A stretch of 64,000 nucleotides of DNA from Allocoleopsis franciscana PCC 7113 (GTDB taxonomy: Bacteria > Cyanobacteriota > Cyanobacteriia > Cyanobacteriales > Coleofasciculaceae). The notes below the pieces were generated by a model, which was not told the origin of the DNA, did not search any database, and was given only the letters and a program-made list of their open reading frames with translations. This document shows, piece by piece, positions 1 through 64,000 of the stretch. The stretch's first letter is position 1. Each line of letters opens with the position of its first letter. The stretch is from the NCBI RefSeq assembly GCF_000317515.1, contig NC_019738.1, positions 6,350,001 to 6,414,000 of the forward strand, written 5' to 3'. Both the position numbers and the translations under genes were made by a program.

Positions 1-195
1 GTGAACTTCGGGGAGGATGCGTTAGCGAAGCGAGGCGTTTATCTAACGTTCCCGAAGGGTAACACGCTACAAGCAAGAGTTTGTTGGTAGTTGTGGTTGT
101 GAGTAAAAGTAGCAGTCAGTAGTTATGATACATGTAATAGCTTAAAAACAAGTATCAACTTTCTTATTTTTCTATCAATCATCAATTAATGATTT
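1..195. repeat. Intergenic leader with cyanobacterial GCGTTAGC-type repeat remnant
   Basis: The first ~70 bases contain an imperfect inverted arrangement: GCGTTAGCGAAGCG near base 20 and CTAACGTTCCCGAAGGG near 43-59. This resembles short repeats scattered in cyanobacterial genomes. Bases 75-195 are AT-rich and hold no ORF; they presumably carry the promoter of the following ATPase gene. No mobile-element gene is visible, and the sequence left of base 1 is unknown. Confidence 0.4.
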
Positions 196-1575
196 ATGCA
201 TATCAATAAATTACATATTCAAAACTTTAGATGTTTGAAAAGAATTGATTTTAATTTTACACCTGATAATATAGTTGTAATAATTGGTATTAATGGAGCA
301 GGTAAATCATCAGTATTAGATTGTATAGCTAGCCTTTTAATTCAACTCGAAACACGAATAATTAAAATTGAACCATTTGAATATTCTGAAATTGACAGTA
401 TCAATATTAATCAAAAAATAAATAGTTTTTTGACAGTAGATGATATTAATGACAACGCTAAACAAGTTGATGTGTCTATTGAAATCTCAACCGATTTTAA
501 TGACAGTATATCTTGGAAGGTCACAAGAAGTTTAATTGAGAAAGGCCTTGAAGGAGATTACAATCAATTAAATCATTATATTGAGTATCTGCGTCGAAAA
601 TTAGAGTCAAATTCAAACTTTAATTTGCCTTTAATGATATATTATAGGACTCGTAGAATAACATTAGATTCTAAATCTAGAATAATATTAGATACTAAAT
701 CTATTGATTTGGATAATTTAGATAGTAAAGTTTACCCATTCAAAATTAATCAATTGAGTGCTTACAGTGGAAGTTTCAATCCAGAAGTAAATAATTTTCA
801 AAGGTTTTTTACTTGGTTCAGACAAGAGGAAGATTACGAAAATGAAATTCGGTTAAGAGAAGATGATAAGTATAGAAATCCAAATTTAGAGGTTATAAGA
901 AAAGCTTTAGAAAGATTTCTAGAGGGATTTCCAAGCAGCCATTTTTCTAATCTGCGGGTAGTCAGGTCAACATCCCAGAGAAACCTGAATTTTAATCATA
1001 GTAGGATTCCCTCTTTTTTAACAATTACTAAGAATAATCAGGACTTTAAGTTAGAGCAACTCTCTGAAGGAGAAAAGATGCTTTTAATGTTGGTTACTGA
1101 CTTGGCAAGGCGTTTGTCAATTGCTAACCCAGGTTTGGGAGTTGAGGCTTTACATGGTAAAGGCATAGTTTTGATTGATGAAATAGATCTACATTTACAT
1201 CCTCAGTGGCAAAGAATGGTGATTCCTAGCCTGACGCAAACCTTTCCTAATTGTCAGTTTATAGTTACTACTCACTCTCCTCAAGTTTTGAGCAATGTTA
1301 AAAGAGAAAATGTCTTTATTTTAGAAGATTATAAACTAGTAGAGGTAACGCCTTATACTTACGGCAGAGATAGCAATTCAATTTTATATGAATTAATGGA
1401 TGTGAGCGCACGACCAAAGGAAGTTCAGGATAAAATTAATGCTTGTTTTGATTTGATAAATGAAGAAAAATTAGAAGAAGCAAAAAGTAAACTGCAAGAA
1501 CTAGCAGATTTACTGGGTGAATACGATTCCGAAATCGTTAGGGCTAAAACACTAATTAATTTTTTAACCGAGTAA
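196..1575 (+). CDS. ptuA: PtuA-like AAA ATPase of a Septu-type defence pair
   Basis: This is a 459-residue SMC/OLD-like ATPase. It has a Walker A at residues 31-39 (GINGAGKSS), an ABC-type signature LSEGEK near residue 289, a Walker B VLIDEID near 325-332 and an H-loop TTHSPQ near 358-363. The architecture and length match PtuA-type ATPases of Septu systems, which pair with an HNH nuclease to restrict phage. The nuclease gene follows after one base, so the two are almost certainly co-transcribed and translationally coupled. The coding DNA is much more AT-rich than most of the window, which suggests horizontal acquisition. Similar ATPases also act as retron effectors, and the window edge hides whether a reverse transcriptase lies upstream. 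Function is inferred from motifs and pairing. Confidence 0.82.
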   Translation: MHINKLHIQNFRCLKRIDFNFTPDNIVVIIGINGAGKSSVLDCIASLLIQLETRIIKIEPFEYSEIDSININQKINSFLTVDDINDNAKQVDVSIEISTDFNDSISWKVTRSLIEKGLEGDYNQLNHYIEYLRRKLESNSNFNLPLMIYYRTRRITLDSKSRIILDTKSIDLDNLDSKVYPFKINQLSAYSGSFNPEVNNFQRFFTWFRQEEDYENEIRLREDDKYRNPNLEVIRKALERFLEGFPSSHFSNLRVVRSTSQRNLNFNHSRIPSFLTITKNNQDFKLEQLSEGEKMLLMLVTDLARRLSIANPGLGVEALHGKGIVLIDEIDLHLHPQWQRMVIPSLTQTFPNCQFIVTTHSPQVLSNVKRENVFILEDYKLVEVTPYTYGRDSNSILYELMDVSARPKEVQDKINACFDLINEEKLEEAKSKLQELADLLGEYDSEIVRAKTLINFLTE

Positions 1576-1576
1576 A

Positions 1577-2227
1577 GTGAAGCATATTGTCAAAGGTAAG
1601 GAACCTCAATCATTACTGGAACATCGCTTAAAATCTCATGCCGATTACAACAACTATTCTGAAAAAGATGATCTGCGACAATCATTGCTGACTGAGCAGG
1701 GATACATTTGTTGCTATTGTATGGAGCGCATTGCCAAAAACAAGATGAAAATTGAGCATTGGCGATCCCAAAGTATTTATCATAATTTACAATTAGATTA
1801 CCAAAATCTGCTTGGTGCTTGCCAAGGCAATCAAGGCCAACCTCAACATTTACAACATTGTGATACAAGAAAGGGTGAAATCGAAATTACGATTAATCCT
1901 ACTGACGCTAGTAGAAGATGTGAGAATTTAATCAAATATCGCGGCAATGGTCAAATCTACTCGGATGATGTAACTATTAATCGCGAATTAAACGAAGTTT
2001 TGAACCTCAATCTAGAAACTTTGACTAAAAATCGTAAAGCAGTTCTGGATGCTGTTATTCTCGGCTTGCAGAAAAAATATCCATCTAAGTCTTGGACAGT
2101 AGCCATTTTAAGTAAAGAAATTGCCAGATATAGTAATATAAATGAGAAGTCTCAATATGAACCCTACTGTCAATTCATCATTTTTTGGTTGAACAAAAGG
2201 TTGTCGGTAGAATCAAAGAAAAAGTAA
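1577..2227 (+). CDS. ptuB: PtuB-like HNH endonuclease (TIGR02646-type)
   Basis: This 216-residue protein has an HNH/zinc-finger core: Cys45-x-x-Cys48, IEHW with His61, an Asn-containing NLLGACQGN stretch (residues 78-85) and HCDTRKG with His94. This is the pattern of the retron/Septu-associated TIGR02646 HNH family. In Septu the nuclease is the DNA-cutting partner of the PtuA ATPase. The start is GTG one base after the ptuA stop, with no strong ribosome-binding site of its own, which favours coupled translation. The residues C-terminal to about 110 are helical with no recognised domain. The base composition is AT-rich like ptuA, so the two genes look like one transferred cassette. Confidence 0.8.
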   Translation: MKHIVKGKEPQSLLEHRLKSHADYNNYSEKDDLRQSLLTEQGYICCYCMERIAKNKMKIEHWRSQSIYHNLQLDYQNLLGACQGNQGQPQHLQHCDTRKGEIEITINPTDASRRCENLIKYRGNGQIYSDDVTINRELNEVLNLNLETLTKNRKAVLDAVILGLQKKYPSKSWTVAILSKEIARYSNINEKSQYEPYCQFIIFWLNKRLSVESKKK

Positions 2228-2263
2228 AGGTTAAAAGCCCAAACCGTTGGTGCATAGTGCTAC

Positions 2264-2297
2264 TTCGGTAGGCTGTAACCCAAATTTAGCAGAGCAT
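2264..2297. repeat. Direct repeat DR-L flanking the toxin-antitoxin/Uma2 block
   Basis: A 34-bp segment beginning TTCGGTAGGCTGTAACCCAA recurs at 3723-3756 in the same orientation with 32 of 34 bases identical. The two copies lie about 1.46 kb apart, on either side of the DUF5615, DUF433 and Uma2 genes. Both copies are followed by a short stretch ending in a GCGATCGC palindrome. The arrangement suggests duplication or insertion of the block. Confidence 0.7.
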
Positions 2298-2345
2298 CGC
2301 GGAACTGGGTTTCAGATGCCGTTGGCACAACTAAAGAGCGATCGC

Positions 2346-2693
2346 CTAAAAAGGTAGGTAATCAACCACATTCAGCCATTCCTCAGATTCTGAAGCCAGA
2401 GCAATCAATTCCAAATCTTTGACAAATTGCCCAAGCGTACCCCCTAACTGATGTCCAAATATCAACCCTGCAAAAGGTCGTTCCTGACGCTGCCAATCTT
2501 CAGCTAATGCTTTAAAACGAATATCCTGAGTGAACAAAACTCGACCCAGTGAACTAGCACGTTCCAGAAGTGCCTCATCAGTTAACTCTGCTGAACTGTC
2601 TTCAATTGCAGTGAGAACATCTATACCACGACGACGCAATTGATCTGTAATAGCTTGAGGTACATGAACGTCCATGTAGAGTGCGATCGCCAC
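2346..2693 (-). CDS. DUF5615 PIN-like toxin-type protein
   Basis: A 115-residue protein with the DUF5615 (Mut7-C/PIN-like) layout: an early acidic residue in LYMDVHVP, DEALLERASSLGRVLFTQD in the middle with its Asp, and a C-terminal LI-FGHQLG region. PIN-like proteins of this class are Mg-dependent ribonuclease toxins in type II-like modules. The gene follows the DUF433 gene directly: that gene's stop ends at 2694 and this start is at 2693. That is the classic antitoxin-first order. RNase activity is inferred from family only. Confidence 0.72.
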   Translation of the reverse strand: MAIALYMDVHVPQAITDQLRRRGIDVLTAIEDSSAELTDEALLERASSLGRVLFTQDIRFKALAEDWQRQERPFAGLIFGHQLGGTLGQFVKDLELIALASESEEWLNVVDYLPF

Positions 2694-3008
2694 TTATAAC
2701 AATCCTCTTGCCTTCATTCGCACAAAGAAAGGAGAAGGTGATGCTTGTGATTTTGCCTGTTGCGCTTGCTCCCATTCCAGGCGAATTTCATTGTCAACCT
2801 CATCCTGGCGATCAAAGTAATACACCATCGCCGCATGAGCTTCTGATAGCGTCAGGTAAGGATGCTGTCGGCACATTTCTTCCACAGACCAACCATAAGC
2901 CAAATAATCCATGACAATCTGAGCGACACGCACACGCGGTATCCGCTGTAACCGTGCGGGTTGACCTTCCGCTTTCTCGATATGAGGATAAATTACTCCT
3001 GGTGTCAT
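2694..3008 (-). CDS. DUF433 antitoxin-like protein
   Basis: A 104-residue protein with a DUF433 core. It opens with TPGVIYPHIEK, then RIPRVRVAQIVMDYLAYGWSVEEM, a helix-turn-helix-like segment typical of DUF433, followed by YPYLTL-type sequence (here HPYLTLSEAHAAMVYYFD). DUF433 proteins are commonly encoded next to DUF5615 PIN-like proteins in cyanobacteria and are read as antitoxin and DNA-binding partner. The stop abuts the start of the downstream toxin-like gene, so the two form a bicistron. Autoregulation would be expected, but no operator was identified. Confidence 0.72.
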   Translation of the reverse strand: MTPGVIYPHIEKAEGQPARLQRIPRVRVAQIVMDYLAYGWSVEEMCRQHPYLTLSEAHAAMVYYFDRQDEVDNEIRLEWEQAQQAKSQASPSPFFVRMKARGLL

Positions 3009-3086
3009 GGCATTGGTTTTGAATCCCTACTGAAGCCTAGAATAACAAGTCTAAGTGAGCAGAGCTATTCTGTAAGGAATTATCTT

Positions 3087-3698
3087 TCATTCGTTTTCTT
3101 CATCACTAGGAATTGCCCTAGCCCAAATAATCTGCTCGACTGTCAAAACCAACTCTGGGAAAGTGCCTGAAACAATCTGCTCACTACCAGCGAACTCTGT
3201 ACCTTCATACAGTTCCTCAACCAGGGTAAAAATCGTCACCTTTGATGTCAGTGGGTCAACGACCCAGTATTCTGGAATGTTTAAAACGTTGTACTCAACA
3301 CGCTTAGCGCGATAATCTACAATCTTTGTCGATTCGCTAACGACTTCGATCGCTAAAATCGGAGGAGGTTCGTTGAGTTCAATGACAGCCTCGCGGGTTC
3401 TTAACTCGCGCCACTGCTGGGTAGGGATAACGGTCAAATCGGGAATGCGGGAGGTATCCCACTTGCCTGCACGAGGAGAACGCACACCAATCGCCACGGG
3501 TCGAACAATCCAGTCGTGTCCGCTACGCCCAATTTCGGCATCGATTTGCCGATAGAGAAAGTCAATGATTTCGACCTGTTGCCCGGTGCCAATACTCATT
3601 GCCACTAATTCCCCGTTCACCAACTCGTAGCGGGTATCAGTCCCGTCTGAGTAAGTCAGATACTCCTCAAAGGTTAGTTTCTTAGTCGTTACAGTCAT
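3087..3698 (-). CDS. Uma2 family (DUF820) endonuclease-like protein
   Basis: A member of the Uma2/DUF820 family, a PD-(D/E)XK-fold group greatly expanded in cyanobacteria with mostly unknown roles. Visible marks are TFEEYLTYSDGTDTRYELVNGELV near the N-terminus, the PDLTVIP segment, and LAIEVVSEST followed by YRAKRVEYNVLNIPEYWVVDP, which carries the conserved Glu/Lys cluster. The ATG at 3698 is chosen because AAGGGGG lies just upstream; a longer frame to 3764 would run into the 34-bp direct repeat and adds no conserved residues. It lies in the same orientation as the DUF433/DUF5615 pair and may belong to the same mobile block. Confidence 0.82.
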   Translation of the reverse strand: MTVTTKKLTFEEYLTYSDGTDTRYELVNGELVAMSIGTGQQVEIIDFLYRQIDAEIGRSGHDWIVRPVAIGVRSPRAGKWDTSRIPDLTVIPTQQWRELRTREAVIELNEPPPILAIEVVSESTKIVDYRAKRVEYNVLNIPEYWVVDPLTSKVTIFTLVEELYEGTEFAGSEQIVSGTFPELVLTVEQIIWARAIPSDEENE

Positions 3699-3722
3699 GG
3701 TCGCCCCCTTCGGAGCATCTAG

Positions 3723-3756
3723 TTCGGTAGGCTGTAACCCAACTTTAACAGAGCAT
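3723..3756. repeat. Direct repeat DR-R (partner of 2264-2297)
   Basis: Second copy of the 34-bp direct repeat, 32 of 34 bases identical to the copy at 2264-2297. It lies immediately upstream of the Uma2 gene start. A GCGATCGC site follows at about 3775. Confidence 0.7.
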
Positions 3757-3958
3757 TTTGCCACAACCCAAGAGCGATCGCGTTAACCAGGCGGGGCGTA
3801 GCCCAGCGCAGCTACTTTCAGCAGATTGCTATTTCTTCATTAGAATACTTGCATAAATCGCTACAACCTCAGTGATAAGTACAATAACTACGTAGTCAAC
3901 TCCCAACCCCCAATCCCGATTAAGGTTGTTCTACTTCTATTGAGACAACGCTGGCTCT

Positions 3959-5173
3959 ATGCGTATTTTATTTTTACATTCCAACTTTCCAGCCCAGTTT
4001 CGGCACCTTGCTGTCGCCTTAGCCCAAAACTCCAATCATAAAGTTGTCTTCGGCACGACTCGCAAAGAAGGGGCGCTTCCAGGTGTCTATAAAGCTATCT
4101 ATACCCCCTCCCGCGAAGCTCACCCCCAAACTCATCACTATGTGCGATCGTTAGAAGGTGCAGTGCTTCAGGGTCAAGCCGTCTATCGTCTGGCTGACCA
4201 ACTCAAGGCTCAAAGTTTTATCCCAGATGTAGTCTACGCTCATTCGGGTTGGGGGCCGAGTTTATTTATCAAAGATATTTTTCCCAAAGCTAAGCTTCTT
4301 TGCTATTTTGAATGGTTTTACCATGCTCACGGTTCAGATGCTGACTTTGACCCCAGTGAACCCCTGACGGCTGATGATGAAGCCCGGATTCGCATCAAGA
4401 ATGCTCCCATATTAATTGATCTCTATAGTTGCGATCGCGGACTTGCTCCCACCTATTGGCAACGACAGCAATTCCCACCGGAATATCACAACAAAATTAA
4501 GGTTCACCATGATGGCGTGGATACCCAATTCTTCCAGCCCCAACCAGGCGCGAAGTTATTCCTACCCCGCATCAATCTAGACTTGCGAGAAGTCCCTGAA
4601 ATTGTGACCTATGTAGCGCGGGGAATGGAACCCTATCGAGGATTTCCCCAATTAATTGAGACTGTAGCATTGCTGCAAAAGCGACGCCCTCAGTGCCATG
4701 TTGTGATTGTGGGAGAAAACCGCGTGGCTTATGGCAGGACGCTACCCGACGGCAAAACATACAAAGATGTAATGCTGGAAAAAGTGCCCCTCGACCTCAA
4801 TCGAGTCCACTTTACCGGTTTGCTCCCTTACCCGGAATACTTGCAAGTTCTCCAAGCGAGTTCCGTCCATCTTTATCTCACCCGCCCCTTCGTTTTGTCC
4901 TGGTCAATGCTAGAAGCACTATCCGCCGGTTGTTTGGTGGTGGCTTCTAATACAGCGCCAGTGACGGAGATGATTCAGGACGGTATAAATGGTCTGCTGG
5001 TAGACTTTTTCGATACCCAAGCCATCTGCGATCGCATCGAGTACGCCCTTGACAATCCCACCCAAATGGTATCCATTCGCCATCAAGCGAGGGAAACCAT
5101 TTTAGAGCGTTACGATTTGGCTCAATTATTACCACAACACTTGCAGTGGATACAGGAAATTACTGAACAATGA
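3959..5173 (+). CDS. Family 4 glycosyltransferase (GT-B fold)
   Basis: A 404-residue GT-B glycosyltransferase. The N-terminal Rossmann half starts MRILFLHSNFPAQF, and an acceptor-side region contains YAHSGWGPSLF. The C-terminal half has VTYVARGMEPYRGF (nucleotide-sugar binding) and the E-x7-E-like signature around SWSMLEALSAGCLVVAS. Family 4 enzymes transfer sugars from nucleotide donors with retention, usually for polysaccharide, lipid or glycoside synthesis; the substrate cannot be read here. Its TGA overlaps the ATG of the next glycosyltransferase (ATGA at 5170-5173), so the two are translationally coupled and probably act in the same glycan pathway. No membrane segment is evident; it is likely cytosolic or peripheral. 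Confidence 0.85.
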   Translation: MRILFLHSNFPAQFRHLAVALAQNSNHKVVFGTTRKEGALPGVYKAIYTPSREAHPQTHHYVRSLEGAVLQGQAVYRLADQLKAQSFIPDVVYAHSGWGPSLFIKDIFPKAKLLCYFEWFYHAHGSDADFDPSEPLTADDEARIRIKNAPILIDLYSCDRGLAPTYWQRQQFPPEYHNKIKVHHDGVDTQFFQPQPGAKLFLPRINLDLREVPEIVTYVARGMEPYRGFPQLIETVALLQKRRPQCHVVIVGENRVAYGRTLPDGKTYKDVMLEKVPLDLNRVHFTGLLPYPEYLQVLQASSVHLYLTRPFVLSWSMLEALSAGCLVVASNTAPVTEMIQDGINGLLVDFFDTQAICDRIEYALDNPTQMVSIRHQARETILERYDLAQLLPQHLQWIQEITEQ

Positions 5174-6846
5174 AAACAGCCGCGATTCTTTATCAGCCAG
5201 ACGGATTCGAGACTCAAGGTCAGCGCTTAATGGGTCGTCAAGCCGCAGGTGAGGGATTCCTCAAAGCCTTAGCGCGTCATGGTAAGGCAGAATCTCTGTA
5301 TTGTTCGACCAAGGACAAGGCAGGATTTGAAGCCTTTTCTCAACAGGTTCGCCCTTGGTTATCGAACTCTCGCCCAATTCGCTGGCTGCCGGCGGGTAAT
5401 CCCGTCGCCTTAGCAGAAGCCGGCACTCTCTACAGACCCGACCCGCTGATTAGTGAACTCGCTTGGCAACGGCGCTTTGCCAATCAACAGGCATACAGCC
5501 TCTGTGGCGTTACCCATACTCTGGCGAGTAAAGGGGCAATGGAGGGTATTGGGAACCTGCTGATTGCCCCGATCCAGCCTTGGGATGCTGTGATCTGCAC
5601 CTCTAGGGCGGTCAAAATGATGGTGGAACGGCTTCTCGGAAGTTGGGCTGAGTATCTCGCTGTGCGCCTGGGTGCTAAACCTGCCGTTCAGTTCAGGTTG
5701 CCGGTGATTCCCCTCGGCATCGATTGTGAGGCGTTCCCCCAAGGTCAGGTTGCCCAAGAAACTCGGAGTCAGTTGCGCCAAAAACTGGGAATTGGCCCGG
5801 ATGACCTCGTGGTCTTGTTTGTCGGTCGGCTAATCTTCAATGCCAAAGCCCATCCCGTCCCTATGTATCTGGCGATGGAACGGGCAGCCCAAGCGACTAA
5901 GTCTAAGGTGCATCTGATCCAGGCGGGTTGGTTTGAAGACCAGCAACAGGAAGTGGCCTTTAAAAACACGGCCTCTGTTTTTAGCCCTACCGTTAACCAT
6001 CTGTTTGTGGATGGACGGCAACCGGAGATTCGCCAAGATATTTGGTCTGTCGCAGATGTCTTTATCTCCTTGGCAGACAATATCCAGGAAACTTTCGGGC
6101 TAACTCCGGTTGAGGCGATGGCGGCAGGTTTACCGGTTGTTGTGGCAGATTGGGACGGTTATAAGGATACGGTACGCCACGAATTGGATGGTTTTCGGGT
6201 TCCTACTCTGATGCCACCTCCTGGATGCGGTTTGGATTTTGCCGCGAATTATCACGATGACAATCTGAACTACAGCACCTATGTCGGTCACATTAGTCAG
6301 ATGACGGCGGTGGATGTGGATGCCTGTACTGAGGCGTTAACCGTTTTATTGACCCAGCCAGAAGTCCGACAACGTTTGGGAGAAAATGGTCGAGTTCGTG
6401 CGCGTGAAATCTATGATTGGTCGGTGGTGATTGGGGCTTATGAAGCCCTGTGGGAAGAATTAGCTGAATTACGGACAAAAGCAAAAGTATCAGCGCCTGT
6501 GGCTGCGGAAAAACCGCCCCATCCTTTGTGTGACGACCCCTTTCATCTGTTATCTCATTATCCGACCCAGAGTTTGGGACAGGATATGGTTCTAGGTTTG
6601 GGTGCGATGGCGGCACCGGAAAAATTGCAGGCACTCCGCACCAGTTGGATGACGAACTTTGGGGCAGACAAGCGATCGCCAACTGCGATGATTGATCAGG
6701 TACTAGAAGCGATCGCAAAAGAAGGCTCTATCAAAGTAGCTGACATTCTACAGCGCTTCGCTGGCTCGGAACTGGGGGCTGTGGTCTATCTATCCCGAAC
6801 TTTGGTGTATCTGCTCAAGTTTGATGTATTGCGACAGGTGCGCTGA
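5170..6846 (+). CDS. Family 4 glycosyltransferase with C-terminal extension
   Basis: A 558-residue GT-B glycosyltransferase coupled to the preceding gene by a 4-base overlap. Donor-domain marks are LVVLFVGRLIFNAKAHP near residue 220 and the signature ETFGLTPVEAMAAGLPVVVADWDGYKDTV near 310-335, with the two catalytic-type Glu residues. Roughly 100 residues follow the GT domain (after about 450), containing GLGAMAAPEKLQALRTSW and a helical tail with no assigned domain. That extension is longer than in ordinary family 4 enzymes. The substrate is unknown; pairing with another GT4 suggests successive transfers in building one glycan. Confidence 0.85.
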   Translation: MKTAAILYQPDGFETQGQRLMGRQAAGEGFLKALARHGKAESLYCSTKDKAGFEAFSQQVRPWLSNSRPIRWLPAGNPVALAEAGTLYRPDPLISELAWQRRFANQQAYSLCGVTHTLASKGAMEGIGNLLIAPIQPWDAVICTSRAVKMMVERLLGSWAEYLAVRLGAKPAVQFRLPVIPLGIDCEAFPQGQVAQETRSQLRQKLGIGPDDLVVLFVGRLIFNAKAHPVPMYLAMERAAQATKSKVHLIQAGWFEDQQQEVAFKNTASVFSPTVNHLFVDGRQPEIRQDIWSVADVFISLADNIQETFGLTPVEAMAAGLPVVVADWDGYKDTVRHELDGFRVPTLMPPPGCGLDFAANYHDDNLNYSTYVGHISQMTAVDVDACTEALTVLLTQPEVRQRLGENGRVRAREIYDWSVVIGAYEALWEELAELRTKAKVSAPVAAEKPPHPLCDDPFHLLSHYPTQSLGQDMVLGLGAMAAPEKLQALRTSWMTNFGADKRSPTAMIDQVLEAIAKEGSIKVADILQRFAGSELGAVVYLSRTLVYLLKFDVLRQVR

Positions 6847-6857
6847 ACAGGTCAGGC

Positions 6858-6884
6858 TAGGGGTAGGCACTAGACCTGCCCCTA
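6858..6884 (+). terminator. Stem-loop after the glycosyltransferase pair
   Basis: A 10-bp stem (TAGGGGTAGG pairing with CCTGCCCCTA, one G-T wobble) with a 7-base loop lies 11 bases after the second glycosyltransferase stop. There is no T-run, so it is a possible terminator or a dispersed palindrome. Confidence 0.45.
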
Positions 6885-6941
6885 CAGATTCCAACACAGC
6901 TTTTGTACAAAACTATCAGCTAGCAGATGTGTTCGGTTGAG

Positions 6942-7073
6942 TTAAGTAGGTAGGCACAAATAAACGCAGGTATGTCAACAAATGTTAAGAGCCTAAAACC
7001 CTCTTCCCTTCTGCCTTCTGCCTTCTGCCTTCTGCCTCGCCTCAACGACAAATATTAATGCCCACCTACTTAA
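6942..7073. mobile_element. MITE-like element with TTAAGTAGGT inverted termini
   Basis: The left end TTAAGTAGGTAGGCA (6942 onward) is matched as an inverted repeat by TGCCCACCTACTTAA ending at 7073, giving about 132 bp with no ORF. The interior holds four perfect tandem copies of TTCTGCC at 7009-7036. The TTAA at both ends would fit a TTAA target duplication. It fills most of the gap between the glycosyltransferases and the TonB-like gene. Confidence 0.65.
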
Positions 7074-7487
7074 TATATCCTGGCTGTTTTACAGTAAGCC
7101 CAAATCCTTGCTGAGGATTGTGTTCGTAGGTTCGGTTTTGCTGCGAGCAGATGATACTTGAAAACGGGTCACTAGAGTCCTTGGCTTTACCTTGTCGCCG
7201 ATAGAATCACCTTGCAAATTTTCAATAAATGCGGTAGCTTCTTGATAAACTCTTGCAAGATATCTTACCGTAGAGACCTATTGAGGTTAATAACCCCAGT
7301 TCCAGCAGGATCGTCTGGTGAAATTGCCGTGACCAAAATTAGCCTGTAGCTAGGCACAACACCTGCTGACCCAATGGTCTGTTACAGCTAGCGGAACTCG
7401 TGGTTGTCGGTCTTCAAAAAAGCTGCTGAGTCTAGGAGCTATCTAATCTAATGGGTCTGAGAGGGACATCTGCACATTTTTAACACC
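7074..7487. other. Upstream region of the iron-uptake operon
   Basis: About 410 bases without a credible ORF or clear terminator. They presumably contain the promoter of the TonB-like/futB unit. No confident Fur box or -10/-35 pair could be assigned by eye. Confidence 0.3.
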
Positions 7488-8288
7488 ATGGCTCATCCTC
7501 GTTTTTTCAAAGACTGGCCTGCTCCTGTACGGATTCTGATTCGACCGATGTGGTTCATCTCACTCGGATTGCACGCCCTACTGCTGAGTATACCAATCCC
7601 TTCTCAACAACAGGCTGAGTCGCCTTCTGAGAAAAAATCTGTCAAAGTGACGCAGTTGCCTCCTCCGGCTTCTCCTCAACCCTCTCCCACGGTTCAACAA
7701 CCCACACCTTCCCCTGTCGTGCAGCCGAGTACGTTCATACCCGTCAGACCCACTCCTAGAGTACAGCCGAGCTCATCACTGATTATTAAACCCTCTCCAC
7801 GACTTCAGCAACCTCAGCCGTCTCCTACTATGGCGCAAAACACGCCAACCCCAAGTCCGACACCCACGCCAAGTCCAACTCCTACACTAAGCCCAACTCC
7901 TACACCAAGCCCAACTCCTACACCAAGCCCAACTCCTACACCAAGCCCAACTCCCACGCCAAGTCCGACACCAGATGATACATTGGCAGAGTTTCCCCAG
8001 ATTGAGGGAGCTCAAGCGGGTTGTAATGGTTTACTAGGGTGTTGGCAAACACCGGAAACGCAGTGGCGTTATGTATCAAGCAATCTCGAACAGAAGCTAG
8101 AAGCTAAAGGGTATGAAGTGAAGGCGTTAGATCTCGAAGATGACACAGGAAGAAGAGTATATGAGGTGTCTAAGGCTGGTGAGATCAAGTATTATCTCAA
8201 CGTACTTTCCACAAACCGAGGCACAGTGTACAGAATTTCTCAAGAGCCACTGACCCGCGAAGAACTCAATCAGGCGGCAGCGCTCTAG
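7488..8288 (+). CDS. Pro/Thr-rich TonB-like single-pass membrane protein
   Basis: A 266-residue protein built like TonB. A short cytoplasmic N-terminus is followed by one membrane helix near residues 22-37 (PMWFISLGLHALLLSIPIP). A long Pro-rich linker (about 55-165) ends in tandem TPTPSP units, and a compact C-terminal domain (about 170-260) contains AQAGCNGLLGCWQTPETQWR and VYEVSKAGEIKYYLNVLS. It starts an apparent operon 17 bases ahead of the FutB-type permease, so a role in iron or siderophore uptake is plausible. The C-terminal domain is not the classical TonB CTD as far as I can recognise, so energy transduction to outer-membrane receptors is inference. Confidence 0.65.
   Translation: MAHPRFFKDWPAPVRILIRPMWFISLGLHALLLSIPIPSQQQAESPSEKKSVKVTQLPPPASPQPSPTVQQPTPSPVVQPSTFIPVRPTPRVQPSSSLIIKPSPRLQQPQPSPTMAQNTPTPSPTPTPSPTPTLSPTPTPSPTPTPSPTPTPSPTPTPSPTPDDTLAEFPQIEGAQAGCNGLLGCWQTPETQWRYVSSNLEQKLEAKGYEVKALDLEDDTGRRVYEVSKAGEIKYYLNVLSTNRGTVYRISQEPLTREELNQAAAL
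7842..7973 (+). repeat. In-gene tandem repeat encoding TPTPSP units
   Basis: An 18-bp unit close to ACTCCTACACCAAGCCCA is repeated in tandem within the TonB-like gene, encoding (T-P-T-P-S-P)n. The central copies are nearly identical at DNA level, while the outer copies differ at third positions. Length variation by slippage is likely. Confidence 0.85.
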
Positions 8289-8305
8289 GCAACTGCAATA
8301 ATGAC

Positions 8306-10012
8306 ATGGAAAAACCGATTCGATATGCACCTACCCCTTCGGGAACCCTCAGCCGCAAGCCAGTATTTCCCCGCGTGCGTTTCAGTGGTTGGACAGTTCT
8401 GGTTATGGCGATCGCTTTTTTGATATCGACGCCAGTCCTATTTGTATTAAGCAACATCTTCACGGACTCTGGCGAGGTGTGGAAGCATCTAGCAGAAACA
8501 GTCTTGTGGCGTTATATCACCAACTCGTTTTGGTTGATGATGGGGGTCGGCTGTGGTGTGTTAGTGATTGGGGTGGGGACGGCATGGCTGGTAACAATGT
8601 GTCGCTTTCCAGGGAGTCGTCTATTTGAATGGGCACTATTGCTCCCTCTGGCTGCACCGGCTTATGTGTTGGCTTACACCTATACGGACTTTTTGGAATT
8701 TTCGGGGCCTGTACAAACAGCACTGCGTAATCTGTTCGGTTGGGGGTATGGAGACTATTGGTTTCCCAATGTGCGATCGCTTTGGGGAGCCATTGTCATG
8801 CTGACATTAGTTCTGTATCCCTACGTTTATCTGCTGGCGCGGGTTGCCTTTTTAGAGCAATCGGTATGTGCTCTAGAGGCCAGCCGGACGCTGGGTTGTG
8901 GCCCTTGGCGGAGTTTCGCGACCGTTGCCTTACCTTTGGCACGACCTTCCATTGTTGCTGGTTTAGCACTCGCTCTGATGGAAACTCTAAACGACTTCGG
9001 CACCGTGCAGTATTTTGGTGTTGATACCTTCACGACTGGCATCTATCGGACTTGGTTTGGATTGGGTGAGCGAGTGGCGGCGACTCAACTGGCAGCTTTT
9101 CTGTTGTTATTCATCCTTTGGTTGATTTTGCTGGAGCGTTGGTCGCGTCGTCGAGCGCGATATTATCAGAGTGCCGCCGCACACCGCCGACTGCCGAGTT
9201 ATCAACTCCGGGGAATACGGGCTATCGGTGCTGGATTGGCTTGTTTTGTCCCCCTCGCTCTGGGTTTTCTGCTGCCAGCCGTCATTCTGCTGGATATGAC
9301 CCTTAAAAATGCCGAAATTACACTAGATCAGCGCTTTTGGGGCTTTGCCCGTAATAGTTTCATCCTCGCTGCACTCACTGCTGCTTTGGGAGTCGCGATC
9401 GCAATTGTAATGGCCTATGGGTTACGTCTGCGATCAAATGCAGCGATGCGTCTCTCAGCACGCGTTGCTTCAATGGGTTACGCTGTGCCCGGTTCGGTGA
9501 TTGCGGTAGGTATCCTCATCCCTATTGGTGGGCTGGATAATGCGATCGATGCTTGGATGCGAAGCCGCTTTGGCATCTCAACGGGTTTGCTCTTAAGTGG
9601 CACCATTACCGCGCTGGTATTTGCTTATTTAGTGCGTTTCCTTGCCGTTTCCTTCAGCACTGTTGAAGCAAGTCTGGGCAAAATCAAGCCGAGTTTAGAT
9701 GATGCGGCGCGATCGCTCGGATGCAACTCAACGAGTACTCTAGTTAAAGTACATATCCCCCTCATGTGGGGCGGTTTGCTGACGGCAGGAATGATGGTGT
9801 TTGTGGATGTGATGAAGGAACTGCCGGCCACCCTGATCGTTCGACCTTTTAACTTTGACACCCTAGCCGTTCGAGTATACAATCTGGCTTCCGACGAGCG
9901 GTTAGCGGAGGCAGCAGGGCCAGCACTAGCGATCGTCGCGGTGGGGATTATACCCGTCATTCTTTTGAGTTTGAGGATTACTGGGTCTCGGAGAAATCAA
10001 ATTGATAGTTAA
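8306..10012 (+). CDS. futB: Fe(III) ABC transporter permease, FutB/FbpB type (fused double permease)
   Basis: A 568-residue inner-membrane protein made of two homologous permease halves (about 1-280 and 290-560), each with about six hydrophobic helices. Each half carries an EAA-like loop for the ATPase: ALEASRTLGCGPWRSF in the first and DDAARSLGCNSTSTL in the second. This is the arrangement of FbpB/FutB ferric-iron permeases. The partner ATPase (FutC) is not in the window. Two FutA-type binding proteins lie 0.7-3 kb downstream on the other strand, supporting iron as substrate. The next gene starts immediately after its stop codon. Confidence 0.87.
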   Translation: MEKPIRYAPTPSGTLSRKPVFPRVRFSGWTVLVMAIAFLISTPVLFVLSNIFTDSGEVWKHLAETVLWRYITNSFWLMMGVGCGVLVIGVGTAWLVTMCRFPGSRLFEWALLLPLAAPAYVLAYTYTDFLEFSGPVQTALRNLFGWGYGDYWFPNVRSLWGAIVMLTLVLYPYVYLLARVAFLEQSVCALEASRTLGCGPWRSFATVALPLARPSIVAGLALALMETLNDFGTVQYFGVDTFTTGIYRTWFGLGERVAATQLAAFLLLFILWLILLERWSRRRARYYQSAAAHRRLPSYQLRGIRAIGAGLACFVPLALGFLLPAVILLDMTLKNAEITLDQRFWGFARNSFILAALTAALGVAIAIVMAYGLRLRSNAAMRLSARVASMGYAVPGSVIAVGILIPIGGLDNAIDAWMRSRFGISTGLLLSGTITALVFAYLVRFLAVSFSTVEASLGKIKPSLDDAARSLGCNSTSTLVKVHIPLMWGGLLTAGMMVFVDVMKELPATLIVRPFNFDTLAVRVYNLASDERLAEAAGPALAIVAVGIIPVILLSLRITGSRRNQIDS

Positions 10013-10528
10013 ATGATGAAACCAAGAATTCTTGTTCCATTGCTGTTGCTCTTCACCCTTTGCAGTTGTAAAGGGTCGGGAAACGAAGTGGAAAAATTGA
10101 AGGCGCAATTAAAAGAAACTAAAAAATGCCCCGGTTGCGAATTGAATAGCGTTGATCTGACTGGCACAGATTTGACTGGCGCTGATCTGGCTGGGGCAAA
10201 GCTCAATGATGCTAATCTCAGTGGTGTAAAGCTGAATAATGCTAATCTCAGTGGAGCTTTCCTAGATAACGCAAAGCTCAATGATACCAATCTCAATGGT
10301 GCCAACCTCAGTGGTGCGGGGTTAGCGGCAGCAAATCTCAAGAATGCCGACCTCAGTGGTGCCAATCTTAGTAGTGCTTACTTAAAGGGAGCAGACTTAA
10401 GTGGTTCTCTTTTGAACAATGCCAACCTGAAAGAAGCAGACTTAAGTACTGCCAAGCTAGAGGGTGCCAAGCTAGAGGGTGCGAACCTCAGTGGCGCAAT
10501 CATGCCTGATGGCACCCTTAAAAAATAA
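10013..10528 (+). CDS. Pentapeptide-repeat lipoprotein
   Basis: A 171-residue protein with a lipoprotein signal: MMKPRILVPLLLLFTLC followed by the lipidated Cys in LCSC (residues 17-19). After a short charged spacer come about 23 pentapeptide repeats of the A(D/N)LxG type (about 43-165), predicted to form a right-handed quadrilateral beta-helix. The tail IMPDGTLKK closes the helix, as in other cyanobacterial pentapeptide proteins. The ATG directly follows the futB TAA with no gap, so it is translated from the same message. Its role is unknown; a periplasmic partner of the iron permease is an inference from position alone. Confidence 0.85.
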   Translation: MMKPRILVPLLLLFTLCSCKGSGNEVEKLKAQLKETKKCPGCELNSVDLTGTDLTGADLAGAKLNDANLSGVKLNNANLSGAFLDNAKLNDTNLNGANLSGAGLAAANLKNADLSGANLSSAYLKGADLSGSLLNNANLKEADLSTAKLEGAKLEGANLSGAIMPDGTLKK

Positions 10529-10587
10529 CTGTTTGAACACTTTTTACTCTTTACTTGTGTTATATCAAGTTACAAATTGCTATCAAT

Positions 10588-10623
10588 AAAAAGGCGTACC
10601 CCTTGCAAAGAGTACGCCTTTTT
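10588..10623. terminator. Rho-independent terminator, bidirectional
   Basis: AAAAAGGCGTAC pairs perfectly with GTACGCCTTTTT around a 12-base loop, giving a T-run on both strands. It lies between the convergent pentapeptide lipoprotein (+) and futA2-type (-) genes and can end both transcripts. Confidence 0.88.
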
Positions 10624-10751
10624 ATATCATTTCTATTTACATCGGAATTATTCAAAAAAATCAGAGTCTGTCTGCGTTAAAAGTATGATTCCAATGCAAA
10701 ATAAATCGATATTGATGGCAACAGTCAAGATGTTTGTGCTGAGTTTCTATT

Positions 10752-11804
10752 TTACTTCCATCCAGCACGATCCATGATTTTAAGGGCGTCCGGATTGTTC
10801 TTACCAAACACGGCAGCAAGAGTTTTATCATCGCCCTTTAATTGCCCAAATGTCTTTACAACATCAGCCGGAGCGACACTCTTAATGACAGGGTATTCAT
10901 AGTTGTTCTTGGCAAATATTTCTTGAGCTTCTGGACTTGCCAGGTACTCAATAAACTGTTGTGCTCCCTGTTTATTTTTGGAAGTCTTGACTACAGCCGC
11001 GCCACAGATGTTAACGTGGGTACCCCGATCTCTCTGATTGGGGAAGAACACGCGAACTTTTTGTGCGATCGCTTTTTCTTCCGGCTTCTTGGAATTCGCA
11101 AGACGGGCGACGTAGTAATGGTTAGCGATCGCAATGTCCCCTACACCATCCGCAACTGCCTTAATTTGAGCCGTATCATTGCCTTCCGGGGGACGGGCGA
11201 AGTTGCCAACAAGACCACGTACCCATTCCTCAGTTTTTTCAGGGCTATGTGCTGCGAGTAACCACCCCACGAGAGACTGGTTGTAGACGTTACTTGATGA
11301 GCGCACGAGGATTTTACCTTTCCATTTAGAATTGGCTAAATCTTCGTAAGTTGACAGTTGGGATGGATTCACCCTGTCTTTGTTGTATACAATGACTCGC
11401 GCCCGCCTCGAGAGACCAAACCAGGTCTTGTCCGGGTCTCTAAGGTTTGCTGGAATGGCAGTGTCCAGCACCCGCGAAGAAATAGGTTGCAAGATACCAG
11501 CTTCTTTTGCCCGCCATAGGTTACCAGCGTCCACAGTAACTATCACATCGGCTGGGCTATTGGCACCCTCGCTTTTAATCCGTTCGATTAATTCTTCAGC
11601 TTTAGCCTCAACTAAGTTGACCTTGATGCCGGTCTTTCTGGTAAAGCTTTCGTATAGTGCATTATCTGTGTCATAGTGACGTGCGGAATAAAGGTTAATC
11701 ACTTTTTCCTGGGCAATACCAGGGGCTGGCTGAGTCAAATGTCCCACCGTCACTACAAGTAGGGCGGTGATGGCAGCCATCAAGACACGTCGAGTAATTT
11801 TCAT
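10752..11804 (-). CDS. futA: Fe(III)-binding periplasmic protein, FutA type (soluble)
   Basis: A 350-residue ferric-iron-binding protein of the FutA/FbpA/IdiA family. It starts with a cleavable-type signal (positively charged start, hydrophobic stretch to about residue 25, PGIAQ) and has no lipobox Cys. The mature protein opens [17 protein letters not shown], the hallmark FutA start with iron-coordinating Tyr/His candidates, then NHYYVARL and [15 protein letters not shown]. It would capture Fe(III) in the periplasm for the FutB permease encoded nearby. It is a clear paralogue of the gene at 12190-13272, which is instead a lipoprotein. Single-gene transcript with its own upstream region. Confidence 0.9.
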
Positions 11805-12189
11805 CTTCTCTGTTAGTATTTTTGTTTGATTTTTACCTTCGAGGTATTGTACTACTAATGCAATTAATTCTTGATTAATCCCTAAACATTTTTCTACCTT
11901 ATAACTGGGGAGTGGTGGTTTCAGGTTTTACATTAGATAAAAATATTTGTCAAGCCCCTGGTTTAATTGTGAATCTATTGCAGCAAGTCGATTCCTACCA
12001 ATAGCCTTGGGAGTGAGTTACTTAAGTCCAATGAACTGATTGGAGTGCAATCTGTACAACCGTTGCAACTTTCGGGATACACGAATCGAGCGATCGCATC
12101 TATAAATGAAGTGGCGCACCCGCCGTTGGGTACGCCTGATTTCCATACAAAGCAAACACAAACAGTAGGGACGTTTTGACCGAACGTCT
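11805..12189. other. Intergenic region between the two futA genes
   Basis: No ORF. It contains the upstream element shared with the other futA (11856-11875) and the palindrome at 12165-12193. The remaining bases show nothing recognisable. Confidence 0.5.
11856..11875 (-). promoter_or_regulatory. Shared futA upstream element, possible Fur box
   Basis: On the plus strand this reads TAATGCAATTAATTCTTGAT. A close copy (TAATGCGATAGATTCTTAAT, 13346-13365) precedes the other futA. The AT-rich AAGAATnnATnGCA core loosely fits a 7-1-7 Fur site. Assignment to Fur is inference; the conservation between the two promoters is seen directly. Confidence 0.4.
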
Positions 12190-12193
12190 CTAC
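12165..12193. repeat. GTAGAGACGTT palindrome overlapping the futA1-type stop codon
   Basis: GTAGGGACGTT and AACGTCTCTAC form an 11-bp stem with one wobble around a 7-base loop. The TAG stop of the lipoprotein futA lies inside the right arm (12190-12192). It matches a palindrome common in cyanobacterial intergenic DNA and may serve as the gene's terminator. Confidence 0.7.
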
Positions 12194-13272
12194 TTCCACC
12201 CAGAGCGATCCATCAGCTTAACCGCTTCCGGATTCTTTTCACCGTAAGCAACAACTTTGAGATTCGATTCTTTAAAATCTCCAAAGCTAGCAACCGCAGG
12301 ATTCGGCTTCAAACCTGAAGCTACAGGGTACTCATAACTACCATTTGCAAAGATTTCTTGTGCTTCTGGAGTCGCTAAGTACTCAACAAATTTGATGGCA
12401 TTTTCCTTATGGGGAGCCTTAGCGGTGACACCAGCCCCACTAATATTAATATGAGTGCCGCCCTCGTTTTGATTGGGGAAGAAAACCCCAACTTGGGAAG
12501 CCGTTTTTTGCTCTTGAGCGTCTTTTGAATCCTTCAGTCGCCCTATATAGTAATGATTCACGATCGCAACATCACATTGACCGGCTGCCACCGCTTTGAT
12601 TTGTGCTGTATCGTTGCCTTCCGGTGGACGGGCAAAATTACGCACTAAGCCTTTTGCCCATTCTTCAGTCTTTTCAACACCCTTGGTTTCAATTTTTGAG
12701 GCGACGAGAGACTGATTATAGATATTATCTGAACTGCGGACACAAACCCGCCCTTTCCACTGGGGTTGAGCTAAGGCATCATAAGTTGATAGCTGGTCTG
12801 GTTTTACCTTGTCTTTGTTATAAACAATCACACGCGCTCGCTTTGCCAAACCAAACCAGTACCCTTCTGGACTACGCAGATTTGCGGGAACCGCCGACTC
12901 TAGTTTGGCGGAGGAAATCGGTTGCAGAACGCCTTCCTTCTGTGCTCGCCAGAACCCACCCGCATCAACAGTAATCAATACGTCAGCTGGGCTGTTTGCC
13001 CCTTCACTTTTGATGCGTTCAATTAGTTCGTCGGCTTTGCCTTCAATCAGATTTACCTTGATACCCGTCTGTTTGGTAAAGTTTTGGTACAGCGCATTGT
13101 CGGTATCGTAGTGACGGGATGAGTAAAGGTTAATTTCGCCTGCGTTAGCTTTGTTCGCTGTCGCGTTATTGGCATCAGCGTCTGCTTTAGGTTGCTCAGT
13201 GGAACAGCCCACTGTGCTTAGAAGCGCCAATCCAGAGAATAGCGCAACTACACTGCGTTTAGTAACGTTCAT
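12190..13272 (-). CDS. futA: Fe(III)-binding lipoprotein, FutA type
   Basis: A FutA/IdiA-family iron-binding protein of 360 residues from the ATG at 13272. The signal MNVTKRSVVALFSGLALLSTVGC ends in a lipobox (STVGC), so it is membrane-anchored, unlike its paralogue at 10752. After a PKADADANNATANK spacer the mature core opens [16 protein letters not shown] and includes NHYYIGRL. A longer frame to 13320 adds 16 residues ahead of the signal and is unlikely. The pair probably gives a lipid-anchored and a free periplasmic receptor for one FutB/FutC transporter. The stop codon lies in a dispersed palindrome. Confidence 0.9.
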   Translation of the reverse strand: MNVTKRSVVALFSGLALLSTVGCSTEQPKADADANNATANKANAGEINLYSSRHYDTDNALYQNFTKQTGIKVNLIEGKADELIERIKSEGANSPADVLITVDAGGFWRAQKEGVLQPISSAKLESAVPANLRSPEGYWFGLAKRARVIVYNKDKVKPDQLSTYDALAQPQWKGRVCVRSSDNIYNQSLVASKIETKGVEKTEEWAKGLVRNFARPPEGNDTAQIKAVAAGQCDVAIVNHYYIGRLKDSKDAQEQKTASQVGVFFPNQNEGGTHINISGAGVTAKAPHKENAIKFVEYLATPEAQEIFANGSYEYPVASGLKPNPAVASFGDFKESNLKVVAYGEKNPEAVKLMDRSGWK

Positions 13273-13585
13273 TCGCGATCGCTTTTCCTCGTAACTTTCT
13301 CGATTAATGAATGCGGTCAAGTTGCTGACTTGAGTATTTTACCGTTAATGCGATAGATTCTTAATAGTTTAATGAAAAAATCTCTTGAGTAAATCTAGAG
13401 CCTCGTGGAAGCACGGTATACCGTTATCCCTAAATTTCCTGGTTTACATCAGTTTTCAAGTTCATCAAGCTGTAGCCTCTTATGAGGCTCTACTTCCTAG
13501 ATTGACAGACTGAACCCCATATGTGAAAAGCGCACAACGAAGTCCTGAAAATTGCTTATTACCAGACGGATTTCCGCGAAATTCT
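13273..13585. other. Intergenic region with weak hairpin
   Basis: This 313-base gap holds the shared futA upstream element at 13346-13365 and a small hairpin (AGCCTC/GAGGCT, within 13472-13493) downstream of the minus-strand pentapeptide-RidA gene, which could act as a weak terminator. No ORF. Confidence 0.4.
13346..13365 (-). promoter_or_regulatory. Shared futA upstream element, second copy
   Basis: TAATGCGATAGATTCTTAAT on the plus strand, matching 15 of 20 bases with 11856-11875. It sits about 74 bases upstream of the lipoprotein futA start. A candidate iron-responsive operator. Confidence 0.4.
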
Positions 13586-14860
13586 CTAAATAACGGCAAT
13601 ACAATCAATTTCTATCAGAACGTCTTTAGGTAAGCCGGACACCTGTATACAGACACGAGCAGGAGCTGTTGCCTGATCAAAATATTTGGCATAAACCGCA
13701 TTCATTACGGCAAAATTATTCATATCTGCCAGATAAATAGTGGTTTTGATGACATTGTGAAACGTAGCACCAGCCGCTATAAGAATTGCGCCGATATTTG
13801 TCATCACTTGTTCTGTTTGTTTGGCAACATCGTCAGTGTAGACAATGCCATTGAGTCTCATGTCGATCGCAATTTGCCCTGAAATAAAGATGAGTTGACC
13901 GGAAGATGCGATCGCTTGACTATAGGCTCCCACAGGAACCGGAGCTTTATCGGTAAAAATAACTTTACGCGTTGCTGCTATCTGTGTTGTTGAGTTGTTC
14001 CCAGAGGCTTCCAGATTATAGATTTCTCCGTCAGGCATTATCGCCTCACTGAAATCTGTATCCTCAAGGCAAGCACCATAGATATTTGCGTCGGTTAAGT
14101 CGGACTTTTTAAAATTTGCTCCTTTCAGATTCGCGTTCATCAAATCTGCTTTTTGTAGACTTGCTTTTTCTAGATTTGCCCCTCGCAGACAGGTATTTCT
14201 AAGTTTTGCTTGTACAAGGGATGCTCCGGTTAGATCCACTTCAGCCATGTTTAAACCTGACAGATCCAACTGCAAATTTACTGCTCGCAGTTTGGCAGCT
14301 TGTAGATTTGCATCTTGAAGTATCACTCCAGATAGGTTTGCTCTACTCAGATCAGCTCCAACTAACTGTGCCCCCATTAGATTGGCAAGTGTCAGGTCGG
14401 CTTCCCTCAAATCAGCTCCAACTAACAGTGCCCTTGTCAGATTTACACGACTTAGGTTTGCACTACTCAACTTAGCTTGATTTAAGTTGGCATTACTCAA
14501 ATCTACCCATGAGAGTTTTGCCCCACTCAAGTTAGCATCACTAAGGTCTGACCCACTCAGCTCTACTTTACTATGCTGGCCTGCGCTCACCACTGCACTT
14601 AAATTTGCACCTTTCAAGGATGCTCTAGTAAACTTGGCGTAGTCAATTTTTGCCCTATTAAGAGTTGCCCCACTCAAGTCTGCTATTTGCAAATTTGCCC
14701 CGGTTAGGTCAGCCTCAGATAGATTGGTTCCAGTCAGGTCTGCACCTCTTAAATCTATCCCTTGGAGGTTCGTATTTTTAAGGTCTAGTCCACTCAGATT
14801 TTCTGCCTTGAAGTTCCGCTCACCTTTGGCATATCTTCCTAAAAGTTCATTAGCATCCAT
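13586..14860 (-). CDS. Pentapeptide-repeat protein fused to a RidA (YjgF/UK114) domain
   Basis: A 424-residue two-domain protein. Residues about 17-265 are an almost unbroken run of A(D/N)LxG-type pentapeptide repeats, closed by AIMPDGEIY. A short linker (about 270-293) leads to a complete RidA domain (about 295-424). RidA marks are APVPVGAYSQAI, FISGQI, NIGAILIAAGA, VIKTTIYLADM and PARVCIQVSGLPKDVLIEI, with Arg402 at the position that binds the imine/enamine carboxylate in RidA. RidA hydrolyses reactive 2-aminoacrylate-type enamines in the cytosol. No signal peptide is present. The frame is continuous, so the fusion looks genuine; I do not recognise a characterised protein with this architecture. 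Confidence 0.88.
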   Translation of the reverse strand: MDANELLGRYAKGERNFKAENLSGLDLKNTNLQGIDLRGADLTGTNLSEADLTGANLQIADLSGATLNRAKIDYAKFTRASLKGANLSAVVSAGQHSKVELSGSDLSDANLSGAKLSWVDLSNANLNQAKLSSANLSRVNLTRALLVGADLREADLTLANLMGAQLVGADLSRANLSGVILQDANLQAAKLRAVNLQLDLSGLNMAEVDLTGASLVQAKLRNTCLRGANLEKASLQKADLMNANLKGANFKKSDLTDANIYGACLEDTDFSEAIMPDGEIYNLEASGNNSTTQIAATRKVIFTDKAPVPVGAYSQAIASSGQLIFISGQIAIDMRLNGIVYTDDVAKQTEQVMTNIGAILIAAGATFHNVIKTTIYLADMNNFAVMNAVYAKYFDQATAPARVCIQVSGLPKDVLIEIDCIAVI

Positions 14861-14916
14861 CGTTAGCCTCTCAATTCCCCTTGATTTAGTTTAATCTCAA
14901 GGATTTTGCAGCTCTG

Positions 14917-15381
14917 CTAAGACAATCGCGGACGTATCCCATAATGCCGATAATGCCAGTAATCCTTCAGTATCTTGTTATGGTCAAAACAAAGCTGGTC
15001 GGGAATATCCCAAGCGTGAAAAATTCCTAAATTTTTAGCATCATCAGCCGCTTGAGGCTCACCGGTTCCCGTGGCAATAAACACAACACTAAGAGTATGC
15101 TGACGAGGGTCACGGTTGGGGTCTGAATACATGTGAAACTGCTCAATCAGCTCAACCTGCAAACCAATTTCTTCCTGCGCTTCCCGCACCGCTGCGGTTT
15201 CTACAGTCTCCCCATAATCCACAAAACCGCCTGGAATTGCCCAACCTAAGGGAGGATTTTTGCGTTCGATCAAGATAATCGGTCGATGAGGTCGGTCTAC
15301 TAACTCAATAATGATATCAACGGTGGGAACAGGATTTCGGTAGGTCACGAGCTGAGCCAATAAATCTATCGCATGTCGCAC
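14917..15381 (-). CDS. NUDIX hydrolase
   Basis: A 154-residue NUDIX enzyme. The Nudix box runs from [11 protein letters not shown] to REAQEEIGL (about residues 52-74) and matches G-x5-E-x7-REUxEExGU with all metal-binding Glu residues. The surrounding sequence ([14 protein letters not shown] before the box, [21 protein letters not shown] after it) resembles ADP-ribose/NAD-type pyrophosphatases of cyanobacteria. It would cleave a nucleoside diphosphate linked to another moiety; the exact substrate is not readable. It is upstream of the pentapeptide-RidA gene on the same strand (56-base gap), so co-transcription is possible. Confidence 0.88.
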
Positions 15382-15520
15382 TCAGCATAACTGGAGTAGT
15401 GAAGACAAATCTAGTCCCAAGTGTTAATTGAGGTTATCACAATCACATGACTTGGGAATGATCCTCAATCTGTCTCTACCGTGATAGTGTCTTAAAAATT
15501 GCTTCCTCTGATATTTGCTT

Positions 15521-17029
15521 ATGCCGTTTCCCAGATCTAGTGGTATTCTACTTCATCCGACTTCCTTACCTAGTCGCTTTGGTATTGGTGACTTAGGCTT
15601 AGAAGCTTATAAATTTATTGATTTTTTAGCACAGAGTGACCAGCAACTGTGGCAAATCTTACCTTTAGGACCCACGGGATATGGCAACTCTCCTTATATG
15701 TGTTACTCATCAATGGCGGGAAATCCGCTGTTGATTAGCCCAGAAAAACTGCAAGATCAGGGGCTACTAACGGATGAAGATTTTGCCAATCTGCCGGAGT
15801 TTCCCGTTGACCGTGTAGATTATGAGCGGGTGAAGCAAACGAAGATGCCGATGCTTCGTAAAGCCTGCGATCGCTTCCAAGCGAATGCCTCAGAAGTGGA
15901 AAGAAAGCAATTTTCAGGGTTTTGTGACGCGACAGCGAGCTGGCTAGAAGATTATGCTTTGTTCATGGCGCTGCATGATACCTTTGAGGGCACAAGTTGG
16001 CATACTTGGGAACCGGAAATTGCTAAGGCTCATCCAGAGGCGATCGAGAAGTGGCGGCAAAAGTTAAGCGCCCAAATCTATTTCCACCAATACTTGCAGT
16101 TTGAGTTCTTCCGCCAGTGGTCGGAGTTAAAGCAGTACGCCAACTTGCATCATATCCAGATTATTGGTGATATCCCGATTTATGTGGCGCATAATAGTGT
16201 GGATGTCTGGGCGCATCGGGACATTTTTGCGATCAATGAACAGACCGGTGAAGCCGCTTTGATGGCAGGGGTTCCCCCCGATTATTTCAGTGAAGATGGC
16301 CAGTTATGGGGCAATCCAGTTTACAAATGGGAGTCGTTACAGCAGGATAACTTCCGATGGTGGGTGCAACGTGTTCAGGCAACACTGGATTATGTAGACA
16401 TTGTTCGGATTGACCATTTCCGAGCGTTTGAGTCTTACTGGGTGGTTGAACAGGGCGAAACTACTGCCAAGAACGGGAAGTGGGTTGAGGCACCGGGAGA
16501 GGCATTTTTTAAGGTATTGCAAGAGAAGGTGGGCAATCTGCCGATTATTGCGGAGGATTTAGGCACCATCACGCCTGAAGTGTTAGCCTTGCGCGATCGC
16601 TTTGAGTTCCCTGGTATGAAGATTTTGCACTTTGCTTTTGGTGGAGGTCCCGATAATCCTTATTTGCCTTTTAACTATGGGCGTAATTATGTCGCTTATA
16701 GCGGTACTCACGATAATGACACAACAGTAGGCTGGTTCAATCAGCTTTCACAACACGAAAAGGATAGTTTATTACTTTACTTAGGAAGTATTAGCCCTGA
16801 TGGTATTCAGTGGGATTTAATCCGTCTTGCCCTCAGTAGTGTAGCCAACCAAGCAATTATTCCAGTGCAAGATCTCTTAGGTCTGGGTACAGAAGCTCGG
16901 ATGAACTTTCCGAGTAAAGCGGAAGGTAATTGGGAATGGCGCTATCGACCCGATGTGTTGACCGGAGAATTACGCGATCGCCTCAAAACCCTCACTTACA
17001 TTTATGGTCGTGCCCCAATTCGTTCTTAA
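15521..17029 (+). CDS. malQ: 4-alpha-glucanotransferase (amylomaltase, disproportionating enzyme)
   Basis: A GH77 enzyme of 502 residues. It opens MPFPRSSGILLHPTSLPSRFGIGDLG, the standard cyanobacterial MalQ start; the in-frame TTG six bases earlier is not needed. Catalytic signatures are VRIDHFRAF (nucleophile Asp), IIAEDLGTIT (acid/base Glu) and SGTHDNDT (transition-state Asp). MalQ transfers maltooligosaccharide segments between alpha-1,4-glucans in glycogen turnover in the cytosol. It is a single gene converging on the rodZ-like gene, with a shared hairpin between them. Confidence 0.95.
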   Translation: MPFPRSSGILLHPTSLPSRFGIGDLGLEAYKFIDFLAQSDQQLWQILPLGPTGYGNSPYMCYSSMAGNPLLISPEKLQDQGLLTDEDFANLPEFPVDRVDYERVKQTKMPMLRKACDRFQANASEVERKQFSGFCDATASWLEDYALFMALHDTFEGTSWHTWEPEIAKAHPEAIEKWRQKLSAQIYFHQYLQFEFFRQWSELKQYANLHHIQIIGDIPIYVAHNSVDVWAHRDIFAINEQTGEAALMAGVPPDYFSEDGQLWGNPVYKWESLQQDNFRWWVQRVQATLDYVDIVRIDHFRAFESYWVVEQGETTAKNGKWVEAPGEAFFKVLQEKVGNLPIIAEDLGTITPEVLALRDRFEFPGMKILHFAFGGGPDNPYLPFNYGRNYVAYSGTHDNDTTVGWFNQLSQHEKDSLLLYLGSISPDGIQWDLIRLALSSVANQAIIPVQDLLGLGTEARMNFPSKAEGNWEWRYRPDVLTGELRDRLKTLTYIYGRAPIRS

Positions 17030-17032
17030 GTG

Positions 17033-17076
17033 TTAGTTGTTAGTTTCTAGCTGTTAAATAATCACCTAACAACTAA
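17033..17076. terminator. Inverted repeat between convergent malQ and rodZ-like genes
   Basis: TTAGTTGTTAG (17033-17043) and CTAACAACTAA (17066-17076) are perfect inverted repeats with a 22-base loop. Their position 4 bases after the malQ stop and 16 bases from the rodZ-like stop fits a two-way terminator, although the stem is AT-rich. Confidence 0.55.
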
Positions 17077-17091
17077 AATCTAACAACCTAT

Positions 17092-17892
17092 TTAAGAATT
17101 AGAATTTGCAGCAAACGTGACTTCCTGAACCTCATAGGGGGCACCCATCTGCTTGGCGGATTCGTTATTAAACTCCACCAAGACGCCCCCAGCATTTCCC
17201 GCTCGTACAATCAGTGTTTTATCCGCCACCCAAGTGCGATTACTTCCTTCGGGTAAGGTGCCTTCAAACTCTGTCTTTCCATCTGCAACGATTCGCATCC
17301 AAGACTGAGCTTTGAGGGTAACCCGCACTTGGACAGGCTTTCCATCTTGACTGCGCTGCGTGACTTCAGCGGCTTTGGTGGGTTGTAATTTTTGGGGCGG
17401 CTTTGGCTGAGCAGATGGACTGGGTCTTGAGGATTTTGGTGCTTGCTGCATTTCGACCTCATATCGACTTACTCCACCTTCGAGAGCCGAACGTCGAACC
17501 AGCAACGACAAGCCACTGACCGCACCAACGACCAGGAGCACATACAGTAAGTAAAGATGAACGGGTCGCAGTTGAGACGTGGGTACGTGCCGCCAAACCG
17601 GCTTGACAAACTGTAGAGATGAGCCGGTAGGAAAAGCACTGGCAAACTCTGCCCCATTTAAACCCAGAGCATCTGCAAAGCGCTTAATAAACCCTTTAAT
17701 ATAAACCGGCTCTGGCAATTCTTCGAGCCGACCTTCTTCAATCGCATTCAATAAGCGTGCTTGAATTCGTGTTTGAGCCGCCACTTCTTCTAGGGGGATA
17801 GACTGTTCTGTTCGGAACTGGCGGAGGCGAGATCCCAGTTCTTCTAGTTTCTCGACTTGTTCTTGCGGAAAATAGTGTTTGTTCTCCTTCAT
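17092..17892 (-). CDS. RodZ-like protein (HTH, one membrane helix, DUF4115)
   Basis: A 266-residue protein with RodZ architecture. A cytoplasmic helix-turn-helix domain (about 15-85; LRQFRTEQSIPLEEVAAQT, IEEGRLEELPEPVYIKGFI) is followed by a membrane helix near 112-130 (VHLYLLYVLLVVGAVSGLSLL) and a Pro/Lys linker. The periplasmic DUF4115-type beta domain (about 180-262) includes VRVTLKAQSWMRIVADGKTEF. RodZ links the MreB cytoskeleton to wall growth in rods; in cyanobacteria the role is less clear. The start overlaps the stop of the upstream pseudouridine synthase gene by 4 bases (ATGA), so the two are coupled. Confidence 0.85.
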   Translation of the reverse strand: MKENKHYFPQEQVEKLEELGSRLRQFRTEQSIPLEEVAAQTRIQARLLNAIEEGRLEELPEPVYIKGFIKRFADALGLNGAEFASAFPTGSSLQFVKPVWRHVPTSQLRPVHLYLLYVLLVVGAVSGLSLLVRRSALEGGVSRYEVEMQQAPKSSRPSPSAQPKPPQKLQPTKAAEVTQRSQDGKPVQVRVTLKAQSWMRIVADGKTEFEGTLPEGSNRTWVADKTLIVRAGNAGGVLVEFNNESAKQMGAPYEVQEVTFAANSNS

Positions 17893-18680
17893 ATCCTGTA
17901 CTCCTTCATATCTGCTGGCACTTTTACTGATGTTAGGTGGACTCGGCTGTTGAGAAAACGTATTTCAAAATCATTCAGGTAACGGTAGTGACCGCTAGGA
18001 AGTACCGGCCCACCTTGGGGTTCTAATTGAATCGGGCCAATTGCAGTGCGGTGCAGATGAATCACTGGATAGCTTAGCAGTTCGGCGACGCGACGAATCT
18101 GCCGATTTCTTCCCTCTGTTAAAACAATTTCCAAGAGTGTATCCTCGACCCCACGCTGAAGTACCCGCACTTGAGCAGGTAAGGTTTTTTTGCCTAAAAG
18201 GTCAACACCCTGACGCCAAACTTGTAAAACGGACTCAGGTGGATGACCCTGCACCCAAACATAATAAGTCTTTGGAACATGATGACGAGGATGAGTGAGG
18301 AGAAATGTCAGCGTCCCATCATTGGTCAGCAGTAGTGCACCCGTTGATTGGGCGTCCAATCGTCCAACTGGATGGATACCCTGCTCTTGAGAGAGAGCTT
18401 TCGGCAAGAGGTCAAGAATTGTCGGACGATTGTGAGCATCCCGGCACGTGGAAACGACGCCTGCTGGTTTATTTAGCAAGAGGTAAATCGATTGAGGGCG
18501 GTTATTCGGTTGGACAAGCTTGCCATTCACTTCCAGTACATCGGTTTCAGGATTGGCTTTTTGTCCCAGATGCACCACAGTGCCATTGAGTCGAACCTGT
18601 CCAGCTTCGATCATCTTCTCAGCTTGACGCCGTGAGGCTATTCCCCACTGGGAAAGAATTTTTTGTACTCTTTCTTCCAT
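17889..18680 (-). CDS. Pseudouridine synthase, RsuA/RluB family
   Basis: A 263-residue enzyme starting at the ATG at 18680 (MEERVQKILSQWGIASRRQAEKMI). It has an N-terminal S4 RNA-binding domain (about 1-60) and a catalytic domain with HPVGRLDAQSTGALLLTND, in which the Asp of GRLD is the catalytic residue. The EGRNRQIRRV signature follows. It isomerises a uridine in ribosomal RNA, most likely 23S (RluB type). A longer frame to 18749 adds 23 residues of non-conserved sequence and is rejected as start. It overlaps the rodZ-like gene. Confidence 0.9.
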   Translation of the reverse strand: MEERVQKILSQWGIASRRQAEKMIEAGQVRLNGTVVHLGQKANPETDVLEVNGKLVQPNNRPQSIYLLLNKPAGVVSTCRDAHNRPTILDLLPKALSQEQGIHPVGRLDAQSTGALLLTNDGTLTFLLTHPRHHVPKTYYVWVQGHPPESVLQVWRQGVDLLGKKTLPAQVRVLQRGVEDTLLEIVLTEGRNRQIRRVAELLSYPVIHLHRTAIGPIQLEPQGGPVLPSGHYRYLNDFEIRFLNSRVHLTSVKVPADMKEYRI

Positions 18681-19138
18681 AATGATCCGACGACGGTATG
18701 AGCATTTACCTCTAGAGAAGGGCGATGCACCGGGTGAGCAACTAAGCAAGCAAGGGAGAACCTACAAGAGGAACATCGATGACTTGCATCACATCACCTA
18801 TGCCTGATCGACCTGACTCAACTATGTACAAATATTACAAGAATGGGGTTAACTGCAAGTACTCCGTTTTTTGTATAAACAGCTCATGTCGGTGGCATAA
18901 TTACCTACTCTATCACCCTGAGCAAATACCTCCATTGCAGGAAACTCCGTGTCTTTAAGACTACACAGAGGAAGACTGGTTGTATGATTCAATCTCCTTC
19001 TGGCTGAAACATTTGAGTCAATCAGTAGGTGTGTCAGTTGTATAAGTATCACAAAAGCTTCTGACATACTAGACAAAATCAGTGAAAAAGTGGTGAAGAA
19101 AATTTCTGTGAGTAAGTCCTATTCATTCTGAGGTGCTA
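18681..19138. other. Divergent promoter region without genes
   Basis: A 458-base gap between the pseudouridine synthase (-) and the DUF2993 gene (+). I see no conserved ORF, repeat or RNA. It must hold two divergent promoters. GAGG at 19130 provides the ribosome-binding site of the DUF2993 gene. Confidence 0.35.
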
Positions 19139-19882
19139 ATGGACGTTGAAACACCAACAACGTTGAAGTCAAAAAAAAGTCGGATTATCAGTAAAGTGTT
19201 ATCACCAGCCGTCCAACTGTGGCTGCGATCGCAAGTGGAGCAAGTTGAAACCTTACAGTTTAAGATTAGTGGGGGCGATCGCCAAATTCTCTCTGGTCAC
19301 ATTCCTACGGTCTCGATCACAGCCAGTCGTGCGGTCTATAAAGGGCTACATCTGAGTCAGCTTGAGCTAGAAGGGACTGGCATTCGAGTCAACCTGAGTC
19401 AAGTGATTAAAGGCAAACCCCTGCGCCTGCTAGAACCCGTACCCGTGGGAGGTCAGATAGGGATTTTAGCCAGCGACCTTGCCGCCTCCCTTCAAGCACC
19501 TATGCTCTCTAATGCTGTATCGGAGTTCCTTCGTACATTGCCCAAATCAGATGGAATCACTGATTCAGTTAATGATTTAAATTTAAAAGAGCGACAAATT
19601 AGATGGCAAAAAGTTGATATTGAGGAGGGTCAGTTAACCGTCTTTGGCACTTTAACAGATGCGTTACTTCAGACAACACCAGTCGTGATTCGTGCAGGTC
19701 TGGAACTGGCAAGCCCTCAAATTCTGAGACTCAATCCCCTACAAATTCAGCTATCACCAACGTCTGCGCCCTTAATTTTAGATAACTTCCAGGTTGATTT
19801 AGGTTCAGAAGTAAATCTTCAGGAACTTGCCTTAACACCAGGACAACTGTTGTGTCGTGGACGCCTAACAGTGCTGCCTTAA
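19139..19882 (+). CDS. DUF2993 (LmeA-like) phospholipid-binding protein
   Basis: A 247-residue member of DUF2993, which in actinobacteria includes LmeA, a lipid-binding mannan-elongation factor. Typical features are the amphipathic opening helix SKVLSPAVQLWLRSQVEQVE, then VSITASRAVYKGLHLSQLELEGTGIRVN, repeated beta strands, and LASDLAASLQAPML in the middle. The ATG at 19139 follows GAGG, whereas the frame also allows a GTG at 19133. There is no classical signal peptide. The function in cyanobacteria is unknown; lipid handling is a family-level inference. Confidence 0.8.
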   Translation: MDVETPTTLKSKKSRIISKVLSPAVQLWLRSQVEQVETLQFKISGGDRQILSGHIPTVSITASRAVYKGLHLSQLELEGTGIRVNLSQVIKGKPLRLLEPVPVGGQIGILASDLAASLQAPMLSNAVSEFLRTLPKSDGITDSVNDLNLKERQIRWQKVDIEEGQLTVFGTLTDALLQTTPVVIRAGLELASPQILRLNPLQIQLSPTSAPLILDNFQVDLGSEVNLQELALTPGQLLCRGRLTVLP

Positions 19883-20207
19883 CAGGCTTTCTCCAGTAAT
19901 AAAACACATCTTCTGTCTAGTCGTTTGGCAGGGGATGTAGATTTTAGATTGTCAATTTGAGAGAGATTGAAATTATCCAAAGAAAAGGAAACCTCTTGCA
20001 AAGATATAAAGAACCCCTCCCCTTGCTAAGGGGAGGGAGCAAGATTTCAAGTATTTTCCCCATTTATAAGGGGGGATTAAGCCGGAGCTTTAGTGAGGAG
20101 GTAGATTCGACTTTTGCAAGAGGTCTAGGGTATTTACTACAACGTTATCAGGCAACAACCCCAATCTAAAATTTTGAGTGAAGTCTAATTTAATCATTAA
20201 ACTGACT
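19883..20207. other. Intergenic region, mostly repeat-derived
   Basis: A 325-base gap between the DUF2993 gene (+) and the regulator gene (-). Its centre is the inverted-repeat element at 19991-20124. Nothing else is recognisable. Confidence 0.4.
19991..20124. mobile_element. MITE-like element with ACCTCTTGCAAA termini
   Basis: ACCTCTTGCAAA at the left end is mirrored by TTTTGCAAGAGGT at the right end, about 134 bp in total. Inside are a hairpin CCCCTCCCCTTGCTAAGGGG and a second CCCC...GGGG segment, both of the kind found in non-autonomous cyanobacterial repeats. No coding capacity. Confidence 0.65.
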
Positions 20208-20885
20208 TTAAACTAAGCCTGATCGCAGAGCCACAACCGCTGCCTGAACTCGGTCATCAACTGATAGTTTGTTCATAATCCCTCGAACATGAGTCTTAAC
20301 CGTATTGGCGCTGAGGTAAAGCTTTGTGGCAATTTCTGGATTACTATAGCCTTCCACAATGAGTTTTAAGACTTCTAATTCTCGCTGGGACAAATTGGCA
20401 ATATTCCCACTAGGAGTCGGTGGGGTAAGATGCTGGAGGACTTGACGACCAATCTGGGGGTCTAGGTAAGTCGCTCCTTCTGCGGCTGCGGCAATTGCTT
20501 TGAGCAATCGATCTACACTAGCGCCCTTAATGCAATAGGCATCGGCACCACTAGAAAGCGATGCAATAATTTCCTGATCCGTGGTGTGGGAGGTTAGCAT
20601 CACCACTCTCACGTTCGGCAGTGCCGCTTTAATTTGTTGAGTGGCGGCAATGCCATCTAAACGCGGCAAACCAATATCCATGACAATCAGATCGGGATTC
20701 AACCTTTTCGCTGCTTCTACGCCCATGTAGCCGTCTTCAGCTTGCCCCACAATCGTGATGTGGGGATGAACAGTTAATGACTGCTCTAAACCCAGTTGCA
20801 TCATGGGGTCATCTTCGACAATTAAAACTCGCAGGGGTGTTGATTCAGTCGGCAAATCTGGAGAGAGCGGAGTTTCAGAGGGCAT
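20208..20885 (-). CDS. NarL/FixJ-family response regulator (REC + LuxR HTH)
   Basis: A 225-residue transcription factor. The receiver domain (about 18-135) has the acidic pair in VEDD, the phospho-acceptor Asp70 in IVMDIGLP, the Thr/Ser in MLTSHT and Lys in CIKG. The C-terminal LuxR-type helix-turn-helix (about 160-220) reads LSQRELEVLKLIVEGYSNPE and NTVKTHVRGIMNKL. A cognate kinase is not adjacent. It resembles the Ycf29/Rre1-like group of cyanobacterial NarL regulators, but I cannot assign the orthologue with confidence. Confidence 0.92.
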   Translation of the reverse strand: MPSETPLSPDLPTESTPLRVLIVEDDPMMQLGLEQSLTVHPHITIVGQAEDGYMGVEAAKRLNPDLIVMDIGLPRLDGIAATQQIKAALPNVRVVMLTSHTTDQEIIASLSSGADAYCIKGASVDRLLKAIAAAAEGATYLDPQIGRQVLQHLTPPTPSGNIANLSQRELEVLKLIVEGYSNPEIATKLYLSANTVKTHVRGIMNKLSVDDRVQAAVVALRSGLV

Positions 20886-21140
20886 AGCTTGAGGGAAAGC
20901 GGCAATCCAGTCGAATCCTTATTTTACAAACATCAGATGGCTATAACCTTAAGAAACATTGAAGCTTATTGGATTTTCACCCCTGTTAAATGCCTTTATT
21001 TATCTGCCCAAATAAGCACTACGCATCCAAGATGTAAACAAATGTAACAATAATGCCGTCATGGTGGCTTAATGTCTTGACAGCGCCCAAATAACCCGAT
21101 AAGCTTGCATAGCATACCCGGGTAAAACGATTGAAATTAT

Positions 21141-21491
21141 ATGCAAGACAAGCAAAAGGTTACATTGTATCTCCCTCCAGGACTTCATCGTCAGCTCAAA
21201 ATTCGAGCAGCCGTTGACTCCGAATCCATGTCGGGAATGGTAGAACGAGCAATTGTTTTCTATCTACGTCACCCGGAAGTGGTTGAAGAGGTAGAAGCAT
21301 CCTACGGGAACTCCCACCGGGTATATGCCTGTCCAGAATGCTCTAGCTCTGTAGTCCTCCAAGATGGAGAAATGGTTTCCCTGAAAAATCAGCCCAGTAT
21401 TCTGGCAGAAGATATTCCAGTGGAAAAGGTGCGCGAAGAAGTAGGTTCTCCTACAGGCGCTCAGGGAGAAGAGGAATTAGTTCCTTGTTAA
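21141..21491 (+). CDS. Ribbon-helix-helix protein with CPEC motif
   Basis: A 116-residue protein. Residues 5-48 have a ribbon-helix-helix look: QKVTLYLPPGLHRQLKIRAA, then SESMSGMVERAIVFYLRHP. A second part contains a single CPEC motif (about 72-75), possibly half of a metal site, and the tail is acidic. RHH proteins bind DNA as dimers. It lies 85 bases upstream of the Ycf46-type ATPase on the same strand, with ycf35 following, so a shared stress-related unit is plausible. Direct regulation of the neighbours is inference. Confidence 0.7.
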   Translation: MQDKQKVTLYLPPGLHRQLKIRAAVDSESMSGMVERAIVFYLRHPEVVEEVEASYGNSHRVYACPECSSSVVLQDGEMVSLKNQPSILAEDIPVEKVREEVGSPTGAQGEEELVPC

Positions 21492-21576
21492 TCTTGCCAG
21501 CTAAAGAGCTGACTGTGTTGCTCTTTTGATGATGCTTGAGCAGTGGTTGCGCCGTCTCTAAACTAGGTCGATAGTC

Positions 21577-23091
21577 ATGCAAGAAGAGATCAGTATTCTC
21601 ATTCAAGCTCAATACCCTCTAATCTACCTCGTGACTTCTGAGGAAGAGCGGACAGAGCGAGTAATAGCCAAGATTGCTCAAGAAGCAAAATCACCCCAAC
21701 GGCGTGTTTTTATCTGGACTGTTACTCACGGAATAGTTGAGTATGGTCAAGCAAGACACATCACCCAGCACAACACTGTCTCTCCGGAAGCAGCAATCCA
21801 ATGGACTATTCAGCAGAAAGAAGCCGGTATATATATCTTTAAAGATCTACATCCCTTTATTGATTCACCAGCGACAACTCGGTGGCTGCGGGATGCGATC
21901 GCTAGCTTCAAGGGTACACAGAAAGCGATTATTCTGATGTCCCCCATGCAACAGGTTCCCATTGAGTTGGAGAAAGAAGTCGTTGTGATCGACTATCCTT
22001 TGCCAGAACTCTCTGAGTTGAACCAAGTGCTGTCTCATCAGCTAGAACAGAGCCGAACCCGTCGTCCAACAACCGAAACACGGGAGAAGCTTCTGAGAGC
22101 TGCATTAGGCTTAACGCACGATGAAGCAGAAAAGGTATATCGCAAAGCCTATGTAAAATCTGGGCGTCTCACGGAAGGCGAAGTGGATATCGTCCTTTCT
22201 GAGAAAAAACAGCTCATTCGCCGCAACGGAATTCTAGAGTATATTGAAGAAGATGAGACCCTCGATGCGATTGGAGGCTTAGAAGAGCTGAAGCGGTGGC
22301 TGCAACAGCGCTCCAATGCCTTCACCGAACGAGCCAGAGAATATGGTTTGCCCCAACCGAAAGGGATGTTAATTTTAGGGGTGCCAGGGTGCGGTAAGTC
22401 TCTGATTGCCAAAACCACGTCTCGCCTCTGGGGTCTACCACTGCTACGTCTAGATATGGGTCGGGTTTATGATGGCTCAATGGTGGGTCGGTCGGAGGCT
22501 AACCTCCGCAATGCCCTCAAGACCGCAGAATCGATTTCACCCGCGATCTTGTTCATCGATGAGTTAGATAAGTCCTTTGCTGGCAGCAGTGGTTCTTCTG
22601 ACTCGGATGGAGGTACCTCAAGCCGCATCTTTGGTTCCTTCCTGACCTGGATGCAAGAGAAGACTTCACCCGTGTTCGTCATGGCAACAGCGAACCGAGT
22701 TGAGCGTCTACCTGGGGAATTCCTCCGTAAAGGTCGTTTCGATGAAATCTTCTTCGTTGATTTACCGACCGCGGAAGAGCGGCAGCAAATTTTCAGTATT
22801 CACTTAAGTAAGCGGCGTCGAGAAATTACTCGCTTTGATCTGGATCAGTTGGCTAAGGTTTCCGAGGGATTCTCTGGAGCAGAAATTGAGCAAGCTATAA
22901 TCGCTGCAATGTATGAGGCATTTGCTCAAGACAGAGAATTTACCCAACTCGATATCATAGCTGCCATCAAAGCAACTCTACCGCTTTCTAAGACAATGAC
23001 CGAGCAGGTAACAGCCCTGAGGGACTGGGCTAGGCAGCGCGCGCGACCTGCGGCGTCCTCCGTTGCTGAATATCAGCGAATGGAGTTTTAA
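21577..23091 (+). CDS. ycf46: Ycf46-family AAA+ ATPase
   Basis: A 504-residue AAA+ protein of the Ycf46 family found in cyanobacteria and red-algal plastids. The N-terminal half (about 1-230) is the family-specific region opening EEISILIQAQYPLIYLVTSEEE. The AAA module follows: Walker A GVPGCGKS (about 268-275), Walker B ILFIDELDK, sensor-1 ATANR and arginine-finger region LRKGRFDEIFFVDLP, then the small lid domain with FSGAEIEQAI. It has no protease or membrane part, unlike FtsH. In cyanobacteria it has been linked to carbon and stress responses, but its substrate is unknown. It is flanked by the RHH gene and ycf35. Confidence 0.92.
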   Translation: MQEEISILIQAQYPLIYLVTSEEERTERVIAKIAQEAKSPQRRVFIWTVTHGIVEYGQARHITQHNTVSPEAAIQWTIQQKEAGIYIFKDLHPFIDSPATTRWLRDAIASFKGTQKAIILMSPMQQVPIELEKEVVVIDYPLPELSELNQVLSHQLEQSRTRRPTTETREKLLRAALGLTHDEAEKVYRKAYVKSGRLTEGEVDIVLSEKKQLIRRNGILEYIEEDETLDAIGGLEELKRWLQQRSNAFTERAREYGLPQPKGMLILGVPGCGKSLIAKTTSRLWGLPLLRLDMGRVYDGSMVGRSEANLRNALKTAESISPAILFIDELDKSFAGSSGSSDSDGGTSSRIFGSFLTWMQEKTSPVFVMATANRVERLPGEFLRKGRFDEIFFVDLPTAEERQQIFSIHLSKRRREITRFDLDQLAKVSEGFSGAEIEQAIIAAMYEAFAQDREFTQLDIIAAIKATLPLSKTMTEQVTALRDWARQRARPAASSVAEYQRMEF

Positions 23092-23099
23092 AAGGCTTT

Positions 23100-23177
23100 C
23101 TCCTGCTCCCAACAGGAGGAAAGGCTAGCAAAATCTGCTAGCAGTTTGACAAAAAAGCCGCGCTTGTTAAGCGGCTT
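23100..23177 (+). other. Three consecutive hairpins between ycf46 and ycf35
   Basis: Three stems follow one another: CTCCTG/CAGGAG (23100-23118), a perfect GCTAGCA/TGCTAGC (about 23123-23141) and AAGCCGC/GCGGCTT (23155-23177). None is followed by a long T-run. They may attenuate or process the ycf46-ycf35 transcript. Confidence 0.6.
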
Positions 23178-23239
23178 CAAATGGAAAAGTAAAACGCTAC
23201 GTTGTTGTTTCTCTACTATCTCTACTGGAGGAAATCCAA

Positions 23240-23593
23240 ATGTCTCACTTTAGCACTCTGCGTACCAAGATCACCGACGCTGAAATCCTGAAGGCTTCTC
23301 TCCGTGACCTGGGTATTTCTGTTAAGACGGAAGCGGATGTTCGTGGCTACAATGGTCAGCGCGTTCGATCTGACATCGTTGCTGTTCTGGAAGGTGAGTA
23401 TGATCTCGGCTGGTCTCGCAACAGTGATGGTTCCTTTGATCTGATTGCTGACCTCTGGGGTGTTGCTAAAAAGCACAACCAAACCGAGCTGATCAACTCG
23501 ATTAACCAGAAGTACGCCGTCAACAAAACTTTGGCAGAAGTCAAGCAGCGCGGCTTGCAGAATGCCAACGTTAAACTGGTTCTGCAAAAGTAG
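23240..23593 (+). CDS. ycf35: Ycf35 / DUF1257 protein
   Basis: A 117-residue DUF1257 protein, the family that includes plastid-encoded Ycf35. It opens MSHFSTLRTKITDAEILKAS, then has YNGQRVRSDIVAVLEGEYDLGWSR and the C-terminal VKQRGLQNANVKLVL. A strong ribosome-binding site, GGAGGAAAT, lies 5 bases before the ATG, suggesting high expression. No signal or membrane segment; cytosolic. Its biochemical role is unknown. It follows ycf46 after a 148-base hairpin-rich gap, and two strong hairpins follow its stop. Confidence 0.88.
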   Translation: MSHFSTLRTKITDAEILKASLRDLGISVKTEADVRGYNGQRVRSDIVAVLEGEYDLGWSRNSDGSFDLIADLWGVAKKHNQTELINSINQKYAVNKTLAEVKQRGLQNANVKLVLQK

Positions 23594-23621
23594 TCAATCC
23601 ATCTAGGCGTTCCCAAGCTCA

Positions 23622-23684
23622 CGGGTTGACCAATAGCAGGTTGGCCCGTTTTCTGTGCCTACTGGGCCAGTAGGCGCAGAAAAC
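23622..23684 (+). terminator. Tandem terminator hairpins after ycf35
   Basis: The first hairpin, 23622-23648, pairs CGGGTTGACC with GGTTGGCCCG through several wobbles and is followed by TTTTCTG. The second, 23648-23684, is a 17-bp stem (one wobble) around a 3-base loop, starting GTTTTCTGTGCCTACTG. Together they form a strong end for the ycf35 transcript and lie 65 bases from the convergent amidase gene. Confidence 0.8.
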
Positions 23685-23748
23685 TTAAAGGGTTGATTGC
23701 ATTCAAGAGCAGATTGACTGTTCCCTAAAGTGTAATATAACCTGGGTT

Positions 23749-25191
23749 CTAAAAATTTTGGCGAATGTACAGGAGAATTCCCCGTGCGATCGCCTCTGCC
23801 ATCTGGCGTTGAAAAGCCGGGGATGCCAATCTAGGGGCGTCCTCGGCTCCTGTCACATAACCGACTTCGACTAAAACTGCTGGTATAGAATTATTTCTTA
23901 ACACATAAAATCTAGAGCGGCGTACTCTCCGGTCTCGGACATTTAGGCTCTGCAACATGCTAGAGTGAATCGCTTCAGCCAAACGCTGACTGGAGAAATA
24001 ATACGTCTCGACTCCATTAACCTCAGGGCGGCGTAAACTAATCGCATTGGCGTGGATGCTGACAAAAACATTGGCACGCGCTTGCCGCGCCATTTGCACT
24101 CGTCCTGCCAGACTAATGAAGCGATCATCTGAGCGGGTCATAACGGCCTGAACACCATTTTGTTGCAACAGTGCTGCGACCTGTTGAGAAATGGGCAAGA
24201 TCACATCTTTCTCCCGCAATCCACCAATACCTATTGCTCCGGGGTCTTTTCCACCATGACCCGGATCGATCATCACAACAATACGACTGTTTGGTACACG
24301 ATAAAAGGAGTCGGGCGGCGTCGTTCGTAGAGGTGGTGGTACAGGAATTGAGGTCGTGGGAGGGAATACGGGTCTAGACGGTCGCAGTTGCAGCGATATA
24401 ATTTGGTCAGTGAGTTGATTGAGTTCCCCAATCTGACCACCACTACTAGGTTTGACCAGAATAACGACCGTGCGTCGATCTTGCTGCCGGACGAGTACCT
24501 GTGATAAAAGACTTCTCGCGTTTAATTGAGGCCCCCTGACTTGCTCAGCCAGTTGGGCATTAGGGATAATAATCTGATAAGTATTGGCTTTGGCATCCCA
24601 ACGGCTGGTTGCTCTCACCCTCTGGTCAGCCCGAATCGCCAATTGGGTACCCTCATTAACCAATTCAACCGCTTGAATGGTGGCGAGGCGGCTGGTCGGT
24701 GTTGGGGTTTCAGTTTGATTGTTGGCAGGATTAGAAGTGCGGGATGGAGGGATAACGACGACCGGTTGAGACGTTGTTGTGGGTGTTGTCGTGATTCGCT
24801 CAGGCGTCGGGATTTGTACCGACCATTGAGTAGGGGAAATGCCTTGAAACAGAACTTGTTGTGGGTCTATGGTATAGCCTGGTGCTAACTCCACAACAAT
24901 CCGAGTCATTTGGGCATTATATTGTCCGACTCGAACTTCCCGAATCGCCCCACCGACAGGCTGATTCATCGTGGGACGCCCCAACGTTGTACCCGGTAAA
25001 TCGATAATTAAACGATTGGGGTTAGCAAAAAGTTGGGCTTTGGGTTGAACACTGTCATCGGTTGTAAAGACCAGTTGGTTCTGATTGGCATCAAAACGCC
25101 ACAACAGAAGCCTTGCGGCTTCAGCAGGAGATGAAAAGAGAAAAATGCTCGACAAACTGGGAAGTAGCAGTAGCCACTGAAATTTCATCAT
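23749..25191 (-). CDS. N-acetylmuramoyl-L-alanine amidase, AMIN + Amidase_3 (AmiC type)
   Basis: A 480-residue secreted cell-wall amidase from the ATG at 25191, chosen because GGAG lies 5 bases upstream. A signal peptide (hydrophobic WLLLLPSLSSIFLF, cleavage near SPAEA-A) precedes an AMIN domain (about 30-130) that targets septal or outer-wall structures. A Thr/Pro-rich linker and a second AMIN-like segment (about 175-270) follow. The C-terminal zinc amidase (about 305-475) has DPGHGGKDPGA (zinc His), RSDD, SIHANA (second zinc His) and VEVGYVTGAED (catalytic Glu). It cleaves the amide bond between muramic acid and the peptide stem; in filamentous cyanobacteria such enzymes make septal nanopores. 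Confidence 0.92.
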   Translation of the reverse strand: MMKFQWLLLLPSLSSIFLFSSPAEAARLLLWRFDANQNQLVFTTDDSVQPKAQLFANPNRLIIDLPGTTLGRPTMNQPVGGAIREVRVGQYNAQMTRIVVELAPGYTIDPQQVLFQGISPTQWSVQIPTPERITTTPTTTSQPVVVIPPSRTSNPANNQTETPTPTSRLATIQAVELVNEGTQLAIRADQRVRATSRWDAKANTYQIIIPNAQLAEQVRGPQLNARSLLSQVLVRQQDRRTVVILVKPSSGGQIGELNQLTDQIISLQLRPSRPVFPPTTSIPVPPPLRTTPPDSFYRVPNSRIVVMIDPGHGGKDPGAIGIGGLREKDVILPISQQVAALLQQNGVQAVMTRSDDRFISLAGRVQMARQARANVFVSIHANAISLRRPEVNGVETYYFSSQRLAEAIHSSMLQSLNVRDRRVRRSRFYVLRNNSIPAVLVEVGYVTGAEDAPRLASPAFQRQMAEAIARGILLYIRQNF

Positions 25192-25598
25192 GATTGCTCC
25201 GGTTGCCAATGTTTGCTTCACCAGGGTGGATAAGAAGCGGGGGAGGTAGATGCCCTCAGTTAGTCGGTATCGTCTGACCCAGGTTCCAGGATTTCCAATT
25301 CTGGCTGTTTAAATCGATAAGCACAAAAGATAGAAACGAGGTAACACCTGTATTGAGAATACTGTGCAATGGACTCGACGGCGACCGATTGACTCCCCAA
25401 GAGATCGACTGGCGCTAACGCGATCGCTTCTCTATCTAGTTATAAGCATTAGTGCGACACTACGATATTAGGGGCAATAGGTCGCTATCCCTCTATCCAA
25501 ATTTCTGACGGAGTTTTGAGCATATTCGACACAAAGGTGACTGAAAATGAGATTGGAACGCAGAGAGTGACGACCTAGATCAGGAATTAATCAAAAGC
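25192..25598. other. Divergent promoter region of the amidase and glcE
   Basis: A gap of about 400 bases with no ORF, one GCGATCGC palindrome near 25421 and no clear hairpin. It should contain the promoters of both divergent genes. Confidence 0.35.
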
Positions 25599-26939
25599 AT
25601 GAACGCCATAGCCAAGCGGGACGTAGCAGCGTCTATCGCCCAAAAACTTGAACCAATTGTTGGGGAGTCTGCCATTTTTGACTGGGAACACTTGCCACCC
25701 ATCTGGCAAGAACGAATCAATCGAGCCAACACGCTACAGAATATCCCCAGTTGTATTGTTTATCCTCATACAGTAGAACAACTCAAGAGTGTTATCACTT
25801 ATGCTGATGGCAACGGTTGGAGCCTGCTTCCCTGCGGGAGTGGGAGTAAATTAGGCTGGGGTGGGGTGGGTAAAGACATTGACCTTGTAATCAGTACTGA
25901 ACGCCTGAACCGGGTAATTGAACATGCGGTGGGTGATTTAACGGTTACGGTAGAAGCGGGTGTTAAACTAGCTGACTTGCAAAACCTGCTTCGCCAGGAG
26001 AATCAATTTCTGCCCCTCGACCCTGCCTATGCTCAACAGGCTACCCTAGGTGGAATTATTGCCACCGCCGATAGTGGTTCTTGGCGTCATCGGTATGGCG
26101 GGGTTCGGGATATGCTGCTGGGGATTTCCTTTGTCCGCAGTGATGGACAACTCGCTAAAGCTGGGGGTCGGGTGGTGAAGAATGTGGCGGGTTATGACTT
26201 GATGAAGCTGTTCACCGGCTCCTATGGCACGTTGGGGATATTGACAGAAGTTACTTTACGTGCATATCCAATCCCGGAAGCCTCAGGAACTGTGGTGTTG
26301 ACGGGTAAAGCGGAAGCTACTGCTTCTGTGACAAAAACCCTTTTAGGGTCGGCTTTGACGCCTACCACTGCTGATTTACTCTCATCTGAGCTTGTCAAGC
26401 AACTGGGTTTGAGTCAAGGCATAGGCTTAATGGTACGTTTCCAAAGTGTGAAGGAAAGTGTGCAGGAGCAATCATCCCGGTTGCTTGAGGTGGGGCAAAA
26501 TTTAGGGTTACAAGGCACTGTGTATACGGAGGCTGAGGAAGGAACTCTATGGCAATCATTGTCAGAAAAAATTTGGCAAGCCTCACAGGAACCTGCCATT
26601 ACTTGCAAAATAGGGGTATTACCAACAGCGGCTGTTACGACTTTGACAAAGCTGGATGCGCTAACATCCTCAACGGGATTGGGGTTAATTCATGCAAGTG
26701 GGTTGGGGCGATTACGTCTTGATTCAGGAACGGTGACGCCTCAGATTATTGGGGAACTGCGACAATACTGTGAGTCTCAAGGGGGTTTTCTGACGGTTTT
26801 GGAGGCACCGATTTCGTTGAAGCAGCAGCTAGATGTTTGGGGTTATAAAGGCAATGCGCTGAAGGTTATGCGTCAAATTAAGCAACAGTTTGACCCGAAA
26901 AATATTTTGAGTCCTGATCGGTTTGTGGCAGGGATTTAA
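25599..26939 (+). CDS. glcE: Glycolate dehydrogenase FAD-binding subunit GlcE
   Basis: A 446-residue flavoprotein of the FAD_binding_4 (PCMH) type. The FAD site is marked by PHTVEQLKSVITYA, LLPCGSGSKLGWGG, DLTVTVEAGVKLADLQ and GGVRDMLLGISFVRSDGQ. The C-terminal FAD-linked oxidase part ends in VMRQIKQQFDPKNILSPDRF. Its length fits GlcE rather than the longer GlcD. With GlcD (not in the window) and GlcF it oxidises 2-phosphoglycolate-derived glycolate to glyoxylate in photorespiration, passing electrons to the membrane. glcF starts 59 bases after the stop, indicating an operon. Confidence 0.9.
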   Translation: MNAIAKRDVAASIAQKLEPIVGESAIFDWEHLPPIWQERINRANTLQNIPSCIVYPHTVEQLKSVITYADGNGWSLLPCGSGSKLGWGGVGKDIDLVISTERLNRVIEHAVGDLTVTVEAGVKLADLQNLLRQENQFLPLDPAYAQQATLGGIIATADSGSWRHRYGGVRDMLLGISFVRSDGQLAKAGGRVVKNVAGYDLMKLFTGSYGTLGILTEVTLRAYPIPEASGTVVLTGKAEATASVTKTLLGSALTPTTADLLSSELVKQLGLSQGIGLMVRFQSVKESVQEQSSRLLEVGQNLGLQGTVYTEAEEGTLWQSLSEKIWQASQEPAITCKIGVLPTAAVTTLTKLDALTSSTGLGLIHASGLGRLRLDSGTVTPQIIGELRQYCESQGGFLTVLEAPISLKQQLDVWGYKGNALKVMRQIKQQFDPKNILSPDRFVAGI

Positions 26940-26998
26940 GAGATAAACCACTCCAGGCACAGAGAACACACAGTTAAGAGATTAGAAAGAGAGAAAAT

Positions 26999-28360
26999 AT
27001 GCAAACTTTACCAGAGGGTTTCACTCAATCAATTGAGACAATACCAGAATCAGTGAGTGGTTTTGATGCTCAACATCCTCCTGAACAGAAATTAATAGAT
27101 ACTTGTGTTCACTGTGGGTTTTGTCTATCCACTTGTCCGAGTTATCGGGTGATTGGTAAGGAGATGGATTCTCCTAGGGGTCGGATTTATTTGATGGATG
27201 CGATCAAGAATGGTGAGGCGTCTCTGGGTGAGGCTACAGCGCAACATTTTGATTCTTGCCTTGGGTGTCTGGCTTGTGTAACGACTTGTCCTTCTGGTGT
27301 CCAATACGATAAGTTAATTGCGGCGACTCGGCCTCAGGTTGAACGAAACTATCCGCGTAGTTTACCTGACCGATTGATCAGAACTCTGATTTTTAATCTA
27401 TTTCCTTATCCCAAACGCCTGCGCCCTTTTCTGGTGTTTCTTTATGTCTATCAGAAATTAGGATTGCAGAAACTGGTTCGTTCTACGGGTTTGTTGAAGA
27501 AAGTATTCCCTAGGTTGGCGGCAATGGATGCAATTTTGCCGCAAATTACTCTAGATTCTTTTCGAGACAATTTCCCAACTATTATTCCGGCTCAAGGGAA
27601 GAAACGTTACCGAGTGGGGGTGATTTTGGGGTGTGTCCAACGCTTATTTTTCTCACCCGTGAATGAGGCAACCGTGAGGGTTTTAACGGCAAATGGTTGT
27701 GAAGTGGTGATTCCGAAAACTCAAGGGTGTTGTGCGGCTTTACCGGAACACCAAGGGCAAAAGGAACAAGCAAAAGCGTTGGCACGACAAATGATTGATA
27801 GTTTTGCCGGGACGGATGTTGATTACATCATTATTAATGCGGCGGGTTGTGGTCATACGCTGAAGGAATATGGGCACATTTTAGATGATGATTTAGAGTA
27901 TCGGGAAAAGGCAAAAGCCTTTGCAGCTAAGGTCAAAGATGCACAAGAATTTTTGGCGCAAGTGGGACTAACTACGCAACTTTCACCGCTGACGGATGAA
28001 CCGCTGATGATGGTTTATCAAGATGCTTGTCACTTGTTACATGGGCAAAAGATTAGTGTGCAACCTCGGCAACTTTTGCGGCAAATTCCGAATGTGAAGT
28101 TACGGGAACCGATTGATGCGGCGTTGTGTTGTGGTAGTGCTGGAGTTTACAATATGCTGCAACCAGAAGTGGCGGATGATTTGGGACAGCAAAAGGTAGA
28201 GAATTTGCTCAATACTGGGGCGGAGTTAATTGCTTCGGCTAATCCGGGTTGTTCGTTGCAAATTCAGAAGCATTTGCGGTTGAAGGGGAAGGAAGTTAGT
28301 TTGATGCATCCGATGGAGTTGTTGGATTATTCGATTCGCAGGGTGAAGTTGCAAAAGTAG
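26999..28360 (+). CDS. glcF: Glycolate dehydrogenase iron-sulfur subunit GlcF
   Basis: A 453-residue Fe-S protein. Two ferredoxin-type clusters are clear near the N-terminus: CVHCGFCLSTCP (about 36-47) and CLGCLACVTTCP (about 89-100). Two CCG domains follow: GCVQRLFF with GCCAALPEHQG, and DACHLLHGQ with LCCGSAGVYN. This matches GlcF, which relays electrons from the flavin subunits GlcD/GlcE to the quinone pool during glycolate oxidation. GGTTTC-type spacing and the AGAGAGAAAAT leader fit co-translation with glcE. A hairpin ends the unit. Confidence 0.93.
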   Translation: MQTLPEGFTQSIETIPESVSGFDAQHPPEQKLIDTCVHCGFCLSTCPSYRVIGKEMDSPRGRIYLMDAIKNGEASLGEATAQHFDSCLGCLACVTTCPSGVQYDKLIAATRPQVERNYPRSLPDRLIRTLIFNLFPYPKRLRPFLVFLYVYQKLGLQKLVRSTGLLKKVFPRLAAMDAILPQITLDSFRDNFPTIIPAQGKKRYRVGVILGCVQRLFFSPVNEATVRVLTANGCEVVIPKTQGCCAALPEHQGQKEQAKALARQMIDSFAGTDVDYIIINAAGCGHTLKEYGHILDDDLEYREKAKAFAAKVKDAQEFLAQVGLTTQLSPLTDEPLMMVYQDACHLLHGQKISVQPRQLLRQIPNVKLREPIDAALCCGSAGVYNMLQPEVADDLGQQKVENLLNTGAELIASANPGCSLQIQKHLRLKGKEVSLMHPMELLDYSIRRVKLQK

Positions 28361-28379
28361 AGATTGCCCTCACCCCTAA

Positions 28380-28405
28380 CCCCTCTCCCAACTTTGGGAG
28401 AGGGG
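28380..28405. terminator. Strong hairpin between glcF and the nuclease gene
   Basis: CCCCTCTCCCA and TGGGAGAGGGG form a perfect 11-bp stem with a 4-base loop. It is of the common cyanobacterial CCCCTCTCCC repeat type and probably serves the convergent glcF and nuclease genes as a terminator. Confidence 0.7.
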
Positions 28406-28435
28406 GAGTTAGGTAGGAAAAGGAATCTAATTCCA

Positions 28436-29110
28436 TCAGCTAGCTGCCTGGATGCGATCGCTTTTTGCCGAACAGTAGGCATCGGGAATATTACAGTAGC
28501 GACACTCCCAATTGCTAGGAGTTGGGTTTGGGGGTGTGGCGCTACAGATTGTGGCGATGGTTTGGCGGAGAAGCTGTTTGAATTGGTGATCGACAGCCCA
28601 GGCTGGAATTTCTACCGTACCATCTGGGTAAACCAGCCGTCCGTGTGGTATTTGACCTTGGCAGTAATGTTTGGTTTCAGGTGCTAGGGGTAACAGCAGC
28701 ATATATAGCAATACCTGAAAGCGATGTGAGTCTCGACGCTTACCTGTTTTGCAGTCTTCGACAACTACCCAACCATCTTTGATAGCAACAATGTCTGGTC
28801 TTCCAGCGACACAGATATCATAAATTTTGCCGTTGACTTTGAGTGAGTTGGCATACTCTACATATACTGTGAAGCCTTCAGCTTGAAGCTGGGAAGCCCG
28901 TTGAATGACCATTTCGTCGTGTTCGGAGAAGTCATAGTTGCTGAGTGGCTTTTCAAATTGGTACTGGGTAGGCAGCCATACTGCGTATTTGCATAGTTTC
29001 TCTCCAGCTAGCAGCGAGGCAAGCCAGGTCACCCAGGCATAAGATTTGAAGCGTTTTTTAGCTGGTTTTTCCATTTGGGTTCTTTCGGATTGATATTTTT
29101 GATAATTCAT
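28436..29110 (-). CDS. Cas4-like PD-(D/E)XK nuclease
   Basis: A 224-residue protein with the restriction-like fold motifs GRPDIVAI (Asp106) and VVVEDCKTGK (Asp119-x-Lys121), followed by a QVLLYMLLL helix carrying the conserved Gln. One Cys near the start (Cys40, in GEKLCKYAVW) and three near the end (WECRYCNIPDAYC: Cys203, 206, 213) match the 4Fe-4S layout of Cas4/AddB-type nucleases. No CRISPR array or other cas gene is nearby, so it is a stand-alone family member. The start is uncertain: Met1 at 29110 or Met13 at 29074. It diverges from the CHAT unit; shared function is possible but unproven. Confidence 0.75.
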   Translation of the reverse strand: MNYQKYQSERTQMEKPAKKRFKSYAWVTWLASLLAGEKLCKYAVWLPTQYQFEKPLSNYDFSEHDEMVIQRASQLQAEGFTVYVEYANSLKVNGKIYDICVAGRPDIVAIKDGWVVVEDCKTGKRRDSHRFQVLLYMLLLPLAPETKHYCQGQIPHGRLVYPDGTVEIPAWAVDHQFKQLLRQTIATICSATPPNPTPSNWECRYCNIPDAYCSAKSDRIQAAS

Positions 29111-29477
29111 CGCTGTTTTGCTTAAGCAATATCTCTAATGCCAAAGATAAGGGTTTGAAAAATTGAGGTAAATGCTTTTTATATTGATTTTAGTAGCTAG
29201 AAATAATGGCAAATAGTCATAAATAGCGCTAAATAGCATTTCCGATAATTCTTTAGTATTAGTAGTTTTTTAGGGCATCATCGAAGATAAATCACAATTC
29301 TCTAATGGGCGGTTGAAACCGCGTCTACACAAACAAAACCTGCCTACGCAGGTTTCACCTCCCTCTATCCTCTCTTACTAAGGGGAGATGAAAGAGAGGC
29401 TAGTCCGCGCAGGCAGACTTGGTTTGTATAGCCCCAGACTTCCAGTCTGAGGGACGCTAAAAATAAGGAGGAATGAC
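29111..29477. other. Divergent region upstream of the CHAT unit
   Basis: 367 bases without a gene. The left part is AT-rich, with AAATAG-type iterations near 29207-29240. The right part is the dispersed repeat at 29307-29452. AAGGAG at 29465-29470 is the ribosome-binding site of the next gene and lies only about a dozen bases past the repeat. Confidence 0.45.
29307..29452 (-). repeat. Dispersed 'CAGACTGGAAGTCTGGGGC' repeat, copy A
   Basis: On the minus strand this element reads CTCAGACTGGAAGTCTGGGG, CTAYACAAAC, a GTC-GC-GGAC stem, TGAAACCTGCGTAGGCAGG, GTGTAG-CGCGG and ends in CCGCC. The same order of blocks occurs in opposite orientation inside the CHAT gene at 32441-32554. Its palindromic blocks could fold into several hairpins. 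This copy has an extra CTCTC-rich interior. Confidence 0.8.
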
Positions 29478-30365
29478 ATGGTATCACCAGCAAACTGTCT
29501 TCAAGAAAAATTCCTAGAAGACCTAACAGAACAAATGTTTCCACCACGTCAACACTCCGAAGTGCAAAAGTTATGTTTTCAGCTTCGATTTCATCCCAGC
29601 AATTGGAATAATGTCGAGCATACTCAAATTGCGGCTCAGATTAGCAAGCAATTGAACGGTGGCTTTTCAGAAAGCTCAATTAATCCCACAGTGGGGGATG
29701 TAGTCAAGAAGATAAAGGATAAGTTTGAAGCCCAAATGCAAGCTGATGGTGTTGAATTTGAAAAGCTGAATCCGGGACGTGGTAAGCCTAAAGAATCACC
29801 TTGGCAAATTGTTTATAAGTGGTTATGGGAGACAGAATTTCCCCGTCGTGGGTGGCAGTTGTCAAAGGAAATGGCGGTTTGTGCTATTGAACAATTGCAG
29901 ATGAAGCCGATGGTTGCGGCTGATGGAAATCGGAATTTGGATTTGGAAGGTATTCCAGACGTTATTGAAGAAACTATACGGAAGGGGGAACGATACAAGC
30001 TGCAAGTTGATTTGCGATCAGAAGGCTATCTGCTGCTGATTAATGAGGGGGTGGATGGGGAGAAATATTGTATCTGTCCTTCTAGGGCGTTTGCTCTATC
30101 TGAACCGCTGTTCTTAAGAAGTCCTTTGTATTTACCTCTAGAGGAGGCGATCGCTAAAAATGTAGGGTTAAAATTCAATGGTCTTGGAGAGGAGTATTTC
30201 TTAGCTATTGTTACCGAGAAACCTTTGAGTTTGTCTTGGGTACGTCCTGATTCTCATCCTAAAGATATTGTTGTGGATGATAACCGCCTCTATGAGATTT
30301 TCAAGCTTCTGGGGCAGCAGTCTAACTGTCATGTATTTTACAAAACTTTCGTCGTGACAAGCTAG
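29478..30365 (+). CDS. Unknown protein with DUF4384-like C-terminal region, partner of TPR-CHAT
   Basis: A 295-residue protein with no signal peptide or membrane segment. Residues 1-120 look like a helical adaptor (PPRQHSEVQKLCFQLRFHP, HTQIAAQISKQLNGGFSESS), reminiscent of effector-associated or DNA-binding helical modules. Residues about 172-255 (YKLQVDLRSEGYLLLINEG, then CICPSRAFALSEP) resemble DUF4384-type beta domains often encoded beside caspase-like proteins. It has a strong ribosome-binding site (AAGGAG) and is 69 bases upstream of the TPR-CHAT gene on the same strand, so it is probably co-transcribed. The function is not known; a sensor or adaptor for the CHAT effector is inference. 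Confidence 0.65.
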   Translation: MVSPANCLQEKFLEDLTEQMFPPRQHSEVQKLCFQLRFHPSNWNNVEHTQIAAQISKQLNGGFSESSINPTVGDVVKKIKDKFEAQMQADGVEFEKLNPGRGKPKESPWQIVYKWLWETEFPRRGWQLSKEMAVCAIEQLQMKPMVAADGNRNLDLEGIPDVIEETIRKGERYKLQVDLRSEGYLLLINEGVDGEKYCICPSRAFALSEPLFLRSPLYLPLEEAIAKNVGLKFNGLGEEYFLAIVTEKPLSLSWVRPDSHPKDIVVDDNRLYEIFKLLGQQSNCHVFYKTFVVTS

Positions 30366-30434
30366 GTAAGAGAAGTTGAGATTAGTAGTGTCGCCTACAC
30401 ACCATCTCTCGTTCAAAAATACTGAGATTTTATT

Positions 30435-33383
30435 ATGTCAGAGCAAGTTATAAGTCAAATTATTTGGCTGAATCAGACGGCATTTACAGCGTACCAGCAT
30501 GGACAGTACGAACAAGGAATTCCTTTTGCTCAACAAGCTTGTGATCTGACAAAAGCCTATTTCGGTACAAAGCATCTTTACTATCGCGATACCCTCAATA
30601 CCTTAGCATTGTTGTACTATGCTGCATTTCGATTATCTGAGGCTAAGTCTCTGTATCTGCAAGTTGAGAAGATTCATAGAAATGAGCTAGGTACAGACGA
30701 TATTGAATATGCCACTATCCTGAATAACTTGGCAAAGCTTTACCAAGTTATGGGTAACTTCTTTGAGGCAGAATTCCGGTATCGAAAAGCTTTGGAGATT
30801 AGAGAAGAAAAGCTAGGCAAGTACCATCCCGATTATGCTTCTACATTGAATGATTTGGCAGGGCTTTACTATGCTATGGATCTCTTCTCTGATGCTCAAC
30901 CCTTGTATCAGGAAGCTAAGGATATTACAGAAGAGATGCTAGGTACAGATAATCTCGATTATGCCACTACACTAAATAACTTGGCACTCCTGTACAAAGC
31001 TATGGGTGACTTCAAAAATGCAGAAGACCTGTTACTGCAAGCTAAGAAGATTTTTGCAACCGAACTAGGTACGGACAATCCTGAATATGCCTCTGGACTA
31101 AATAACTTGGCAGCTCTTTACCAAGCTATGGGTCGCTTCTGGGAAGCTATACCCTTGTGTCGGAAAGCTTTGGAGATTAAAGCTAAGCTAGGCACAGACC
31201 ATCCTGACTATGCCCAAAGCCTGAATAACTTGGCAGAGCTTTACCGAGCTATGGGTAGCTTCCCTGATGCAGAACCCCTGTATCACGAAGCTAAGGATAT
31301 TACAGGAGCCAAGCTAGGCACAGCTCATCCCAACTATGCCAATATCCTAAGTAACTTAGCAACACTAAAGGCAGCAACTGACTATCCTCAAGACGCGCTA
31401 CGCCTAATACAGGATGCGGCAAACATTCAAAACCCAGTGTTGGGTCAAATCTTCTCTATCACTAGTGATAACCAACGGCTGACCTACTTGCAACAAAACA
31501 GGTATCTGTTGGAGATGTTTTTATCTCTGGTGGCTCAATACTTGCCGAATGATTCTGATGCTGTCCGAGCAGCTTTTGATTTAGTTCTCCGACGCAAAGG
31601 CTTAGGCACTGAAGCAGCAGCCATGCAACGAATTTCTGTTTTGAGCGATCGCTACCGTCATCTAACTCCGCAACTAGAACAACTGCGACAACTGGACAAT
31701 CAAATTGCCAGCCTCGCTTGGAATGTCCCACCCCCTGAACAGTTGGCAGCATACGAAACTCAGCTTGCCACACTGTACCACCAAAGAGATGAGCTAGACC
31801 GATCGCTCAGCCGCCAGATTCCAGAGATGAATCTGCAAAAGCAACTAGACACAGCTAATCACCGTGCTATAGCTTTGGCTCTCCCGGAAGGCGCAACCCT
31901 AGTGGAGTTCGTGCGTTTCAATGTCTTCAACTTCAACGCAATCTTGGCAAAGGGTGATTCCCAATGGCTCCCGGCTCGTTATCTTGCCTTTATCTTACCT
32001 GCTAAGGAGCCAGAGCAATTACAAATGATTGACTTGGGGGAAGCGGAACTCATCGACAACTTGATTCGGGTGTTTCGCAAATCTGTATCGGGCGATCGCG
32101 ATTTAGATTTGGACGACTTAGACTCAATCCCAGAGGAGCCAGAACTCATCCCCCCAGAAGTGGAACTGCGCCAAAAACTGATTGACCCCCTCAAGCCATA
32201 TCTCACACCGAATCAGCAAGTATTTCTCGCACCCGATGGCGAACTTTGCTGCTTGCCCTTTGGCGTTTTGCCCACCGCCGAGGGACGCTATTTAATGGAA
32301 GATTACGAACTCTGCTACCTGAGTGTCGGGCGCGACTTACTCCGCTTCGGTGCGACACAAACTTTAGTGCAACCGACTAAACCTCTAGTCATCGCTGACC
32401 CCGATTATAATTTGGTTTTGTCCGAATCCCACCCAAGCCCCTCAGACTGGAAGTCTGGGGCTACACAAACAAAGTCCGCCTTCGCGGACTCTATTGAAGA
32501 CTGTGAAACCCGCGTAGGCGGGTTTAGTTCGTGTAGCCGCGACTTCCAGTCGCCCGATTTCAGCGAACTCCATCGAGACTTAGGACGAGGAAACGGCGAA
32601 GTATTCAAACCCATTCCCGCCACCCGAATAGAGGGAGCGCAAGTCGCTGCACAGTTAGGCGTAACCCCGCAAATGGGAACGCAAGCCTTAAAATCCCTGG
32701 TTAGCCGTTGCCAGTCCCCCTGGATATTGCACATTGCCACACATGGCTACTTTCTCGAAACTCGCCCAGAAACCCCACCGCCACAGATGATGAGTTTCCA
32801 GCGCTTGCACTCAGCCGCACAGCAAAACCCCTTAGCGCGTTCCGGCTTAGCCTTTGCCGGAGCCAATACCCTGTTACAAGGCGGCAAACTCCCCCCAGAA
32901 GCCGAAGATGGACTGCTCACCGCACAAGGAGCTAGTGGCATTAACCTCGCGGCGACAGCGTTAGTCGTAGCTTCTGCTTGTCAAACCGCGCTAGGTGATG
33001 TGCAGGTAGGAGAAGGGGTATTGGGGTTGCGACGAGCCTTTGTCCTAGCAGGGGTGCAAACGCTAGTAATGAGCCTGTGGAGTGTTCCCGATGTAGCGAC
33101 GGCAATTTTAATGGAGCGACTTTATCACAATCTGCTCACCGAGAAAATGGGTCGTGCCAAAGCCCTAAAGCAAGCACAGTTCTACGTCCGAGACTTGACC
33201 ATTGCCCAAATGCGACCCCAATGGCTCACCCCAGAAGCGATTACCCGCATCACAGAGCGCAGCCCAGGCATTGGCAACCATTTACGAAAATTGTGTCAAA
33301 AACATGAAATGTACCGCCCCTATGCTCATCCTAAATACTGGGGAGCCTTCATTTGCCAAGGGGATGCATCCCCTCCACTTTGA
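30435..33383 (+). CDS. TPR-CHAT caspase-like protein
   Basis: A 982-residue protein. Residues about 10-335 hold seven or eight kinesin-light-chain-type TPR units of 42 residues (for example YASTLNDLAGLYYAM, YATTLNNLALLYKAM). A helical linker (about 335-480) leads to a C-terminal CHAT domain (about 600-975). The caspase-type dyad is present: His770 in LHIATHGYF and Cys849 in VASACQTALG. CHAT proteins are cysteine peptidases of the caspase/separase clan used in programmed cell death and defence. Within the CHAT domain, residues about 669-707 are encoded by a dispersed DNA repeat. The gene follows the unknown DUF4384-like gene. Targets are unknown. Confidence 0.88.
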   Translation: MSEQVISQIIWLNQTAFTAYQHGQYEQGIPFAQQACDLTKAYFGTKHLYYRDTLNTLALLYYAAFRLSEAKSLYLQVEKIHRNELGTDDIEYATILNNLAKLYQVMGNFFEAEFRYRKALEIREEKLGKYHPDYASTLNDLAGLYYAMDLFSDAQPLYQEAKDITEEMLGTDNLDYATTLNNLALLYKAMGDFKNAEDLLLQAKKIFATELGTDNPEYASGLNNLAALYQAMGRFWEAIPLCRKALEIKAKLGTDHPDYAQSLNNLAELYRAMGSFPDAEPLYHEAKDITGAKLGTAHPNYANILSNLATLKAATDYPQDALRLIQDAANIQNPVLGQIFSITSDNQRLTYLQQNRYLLEMFLSLVAQYLPNDSDAVRAAFDLVLRRKGLGTEAAAMQRISVLSDRYRHLTPQLEQLRQLDNQIASLAWNVPPPEQLAAYETQLATLYHQRDELDRSLSRQIPEMNLQKQLDTANHRAIALALPEGATLVEFVRFNVFNFNAILAKGDSQWLPARYLAFILPAKEPEQLQMIDLGEAELIDNLIRVFRKSVSGDRDLDLDDLDSIPEEPELIPPEVELRQKLIDPLKPYLTPNQQVFLAPDGELCCLPFGVLPTAEGRYLMEDYELCYLSVGRDLLRFGATQTLVQPTKPLVIADPDYNLVLSESHPSPSDWKSGATQTKSAFADSIEDCETRVGGFSSCSRDFQSPDFSELHRDLGRGNGEVFKPIPATRIEGAQVAAQLGVTPQMGTQALKSLVSRCQSPWILHIATHGYFLETRPETPPPQMMSFQRLHSAAQQNPLARSGLAFAGANTLLQGGKLPPEAEDGLLTAQGASGINLAATALVVASACQTALGDVQVGEGVLGLRRAFVLAGVQTLVMSLWSVPDVATAILMERLYHNLLTEKMGRAKALKQAQFYVRDLTIAQMRPQWLTPEAITRITERSPGIGNHLRKLCQKHEMYRPYAHPKYWGAFICQGDASPPL
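32441..32554 (+). repeat. Dispersed 'CAGACTGGAAGTCTGGGGC' repeat, copy B, inside the CHAT gene
   Basis: 114 bases inside the CHAT-encoding frame match, block by block, the non-coding repeat at 29307-29452: CTCAGACTGGAAGTCTGGGG, CTACACAAAC, GTCCGC/GCGGAC stem, TGAAACCCGCGTAGGCGGG, GTGTAGCCGCG. The reading frame stays open through it and encodes about 38 residues between VIADPDYNL and FKPIPATRIEGA, a variable CHAT loop. Confidence 0.85.
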
Positions 33384-33643
33384 AGTAGTTCTGGGGAGCT
33401 TGGGTGTGTCAGGGGGATACTACAGCTATTGCAAAATTAGAGGGATGGAATTAATGCCATCGCGTATCACCTCCTCACTTCAATGGGTTAAGTTGTAAAC
33501 GATAAATCTCCCCCTGCTATGCCTCCTAGGAGCTCTACGATAGATTAAACTGGGCGGTGTTTCGCGTATGCTCACAGATAGCGGCGTACCCTGCGATTAA
33601 GCGCCGAGCAACATTAAGAATTATCAAAGTTGTTGACTTTTGT

Positions 33644-36139
33644 ATGCAAGTTACCCCCGATATTGCCCCAACAACACCAACGTCATCGGTAGAGACGATC
33701 GCTCTGGACGTTACAGGCATGAGATGTGCAGGCTGTGTCAGTGTTGTGGAACGTCAACTGAGCCAGCATCCCGGCGTTGTTTCCGCCCGTGTCAATTTGG
33801 TTACTGAGGTGGCAGTAGTCGAATGCGAAACGGGTACCGTTGATCCAGCCTCAATCGCAGAACAGTTAACGGCTAAAGGTTTTCCCTCTCAACCCCGCGC
33901 TCAAGCCGGCAGGATGCCTGCGACTCCCGACACCCGAACCCCTGCCGAGAGACATGCACAAGAAGCGAGAGAGCAAGTTCGTCGATTAGCGATCGCCGCC
34001 GTCCTAATCTTCCTCTCCCTGATCGGGCATATCGGTCATTGGATGGATGCGCCGATGCTGCCGGTGTTGAGTAATATCTGGTTCCACTGGGGACTGGCAA
34101 CTCTGGCGTTACTAGGGCCAGGGCGTCCCATTATCATTGATGGCTGGAAGGGTTTATGGCATCAAGCCCCGAACATGAACACATTAGTAGGGTTGGGGGC
34201 ACTCACCGCTTACACGGCAAGTTGTGTCGCCTTATTCTTTCCCCACCTGGGATGGGATTGCTTCTTCGACGAACCGGTGATGATGTTAGGCTTTATCCTC
34301 TTGGGTCGTACTTTAGAGCAACGAGCAAGACGACGTGCCGCCTCGGCGTTTGAATCATTGTTGGCACTCCAGCCGAAGGTAGCGCGTTTAATCGGCAAAT
34401 CGACATCAACGGCTACCTCCCCTGGCAAGGGTAAGGGAGAAATTGAACAACTAGGAATCGAAATTCCCGTTGAGCAAGTCCGGGTGGGAGAGTGGTTGCG
34501 CGTGTTGCCTGGGGAAAAAATACCCGTAGACGGCGAGGTAATGGCGGGTCAGTCTTTGGTGGATGAGTCGATGCTGACAGGGGAACCGATCCCGGTGTTA
34601 AAGCAACCCGGAGACCCGATAACGGCAGGTACATTGAACCAATCCGGTGCGATCGCACTTCAGGCCACTCGCACGGGTGAAGAAACTACCCTAGCGCAGA
34701 TTGTTGCCCTCGTTGAAGAAGCTCAAACCCGTAAGGCACCGGTACAGAAACTCGCCGATACCGTAGCCGGCTATTTTACCTATGGCGTGTTAGCGATCGC
34801 ATCCCTAACCTTCTTGTTTTGGTACCTTGCTGGCACGAAAATCTGGCCTCATGTCTTATCCCCAATGGCGGACATGATGGGACACGGCATGGCTCAACCG
34901 ACCTCAACCTCTCCTTTACTGTTGAGTTTGAAACTGGCGATCACCGTTTTAGTGATTGCTTGTCCCTGTGCCCTAGGACTGGCGACACCCACCGCAATTT
35001 TAGTCGGGACGACGCTGGGTGCAGAACGGGGCATTTTAATCAAAGGCGGCGACATTTTAGAGCGTGCCCATCAGCTAGATACGATCGTGTTTGATAAGAC
35101 AGGCACCCTCACCACGGGTCAACCCACGGTGACGGATTGCCTCCCCTGGCTGGAATCCGGGTTGTTTGAGGGTAACGAATCCCATCGTAACGGTCATGGG
35201 GACACCCTTTTGACTCAAGCTTCAGCAACAAAACTACTGCAATGGGCAGCCGCTGCCGAAACAGGTACCTCTCATCCCCTCGCATCAGCCATTCGGACTA
35301 CGGCGCACCAGCAAGAACTACCGATGTTAGAGGCTCAAGATTTTTACACCGAACCCGGTTTAGGGATATCGGCAATGGTGGAAAATCGACGGGTATGGCT
35401 GGGGAATGCGGACTGGCTCGCTCAGCAAGGTATTAAGATGAGTGACACGGTTAATCAACAGGTTCGAGTCTTAGCGGATGCAGGTAAAACGGTGGTTTAC
35501 GTCGCCGTTGATGGGGTTCTGGCTGGAGTACTGGCTGCCCGTGATGTGCTTAGACCCGATGCCAAGGAAACCGTCGAACGCCTCAAAGCCCTGGGATTTC
35601 GAGTGATGTTAATGACCGGCGACCAGCTTGACTCAGCCAGAGCGATCGCACAACAACTCTTAATCCACCCTGATCATGTGCTGGCTGGGGTTCGTCCGAA
35701 TGGTAAAGCGGCTGCAATTCAGACCCTGCAATCCGAGGGACGCCGTGTCGCCATGGTGGGAGATGGTATTAATGATGGCCCCGCTTTAGCTCAAGCCGAT
35801 GTTGGCATTTCCTTACATGTCGGCACGGATGTAGCAAGAGAAACAGCAGGGATTATTTTAATGCGTGTCAGTGCCACCCGTCCCCAAGATGTTCGATTGC
35901 TGGATGTGGTGGAGTCCATTGAGTTGGCACGGACAACCTTTAACAAGATTCGGCAAAATTTATTTTGGGCGTTTGGCTACAATACCCTCGGCATCCCCGC
36001 AGCCTGTGGTGTGCTGCTTCCTGGATTCGGAATTGCCCTGAGTCCTGCGTCGGCGGGTGCTTTCATGGCGTTTAGCTCAGTGAGTGTGGTGACGAATTCG
36101 CTCTTACTGCGTCGCGCCTTCAAAGCCAAATCAAACTGA
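33644..36139 (+). CDS. Copper-type heavy-metal P1B ATPase (CtaA/PacS class)
   Basis: A heavy-metal-translocating P-type ATPase of 831 residues from the ATG at 33644; the open frame to 33557 adds residues before the metal-binding domain that show no conservation. An N-terminal HMA domain has GMRCAGC, and membrane helix 6 carries CPC ([14 protein letters not shown]), which with the HMA motif points to Cu(I). The phosphorylation site is [12 protein letters not shown], the nucleotide-binding His-Pro is in GTSHPLA, and the hinge is [13 protein letters not shown]. In cyanobacteria CtaA imports copper across the plasma membrane and PacS moves it into thylakoids; which one this is cannot be decided here. 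Confidence 0.92.
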
Positions 36140-36465
36140 GGACTCAGCCATCCATAACCTTGGGCTATTGATGAGGAGCTGTAGCGTAGCTTATTATGCC
36201 ACAATAGAAAATGGACAATTCTCAAAACCTGGCACGAATCAGGGCAATCAGAGCGTTTTGACCCTCTTCGCCATTCAGGAAAGTTTTAACAGTGGAGTTT
36301 TGCCGCTCAGTTCCATGAGTGCTTATGATGATTGAGGGAATACCACATTGAGAGCCTGCAATCCCAATCTCCCAAAAGTCAAGGATAGCTGGTTAAGAGA
36401 TGTGTCAGTGTGAGTAAACCACAGCTTTTTCCCCAACCAACTGCACTCTTTATCACAAATTTTCA
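36140..36465. other. Intergenic region
   Basis: 326 bases between the P-type ATPase and the FHA gene, both on the plus strand. I see no ORF, repeat or convincing terminator. Confidence 0.3.
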
Positions 36466-36909
36466 ATGGCTGGACAACAAAAACACCACCATTTATTGAT
36501 TATTGAAGACGACAAGGGGCGCAAAGAATTTCCCTTGGAAGAGGCAGTCTATTCCATCGGCAGAGACCCCAAGTGTGAAATCCGCCTCTTCTCCCAATTT
36601 GTCTCTCGCCGACACGCTACGTTAGTCCGAAGACAACGAGAGGATGGTAGCCCCTATTACCGGATTGTCGATGGCAATCTTAAAGGTAAGCCAAGTGCCA
36701 ATGGACTGTTAATTAATGGTCGCAAACTTCCAGCCCACGATCTCGAAGATGAGGATGAAGTGGTTTTCGGTCCACAAGTGAGTGCCAAATATTACTTACT
36801 GAAAAGAAACGATCCCAATCCAACTGGGCCGCCCGATGAGTTTGACATTACCCTGATTAGTCCGGGCATGATGATTGGGGACCCAGAAGAAATAAGTTCT
36901 TGGGAGTAA
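36466..36909 (+). CDS. FHA-domain protein
   Basis: A 147-residue protein consisting mainly of one forkhead-associated domain (about 12-110). Phosphothreonine-binding marks are YSIGRDPKCEIRL (Gly-Arg), QFVSRRHATLVRR (Ser-Arg-x-x-His), and GLLINGRKLPAHDLEDEDEVVFG (Asn-Gly). A short acidic tail follows. FHA proteins bind pThr peptides in Ser/Thr kinase signalling, which is abundant in cyanobacteria; no kinase gene is adjacent. Cytosolic. The binding partner is unknown. Confidence 0.88.
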   Translation: MAGQQKHHHLLIIEDDKGRKEFPLEEAVYSIGRDPKCEIRLFSQFVSRRHATLVRRQREDGSPYYRIVDGNLKGKPSANGLLINGRKLPAHDLEDEDEVVFGPQVSAKYYLLKRNDPNPTGPPDEFDITLISPGMMIGDPEEISSWE

Positions 36910-36944
36910 GTAGACCGTTGATAGGTTGACAAAACAGTTAGGAA

Positions 36945-37292
36945 TTATCCGGCAATAGTTTCCACGAGTTGCCAATAGCGATTTTCCGCCACAGCTTCTT
37001 GCACCATATTGAACATTTGGTGGCAGTGATTATCAACTTGGAGAGGCAACTCTTCGTTTTTGATCACAAAATTCATCCGCACTTCTTGGGAGGTGGCGGT
37101 TGATTTGTCAATCAACACTTCCACCGTTACCAACTTAGCAAAAGAGACACGGCCAGGAAATTCCCGTGCCATGATGTAGTCTCCAGTGTCATAAATAATG
37201 TCGAAATTGCACGATTGCAGCAACTCAATCAGTGATGACTGGAGATACTCGAAGGAAATTGCAACAGTAAACGAACAAGTGTAGCGAGCCAT
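36945..37292 (-). CDS. Conserved hypothetical protein
   Basis: A 115-residue protein without signal or membrane segments. It alternates strands and helices (MARYTCSFTVAISFEYLQSS, then FDIIYDTGDYIMAREFPG), giving an alpha/beta look, and has a C-terminal VDNHCHQMFNMVQEAVAENRYW segment. I do not recognise the family. It converges on the FHA gene with a 35-base gap and diverges from tmk. Coding potential looks genuine, because the frame is intact with cyanobacterial codon use. Confidence 0.65.
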   Translation of the reverse strand: MARYTCSFTVAISFEYLQSSLIELLQSCNFDIIYDTGDYIMAREFPGRVSFAKLVTVEVLIDKSTATSQEVRMNFVIKNEELPLQVDNHCHQMFNMVQEAVAENRYWQLVETIAG

Positions 37293-37541
37293 ATATAACC
37301 CTGGGCGTCAGATAGCTAGACCCTCTTATCATATCGAACCTATGTAAAAGCTCATGATAGGAGTGTCAAATGAAAAGCCGATGCTCCACTATGATCAGCT
37401 ACCAACATATTAAGGGTTCATCCGGATCAAAAGAATCAAAAAATTGTATCCTACAAGTGTCATGAGGTTACGGCAACCTTAAACAAAGGTAAAAAAAGAC
37501 TCAGTGGTGATAACAAAGCAGGGCTAAGCCCAAATTGAGTG

Positions 37542-38228
37542 ATGCGTGGGAAGTTAATTGTATTTGAGGGAGTGGAGGGGAGTGGCAAAACAACCCAACT
37601 CCAAAGATGTTCACAATGGCTGGAAGCGATTGGTTTAGCAGAACGTTTTGGGGAGGGTGAAAAAATTCCGCCGGTTGTCGTTACCAGAGAACCGGGTGGA
37701 ACACCATTGGGTTTAGAGCTACGTCAACTATTATTAGATGCAGGGACGAACCCTACACGGCAATCGATTGAAGACCGGGCAGAATTGTTGATGTACGCCG
37801 CAGACCGTGCTCAACATGTTGAGGAATTGCTCAATCCTCAGTTAAAATTAGGCGCGATTATTTTGTGCGATCGCTACACGGATTCTACAGTGGCTTACCA
37901 AGGTTACGGACGCGGTCTTGACCTAACCTTAATCGAGCAATTGAACCAAATTGCAACCGGCGGATTGGCAAGTGACTTGACCCTCTGGCTGGATATTGAT
38001 GCTGAAATCGGGTTAAAACGAGCTAGATTGCGGGGCAGTGCCGACCGCATGGAGCAAGCCGACTTAGCCTTTCACCAACGGGTACAGCAGGGATTTGCCC
38101 AATTAGCAGCATCCTATCCCCAACGAATTGTCAGGATTGATGCGAGTCGGAGTGAGGACGAGGTGCATTCGGCGATTCAACAGATATTGCGTCAACGGTT
38201 GAGAGAATGGGTAATGGGTAATGGGTGA
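37542..38228 (+). CDS. tmk: Thymidylate kinase
   Basis: A 228-residue dTMP kinase starting at the ATG at 37542 (MRGKLIVFEGVEGSGKTTQ); a GTG three bases earlier is ignored. The P-loop is GVEGSGKT, the DRX motif appears as CDRYTDSTVAYQG, and TREPGGTPLG binds the substrate. It phosphorylates dTMP to dTDP in the cytosol for DNA synthesis. holB follows after about 95 bases, the common tmk-holB order in bacteria. Confidence 0.96.
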   Translation: MRGKLIVFEGVEGSGKTTQLQRCSQWLEAIGLAERFGEGEKIPPVVVTREPGGTPLGLELRQLLLDAGTNPTRQSIEDRAELLMYAADRAQHVEELLNPQLKLGAIILCDRYTDSTVAYQGYGRGLDLTLIEQLNQIATGGLASDLTLWLDIDAEIGLKRARLRGSADRMEQADLAFHQRVQQGFAQLAASYPQRIVRIDASRSEDEVHSAIQQILRQRLREWVMGNG

Positions 38229-38323
38229 TGGTTTAAAGGTTGTTAAGTTAAACGTTGTGCCTCTAAACTTCGACCTACCCCTGCGGGGAACGCTACGCGA
38301 ACAGCCTTCAACTGTGTGAGCCA

Positions 38324-39295
38324 ATGATTCATCATCAACCCGTCGTCTCAGAGGCTTTCTCCACCCTCTTAGGGCAAGAGCAAGCGATCGCATTATTGCA
38401 GGGAGCGATCGCCACGAATCGCATGGCTCCAGCTTATCTGTTTGCTGGCCCTCCTGGCGTGGGACGGAGTATGGCAGCCAAGTCATTCATAGAACTCTTT
38501 TTTTGTCAAGCCCTCCCCCCGGAAAAGCAACCATTAGTACAAAAACGCCTGCGGCAAGGCAACCATCCCGATGTGTTTTGGGTGGAGCCAACTTATCTCC
38601 ATAACGGTATTCGCTTGTCGCGTCAGGAGGCCGCAGAAAAAGGTCTTCAGCGCAAGGCACCGCCGCAAATTCGTCTGGAACAAATCCGAGAAATAGCCCA
38701 ATTTCTCAGTCGTTCAGCGCTGGAAGCCTCGCGCAAGATGGTCGTGATTGATCAAGCAGAAACTATGGCAGAGGCCGCTGCTAATGGCTTGCTCAAGACA
38801 CTGGAAGAACCAGGACAAGGCACATTGATTTTAATTGCCCCCAGCGCGGAGTCATTGTTGCCAACCCTCGTCTCTCGATGTCAGCGGATTCCGTTTTATC
38901 GACTAGCGCAGTCCCAGATGGAACAAGTATTACGGCAAACGGGACATGAGGCTATTCTCAATGAGCCATCCATTTTAGCGATCGCTCAAGGAAGTCCAGG
39001 GGACGCGATCGCCTCCTTCTCTCAACTCCAATCAATCCCCGAACCCTTGCTAGAAGCCGTCAAAAAGCGACCCAAATCAACCCGCCATGCACTAGAACTC
39101 GCCAAGACAATTGCCCAATCCCTCGATACCGAAGCACAACTGTGGTTAGTGACGTATTTACAGCACTGTTACTGGCAATCCCAGCATCAACCCGCCATGA
39201 TCCAACAACTAGAACAAGCTCGAAAATACATCCTCAGCTACGTTCAGCCGCGATTAGTCTGGGAAGTAACCTTATTGGAATTGATTAAAAACTAA
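38324..39295 (+). CDS. holB: DNA polymerase III delta' subunit
   Basis: A 323-residue clamp-loader subunit. The AAA+ part begins FSTLLGQEQAIALLQGAI, with a modified Walker A GPPGVGRSMAAK in which the P-loop Lys position is occupied by Arg, as in non-hydrolysing delta' subunits. It has VVIDQAETMAEAAANGLLKTLEEP (Walker B region) and the SRC motif in LVSRCQRI. The C-terminal helices resemble the collar domain. Delta' acts as the stator of the clamp loader. It follows tmk on the same strand. Confidence 0.93.
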   Translation: MIHHQPVVSEAFSTLLGQEQAIALLQGAIATNRMAPAYLFAGPPGVGRSMAAKSFIELFFCQALPPEKQPLVQKRLRQGNHPDVFWVEPTYLHNGIRLSRQEAAEKGLQRKAPPQIRLEQIREIAQFLSRSALEASRKMVVIDQAETMAEAAANGLLKTLEEPGQGTLILIAPSAESLLPTLVSRCQRIPFYRLAQSQMEQVLRQTGHEAILNEPSILAIAQGSPGDAIASFSQLQSIPEPLLEAVKKRPKSTRHALELAKTIAQSLDTEAQLWLVTYLQHCYWQSQHQPAMIQQLEQARKYILSYVQPRLVWEVTLLELIKN

Positions 39296-39439
39296 AGTAA
39301 AAGCACAACAATAGCATCTTTGTATAAAACCGCTTCACTAGGATACGAGCGATTGGCTCTGTAATACATTCACTCGAAGAAGCATCCAATGTTGTTAATA
39401 CATGGGATGCTTCGGTTATAAACTTTGAGGCTAGCTCGA

Positions 39440-39559
39440 CTAGTGCATCCCGGCAAAAGTTTCTGACCACCTCTGTGCAAGCAGGGGAGCGGGGGAGCAG
39501 GGGAGCAGGGGAGCAGGGGAGATTTTAGCTGGTCAGTTATTTCTGCCACCCTGGTCTAG
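39440..39559. mobile_element. MITE-like element, CTAGTGCA family, copy 1
   Basis: Begins CTAGTGCATCCCGGCAAAAG and ends TTATTTCTGCCACCCTGGTCTAG, imperfect inverted termini. The interior contains tandem GGGGAGCA units (39483-39520). Apart from the number of units and the extreme right end, it is nearly identical to the copy at 47797-47899. It ends 7 bases before the cysC stop codon on the minus strand. Confidence 0.78.
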
Positions 39560-39565
39560 GATGTT

Positions 39566-40123
39566 TTAAACTGCCATAGTTGCAAGCTGTCTCATAGAAA
39601 TGTAGTTGTATCGTTCTAGCTCAGCGATCACCTTGCCAACGCTTTCTTCAATGCTTTCCTTTGCCGTGTAACAGATCACTTCCGGATTGAGAGGTTCTTC
39701 ATAAGGGTCATCAATGCCAGTAAAATTCTTAATCTCGCCCGATCGCGCTAATGCATACAGACCCTTAACATCGCGAGATTCACAAACCTCTAAGGGTGCA
39801 TTCACATACACTTCCATAAAGCTCTGTGTCATCTCCCGAATCTCATTGCGGATGGCGCGGTAGGGACTAATGGCAGCCGTGATCGCCACGACGCCATTAC
39901 GGCTGAGCAGGTTGGCCACAAAGCCAATCCGACGAACGTTGATATCGCGATCCTGCTTACTAAAAGTCAAACCTTTAGATAGGTTGGTACGCACAATATC
40001 ACCATCGAGCATTTCAACTTTGCAATGACGGGCTTTAAGCTCATGTTCAACGGCTTTGGCAATGGTAGTTTTGCCTGAGCCACTCAGACCTGTAAACCAC
40101 AATGTGACTCCTTGATGCTGCAT
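39566..40123 (-). CDS. cysC: Adenylyl-sulfate kinase
   Basis: A 185-residue APS kinase. The P-loop is GLSGSGKTT (residues 12-20). Further marks are MLDGDIVRTNLSKGLTFSKQDRD-type substrate binding, VAITAAISPYRAIRNEIR, and KGLYALARSGEIKNFTGIDDPYE, the lid region. It phosphorylates adenylyl sulfate to PAPS, the donor for sulfate assimilation and for sulfotransferases. AGGAG lies upstream of the ATG. A sulfotransferase gene is located just upstream on the same strand (gap of about 190 bases), so the PAPS made here may be used for sulfation. A MITE-like repeat abuts its 3' end. Confidence 0.95.
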   Translation of the reverse strand: MQHQGVTLWFTGLSGSGKTTIAKAVEHELKARHCKVEMLDGDIVRTNLSKGLTFSKQDRDINVRRIGFVANLLSRNGVVAITAAISPYRAIRNEIREMTQSFMEVYVNAPLEVCESRDVKGLYALARSGEIKNFTGIDDPYEEPLNPEVICYTAKESIEESVGKVIAELERYNYISMRQLATMAV

Positions 40124-40315
40124 AATTCATTAGCTCCTGGAATGTTAATTAAGCAATGTTACTGTTAGCTTTGAATCGGCTCAATGCTACAACCAAAATT
40201 TCAGCAAGTTCTGGTTGAATAAACAAACTATTTTTGGGGAACTTTATGAAGACACTTGAGAAAAAGGACAACACTACCCTAAACTTCTGTCATTCAACTA
40301 GCAGTAGAACTCTAA

Positions 40316-41410
40316 TCAAGCCATCTGATGAACGTTCTTGATATTTTTTAATTCCTCAGGCTTGTCTTGCAATAACCGTGCTTTCAGCATATTAAGATAA
40401 GTAGCCCTAAACTTCCTTAGCTGATAATCCTGTGGCGCATTTTCTCTCAGCTCTATCCATGCCCGTTGTTTTTTTACTTCGCTCCGCGCTTGAAGGTTTT
40501 CGCTCATTTCCTCCGTAATCTTCGCTTTGGCAGGCGTCATTTTTTCATAGCCGTAGTAATCCATGTAATCTCCAGCAATTGTCTCAATAATTTCAATATC
40601 ATCCATACTCATGGACTTTTTGAACTTATCGATATAAGCCGGAATCGGCGGGCTGGAGTTGGTTTGCCATAGAGCTGACAAAACAGAAATATTTTTGGCT
40701 TCCTGAGAAGCGGAAACATCAAGCATTGAGTTTAAGAACTCTATGCCAAAAAATTGGCAAATTTTACGCAGAACCGCTTCCTGATTAACCAAGAAATCCT
40801 CGTATCTGATGGTTAAAACTTTATCGGGATATTTTTGAGCCAGATCCTTAGCCGCATCTTGGGCTTTCACCCAGGTTAGGGTGTTCAGCAGTGTATCAAA
40901 ATCATGAATGATGGCGCGATTAATGCTATTAACCTGAGCACGCGGGTCGCGAACCACATGCAAAAATAACAGGTCATCGAATAAGGAAATTAACTCCTCA
41001 GCATAATGGACATTATCAAGAGACTTATCCATTACCACCTTAGCGTTATGTTTTTGTCCAGCCTGAAACAACATCTCCCAGGCAATAGAATGGACACTGC
41101 GCGGACGATTTTTGACAGCCTCGAAAACAGAAATTGGGTCTAAGGCTACATTATCCCACTTGACCATCGTGGCATTTTGCAATCCAATAAGGTCGATAAC
41201 TAACTGAAAGTAAGTATAGTCATTGGAAAGGTCTCCATAAAGTTCCACAAGCGGCATAAAGTCAACGATATGCAATGGATAAGGAGAATAAAAATCTGGA
41301 CTGAAGTTCAATCGTAGACGGAGGGCATGACTACCACAACGTCTAATTGGAATCATCAAAATCGGCTTGGGTCGTTGAGCTACCTGATTCGTATTCTGAC
41401 TTGTTGACAT
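40316..41410 (-). CDS. PAPS-dependent sulfotransferase family protein
   Basis: A 364-residue protein. The 5'-phosphosulfate loop is seen as PILMIPIRRCGSHALRLRL near residues 16-34, and the 3'-phosphate-binding part as LFLHVVRDPRAQVNSINR near 150. The conserved TIRYEDFLVNQEAVLRKICQ segment follows. These fit Sulfotransfer_1/3-type enzymes that move sulfate from PAPS to a hydroxyl or sugar. There is no signal peptide, so it is cytosolic. A clear GGAGG precedes the ATG. cysC lies downstream on the same strand, giving a PAPS-making and PAPS-using pair. The acceptor substrate is unknown; a glycan or secondary metabolite are both possible. Confidence 0.85.
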   Translation of the reverse strand: MSTSQNTNQVAQRPKPILMIPIRRCGSHALRLRLNFSPDFYSPYPLHIVDFMPLVELYGDLSNDYTYFQLVIDLIGLQNATMVKWDNVALDPISVFEAVKNRPRSVHSIAWEMLFQAGQKHNAKVVMDKSLDNVHYAEELISLFDDLLFLHVVRDPRAQVNSINRAIIHDFDTLLNTLTWVKAQDAAKDLAQKYPDKVLTIRYEDFLVNQEAVLRKICQFFGIEFLNSMLDVSASQEAKNISVLSALWQTNSSPPIPAYIDKFKKSMSMDDIEIIETIAGDYMDYYGYEKMTPAKAKITEEMSENLQARSEVKKQRAWIELRENAPQDYQLRKFRATYLNMLKARLLQDKPEELKNIKNVHQMA

Positions 41411-41669
41411 GGAAAACCTCCAAACTCTATGACTGAAATTTACTGATTGATTAGCTTCTTTACGCTTAGGATTTGTTGAGAACTATACTAATTTATTTGT
41501 AATTTAAAAAGACCATACTTTTGGTATATATTTTTATTTTTCATCCAACTATATAGATAAGTTTTTGAATTACAAATTCCATAATTACTTCCATACTTAT
41601 GAATAACTATCGACTTATTTAAGTCTTATTAAATCTTTTAAAAACCTGTAAATAAGCAGCAATTCTTAG

Positions 41670-42866
41670 TTAATAAAGTATGAGTCCAGCTACACCAGCT
41701 ACTGGTATAATCAATGCCACTTCTACCCGAAAGTGAAGCAAGGCAAGCAATGCCGCAGAGAGGATAACGACAGAACCCCAGTGCTGAGGCATTGTACTAC
41801 CAACCACCAGGGCAGCCGCAATGATCATGCCAACAATAGCTGGTCTTATCCCTCGCATTACAGCTTGAAATACAATTGAGTTTTTGAGGTAATCTAGAAA
41901 ACGGATACCCATTAACATGAGGAAAGCTGGAGGCAAAAACATGCCGACAGTAGCAGATATAGCACCCAGCAGTCCGGCAACCTTATACCCAATAAAAGCG
42001 GAAGTGATTAAGATTGGGCCTGGTGTAATTTGACTAATGGCAAGACCATCAATAAATTCCTTATTTGTTACCCAAGCTTGGCCATTAACGACTAAATCCT
42101 GGATGATGGGAATAAACACGTAGCCGCTACCGAATAACGTTAAGCTCATGACGGCAAAGGTGGCAAACAAGTTTAGAACTAGTGCGGGCTGCACAGTGAG
42201 TAGCCATATAGCGGGTAGTGACGATACTGACAGCAACTTGCTTGAACCTTGAGGCTCAGCCTGAGACGGCATGACTAGTTTTGGTTTTGAGGGTTCTGGT
42301 GGTGTAGTTTCCGAATTGTGGAACAGTAACCATCCAGTTAAACCAGAGCTTAAAACAATCCCAATAGTGCTGTAAAAACCACCAATTCCTAACAACACGA
42401 TACAGGCGACTAGGCTAATGACAATCTCTGGCACTCCCTTAATCGTTTGCCGACTCATGCTCCAAGCGGCTGAAATAACAATCGCAACCATGGCTGGGGT
42501 AAAGCCCATGAAAAGTCTATCTACCATGGGAATTTGACCCCACTGAAAGTAGGCAACACTCAGCGCTAAAACTAACACAAATGTTGGAAGTAAAGCTCCA
42601 AGCCCACAAACTAAAGCACCTTTGATACCGCGTAAACGATAGCCTACACCAATCACTACATTAAAGGCCATTGGGCCAGGTAGCACAGAGGCTAAGAATA
42701 TGGCATCAAGAATCTCTTGTTCCTCAAGCAAATTATTTCTTTTGACGTAATTCTGAATAACTGCAATGAGTGGCATAAAGCCTCCCCAAGCAGTACTGCT
42801 GATTTTCAAAAATGTCCAGAACAGTACTCTTAAGGAGGAGCTAGAACTCCTCTGATTTGATTTCAT
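41670..42866 (-). CDS. chrA: Chromate transporter (CHR family, ChrA)
   Basis: A 398-residue membrane protein made of two homologous halves, each with about five helices. Family marks are FWTFLKISSTAWGGFMPLIA and LASVLPGPMAFNVVIGVGYRL in the first half, and FGSGYVFIPIIQDLV with ISQITPGPILITSAFIGYKVAG in the second. The paired PGP motifs are typical. CHR proteins export chromate, a sulfate analogue. Its position next to cysC and the sulfotransferase may be coincidental or reflect oxyanion handling. The gap to the sulfotransferase is about 260 bases, so it probably has its own promoter. Confidence 0.92.
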   Translation of the reverse strand: MKSNQRSSSSSLRVLFWTFLKISSTAWGGFMPLIAVIQNYVKRNNLLEEQEILDAIFLASVLPGPMAFNVVIGVGYRLRGIKGALVCGLGALLPTFVLVLALSVAYFQWGQIPMVDRLFMGFTPAMVAIVISAAWSMSRQTIKGVPEIVISLVACIVLLGIGGFYSTIGIVLSSGLTGWLLFHNSETTPPEPSKPKLVMPSQAEPQGSSKLLSVSSLPAIWLLTVQPALVLNLFATFAVMSLTLFGSGYVFIPIIQDLVVNGQAWVTNKEFIDGLAISQITPGPILITSAFIGYKVAGLLGAISATVGMFLPPAFLMLMGIRFLDYLKNSIVFQAVMRGIRPAIVGMIIAAALVVGSTMPQHWGSVVILSAALLALLHFRVEVALIIPVAGVAGLILY

Positions 42867-43495
42867 GGGTAGATGACTCTTGATGCCCCTAATGAATGAA
42901 TTCTTTAGAACTATTGCCCAAGTTTATATACAGCTTTACAGGCGAAAAGTTCGGGCTTTAATTGACAGATAAATTTCTAGTTTTGTATGAAGCCTTTCCC
43001 TCCCAAGGAATTTTTGCCAACTCTACTATAATTTACTGTTGAGGTCAAGTCTCACTGGATTAGGTTACTTTATTTGCGAACTGGAATGTATTTACGTTAG
43101 CAACTTTAGATAGCATACAAGAGAGTAATTAAGCTTTGGTTAATACCTTCTTAAGTGGTCAATGTACCATACGAAAACCTTGTTGATTTGTAGCACAATT
43201 GACCAATTCTGTCTTTACTCACTCTAACCTAATTTAGAGAGTTATTAATCTCCGGTTTTCCGATGTATTTTTAGTATTTTGTTTGGAACTCAAGTGCTCT
43301 GTTAGTCAATGTATGGGAGGACAACTGCAATATCTTGACTAATTGCTTGGTGGTAATGCGGCTCTAGCGGCTCAATCGTTAAGTGTTTGGCTACGCTAAT
43401 TCGTTTTGGCATTGCTCAGGGAAAGCACTCTCTCGTTTGAGCGTAAGGGATTATGCGGACATGATATGACTCGATATAATAAGCAACAAAAACGG
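42867..43495. other. Long intergenic region without recognisable genes
   Basis: 629 bases between chrA and the acetyltransferase gene, both on the minus strand. The only long ORF (43396-43653, minus) runs out of frame through the acetyltransferase end and shows no conservation. The region is AT-rich and holds no strong hairpin that I can see. Confidence 0.35.
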
Positions 43496-44059
43496 CTATA
43501 AATGTCTGATAATCCGACAGGGATTTCCCCCCGCCACAACTCTTTCAGGAATATCTTTGACCACCACACTTCCAGCGGCAATAGTCGTGTGATCTCCAAC
43601 GGTGACTCCCGGACAAATAATCGCCCCGCCTCCAATCCAAACATTGTTACCAATACGAACTGGAGCCGCCAATTCTAAACCCGACAAACGAATTTCAGGG
43701 TCAGTGGGGTGAGTAGCCGTGTAAATCTGAACCGCAGGAGCACACAGTACATTATCCCCAATATGAACTGAACAACAGTCTAAAATTATGCAGCCAAAGT
43801 TCATATAAAACCCCTCACCTGCGTAAATGTTGTAGCCGTAGTCGCAATAGAACGGTGGTTCGATTTCCAGAGTTGACCCTACAGTGCCGAACAACTCTCG
43901 AAGCATTTGGACCCGCTTCTCACTTTCTTGCTCCGTCGTAGCGTTGTATAGGCGAGTCAGACGACGTGCGTTGTGGCGTTCTGCTACCAGTTCAGGGTCG
44001 GTAGAACGATAGAGTTCACCAGCCAGCATTTTTTGTTTTTCCGTTTTATCCATTGCCAT
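43496..44059 (-). CDS. Sugar O-acetyltransferase (Maa/NodL-like, LbH fold)
   Basis: A 187-residue acetyltransferase of the maltose/galactoside O-acetyltransferase group. The N-terminal Mac domain (KQKMLAGELYRSTDPELVAERHNAR) is followed by hexapeptide repeats of the left-handed beta-helix, including YGYNIYAGEGFYMNFGCIIL and ATHPTDPEIR, whose His is the catalytic residue. VWIGGGAIICPGVTVGDHTTI and AGNPCRIIR-type sequence (here GGNPCRIIRHL) close the fold. It transfers acetyl from acetyl-CoA to a sugar hydroxyl; the acceptor is unknown. Single gene. Confidence 0.92.
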   Translation of the reverse strand: MAMDKTEKQKMLAGELYRSTDPELVAERHNARRLTRLYNATTEQESEKRVQMLRELFGTVGSTLEIEPPFYCDYGYNIYAGEGFYMNFGCIILDCCSVHIGDNVLCAPAVQIYTATHPTDPEIRLSGLELAAPVRIGNNVWIGGGAIICPGVTVGDHTTIAAGSVVVKDIPERVVAGGNPCRIIRHL

Positions 44060-44210
44060 AAATTGGGAGCAATTTATTCTCTCAATAAAGTTTTTATTGT
44101 AATTTTTACAATAGCATTTATTTGAAGATTAACCTCTCCAAAATGTTTAATTAATCTGCATAAATGCCCTTCCTCAATCAGATAAGTATTCAGATGGATT
44201 CTAAGGCTTA

Positions 44211-44615
44211 ATGAGCAATAATCAAAACGTAAAAGCTATGAACAAGATCATCCAAGTTACTCTACTTACGTTAGCGCTCACACCTTCATTGCTGGTCTTT
44301 TCGCCAGTTGCACAAGCGGGCAAAAACCAAGCGAAAACCAGACGAACAACTATTTGCCGTCCTGTCCAGCAAGTGAGAGTGATTAAGGACGGTGCCGATC
44401 ACCCCGCTGCCTACAGAGACGGCTATCGTGAAGGACAACGAAGCGCTCGCAAAAATGATGCTTATAAACCTCGTGACGTTGGAGGTGAATTTGCTCGTGG
44501 TTTTGAAGATGGTTACTATGGTCAGCCCTTTGCAGGTCAGCAATATGTAGTGGCTGACCGCTTAGAGACTTACACTACACAACAATGCGAGACTATCACC
44601 ATACATCAGAACTAA
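44211..44615 (+). CDS. Small secreted protein of unknown function
   Basis: A 134-residue protein with a Sec signal peptide: charged start, hydrophobic IIQVTLLTLALTPSLLVFSPV, and cleavage predicted at AQA-GK near residue 36. The mature part is short and basic/polar, with two similar segments, AYRDGYREGQRSA and EFARGFEDGYYGQ, each with a GY/GF-(R/E)-(E/D)-G core. Two Cys (in TICRP and QQCETI) could form a disulfide. I do not recognise the family. The start at 44211 has AAGG upstream; Met10 at 44238 is an alternative. A hairpin ends the gene. Confidence 0.65.
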   Translation: MSNNQNVKAMNKIIQVTLLTLALTPSLLVFSPVAQAGKNQAKTRRTTICRPVQQVRVIKDGADHPAAYRDGYREGQRSARKNDAYKPRDVGGEFARGFEDGYYGQPFAGQQYVVADRLETYTTQQCETITIHQN

Positions 44616-44619
44616 ATTA

Positions 44620-44643
44620 AAGTTTTTCCAGGCTGGAAAACTT
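44620..44643. terminator. Hairpin between convergent genes
   Basis: AAGTTTTTCCAG and CTGGAAAACTT pair with one bulged T, giving an 11-bp stem with T/A-rich ends on both strands. It lies between the secreted protein (+) and Dri1-like (-) genes. Confidence 0.65.
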
Positions 44644-44667
44644 CAAATGGCTGATAGATGGGTCGTT

Positions 44668-44952
44668 TTATTTCACCTGCGTTCTCGCTTGTTTAACCAT
44701 ATCAATTAAGGTGTGATGGGCATCTTCAGAATCTTTGAGAACATGGTCGAACTCAATCCGTAGGGGTATGGATTCACTCTTGATTTGCGCTACCAAATTC
44801 ATCCCTTGAGCATCAATTGAGAGCATTTGTGCCTCTTTGGTATCAGGGGCATTGCCAAAGATGCGAGCGTAAAGAGCGATTGCATCGGCATGGTCTTCAT
44901 TCATGTGCTTGCAGATACGCTCACTCACTTCAGGTGAAAATGGGTCTGACAT
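44668..44952 (-). CDS. Stand-alone DUF2470 protein, Dri1-like haem-binding
   Basis: A 94-residue protein made of only a DUF2470 domain: ERICKHMNEDHADAIALYAR near the start, then MLSIDAQGMNLVAQ and a final LIDMVKQAR helix. DUF2470 is usually the C-terminal part of HugZ-type haem proteins; the stand-alone cyanobacterial form (Dri1) binds haem and affects succinate dehydrogenase. The His residues at 17 and 22 in HMNEDH are candidate ligands. GAGGATAAAT precedes the ATG. It lies 38 bases downstream of the alpha/beta hydrolase gene on the same strand, probably co-transcribed. Confidence 0.8.
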   Translation of the reverse strand: MSDPFSPEVSERICKHMNEDHADAIALYARIFGNAPDTKEAQMLSIDAQGMNLVAQIKSESIPLRIEFDHVLKDSEDAHHTLIDMVKQARTQVK

Positions 44953-44990
44953 ATTTATCCTCGTTTAATGAGTACGATTTTTATTGTTAA

Positions 44991-45905
44991 TTATCGCTGT
45001 AATTGATTGACAAACTCAGCGACAACTGACACAAATTCTGGGGTTGACTCATAGGGCAAAACATTCCGACCTAAGATTTTACGCGCCTGTCCTTGGGGTA
45101 GATGCTTGACGTACTCCGCCATGCGTTCCTCTGGTGTTTCCGCTTTCCCCTCTCGACTAATGCTCGATGCTTGATTTCCCACCACGACTAAAGTTGGTTG
45201 AGCAATAGAAGCGATCGCATCCTGATAATCCTGCCGCCAAAACCCTGCCAGGAAGGAAAAAACGGCGTAGCGACTATCGGGATTCACCGCACCATTCTCC
45301 AGGGTATCTAACCATAAAGCATCGATTTTAGAGGATTCAGCAAATAACTGACGTTCTGAAAATGAGCGCAAAAATTGACGACGGCGGGCATAGCGATAAA
45401 AAGCATTCCCCACCGGAGAGTCTAGGATGTTCCAAGCCAGTTTGTGCTGCCAAGCGGGAGTCTGTGTCGTGATTAATGACCAAGCCGGAGGGCCAGATAG
45501 CACGACTCCTTGAATATAATTCGGCTTTGTTTGCCGTTGGATCAGAGCAAGGGCTACAGGTAATTCAGCCCCTTGCACTAGCAAAATCACCGGTTTTTGC
45601 ACCACCGTCTGCAAAAAGTATTGCAACTGAAGCGCCCAATCAGACGGAATATATGCCGCACGAGGCATCTCACTCTCGCCACATCCAAGCAAATCGGGGT
45701 TATAAATCGGATTATTATGACCCGTTTGACGCCACTCCCGGCAGAAGCGATGCCAAAAGTAGCGTGATAGCCCAACCCCAATCGGATGGAGCAATACCAG
45801 AGGAATGCCAGAGTCAGCCATTGGTTGGCTAGGAGAATAGAATTCGTAAGCACAGCGATAATCCTGCCAGGTATAAAACCGCGAGGGGGGTAAAGCTGTT
45901 GTCAT
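44991..45905 (-). CDS. Alpha/beta-hydrolase-fold protein with altered active site
   Basis: About 304 residues from the ATG at 45905 (MTTALPPSRFYTWQDY); the frame stays open to 45998 but the extra N-terminus is low in complexity. Fold marks are IPLVLLHPIGVGLSRYFW (oxyanion region), NPDLLGCGESE, and IAQPTLVVVGNQAS. Where the nucleophile elbow G-x-S-x-G is expected the sequence is LLVQGAELPVAL, with no Ser, and the C-terminal GRNVLPYEST segment lacks the usual catalytic His. The protein is therefore probably not a standard hydrolase and may be a binding or scaffold protein. No signal peptide is evident. Confidence 0.75.
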   Translation of the reverse strand: MTTALPPSRFYTWQDYRCAYEFYSPSQPMADSGIPLVLLHPIGVGLSRYFWHRFCREWRQTGHNNPIYNPDLLGCGESEMPRAAYIPSDWALQLQYFLQTVVQKPVILLVQGAELPVALALIQRQTKPNYIQGVVLSGPPAWSLITTQTPAWQHKLAWNILDSPVGNAFYRYARRRQFLRSFSERQLFAESSKIDALWLDTLENGAVNPDSRYAVFSFLAGFWRQDYQDAIASIAQPTLVVVGNQASSISREGKAETPEERMAEYVKHLPQGQARKILGRNVLPYESTPEFVSVVAEFVNQLQR

Positions 45906-46612
45906 CTCTTCCGTTTGAGGTGAATCTGAGATGGGAGAGTTCGGTATCATAGTTGCTATCGGAATCGGGTTAGTGTCGGCGTGCCGAGAAGAGAGCAAAC
46001 ACGCCCGTTACGCCACTCCCCTAGATTACCGTCAACTTGCTGTTCCGGTTAAATCAGACTGGCAAGGAGTCACAAACTACCCCAAGCCTCTATTCCCACC
46101 GATTCCAAGCTTAATAAAGTTGCATTAACTTTGTTGCTGATGTCAGCGAAGTGCAATAAGATACAGATAGGTAATACAAGTTATACACGAGTATTACTTG
46201 AAGAAAAAGTCACACATGATCAAGTTGACATGAGTTCGTCAGGAAATGAGCTGTCTACTAGTAAGGTTTAATTTCCGTCGAATTCACCTCAACTCATTCA
46301 ATCATGTTGTCGATCTCCCGAAACATTGGGAATTGCATCTGTTATCTAAGTTAAGCGCTGGGAAAAACCAGTATTGACCTCACGGTAAGTAGTGAATATC
46401 CGCGTTTAACTCCCTTAAGGACGATTTAGCAGAGAACTTCAAGCCTCAACAAGCTAAATCGTCCTTGGATTGTGCAGCATCTAAAGAACGACTTGTAAGA
46501 AGCTTCTTTGGTTGCATTTGGTTACAAAAGCTACAATTTTGTCGGGTTGATTTCTCTTTTTTGGGGAAGATGGATACCTCCAAGAGCTACGGCCTGAGGG
46601 AAGAAAGTTGAG
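45906..46612. other. Intergenic region with 3' non-coding block of the first small paralogue
   Basis: No credible gene. It contains TAATACAAGTTATACACGAG (46172-46191), a perfect 14-bp inverted repeat AAGGACGATTTAGC/GCTAAATCGTCCTT (46417-46430 and 46453-46466), and GGATTGTGCAGCA (46467-46479). Counterparts of all three occur in the same order before the second paralogue (47128-47147, 47274-47317, 47320-47332). The block lies downstream of the minus-strand gene at 46613. Confidence 0.6.
46417..46466. other. Perfect 14-bp stem-loop downstream of a small gene
   Basis: AAGGACGATTTAGC pairs exactly with GCTAAATCGTCCTT around a 22-base loop. It sits about 147 bases past the stop of the small gene at 46613 on the minus strand. 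A weaker stem (GATGATT/AATCATC) is at the corresponding place after its paralogue. It could be a terminator or part of a small RNA. Confidence 0.65.
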
Positions 46613-46852
46613 CTAAGCCCATGCACCCACCTTAACCTCAGTGGGTTCGGAATGAACGGCAACAGAAGCGGTTGTATGATCACCGAATATCGGCTTATCG
46701 GTGTTGAGGATCTCTAAGAGAATCTTGAAACTTTCTGCATCTAGATCAATCGTGCGATCTCTTTCGCCATCAAAATAGGTGAACCAAAAGTGTCCCTTGT
46801 TATCTTGGGGTCTCCACAAAGCTTGATAGCTAGTAATGCGTTTCATTTCCAT
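46613..46852 (-). CDS. Small conserved protein, tandem paralogue 1
   Basis: 79 residues from the ATG at 46852, selected because AAGGAAG lies 6 bases upstream; the open frame extends to 46918 but the extra part is not shared with the paralogue. The sequence has MKRITSYQALWRPQDNKGHF, FTYFDGERDRTIDLDAESF, and a C-terminal PIFGDHTTASVAVHSEPTEV ending KVGAWA. It has no signal or membrane segment. It is about 75% identical to the gene at 47440-47691. I do not recognise the family. The strict conservation of the GDHTTA-VAVHSEP tail suggests a binding surface or recognition tail. Confidence 0.75.
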   Translation of the reverse strand: MEMKRITSYQALWRPQDNKGHFWFTYFDGERDRTIDLDAESFKILLEILNTDKPIFGDHTTASVAVHSEPTEVKVGAWA

Positions 46853-47439
46853 TGGCGGCTTCCTTGCATACCCCTCTAGTCTCTTCTTTCTCAGTGTAGA
46901 CTTATGTTGAGATTTCATGAAGAAATCTTGTGAAATATTAAAGATTATTTAAATGACGGCATCAGCTTTGCCAGCACCTGTACTTCAAATGGGTTTGAAT
47001 GGCGTGCCTTACCCGTTTTTATGCAGATAGATTCACCCCCAGAAATTTTTCAAGATTTGATGAAAATTGCTGGTATTGGGGCTAATCTCAAGCCTTAAAC
47101 AATAGTGTACAATGTGTATAATTTCAGTAATACAAGTCATACACTAGGAGTAAAAGTTCAGTTTAAGCCGCTGTCCAAAACCTAAGTATTCCATGTTGAA
47201 GCGTAAGCAGGGTGTTGAACAATAACATCCAGATTGCCTACTGCGCGAAAAAAAGGGTGTCACACACAACAGAGATGATTGAATGCCCTGATGCTTGTAT
47301 TACTGGTAGAAATCATCCTGGATTGTGCAACACCCCAAGCACGTCTCTTTTACTATTTTCTGGCTAAAGAAACTCAACTGCAAGTGCTAAGAGCTTACCG
47401 TTGTTACGAACAAGCCAATAACCTTAAGATGCTCCTGGG
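46853..47439. other. Region between the tandem paralogues, duplicated 3' block
   Basis: 587 bases with no ORF of note. It carries TAATACAAGTCATACACTAG (47128-47147), a GATGATT/AATCATC stem (47274-47317) and GGATTGTGCAACA (47320-47332), matching the flank of the first paralogue. It should also contain the promoter for the gene at 46613. Confidence 0.55.
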
Positions 47440-47691
47440 TTAAGCCCAAGCTCCTACTTTGAGGTCAGTCGGCTCTGAATGCACAGCAACCGCTGCCGTG
47501 GTGTGATCGCCGAAAACGGGCTTATCGGTATCGAGAACTTTCATCACCGTTCTGAAGCTGTCGGCGTCTAAGTCGTGTGTACGTTCTCTATCACCATCAA
47601 AATAGGTGAACCAAAAGTGACCTTTGTTCTCTAAAGGTCTCCATAAAGCTTGATAGCTGGTAATGCGTCTCATAGAAATAGTCTGGGTCAT
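47440..47691 (-). CDS. Small conserved protein, tandem paralogue 2
   Basis: 83 residues from the ATG at 47691 (MTQTISMRRITSYQALWRP); a GTG at 47703 would add four residues. The core FTYFDGDRERTHDLDADSF and the tail GDHTTAAVAVHSEPTDLKV ending GAWA match the paralogue at 46613 almost throughout, with differences mainly in the middle helix (RTVMKVLDTDK against KILLEILNTDK). Duplication of gene plus 3' flank is evident. The function is unknown; the charged, soluble nature points to a cytosolic protein. Confidence 0.75.
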   Translation of the reverse strand: MTQTISMRRITSYQALWRPLENKGHFWFTYFDGDRERTHDLDADSFRTVMKVLDTDKPVFGDHTTAAVAVHSEPTDLKVGAWA

Positions 47692-47796
47692 AGGATTGAA
47701 CACCCTTAAAGTGTCTTTTCTTTAAGTGTATAGATATGTTACAAGACGAGAGATGTCCTGCTGAGTGACTCAATTTTAATTCGCCTTTTTAGGAGG

Positions 47797-47899
47797 CTAC
47801 TGCATCCCGGCAAAAGTTTCTGACCACCTCTGTGCAAGCAGGGGAGCGGGGGAGCAGGGGAGATTTTAGCTGGTCAGTTATTTCTGCCATGCTGCACGA
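47797..47899. mobile_element. MITE-like element, CTAGTGCA family, copy 2, overlapping the bgtA stop
   Basis: It starts CTACTGCATCCCGGCAAAAG and ends TTATTTCTGCCATGCTGCAC. The body is nearly identical to copy 1 (39440-39559), with fewer GGGGAGCA units. The bgtA-like stop codon (47874-47876) and the last seven codons lie inside the element. Same orientation relative to the upstream gene as copy 1. Confidence 0.8.
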
Positions 47900-48650
47900 C
47901 AAAGCTCATCCGGTTTAAGAAAGCGCGTAAGCGATCGCTTTTTGGCTGAGTGAGCACCTCTGGCGCTGTTCCTGCTTCTGCCACGCGACCTCGTTCCATA
48001 AAGATTACCCGATGCGCCACCTCACGGGCAAACTGCATTTCGTGAGTAACCACCACCATTGTCATTCCTTCTTGGGCTAATTGCTGCATGACTTGCAGCA
48101 CCTCTCCCACCAGTTCCGGGTCGAGGGCACTGGTGGGTTCATCGAATAACATAATCTGAGGGTTCATACACAAGCTACGCGCAATCGCTACCCGTTGCTT
48201 CTGTCCACCCGACAACTGTTCTGGATAAACCTCTGCCTTCTCGGCTAAACCCACCTTTTGTAGATAAAATCTCGCCTGTTCATCCGCTTCCTGACGAGAC
48301 TTACCCAACACCTGACGTGGAGCTAGCATCAAGTTTTCCAGCACACTTAGATGGGGAAACAGGTTAAACTGCTGAAAAACCATACCGACTTGAGTCCGGA
48401 GACGCCGCAACTGCTTCTGGCTGAGAAGGGGGTGGGATAAATCGATTTCGTTAACCACCAAACGCCCTTTATTAATTTTCTCTAAACGGTTAAAGCAACG
48501 TAGCAGCGTACTCTTGCCACAACCAGAAGAACCAATAACCGCAAGAACTTCCCCCCGCTGGATTGAACCGCTAATCCCTTGTAAAACTTTGAGAGAACCA
48601 AAGCTTTTCTCGATGTCCTCAAACACAATGGCTGGGGTGGAATCCTGCAT
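47874..48650 (-). CDS. bgtA: Amino-acid ABC transporter ATPase (BgtA/GlnQ type)
   Basis: A 258-residue polar-amino-acid ATPase. Walker A is GSSGCGKST, the signature [13 protein letters not shown], Walker [14 protein letters not shown], and the switch His is in VVTHEM. This is the GlnQ/HisP class, which energises uptake of polar amino acids. It is transcribed divergently from the fused binding-protein/permease gene at 48854, the likely partner; in Synechocystis such BgtA/BgtB proteins import basic amino acids and glutamine. The final residues (QHGRNN) and stop codon are encoded by a MITE-like element, so the native C-terminus was probably replaced. Confidence 0.9.
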
Positions 48651-48720
48651 CGCTGAGTTCCGTATTTTGATTTGGGTGGGTATTAACTAAAATTTCATCT
48701 TAGCGAGCTTGCTGCCATTT

Positions 48721-48734
48721 GTGATTATTCTTAC
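48721..48734. promoter_or_regulatory. NtcA-like site between bgtA and bgtB
   Basis: GTG-N8-TAC occurs in the divergent promoter region, close to the NtcA consensus GTA-N8-TAC. NtcA regulation would fit amino-acid uptake. The match is imperfect and was judged by eye only. Confidence 0.3.
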
Positions 48735-48853
48735 AATTAACCACCTTAAAGACACTGCACAGTAATTTTTAAGATTGATTCACCAGCGAAGTTAGCACGA
48801 TTCAACGTTGCAATTAACAGTTGGTGTGGGATGAAAAAAGGAACATAACATAA

Positions 48854-50383
48854 ATGCATAGATTCATTCCGTCTCGTCATTTACGTCAGAGTCTAATTTT
48901 CAGCTTAAGTTCTTTGCTCATTTTGTGCATTGTCGTTTTCACTGCCACTGCTATCTATGCCCAAGAAACGCTCAAAGTGGCAACAGAACCCGCTTTTCCT
49001 CCTTTTGAATCCCAAGCAAAAGATGGGGGATTAGAAGGTTTTGATATTGACTTAATGAAGGCGGTGGGACAAGCAGGGGGCTTCAAGGTCGAATTTCAGA
49101 GTTTACCGTTTGATGGGATTATCCCGGCATTGCAAGCCAATACGGTAGATGCGGCGATTAGCTCGATTACCATTAATCAAGAACGTAGCCAAACCATATC
49201 CTTCTCGCGACCTTATTTTAAAGCCGGATTAGCGATCGCGGTTAAAGCCGACAACCCAAATATTACCTCTCTCGATAGCCTGAAAAACAAGAAAATAGCT
49301 GTACAAATCGGTACTACGGGAGCACAAGAGGCGCAAAAAGTTTCGGGTGCCCAAATTCGTACATTTGATTCCGCCCCCCTTGCCCTTCAGGAATTGCTCA
49401 ATGGGAATGTGGAAGCCGTCCTGAATGATGCCCCAGTAACCCTCTATGCCCTCAAAAGCAATAACCTCAAAGGACTCAAAGTCGTTGAGCAACTACTAAC
49501 CGAAGAATACTATGGCATTGCCACCTCAAAAAATTCTCGTCATCTGGCGGCTATCAACCAAGGTCTGAGTACGATTCTCAACGATGGCACCTACCAGCAA
49601 ATCTATCAGAAATGGTTTAATGCCACACCCCCCCAACTGCCAGAAACCGTTAACTTTGGTGAATCAACGTCCTCCATTCCAGCGTCCAGCGTTGTTATCA
49701 ATGCCCTCCCTAACTTGTTAAAAGGTGCCCTAGTTACTCTTCAACTAACTGCCTTTTCCGTCTTCTTGGGAATGATTGCGGGTTCTCTGTTGGGTATTAT
49801 CCGCCTCTCACCCATCAAACCTCTGCGTTGGGCGACTATCGCTTATATTGACTTCTTTCGGGGTACACCCTTGCTGGTGCAGATTTTGATGATTTACTTT
49901 GGCATACCCGCCTTACTCCAAGGGTTGGGTATAGAATTCAGTATGAGTCGTTTGAGTGCGGCGGTGATGGCGCTAACACTCAATAGTGCTGCCTATTTGG
50001 CGGAGATTGTTCGGGCGGGTATCCAATCCATAGAAATCGGGCAATCTGAAGCGGCGCAATCCTTGGGACTAGGGGACGTACAAACTATGCGTTATGTCAT
50101 CTTTCCCCAAGCCTTGCGACGGATGTTACCCCCTTTAGGAAACGAGTTTATCACTCTGCTGAAAGACACGAGTTTGGTTTCGGTGATTGGTTTTCAAGAA
50201 CTCTTACAAGAAGGTCGGTTGGTTATCGCTAATAACTATCGTGCCTTTGAAATCTATGCCGCCGTAGCTTTAATTTACTTAGTTTTAACGTTACTTTCTT
50301 CCCGATTTTTTAGTTTTTTAGAACGTTGGATGAATCCTGCCAATCGGTCAACAAAAAGAAATACTCAACAGGCTAGAAATTAA
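48854..50383 (+). CDS. bgtB: Fused amino-acid-binding protein and permease (BgtB type)
   Basis: A 509-residue fusion. A hydrophobic N-terminal signal/anchor (about 12-35) is followed by a type 3 solute-binding domain (about 38-260): LKVATEPAFPPFESQAKDGG, GFDIDLMKAVG, SRPYFKAGLAIAV, IAVQIGTTGAQEA, LNDAPVTLYAL. A HisM-type permease domain (about 280-500) contains the EAA loop EAAQSLGLGDVQTMRYVIFPQA. This fused architecture is the BgtB form of cyanobacterial basic-amino-acid/glutamine transporters, with the ATPase BgtA encoded divergently. A hairpin follows the stop. Confidence 0.93.
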   Translation: MHRFIPSRHLRQSLIFSLSSLLILCIVVFTATAIYAQETLKVATEPAFPPFESQAKDGGLEGFDIDLMKAVGQAGGFKVEFQSLPFDGIIPALQANTVDAAISSITINQERSQTISFSRPYFKAGLAIAVKADNPNITSLDSLKNKKIAVQIGTTGAQEAQKVSGAQIRTFDSAPLALQELLNGNVEAVLNDAPVTLYALKSNNLKGLKVVEQLLTEEYYGIATSKNSRHLAAINQGLSTILNDGTYQQIYQKWFNATPPQLPETVNFGESTSSIPASSVVINALPNLLKGALVTLQLTAFSVFLGMIAGSLLGIIRLSPIKPLRWATIAYIDFFRGTPLLVQILMIYFGIPALLQGLGIEFSMSRLSAAVMALTLNSAAYLAEIVRAGIQSIEIGQSEAAQSLGLGDVQTMRYVIFPQALRRMLPPLGNEFITLLKDTSLVSVIGFQELLQEGRLVIANNYRAFEIYAAVALIYLVLTLLSSRFFSFLERWMNPANRSTKRNTQQARN

Positions 50384-50401
50384 AACCTGTTGAGAAAAAG
50401 A

Positions 50402-50443
50402 AGGGGCAATCACGACCGGAACTCATACGAGGAGATTGCCCCT
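50402..50443. terminator. Bidirectional hairpin between bgtB and csbD-like gene
   Basis: AGGGGCAATC and GATTGCCCCT form a perfect 10-bp stem with a 22-base loop. A second stem, CAACAGG/CCTGTTG (50366-50392), spans the bgtB stop codon. Both fit transcription ends of the convergent genes. Confidence 0.65.
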
Positions 50444-50463
50444 AATATTAATGAACCGGCGCT

Positions 50464-50652
50464 TTAGGCTTGATCCATGACTTCTTTAGCTTTGTCTTTG
50501 AGGTCTTCTTTCAGATGCATTGCTTGAGCTTGGTCTTGCTTGGCTTGACCTTCAGCTTTGTCTTTTGGATCGCCAGTAATTTCACTAGCGGCTTCTTGAA
50601 TTTTGCCTTCAATATTCTTAGCGGTAGCTTCTACACGATTTTCAATGCTCAT
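50464..50652 (-). CDS. CsbD family stress protein
   Basis: A 62-residue hydrophilic protein of the CsbD family. It opens MSIENRVEATAKNIEGKIQE, has GDPKDKAEGQAKQDQAQA in the middle, and ends KDKAKEVMDQA. CsbD proteins are small, helical and charged, and are induced by general stress in many bacteria; their molecular role is not established. Its own transcript is bounded by the hairpin at 50402. Confidence 0.85.
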   Translation of the reverse strand: MSIENRVEATAKNIEGKIQEAASEITGDPKDKAEGQAKQDQAQAMHLKEDLKDKAKEVMDQA

Positions 50653-50917
50653 GTTAGACTCCTGTATTAACTAATTTTAAACAATGGATGAAGTAGATAA
50701 ACCGATAAGATAAAGAACCCAAAGCGTCTGAGGTCGTAGTTTTATTTCCCCTTAAGCTTGGATATGCACAGTTCTTTTAACCGATTTACCATCTACTTTC
50801 TAGTATGCAAAATCCAAATCCTAGCGACCTCTTCCAGTAGTTAGATCTATGAGTTCATCCTTTGCCTATCGCTAGTTGTAGTTTTTGTAGAAGAATATAA
50901 AAATTATTAACTAATAA

Positions 50918-52306
50918 CTAATAACTGTGCTGATGCGTTAAGCCCATCCTTGCTTGACAGCGTTCCACATAAAGTTTGGCAACGGAGTCATCGAGATTTT
51001 GGTCTACCACCTGCTGGAAATAGTCTAAAGCACGGGCATACTCCTCTTGATGCCATGCCTGAATGCCAGAGTTGTAACAGGATAAAGAATTTAATTTTGC
51101 CTGATCCAACCCATGAGTCAGTGACCCAAAAATTTCGTAAAGTTCAAGAACCACACTTTTCCCGCGCGGCGTTACCCGGTCAACCCAGCGCTTTTGATAA
51201 GGCTTTTGTGGAAGGTAAGACGAGAATTTATGATTGTTTTGGATTTCACTCTCAGGGCTTGTGAAACTGGCCTTGGCATTTGCAATTGTTGTCTCACTCG
51301 CCAGGATTGAACAGCCGTAAAACTTGGTTAATTCCTCCAATCGCGCCGCTGTGTTCACGACATCACCAATGACCGTCGAGTCCATGCGATGATCAGAGCC
51401 AATCGTGCCAATCAATCCTAAGCCAGTGTGAATACCCATGCCTACCTTAATCGGCTTTTGCAGGTTATATTGGGCGCTATCTTTATTAAACTCATCCAGA
51501 TTTTGTAGCATCCCTATCGCCGCATTCAAAGCATCTGCGGCGTGGCATTCAACGCGGTCAAACACAGCTAAAATAGCATCTCCCAAGAATTTATCAACAA
51601 AGCCATGATGATTATTTATGGCCTGACTCATTTGAGAAAAAAACGCATTCAACCACTCAAATGTTTCTCGGATAGATTGAGATTCTACAATTCCGGAAAA
51701 TCCCCGAATATCGCAAAATAAAACAGTAAACTCTTCTTCTCTGGCATTTCCTAACTGAATGGATTCGACTCCTTTGGGAGCAATTCGATTAAGATATTGT
51801 TCGGGGACGAACAATCGAAACTTTTCAGATATGTAGTCGTTAATTTCCCACGCTTCGGCAATTTGCTGCTGAGATTCTTCTTTAATTTGTTTGCTAACTT
51901 TTGATTGTATATGTTGTGAACGCAGCTCGTTTAATCGCAAAAGACTAGAAATTTTGGTTAACAATAATTGGATATTAATGGGCTTCGTGAGATAGTCATC
52001 ACCCATCATGGACAATCCGCGCAACCGTGAATTTTCATCATTTAAAGCCGTTAGAAAAATCACAGGGACTGTTTGGAATCTCACATCTTCCCGTAATCGG
52101 CGGCAGATTTCAAAGCCGTCCATTTCCGGCATCATCACATCCAGGAGAATTAAGTCCGGAATTGCTTGATTGGCTACTTCTAAGGCTTCAATTCCTGATG
52201 TTGCTAAAAGAGGCGTGTACCCTTCACTGATTAATATTTCTTCTAGCAGAAGTAAATTAGTCGGGTCATCATCGACTAACAGGATATGAACCGTAGGGTT
52301 TGACAT
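50918..52306 (-). CDS. Response-regulator adenylate/guanylate cyclase (class III)
   Basis: 462 residues from the ATG at 52306 (MSNPTVHILLVDDD); eight extra residues to 52330 are possible but lack conservation. The receiver domain (about 5-125) has Asp56 in LILLDVMMPEMDG. A coiled linker (about 125-200) joins a class III cyclase domain (about 205-390) with the metal-binding FTVLFCDIRGFSG, the Lys in VDKFLGDAILAVF and DSTVIGDVVNTAARLE. The Lys/Thr pair at the base-recognition positions favours ATP over GTP, as in other cyanobacterial adenylate cyclases. A TPR-like tail follows. It lies downstream of a hybrid histidine kinase on the same strand. Confidence 0.9.
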   Translation of the reverse strand: MSNPTVHILLVDDDPTNLLLLEEILISEGYTPLLATSGIEALEVANQAIPDLILLDVMMPEMDGFEICRRLREDVRFQTVPVIFLTALNDENSRLRGLSMMGDDYLTKPINIQLLLTKISSLLRLNELRSQHIQSKVSKQIKEESQQQIAEAWEINDYISEKFRLFVPEQYLNRIAPKGVESIQLGNAREEEFTVLFCDIRGFSGIVESQSIRETFEWLNAFFSQMSQAINNHHGFVDKFLGDAILAVFDRVECHAADALNAAIGMLQNLDEFNKDSAQYNLQKPIKVGMGIHTGLGLIGTIGSDHRMDSTVIGDVVNTAARLEELTKFYGCSILASETTIANAKASFTSPESEIQNNHKFSSYLPQKPYQKRWVDRVTPRGKSVVLELYEIFGSLTHGLDQAKLNSLSCYNSGIQAWHQEEYARALDYFQQVVDQNLDDSVAKLYVERCQARMGLTHQHSY

Positions 52307-52685
52307 AGACTTGAAAAATATTAAGAACAATCAAATTGAAGGATGAAATCTGAAACATCAAGGATAAAGGATAAAAATTTACACGTTTCATCCTTCACAT
52401 TTCTGGCTCATTATCTAGATGCCCCTGAATTGATTATATTTTTCTGCCTTGGCTTTTCCCACGACAGCTATAAATAAAATTACGGTAAGCCTCTAGCCCA
52501 TTCTAGTGATTTGTGCGGGTGGTGAGACATCATTTTCTATTACTTCATCACCCTGATTTTGATATCTCTACCCGTCCCAACCAATGTTGTGAATGACGAC
52601 TTGATGAGCCAAATGTAACTATTTGTTTATTTTATTGAACCACACAATCTGAGTGATGACCCTCTACCACTTGGGCTATTCCTAT
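52307..52685. other. Intergenic region with 11-bp inverted repeat
   Basis: 379 bases without ORF. GAAGGATGAAA (52338-52348) and TTTCATCCTTC (52386-52396) are perfect inverted repeats with a 37-base AT-rich loop containing two AAGGATAAA units. It may be a small repeat element just upstream of the cyclase gene. Confidence 0.5.
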
Positions 52686-54926
52686 TTACTCTGAATCCGA
52701 AATCTTAGCCTCAACAAAAGAGCGAACTGTAATCAGGAGTTTTTCCAAGTTCAAAGGCTTGCTCAAGTAGTCATCAGCACCCACACTAAGGCAGCGATCG
52801 CGATCGCCTGCCATCGCCATTGCCGTAACCGCAATCACTGGCACGTTTTGCCACAGGGGATGAGCTTTCAGTTGACGAATCAACTCAAATCCATCAACCC
52901 CCGGCAGTTGGATATCCATTAAAATCAGATGCGGTAGAGACTCAGGTGTGACCAACGCAGACGACAACCTCTCCAGCATGATCTGACCCTCTTGTATCCA
53001 ATCCACCACATAACCTTCGAGTTCCAGCGCTTCAGACAGCAACATCTGATTAAACGGCTGATCTTCCACCACCAAGATGCGTTTGGCATCTGTTCGAGGG
53101 TGTTCCGGGTTGAGCGAGGAAGCACCAGACACGTTGCCCTCACTCCCTCTCGTGTTCACCGGTTGACTAGAGCGCATTTCCGTCAACGGCAGCCAGACGC
53201 GAAATGTACTGCCCTGGTTTTCTTGCGATTCTACTGAAACCGTACCTCCGTGAAGTTCCGCTAGCCGCTTGGTGAGTGCCAGTCCCAAACCCGTGCCTTC
53301 GTGACGCCGTGCTAAAGACGAATCGATCTGCTGGAACGGTCGAAATAACAAATGTAGCTTGTCTTGGGCAATGCCAATGCCATTGTCGGCGACTTCTAAG
53401 CACAAATACGGTGTACTGCAATTAATCGGGCTGCGATCCGGTCGAAATTCCTGCTTAAGTTCGCACCCATAGGCAAGCCTTCCCCCCAGCTTAATGGTTC
53501 CTCCCTCTGGGGTAAACTTAATGGCATTGGAGAGGAGGTTAATTAAGATTTGGCGGACACGACGCTCATCCAAAACCACCTCCTGGAGGTGGCAATCCAA
53601 TTCCAGTGAAAGAGCGAGTCGTTTTTTCTCAGCACGAGGCTGAACCATTTTCAGACAGGGGTTACATAACTCCTGAATCGAAACCGGTGCCAATTCCAAG
53701 TCAGATTTACCGGCTTCAATTTTCGATAAATCAAGAATATCGTTAATCAGTTGCAACAGGTGCTGACCACTTTTTTCAATAGCTCGAACGTGGAGCAGTT
53801 GCCGAGAGGAAAGGGTGCCCACTGTCTGTCGTTGCAACAAATCCGAAAATCCCAAAATACTGTTGAGGGGTGTCCGCAGTTCGTGGGACATGGAGGCAAG
53901 GAATTCTGATTTAAGTCGAGACGCTCGTTCTAAATCCTCATTGGCACGGCGCAGGTGTTCTTGAGCTTGGGCACGTTCAATGGCAACCCCTAAAGTGCGG
54001 CAAGCGGCTAACAGGATATCTTGTTGGGGCGCTTCCTGAAGTTTTTGTTGAGAGCGAGATTCCAGAGTCAGGACGCCAATGATTTTGCCTGTGGCGCTGG
54101 GAATCGGAAAAATGCCGAGTTGACCAATCCCTGGGTGGCGAAAAGCGTCAACCGCTTGAGGGTGACTGGAATAATCTTCCATGAATAAAGGCGCACCGCT
54201 TTCTACAACTTGCCAAAGTAAGCCTTGCCCGTAAGGGATACCTTGCTTGAGTACGGCTTCCATCTCGCTCACGACGGGTGTGCCGTAGCAGGCAATAAAT
54301 TCAGACGAAACCCGATGGGTAAGAGTATTGGCAAGAGCGTCTCGCCCTTGACCGATAATCACCTTAACATCCCCGAAAGCGGCATCCGTTGTTTCCACCA
54401 GGTAAGCCAGGGCAAACTCACCAATCTCCCGTAACTCACTGGCGGGTTGCAGCCGTTCAGTCAGTCCTTGCAAAAATCTTAAGCGCTTGATTTCGGCATT
54501 CAAACTCGTCTGCATGAGCATCGCTGCCCGTCGGGCTTGCTCTTTAACCGTGACATCCCGAAACGTCAACAAGTGTCCGCCTGTAGAGGTGATGGTTATT
54601 TTGATGTCCAGATGAATGCCATTGCTCTGTTCTATGCAAAAAGAGACGTTTTCTGTTGTGGTTTTTTGTAAGGTAGACTGAAGCTGTTTTGCTTGGGGAT
54701 GAGTCCAGTAGCCGTGAGCCACAATCCGATCGCATACGTCCTGAAACAGAGGTTTTTGCGTTAGCCAGTCCGCCGAAAGTCCCCACAGTTGGGTGAAGGG
54801 TTGATTAAATAAAATCAACTGGTGTGATGGGTCAATTAAGGCGATCGCATTGTCTATCTGGTTGAGAATTAGTTGTTGTTCCTCCTTCAACCGTTGTAAA
54901 TCCCACTCAATTTTCTCAGGTTGCAT
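52686..54926 (-). CDS. Hybrid sensor histidine kinase (PAS-GAF-HisKA-HATPase-REC)
   Basis: A 746-residue soluble kinase with no membrane helices. Order: coiled start and PAS domain (about 10-125), GAF-like domain (about 165-325), dimerisation/phosphoacceptor domain with His348 in ASMSHELRTPLNS, and HATPase with N box (LLSNAIKFTPEGG), DNGIGIA and GTGLGLALTKRLAELHGG. The C-terminal receiver has Asp671 in ILMDIQLPGVDG. It probably senses a cytosolic small ligand or redox/light state through PAS/GAF; no chromophore Cys motif is obvious. The response-regulator cyclase gene lies downstream, a possible signalling partner. Confidence 0.93.
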   Translation of the reverse strand: MQPEKIEWDLQRLKEEQQLILNQIDNAIALIDPSHQLILFNQPFTQLWGLSADWLTQKPLFQDVCDRIVAHGYWTHPQAKQLQSTLQKTTTENVSFCIEQSNGIHLDIKITITSTGGHLLTFRDVTVKEQARRAAMLMQTSLNAEIKRLRFLQGLTERLQPASELREIGEFALAYLVETTDAAFGDVKVIIGQGRDALANTLTHRVSSEFIACYGTPVVSEMEAVLKQGIPYGQGLLWQVVESGAPLFMEDYSSHPQAVDAFRHPGIGQLGIFPIPSATGKIIGVLTLESRSQQKLQEAPQQDILLAACRTLGVAIERAQAQEHLRRANEDLERASRLKSEFLASMSHELRTPLNSILGFSDLLQRQTVGTLSSRQLLHVRAIEKSGQHLLQLINDILDLSKIEAGKSDLELAPVSIQELCNPCLKMVQPRAEKKRLALSLELDCHLQEVVLDERRVRQILINLLSNAIKFTPEGGTIKLGGRLAYGCELKQEFRPDRSPINCSTPYLCLEVADNGIGIAQDKLHLLFRPFQQIDSSLARRHEGTGLGLALTKRLAELHGGTVSVESQENQGSTFRVWLPLTEMRSSQPVNTRGSEGNVSGASSLNPEHPRTDAKRILVVEDQPFNQMLLSEALELEGYVVDWIQEGQIMLERLSSALVTPESLPHLILMDIQLPGVDGFELIRQLKAHPLWQNVPVIAVTAMAMAGDRDRCLSVGADDYLSKPLNLEKLLITVRSFVEAKISDSE

Positions 54927-55203
54927 AAAATTTATCGGTGTTAGTGAGAGCTATAGTAGGAGGCTTTCTTGAGGTTACAAAATTTAATCTTTACCTCTAG
55001 TGAGCCATCGGTTTGCTTGTTGTGATCTGAATCACTAAAAAGGAAGATCTGAGTCTCACTCCGCCAGTGTTATTCATCAGGGTGCCAATGTGATGGATTG
55101 AGCGAGGGGAGAGAAGCCCGATCACTTCTTCCTATAGGTAGATATGTTCCAATAAAGAGCAGCCGGCGCACAAACAACTTGAGTGCAGTAAAAAAGGATT
55201 GTC

Positions 55204-56388
55204 ATGCAAACTTTAGAGAGAGGGTTTGAGGAGCGCAATCTCATGACCAAGTTGGCGGAAAAACTGGAGCAAGAGTGGCGATCGCGTCTATTGAGCGATC
55301 ACCCCGATCAAAGCCCAACAACCCGCCAAAGCATTATACGGTGGTTATTGGGGGAAAACCCAGAGCGGTTTGACACCCTAATGCCCAACCAATTGGAGAT
55401 TGCCAAACAGGCGATGGATTATCGCTACCGGATTTTGTGCCAACGTTACCTAGGGGTGGAACCAGAACGAGCCTATCGCCATTTAACAACTCGATTAGCT
55501 GGGTTAGTTACATTACGTAATAAAATTCGCACTTGGGTGTCCCTGAGTCGCGATCGCCAACGAGCGGTGGTCGATGTTTTACAAGAAGTGATTCAAGAAT
55601 TGTTAAATAGCGATCGCTATATCCAAAAACAAATTGCCTGGATTGCTCAATGTACGGAAGACATGCGTCTTCGGGATGCTTTATTACTCACCAGTATTGA
55701 GGAATATTGCCTACGCCCGATTCGCAACCAACCGCTACTAGTTTATCGATTTGTTAATTTCTTGAGAAGGTCACAACGTGGGGGTATGACCCATATCCCC
55801 GAAGGTGACAAGGTGAGGTTAGTATCGGAGGAGGTGACCCCAGAAGATATGGATTCGCCCGTGAGCCTGTTGGACAACCAAGCTGTCGCCCAATACCAAG
55901 AAGGTCAAGCTTGGGAAGAGCAACAGACGCTGCGGCAGTCTGTACGTCAAGAATTTGAAGCCTACTTGACAGAAAACCTAGGTCCAGAGGCAGGACAATG
56001 GCTTCAGCTCTACCTCCAGGGTAAGTCTCAAGAGGCGATCGCCAAGGCGTTAAATAAGCCAGTCAAGGAAATCTATCGGCTGCGGGAAAAAATCAGCTAC
56101 CATGCGATTCGGGTTTTTTCCATTAAAGCCAAGCCGGAATTAGTCGCTAATTGGCTGGAATCATCTCTACAGGAGCATAACCTAGGGCTAACGCCAAGGC
56201 AGTGGCAAGAATTGTTGGAAAGCTTAACACCAGAACAGCGCCAGTTACTGGAACAGCGAAAAGCGGGACAATCGTTAGAAGCGATCGCGAAAGACTTAAA
56301 CTGGAAAGTAAACCAGGTCATAGGGGAATGGAGTAAACTGTATTTGGCAGCTCAAGCTCTACGAAGCGCTTCCTATAACCGAGAGTAA
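55204..56388 (+). CDS. hetZ: HetZ-like filamentous-cyanobacterial regulator
   Basis: A 394-residue soluble protein. Helical segments include KLAEKLEQEWRSRLLSDHP, YRYRILCQRYLGVEPERAY and a C-terminal region with two helix-turn-helix-like units (GKSQEAIAKALNKPVKEIYR; AGQSLEAIAKDLNWKVNQVI). This size and pattern fit HetZ, a DNA-binding-type regulator of early heterocyst differentiation that is kept across filamentous cyanobacteria, including non-heterocystous ones. The next gene looks like PatU, the usual neighbour of hetZ, which strengthens the call. Met15 (GAGGAG upstream) is an alternative start. Identification is from memory of the family. Confidence 0.65.
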   Translation: MQTLERGFEERNLMTKLAEKLEQEWRSRLLSDHPDQSPTTRQSIIRWLLGENPERFDTLMPNQLEIAKQAMDYRYRILCQRYLGVEPERAYRHLTTRLAGLVTLRNKIRTWVSLSRDRQRAVVDVLQEVIQELLNSDRYIQKQIAWIAQCTEDMRLRDALLLTSIEEYCLRPIRNQPLLVYRFVNFLRRSQRGGMTHIPEGDKVRLVSEEVTPEDMDSPVSLLDNQAVAQYQEGQAWEEQQTLRQSVRQEFEAYLTENLGPEAGQWLQLYLQGKSQEAIAKALNKPVKEIYRLREKISYHAIRVFSIKAKPELVANWLESSLQEHNLGLTPRQWQELLESLTPEQRQLLEQRKAGQSLEAIAKDLNWKVNQVIGEWSKLYLAAQALRSASYNRE

Positions 56389-56554
56389 GTGGTCAGGTAG
56401 CTCTTCAGCCTCAGTATTTACCCATAACTCTCTCAAAAAGAAAGCTCAGTAGGGCATAAAGGTGGTTTTTCTACCCAAACCCTCACTGAAAATTCTCATT
56501 TTTGGCGCTTTTGGGGCATCTCAATCAGTCGCTACTCAGGTTGGAAAAATTTTT

Positions 56555-57787
56555 ATGGTGCCCTCACCCAGCAACCCAGGCCAACTCAAAAATCCCTCTT
56601 CAGAGACGCCTTCGACTCAGGCGTTAGATCTTTCTGGTTTTCAGACTGACCAAATGTTCCGGCTGATTGATAGTATTTTGCCGTTTGAAGCTTGCCTCTA
56701 CTATCAATTTTTGCCCGTTGCTCTCGAAGGGAAGTACTTAAGGTTAGCGATGGTAGCGCCTCAAGACTCTTCTGCCCTAGATTATGTGCGTCGTATCCTT
56801 GCCTATTTAAACTGTTCGCTCAAAACAGAACCGATTGCTCCAGAGGCTCATCAGTCACTCTTGTCGGCTTACTTAAATCATACAAATCGCTCTGAATCCA
56901 TCCCCCAGCAAGTACTCGAAAATCAAGAGCAAACGACTCAACCCCCAATCCGGGTTGAGAGCAATGGTGATTCTCAACCGTTTGAGAATAAACTGAATCT
57001 TCACGGCGATCAGGAACTCGCTTCAACACCCCCTTCGCCACAGCTTTTCGACAACACTCACCTGTCTTCAAACCCAACTCAAACGTCGGAATTATCCAGC
57101 GACATACGCCTGGAAACTCCGCCAACAACTGCTGTCACATCGGTACGTAAAATGTCGCCCTCGGATGAGGCGGTTTTGCCCCTGGAAGTCAAAGCAATTC
57201 ATCTAGCCCGTTCAATTGATTATGTTGGCACATTACCACCTCCGCAATTATTACAAGAGTTGTTGGGTCGAGTCCTGATTGGTGGAATTGGTCGGCTTTA
57301 TTTTGAACGCCAATCCGAGCAAGGTCGTATCCTTTGGAGTCAAGATGGTGTGTTGCAGTCTGTCTTAGACGGATTAGCCTTGACGGTGTTTCAAGGTTTA
57401 ATTATCGAACTCAAGCGTATTTTCAACTTACCCCTGCTGCCGGTGGGACAACCCAAGCAGGTAGAAATTGAACGGCGTTATCAACAAGAATGTTTGTTGC
57501 TGCGATTACGGGTGATGCCCGGTACCCACGGAGAAGAAGCCACATTGCAGGTGTTGCGCGGAGTGGCTTTGAAATTTTATCAGCGCCAACAGATAGAAAA
57601 GCTGGGTGAGGATGCCTTGAAGCTGGCTCAACAGCTACAACGAAAGCTACATGAAATTCGCGATCGCTCTTACCGTTGTCCCCTCCCCCTAGAAACCCTG
57701 CCAGCACTCAATCAGCAGTTGCGAGGTTTAGATCAACAGCTCGAAGCGCTTGCTGAGTTACAAGTGAATCAGAACTCTGACCGTTAA
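56555..57787 (+). CDS. patU: PatU-like protein
   Basis: 410 residues from the ATG at 56555; a GTG at 56462 would add 31 residues with no conserved feature. The N-terminal part (DLSGFQTDQMFRLIDSILPF, EGKYLRLAMVAPQDSSALDY) resembles the type II/IV secretion ATPase N-domain, as in PatU. A low-complexity Ser/Thr/Pro linker (about 120-230) leads to a C-terminal domain with LLQELLGRVLIGGIGRLYFE and a helical end. In heterocyst formers patU is split into patU5 and patU3 and patU3 affects pattern; here it is one full-length gene 166 bases after hetZ (73 bases if the GTG is used). The role in this organism is unknown. Confidence 0.62.
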   Translation: MVPSPSNPGQLKNPSSETPSTQALDLSGFQTDQMFRLIDSILPFEACLYYQFLPVALEGKYLRLAMVAPQDSSALDYVRRILAYLNCSLKTEPIAPEAHQSLLSAYLNHTNRSESIPQQVLENQEQTTQPPIRVESNGDSQPFENKLNLHGDQELASTPPSPQLFDNTHLSSNPTQTSELSSDIRLETPPTTAVTSVRKMSPSDEAVLPLEVKAIHLARSIDYVGTLPPPQLLQELLGRVLIGGIGRLYFERQSEQGRILWSQDGVLQSVLDGLALTVFQGLIIELKRIFNLPLLPVGQPKQVEIERRYQQECLLLRLRVMPGTHGEEATLQVLRGVALKFYQRQQIEKLGEDALKLAQQLQRKLHEIRDRSYRCPLPLETLPALNQQLRGLDQQLEALAELQVNQNSDR

Positions 57788-58224
57788 AGGGAGTTTTTAC
57801 CCACGGGTTTCATAACCTGATACTTTAATTGACTCTTCTTGTTCATAAAGAATTCTTTCTAAGGGAACACGCAGACCCGTTATATTTTGCTGGCATCCTC
57901 AGTAGGGTATAAAGCCTACTAATCAGGGGTTTGAACGGTTGGCGCTGACTCCACTGGTTCAGCAATAAGAAAAATATAAGTCTAAATAGATGACATTTTT
58001 TATCAATTAAGTTAGTTTGAGTTTAGTAACTCAGATCTTGCTCCTGCATCCTCAATCGTTCGGATATAGATTTTCCGTCTCATCGCTCAAGTTCACTTGA
58101 GTGGACTTGTCTATTAACTCAAGCCTTCTTGACTAGGACTTTAGCGATTATCGAGGGATTGTGGTCCCTTAGCGACTGACAGGGCAAGTGCAAGCTCTCA
58201 GATCAACAAAGTTAGGATTTAGGC
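57788..58224. other. Intergenic region upstream of the 2Fe-2S protein gene
   Basis: 437 bases with no ORF and no strong hairpin. The immediate upstream bases TTAGGATTTAGGC provide a modest ribosome-binding site for the GTG start at 58225. Confidence 0.35.
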
Positions 58225-58923
58225 GTGATTAGATTAATAAAAGAGGGGAAAGTATCACCGTTCTATCTAGAGGGGCGGTTTATCGGTTTTGTCGGTGACG
58301 TTGAGGAAAAACCCAAACGCATACGGGTAGCGACGGCTGAAGGAGAACGTTATATCAAGTTGTCCAAAGAGCTGCGCTACTCCATGCGTGGAGTACTTCA
58401 GCCCGGAGACTGGGTGGAGATTTTTGGTGAACTGAAGCTGAAAGACAAAACGGGTGAACTGAAACTAAAAGCCTCTCGCCTAAAAGTAACGGCTCCTGCT
58501 CTAAAAGGTCTGGTTAAGGAGGATACAGAGGAACCTGGAGCTTTAGCCACAAGAGGCAAAAAAGCGCAGAATTCTTCAACCAACTCCTCCCAAAACCTAA
58601 ATCACAAGCCATCTACGCCTGCGCCTAAAGGCAAAGCCTGTGTTATGGTCTGCCAAAAATCCTCCTGCCGCAAGCGAGGTGCGGATAAGGTGTGTCAAGC
58701 GCTGACGGAGTCTTTGCACGATCATGGATTAGAAGATCAGGTCGCGATTAAAGGCACTGGCTGCATGAAGCAGTGTAAACAAGGGCCTTGTGTCGTTGTT
58801 ATGCCGGATAAGTCTCGTTACACGGGTCTTGCTCCTCAAGAAATCCCGAAGCTTGTGGAGAAGCATTTTGCCGCTAAACTAAAACCAGAAGGGAGTAAAC
58901 CAGAATTATCTCCCGTCTCTTAA
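58225..58923 (+). CDS. OB-like domain fused to thioredoxin-like 2Fe-2S ferredoxin domain
   Basis: A 232-residue protein starting at GTG. The N-terminal ~95 residues (FYLEGRFIGFVGDVEEKPKR, YIKLSKELRYSM, GDWVEIFGELKLKDKTGELK) look like a small beta-barrel of OB type. A Lys/Ser/Pro linker (about 100-135) leads to a thioredoxin-like ferredoxin (about 140-220) with its four Cys: CQKSSCRKRG and GCMKQCKQGPCVVV. Such ferredoxins carry a 2Fe-2S cluster and occur in electron transfer to hydrogenases and other enzymes. No membrane segment. The SLH gene lies 37 bases downstream. Confidence 0.8.
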   Translation: MIRLIKEGKVSPFYLEGRFIGFVGDVEEKPKRIRVATAEGERYIKLSKELRYSMRGVLQPGDWVEIFGELKLKDKTGELKLKASRLKVTAPALKGLVKEDTEEPGALATRGKKAQNSSTNSSQNLNHKPSTPAPKGKACVMVCQKSSCRKRGADKVCQALTESLHDHGLEDQVAIKGTGCMKQCKQGPCVVVMPDKSRYTGLAPQEIPKLVEKHFAAKLKPEGSKPELSPVS

Positions 58924-58960
58924 TTGAATTATCAGACCGCCTTAGAGAGGGAAAGTGCCG

Positions 58961-59989
58961 ATGACCAATGTACCTCCACCCGATCCAGACTCGTCTCGAC
59001 TCGGTTTTGATGAGTTGCTAGGCATAGTGATTGCCTTCGCTACCATCGGCACCATTCTCGCTGTAACGCTGGGTCAACGAGACAAAGGATTCAACCTCAG
59101 TCGATTGCTCAATCCCGAAGCCAGAGCTCCGACGGCAAGCCCAAGCGGGGTAATCCCCCTACCCCAACAAACTCCTGTACCAACAGTAAGTCCAGAAGCA
59201 ACACTCTTGCCGGGGCAGGAAGACATCGCGCCGTCTCCCTCTCCTACATCGATTACACGGCGACTTGCTGCACCCGTACCAACTGCACAACCCGTCCCAG
59301 CAGAGGCACCTCAGGCTGGTTCTACAACTATCCCGATTATCGTACCAGCCCCACTCGCTGAAGCCTCCCCTACACCCACTCCTGTGGCGGCGGCAACACC
59401 GATCAAGTTTACCGATGTGCCCCAAGATTTATGGGCGCGTCCTTACATCGAAGCTTTAGCCTCACGGGGTATTGTCAGTGGTTTCCCGGATGGCACATTT
59501 AAGCCCGGTGGCGCGATTACACGCGCAGAATTCGCGGCTTTATTGCAGAAAGCCTTTGAGCAACAACCCACATCAACCGCACTGAATTATAAGGATGTAC
59601 CGACTAGCCATTGGGCATTGCCAGCCATTGACCAATCGGTCAAAACGGGTTTTTTCCGAGGGTATCCCAACAATATTTTTCGACCCAACCAACCCATTTC
59701 CAAGGTACAAACGATCGTGGCGCTAGCGAGTGGTTTGGGGTTGAAGCCGACTACGGTGGAGCAAGATGTTCTCAAGACTTATGAGGATAGCAATCGAATT
59801 CCTAACTACGCTAAAGCCCCGGTCAGTGCAGCTACGACATCGGGGCTTGTGGTCAATTATCCCAATCCTAATATACTCAACCCCAATCGCAATGCTTCTC
59901 GTGCAGAAGTGGCGGCATTGGTTTACCAAGGCATGGTTGAATCAGGTAAGGTGGAGCCTATGCCTTCTCAGTACCTTGTTAAGCCGTAG
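58961..59989 (+). CDS. SLH-domain protein with N-terminal membrane helix
   Basis: 342 residues from the ATG at 58961, preceded by GAGAGGG. A short N-terminus is followed by one hydrophobic helix (about 20-38; ELLGIVIAFATIGTILAVTLG), then a Pro/Thr-rich linker (about 60-150). Three S-layer-homology repeats follow (about 150-330): FTDVPQDLWARPYIEALASRG, FPDGTFKPGGAITRAEFAAL, and YKDVPTSHWALPAIDQSVK with its partner. SLH domains bind wall polymers, so the protein spans from the plasma membrane to the peptidoglycan. The helix may be an uncleaved anchor. Its specific role is unknown. Confidence 0.88.
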   Translation: MTNVPPPDPDSSRLGFDELLGIVIAFATIGTILAVTLGQRDKGFNLSRLLNPEARAPTASPSGVIPLPQQTPVPTVSPEATLLPGQEDIAPSPSPTSITRRLAAPVPTAQPVPAEAPQAGSTTIPIIVPAPLAEASPTPTPVAAATPIKFTDVPQDLWARPYIEALASRGIVSGFPDGTFKPGGAITRAEFAALLQKAFEQQPTSTALNYKDVPTSHWALPAIDQSVKTGFFRGYPNNIFRPNQPISKVQTIVALASGLGLKPTTVEQDVLKTYEDSNRIPNYAKAPVSAATTSGLVVNYPNPNILNPNRNASRAEVAALVYQGMVESGKVEPMPSQYLVKP

Positions 59990-60002
59990 AAGTAATAGCG
60001 AG

Positions 60003-60045
60003 CAGCAGACTGAAGCGGCTCTGGCATCAGTCTGCTGATAAATTT
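60003..60045 (+). terminator. Terminator hairpin after the SLH gene
   Basis: CAGCAGACTGA (60003-60013) and TCAGTCTGCTG (60027-60037) form a perfect 11-bp stem with a 13-base loop, followed by ATAAATTTTGTT. It lies 14 bases past the SLH gene stop. Confidence 0.8.
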
Positions 60046-60183
60046 TGTTAGAACCAACTCTGATCTATTAGGAAACTAGAGGAGAGTTTAAGGGATTATT
60101 GGCTTTCCATGAAGTTATTAATCCACTACTGGTTCTTGCGGCCTGGAAACTCTCTTGTGGGAAATGAGCAAGAGCAACTCAGC

Positions 60184-60624
60184 TTAGTCTTTGCCCACTA
60201 CTTGACCTTTGAGTGCTTTAAATTCGTCTGTTAGCTCTTTGCGGGTCTCTACTTTCAGGAGATAGCGGTTGACAAACCAGGCGGTATACCCAATTCCCAC
60301 GAGTTCAAAAATAGGTGCCAATAACGGAATATCATTGATGGCGTCGAGTACCGCTAAGGTTACCTTAACGGTAATACCACCTGTTACGATAATCCCTATG
60401 GTGAGTAGTGGTTTTTGGTAACTCGAAAAGAAATCGCCTACATAATCGGGTAGTCTTGACAAAAATTCAGAAGCGATTTGCACCCATTCCTGCCATGCCT
60501 GGTCGGTTGATGACGAAGGAGCAGGAGGTTTAATGATCGCCCCTGGTTTGTCAACGTTTACGTCTACTTTTAGGTCTTGTGCTTCAGCGGCTACAGCCTC
60601 TTCAGATTGTTGCATAGGTTCCAT
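60184..60624 (-). CDS. curT: CurT / CAAD-domain thylakoid membrane protein
   Basis: A 146-residue membrane protein with the CAAD/CURT1 architecture. A soluble acidic N-terminus is followed by an amphipathic helix (WVQIASEFLSRLPDYVGDFF) and two membrane helices (PLLTIGIIVTGGITVKVTLAV, then IPLLAPIFELVGIGYTAWFV). The conserved end is NRYLLKVETRKELTDEF. The stand-alone form in cyanobacteria, CurT, shapes highly curved thylakoid regions and supports photosystem II assembly; related domains are fused to some aminoacyl-tRNA synthetases. GGAGGAAAT before the ATG is a strong ribosome-binding site. Confidence 0.9.
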   Translation of the reverse strand: MEPMQQSEEAVAAEAQDLKVDVNVDKPGAIIKPPAPSSSTDQAWQEWVQIASEFLSRLPDYVGDFFSSYQKPLLTIGIIVTGGITVKVTLAVLDAINDIPLLAPIFELVGIGYTAWFVNRYLLKVETRKELTDEFKALKGQVVGKD

Positions 60625-60877
60625 ATTTCCTCCACCGTTATCTTAAGTACGACATTTTATCGTTTGGGCGACGCATCTGGGTAGATTTACAGGCTGACTA
60701 ACTTTTGCTCATCTAACCAAAAGTTGTCAAAAGTCTTGTTAAATGACAGGATGCTTCTGTCAATAGTATCTGATCTCCGGACTCTGAATGAAGAACTGCG
60801 AGACATCTACCGCCTGTCAGGAAGGAATCAAGTTAGAGAGAATCAGTGTGTTTACTTGCCCTGTAGTTCCCTGGTTC

Positions 60878-61960
60878 TTAGCGATCGCGCATGGCTAAAC
60901 TCTGCTCATGATACTCCATCACTTTGGCATAGTCGCCCAGAGCGTAACAGGCCGTTGTCAGACTACTTAACGCCTGTTTTTCCACCCTCTGATCAGGGAT
61001 AGATCGTGCCACCTTCAGACGTTGTTCATAGTACTCAATGGCTTGGACGTAATCTCCCATGGCATCGAAGGCGACGCCTAAGCTGCCGAGTGATTGTTCT
61101 TCGGCGCGGCAATCACCGAGTTTCCTTGCCGTCACAAGCCTAGCTCGACCATACTCAATCGCTTGAAGATAATCTCCCAGAGCATAGCAGGCATAACTGA
61201 GGTTTTTGAGAATCTGTCCTTCTATGCGGTGATCGCCCAATTCTCTGGCGATTGTCAGACGCTGCTCATAATACTGAATGGCTCGAGCAAAATCCCCCAT
61301 CGCGTAGAACGCATTTCCCAGATTTCTCAAAATCTGCTCAGTGGCTTGAAGGTCACCCAGAGTCTGCACAACACTCAAACTTTTTTGCTGGTAGGCGATC
61401 GCGGTCGATAAATCACCCATCGCTTTATAGGCGAGTCCCAGGTTGTTCAACGCTACCACCTCTCCCGCACGGTCTTCGAGTTCCCGCATAATTGTCAAGC
61501 TTTGTTGACCCTGTTCAATGGCTTTTGCCGCATCACCTATATGGCGGTAGCAATTTCCCAGGATTCCCAGTACCTGTCCCTCTAAAGGCGGATCGGAGAT
61601 TTCTTGTGCGATCGCTAAGCTGCTACTAGCATATTCAATGGCTTGGGGAAAGTCTCCCATGGAGTAAACAGTCAGTGCCAAGTAGCACAAAACTCTTCCT
61701 ACTTTTCGTTGGTTGTGCAGTTGGGTGTAAAGTTTTATGGCATGTTTGAAAGACTCCAGCGCCACCTCAAATTGACCCGTCTTTTGTTGCTCAACTCCCA
61801 GTTCTAGGAGTCGGTCTACTTCACCCACACAAGGCATTGATATCTGTGCTAACACGTTATCTGGCCTACTTGTATTTCCTGGGGTCACCAGCGTTTCATG
61901 TAACTTCCCGACTTCACGACTCTTGCGTTCACCGTCACAGCACAGCAACTGGTTGTCCAT
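60878..61960 (-). CDS. TPR protein (Fe-S-free, about seven tandem repeats)
   Basis: A 360-residue soluble protein. A short leader is followed by about seven 40-residue TPR units of the TPR_12/Rapsyn type (about 45-355), for example VLCYLALTVYSMGDFPQAIEY, ALNNLGLAYKAMGDLSTAIAY, LRNLGNAFYAMGDFARAIQYY. Consecutive repeats are similar enough to suggest recent internal duplication. TPR proteins act as protein-binding scaffolds; no enzymatic domain is fused. GAGG precedes the ATG by eight bases. Single gene with no obvious partner. Confidence 0.85.
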   Translation of the reverse strand: MDNQLLCCDGERKSREVGKLHETLVTPGNTSRPDNVLAQISMPCVGEVDRLLELGVEQQKTGQFEVALESFKHAIKLYTQLHNQRKVGRVLCYLALTVYSMGDFPQAIEYASSSLAIAQEISDPPLEGQVLGILGNCYRHIGDAAKAIEQGQQSLTIMRELEDRAGEVVALNNLGLAYKAMGDLSTAIAYQQKSLSVVQTLGDLQATEQILRNLGNAFYAMGDFARAIQYYEQRLTIARELGDHRIEGQILKNLSYACYALGDYLQAIEYGRARLVTARKLGDCRAEEQSLGSLGVAFDAMGDYVQAIEYYEQRLKVARSIPDQRVEKQALSSLTTACYALGDYAKVMEYHEQSLAMRDR

Positions 61961-62575
61961 AGCTATTGCCTCTTAAACTCTTCAGGTGTCAGGCTGTGTT
62001 CTCCATTCACGCATTCAATCCGTCCGATTTAACCCAAACTTGAGATGAGCAAAAACGGACTTAGCTGAGCATGTCAGGGGCTATTCATATAACAGGTGAG
62101 AGATTCTTGGTCAGTCAAGGGTGAAAAATCTAATTTTTCTGGCGATTTTTACCTCTTACCTTCTCGTCATGGCTGGGGCTATAGAATTTTTTTGACCTCT
62201 TATTCAATTCAACCTATGTTTTTTGACACCGACCTATTGAGCTTAAACAGTCAAACTTCCATCTCTAGATTCTTGGTGATCAGTCAGTGTCAGTTTTGAT
62301 GCTACTAGTGCAAGAAGGCAGAAAAAAGAAGGCAGAAGGTAAGAACGCTTGTACACTAAGCTTTTTAACATTTTTGGACTGATGGGTTATTTCTGCCGCG
62401 CTGCACTAGTCCCCACACACCCTGAATGCTTACACAAAGCTGTCTTTGGCGGGGAATTGTTCTTGACCCCCCAAAACTATAACATCAGTAATTTCCTTCC
62501 CATCCTCACCCAAAAGCTGATATTCCGCTTACCTAGGGGATAGAGATGGGAATTGAGCGAGATTACTAATTTTCT
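61961..62575. other. Intergenic region with MITE copy 3
   Basis: 615 bases between the TPR and QueD-like genes, both on the minus strand. The only structure seen is the inverted-repeat element at 62304-62410. A 67-codon ORF (62096-62299) lacks coding character. Confidence 0.45.
62304..62410. mobile_element. MITE-like element, CTAGTGCA family, copy 3
   Basis: ACTAGTGCA at the left end and TGCACTAGT at the right end are perfect inverted repeats. The right end also reads GGTTATTTCTGCCGCGCTGCACTAG, matching the TTATTTCTGCC end of copies 1 and 2. The interior differs and carries AAGGCAGAA-type units instead of GGGGAGCA. Confidence 0.78.
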
Positions 62576-63448
62576 TTAAACAGACGTTACCAGAGCTTGA
62601 CTTTCTTGTGTGAGTGCAGAGGATGACGTCGCTTGGGAGCAGTAGACTTCGCAGGAATTATTCGGGCTTTCAACCAATTTGACTTTATAGAGTTGAGCAC
62701 CCAATTCTTGAATCGGCTGTTGTAACAACTGACGGATGTGAATCGCAATATTTTCCGCTGTCGGCACAACTTGGCTGAAGTAAGGAATATCTTTGTTGAG
62801 GAACGTATGGTCAAACGGCTCAACCACATAGTCTTCGACAACTTGGTGCAAAGCGCCTAAATCGACAATCATGCCAGTACGGGGGTCAATCTCACCCGTT
62901 ACGGTTACTTCTAAGTGGTAGTTATGTCCATGACCGTTGGGACGAGCGCATTTGCCGTAAATTTCGCTGTTTTCTTCGTAACTTAAGTCCGGATGCGCGA
63001 GTCGGTGAGCCGCGCTAAAGTGAGTACTAATCGTTAGATGTGCTTCCATGCCGTTTCCTTGATAGTCAGCCCAAAGTTCTGGATGTTCAAATAGCTGAAT
63101 ACGCACGATTGGCAAGTGAGGAATCAAGCGATGCCAAATAACCCGTGCAATATTTTCGGTTGTCGGTAAGGTTTGTTGAAATTCTGGCCAAGTTTGATTG
63201 AGATAAGCAGAGTCCAGTTGGCTGGTGACTTCCCGTTTAATCACCTTTTTGACTTCTGACAAGTTTTGCACCATGCCATACTCATCTAGCTCACCAACCA
63301 GGGAAACAAAGAGGACGTAGTTATGTCCATGTCCTGGGAACCGGGAACCTAAACCAAATTGCTGACTGTTTTCGGCTTCGCTCAGCTCTGGCAACCAGTA
63401 TCGGTGACTTGCGGAAAACTGAGCGCGACGGTTAATGATGCATTCCAT
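62576..63448 (-). CDS. queD: Two-domain QueD-like 6-pyruvoyl/6-carboxytetrahydropterin synthase
   Basis: A 290-residue tandem of two PTPS/QueD domains (about 1-130 and 133-275). Domain 2 is complete: zinc His in FSAAHRL and GHGHNYHLEV, nucleophile Cys167 in YGKCARPNG, FDHTFLN with the Asp-His relay and PTAENIA. Domain 1 keeps the zinc His (FSASHRY, PGHGHNY) and PTTENIA, but where Cys is expected it reads GLGSRF and the relay His is replaced (LDSAYLN). So only the second domain looks catalytic. QueD makes 6-carboxy-tetrahydropterin for queuosine/7-deazaguanine synthesis; related PTPS make pterins. Which pathway applies here cannot be decided. Confidence 0.85.
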   Translation of the reverse strand: MECIINRRAQFSASHRYWLPELSEAENSQQFGLGSRFPGHGHNYVLFVSLVGELDEYGMVQNLSEVKKVIKREVTSQLDSAYLNQTWPEFQQTLPTTENIARVIWHRLIPHLPIVRIQLFEHPELWADYQGNGMEAHLTISTHFSAAHRLAHPDLSYEENSEIYGKCARPNGHGHNYHLEVTVTGEIDPRTGMIVDLGALHQVVEDYVVEPFDHTFLNKDIPYFSQVVPTAENIAIHIRQLLQQPIQELGAQLYKVKLVESPNNSCEVYCSQATSSSALTQESQALVTSV

Positions 63449-63581
63449 TCGATCACTGATGAATCAGAATATGTAAAGTTCCGTAAACGGGTTCTGTTTC
63501 CAGGATAAACGAATTTTGGTGGATAGGAACAATGAAGTCTGAAATACACCTAATAAAGTTTAAATTTTTATCCTTGAGCCT

Positions 63582-64000
63582 TTATACTTTCTGAGCCAAT
63601 TCCCTGAGAGCGTCTTGAGCTTCATAGTGTAAACCTGTCGCAATTCTAAACAGTTCCTGACCCACATGTAGATAGTGGTCATCGTAATTGAGGGTAAAAA
63701 AATTTAACTCTTCGATTCCATCTCCTAACTGATTAAGACAGTAGTAGAGGCTAGCCGCCGCACCTGCCACAGTTGGGGGATTGGGTTGAGAGCGAAAGGT
63801 GAGCTGAGCTTGATTGAGATAGTTACGACACTCTTCCAGATAAGCCTGAAAATTCGCCATCAGTTCGTCATCAAACGGGTCTAGGGCGAGTTCATCCACT
63901 TGGGCATTTAAAGGTCTAACAATGAGGCGAATCAACCGAGTAACAGGTTTATAGACAAGCTGCAACCACTGGCTGAGCTGGAAATCGGCATCTTGTGCGG
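63582..64000 (-). CDS. Partial CDS at window edge, unknown protein (C-terminal part)
   Basis: At least 138 codons running in from the right edge; the codon often shown as start (TTG at 63965) is in fact internal, because the frame is open to base 64000 (upstream residues AQDADFQLSQW). The visible part is all-helical and soluble: VRPLNAQVDELALDPFDDEL, ANFQAYLEECRNYLNQAQ, LNYDDHYLHVGQELFRIATG, EAQDALRELAQKV. I do not recognise the family. No signal peptide or membrane segment can be judged without the N-terminus. Confidence 0.75.
   Translation of the reverse strand, partial: AQDADFQLSQWLQLVYKPVTRLIRLIVRPLNAQVDELALDPFDDELMANFQAYLEECRNYLNQAQLTFRSQPNPPTVAGAAASLYYCLNQLGDGIEELNFFTLNYDDHYLHVGQELFRIATGLHYEAQDALRELAQKV

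Follow-up and report, generated by a model that had tools for sequence, protein, structure and literature searches.

An open reading frame across a dispersed repeat

How dispersed DNA of a seemingly non-coding kind comes to lie in frame within a caspase-like protein, and what may have carried it there, is the question raised by a TPR-CHAT gene in the window, that is, the whole 64,000-nt stretch analyzed here (positions 6350001-6414000 of a 7.97-Mb cyanobacterial genome). A preliminary description of this DNA had proposed that a repeat shared with a nearby intergenic region is inserted in frame in a loop of the CHAT domain. The relevant features are:

30435-33383, plus strand: host gene, an ORF encoding a 982-aa TPR-CHAT (caspase-like) protein (Pfam TPR_12, 6e-71; CHAT PF12770, 2.1e-59)
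32438-32554, no strand assigned: REPIN-like element adding 39 codons in frame to the VIADPDYNL-FKPIPATRIEGA loop (repeat matches, homologue loops, folding z-score)
29308-29453, no strand assigned: second copy in the window, intergenic, ~25 nt upstream of ORF 29478-30365 (repeat matches)

The CHAT domain occupies the C-terminal part of the protein, after the TPR repeats, and is intact, with both its HIATHG and SACQT motifs preserved and ~276 codons remaining 3' of the insert. As originally claimed, the reading frame stays open throughout the repeat and ORF 30435-33383 is uninterrupted; the limits of the insert, first placed at 32441-32554 (114 bases, ~38 residues), are better set at 32438-32554, i.e., 117 nt or 39 codons. 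As a single strand, this segment folds far more stably than its shuffled versions (z = -7.8). Sequence comparison retrieved no solved structure matching the CHAT segment, and AlphaFold modeling of the domain with three input sequences yielded a pLDDT of 32, so that we make no structural claim for the loop; a position near the active site would be suggested by the caspase-like fold alone.

Searching the whole genome with the insert returned 48 matches at E <= 0.01 (best non-self match, E=1.1e-22), several of which are the two arms of one element. At least 32 distinct genomic places hold the repeat, the CHAT copy included and those next to the transposase gene (see below) left out of the count, which bears out its dispersed nature. 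The proposed block-for-block correspondence with the intergenic copy held in part. Positions 32439-32490 and 29402-29453 (opposite strand) are 92% identical over 52 nt (E=7.7e-15 in the whole-genome search), and 32461-32485 match 29325-29349 at 84% over 25 nt, but the two copies differ in the outer hairpin at one end (GCGACTTCCAGTCGC in CHAT vs GCGGTTGAAACCGC in the intergenic copy) and in the spacer, which is longer in the latter.

The repeat has a two-ended, REPIN-like layout

The CHAT copy resolves into the following parts:

32440-32460, minus strand: left outer hairpin CCTCAGACT-GGA-AGTCTGGGG, the REP of one end
32461-32490, plus strand: core of the left half, CTACACAAACAAAGTCCGCCTTCGCGGACT, inner hairpin included; its GTAG foot is read on the minus strand
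32507-32536, minus strand: core of the right half (CTACACGAACTAAACCCGCCTACGCGGGTT when reverse-complemented), inner hairpin included; the GTAG foot lies at the plus-strand end
32539-32553, plus strand: right outer hairpin GCGACT-TCC-AGTCGC

Full copies follow a constant order, namely outer hairpin, CTAYACAAAC, inner hairpin (ARYCYGCC TNC GCRGRYT) and a short spacer, followed by a second half that runs from inner hairpin through GTTTGTRTAG to outer hairpin. The halves are inverted in 20 full copies, yielding two opposed REPs that together make one long hairpin, each of which reads outward as (G/A)TAG, 2-3 bases and a ~6-bp hairpin. Of 116 half-copies, 61 have GTAG as the foot tetranucleotide and 46 have ATAG; both ends of the CHAT copy are of the GTAG type. 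Conservation within the repeat is highest in the two inner hairpins, with 808/812 pairs canonical and double changes among them, and the outer arms, which fall into 31 sequence types, keep their pairing (stem score >=6 in 80% vs 6% of shuffles). In sequence terms, this is a REPIN-like, two-ended layout whose hairpin pairing is maintained across genomes.

Several copies are embedded in larger structures. Five of them (L004, L005, L008, L009 and L012) form part of a larger unit whose ends are GGGAGCATCCC...GGGATGCTCCC and which is apparently bordered by 8-bp target duplications, and those at L002 and L028 form part of another one with GTCAACTTAA-type ends. A 17-mer, CGGAGCTTTAGTGAGGA (20083-20099 in the window), occurs at 69 genomic places with at most one mismatch (reversed control, 0) and is often nested in other palindromic repeats, e.g., the REPINs beside the transposase and in an NB-ARC gene. 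It resembles the cyanobacterial small dispersed repeats that Elhai reportedly described in 2008 as very small and nested in other repeats; the CHAT element differs from these in its greater length, its two hairpin ends and its link to a transposase. The window also holds a long direct repeat (39440-39553 and 47797-47894, 95-98% identity) made of GGGGAGCAGG-type tandem units.

A single clade of Y1 transposases is flanked by the repeat

Only one intact gene for a Y1 (HUH) transposase was found in the genome (L049:1489-1896, 135 aa); on its upstream side lies a full repeat, on its downstream side half of one. In a first set of loci carrying members of its clade (L053-L070 and L081), the repeat core was found within 700 nt of the gene in 19/19 cases, and in a second set at 10 of 11, the exception being a partial gene; the repeat thus flanks 29/30 clade loci, across genera. 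Usually a forward half lies upstream and a reverse half downstream, with the gene between them. The core was found beside none of 10 loci with sister paralogues, nor beside any of 30 loci with other Y1 genes, nearly all of the latter in repeat-rich genomes. Movement by other Y1 transposases was rejected on these 0/30 flanked loci.

Core matches numbered between 0 and 528 in each of 147 genomes, none of which matched the reversed-pattern control. Their median was 56 in genomes with the transposase clade and 0 in the others, and at least 10 matches were scored in 17/19 of the former vs 23/128 of the latter. Genomes with only the sister paralogue showed somewhat raised counts (median 9.5), which, together with the 23 repeat-rich genomes devoid of the clade, indicates that part of this co-occurrence reflects shared ancestry. 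The presence/absence association is therefore confounded by phylogeny and would be weak if taken alone; it is the flanking of the clade that provides the main evidence for a link between transposase and repeat. From this association, we infer that the transposase may move the repeat.

The protein passes the cut-off of the NCBIfam IS200 model NF033573 (74.8 bits, cut-off 55) and fails that of the REP transposase model NF047646 (29.7 bits, cut-off 80). It carries the motif YIRNQAQHH, of the Y---Q--HH type, with no class 2 Y...NP signature. In the phylogenetic tree, the repeat-flanked transposases form one branch (97/97), which includes the divergent L071, with the unflanked paralogues as sister; both groups share the Y---Q--HH motif and together stand apart (100/99) from the IS200-type proteins compared. 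Genomes have one to two close copies of the transposase. The multiple near-identical gene-plus-ends copies that characterize IS200/IS605 subclass 1.1 are absent from the genome under study, which has one intact copy. Among 386 genomes drawn evenly from the phylum, the clade is confined to this order. The L071 relative (genome G137), 46% identical, has a variant repeat alongside, with a similar inner hairpin and a different foot.

The CHAT loop is variable and holds other repeats

To delimit the insertion site, the loop was taken as the stretch between VIADPDYNL and FKPIP in 36 homologous loci. Its length spans 19 to 158 residues, and most homologues at 47-58% identity have a short loop (19-43 residues) without the repeat. 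The residues of the insert are hence missing from most aligned homologues, in line with the insertion originally proposed. The two closest homologues found, the CHAT proteins of Oscillatoria PCC 10802 and O. princeps (~63% identical), both contain a right half-repeat (that of the core 32507-32536) in the same loop, strand and frame. This half is shared as DNA (86% over 51 nt) as well as peptide (ETRxGGF..SR[DE]F[QH]SP), and no homologue was found with the same residues on dissimilar DNA. The nearest homologues being thus half-filled, an unoccupied counterpart of the site was not seen in any close relative. The loops of G118 and G134 are identical to those of O. princeps and PCC 10802 and were not counted as independent. 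In the Oscillatoria loops the repeat half is preceded by a hydrophobic, two-helix segment that is also present in other homologues, and the outer hairpin differs from that of the CHAT copy by a paired change (GCGAATTCCATTCGC vs GCGACTTCCAGTCGC).

Other sequences have entered the same place. A paralogue in the same genome (L048) bears an unrelated dispersed repeat, with ~40 genomic matches, in frame in this loop, and the loops of other homologues contain further repeat-like peptides (RRHGDAETRR and SPPAPLLRGEGS, their likeness being judged by peptide alone). The loop between VIADPDYNL and FKPIPATRIEGA is tolerant of insertion. In eight homologues (L051, L052, L144, L146, L147, L149, L154 and L045), the loop, and with it the center of the caspase-like domain, harbors a hydrophobic stretch that probably spans the membrane.

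Few frames of the repeat are open

Only 14 of the 120 end-to-end reading frames of the 20 full copies (six frames each) are open, which indicates that the repeat does not normally code and adds to the case for insertion into the CHAT gene; the intragenic copies are survivors of a filter. Four copies lie in sizeable ORFs of the genome, namely the CHAT gene of the window, two further TPR-CHAT genes (L121, 914 aa; L122, 935 aa) and an NB-ARC gene (L123, 616 aa). Most others fall outside large ORFs, at varying distances from neighboring ones. The copies in L121 and L122 sit near the N-terminus, not in the loop, and may reflect start-site uncertainty. In a search for an orthologue of the NB-ARC gene with an empty site, the matches ended near the edge of its insert. 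The genome has ~50 CHAT-domain genes, which account for ~2.5% of its coding length (a coding density of 83% being assumed), and three of the four intragenic copies lie in such genes (binomial p ~6e-5, post hoc, n=4).

Comparison with known systems

In REPIN/REP-RAYT systems (TnpA-REP; Bertels & Rainey 2011, PMC3116915; Di Nocera 2013, PMC3733652), as here, short palindromes occur as opposed pairs in many copies, mostly between genes (here, four of at least 32 places are in sizeable ORFs), and one low-copy Y1 transposase is flanked by its own repeat family. The present system departs from them in that its transposase is IS200-type, with Y---Q--HH, and scores below the REP transposase cut-off of NCBIfam, the foot, of the GTAG type in those systems, is GTAG in some half-copies and ATAG in others, and the two inner hairpins are the most conserved element. 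Set beside the published description and motifs of TnpA-Y1 subclass 1.2, which is low copy, mostly found in Cyanobacteria and Bacteroidetes and described as being without REPs (Quentin et al. 2018, PMC6006769), the clade matches in its Y---Q--HH, WQ and [DE]H[VI]H motifs, short core, low copy number and cyanobacterial hosts. In contrast to that description, REPIN-like repeats flank it in nearly every genome examined and are absent beside its sister clade.

The likeness to Rickettsia palindromic elements drawn in the preliminary description is one of effect, since dispersed palindromes add peptides in frame to proteins in both cases, but not of kind. Those elements are CGTC-tagged and have no dedicated transposase (PMC3733652), and membership was rejected on the (G/A)TAG foot and the transposase association, to which the REPIN layout may be added. 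The remark that such insertions are rarely noted in cyanobacteria is fair, yet REPINs have been reported in Nostoc punctiforme (PMC3116915), as have GTAG repeats in cyanobacteria and REPs within ORFs of several bacteria (PMC3733652). To our knowledge, and within the literature searched, two aspects are new: the link between a REPIN-like family and a transposase of the subclass 1.2 type (published cyanobacterial families being compared by description, not sequence) and the entry of different repeat families into one CHAT loop.

Origin of the insert

Judged from sequence comparison, the insert is probably a REPIN-like non-autonomous mobile element, spread by a Y1 transposase and surviving in frame in a permissive CHAT loop, a reading we hold with good confidence. 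Spread would occur via single-stranded DNA, through the low-copy IS200-type Y1 (HUH) transposase whose gene this repeat also flanks; the protein would recognize the hairpin ends and copy or move the element. One copy would have entered the variable loop of the TPR-CHAT protein, presumably as a single event. Most insertions in genes would be lost; the survival of this one, a step that the sequences support, is explained by a length divisible by three, by a fit between the gene and one of the few open frames, and by a loop that tolerates changes in length. The added 39-residue peptide is probably close to neutral. Weighing against this reading are the half-occupied loops of the nearest homologues, the repeat-rich genomes devoid of the clade and the mixed GTAG/ATAG foot.

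On timing, though not on kind, the insertion might predate the split from Oscillatoria PCC 10802 and O. princeps, with later loss of the left half in Oscillatoria and of the preceding hydrophobic two-helix segment in the genome under study. The common loop, strand, frame and DNA of the right half in the two closest homologues argue for this order of events. The paired change in the outer hairpin (GCGAATTCCATTCGC vs GCGACTTCCAGTCGC) is nonetheless simpler to read as two independent insertions of different subtypes, both of which, or close variants of them, exist in the genome under study; moreover, inspection shows the right half to be open in about half of its six frames, and a chance recurrence of one frame is thus possible. 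We consider an ancestral insertion a serious possibility, if not quite the probable one.

It is quite unlikely that the peptide is useful, with repeats diversifying a protease-domain loop for substrate or partner recognition and being kept by selection. Such a role would agree with the excess of CHAT genes among the intragenic copies and with the several unrelated inserts in one loop, but this enrichment is post hoc on four copies, two of them near N-termini and outside the loop, and both the mutually unrelated insert sequences and the wide range of loop lengths are what mere tolerance predicts or accommodates. We give still less credence to a nucleic-acid role, in which an mRNA hairpin would control translation or termination and coding would be incidental; the strong single-strand fold is consistent with it, but other copies lie mostly outside large ORFs at variable distances from their neighbors, and here ~276 codons and an intact CHAT domain accompany the insert. 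Equally improbable is that the repeat is an ordinary MITE of a conventional transposase and the Y1 gene merely sits within a repeat cluster. Several copies do belong to the larger unit bounded by GGGAGCATCCC, whose target duplications of roughly 8 bp were judged by eye, but the CHAT copy and most others have no such ends, and this reading would leave unexplained why, in many genera, the repeat flanks one Y1 clade and no other Y1 genes.

A broader scenario, which we regard as rather unlikely although worth stating, is that an IS200-type Y1 lineage within subclass 1.2 has evolved independently, in cyanobacteria, into a second type of REP transposase, whose REPINs, along with other repeat families, repeatedly enter in frame this one loop and the N-termini of CHAT proteases as raw material for their diversification. 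Should the REP association have arisen separately in the IS200-type branch, Y1 domestication into REPIN systems would have occurred more than once. The repeat also offers a candidate substrate for a transposase subclass described as having none, the biochemistry of which is open to direct testing. At this CHAT gene, non-coding mobile DNA would have become protein sequence outside Rickettsia, and at a loop that unrelated repeats have hit as well.
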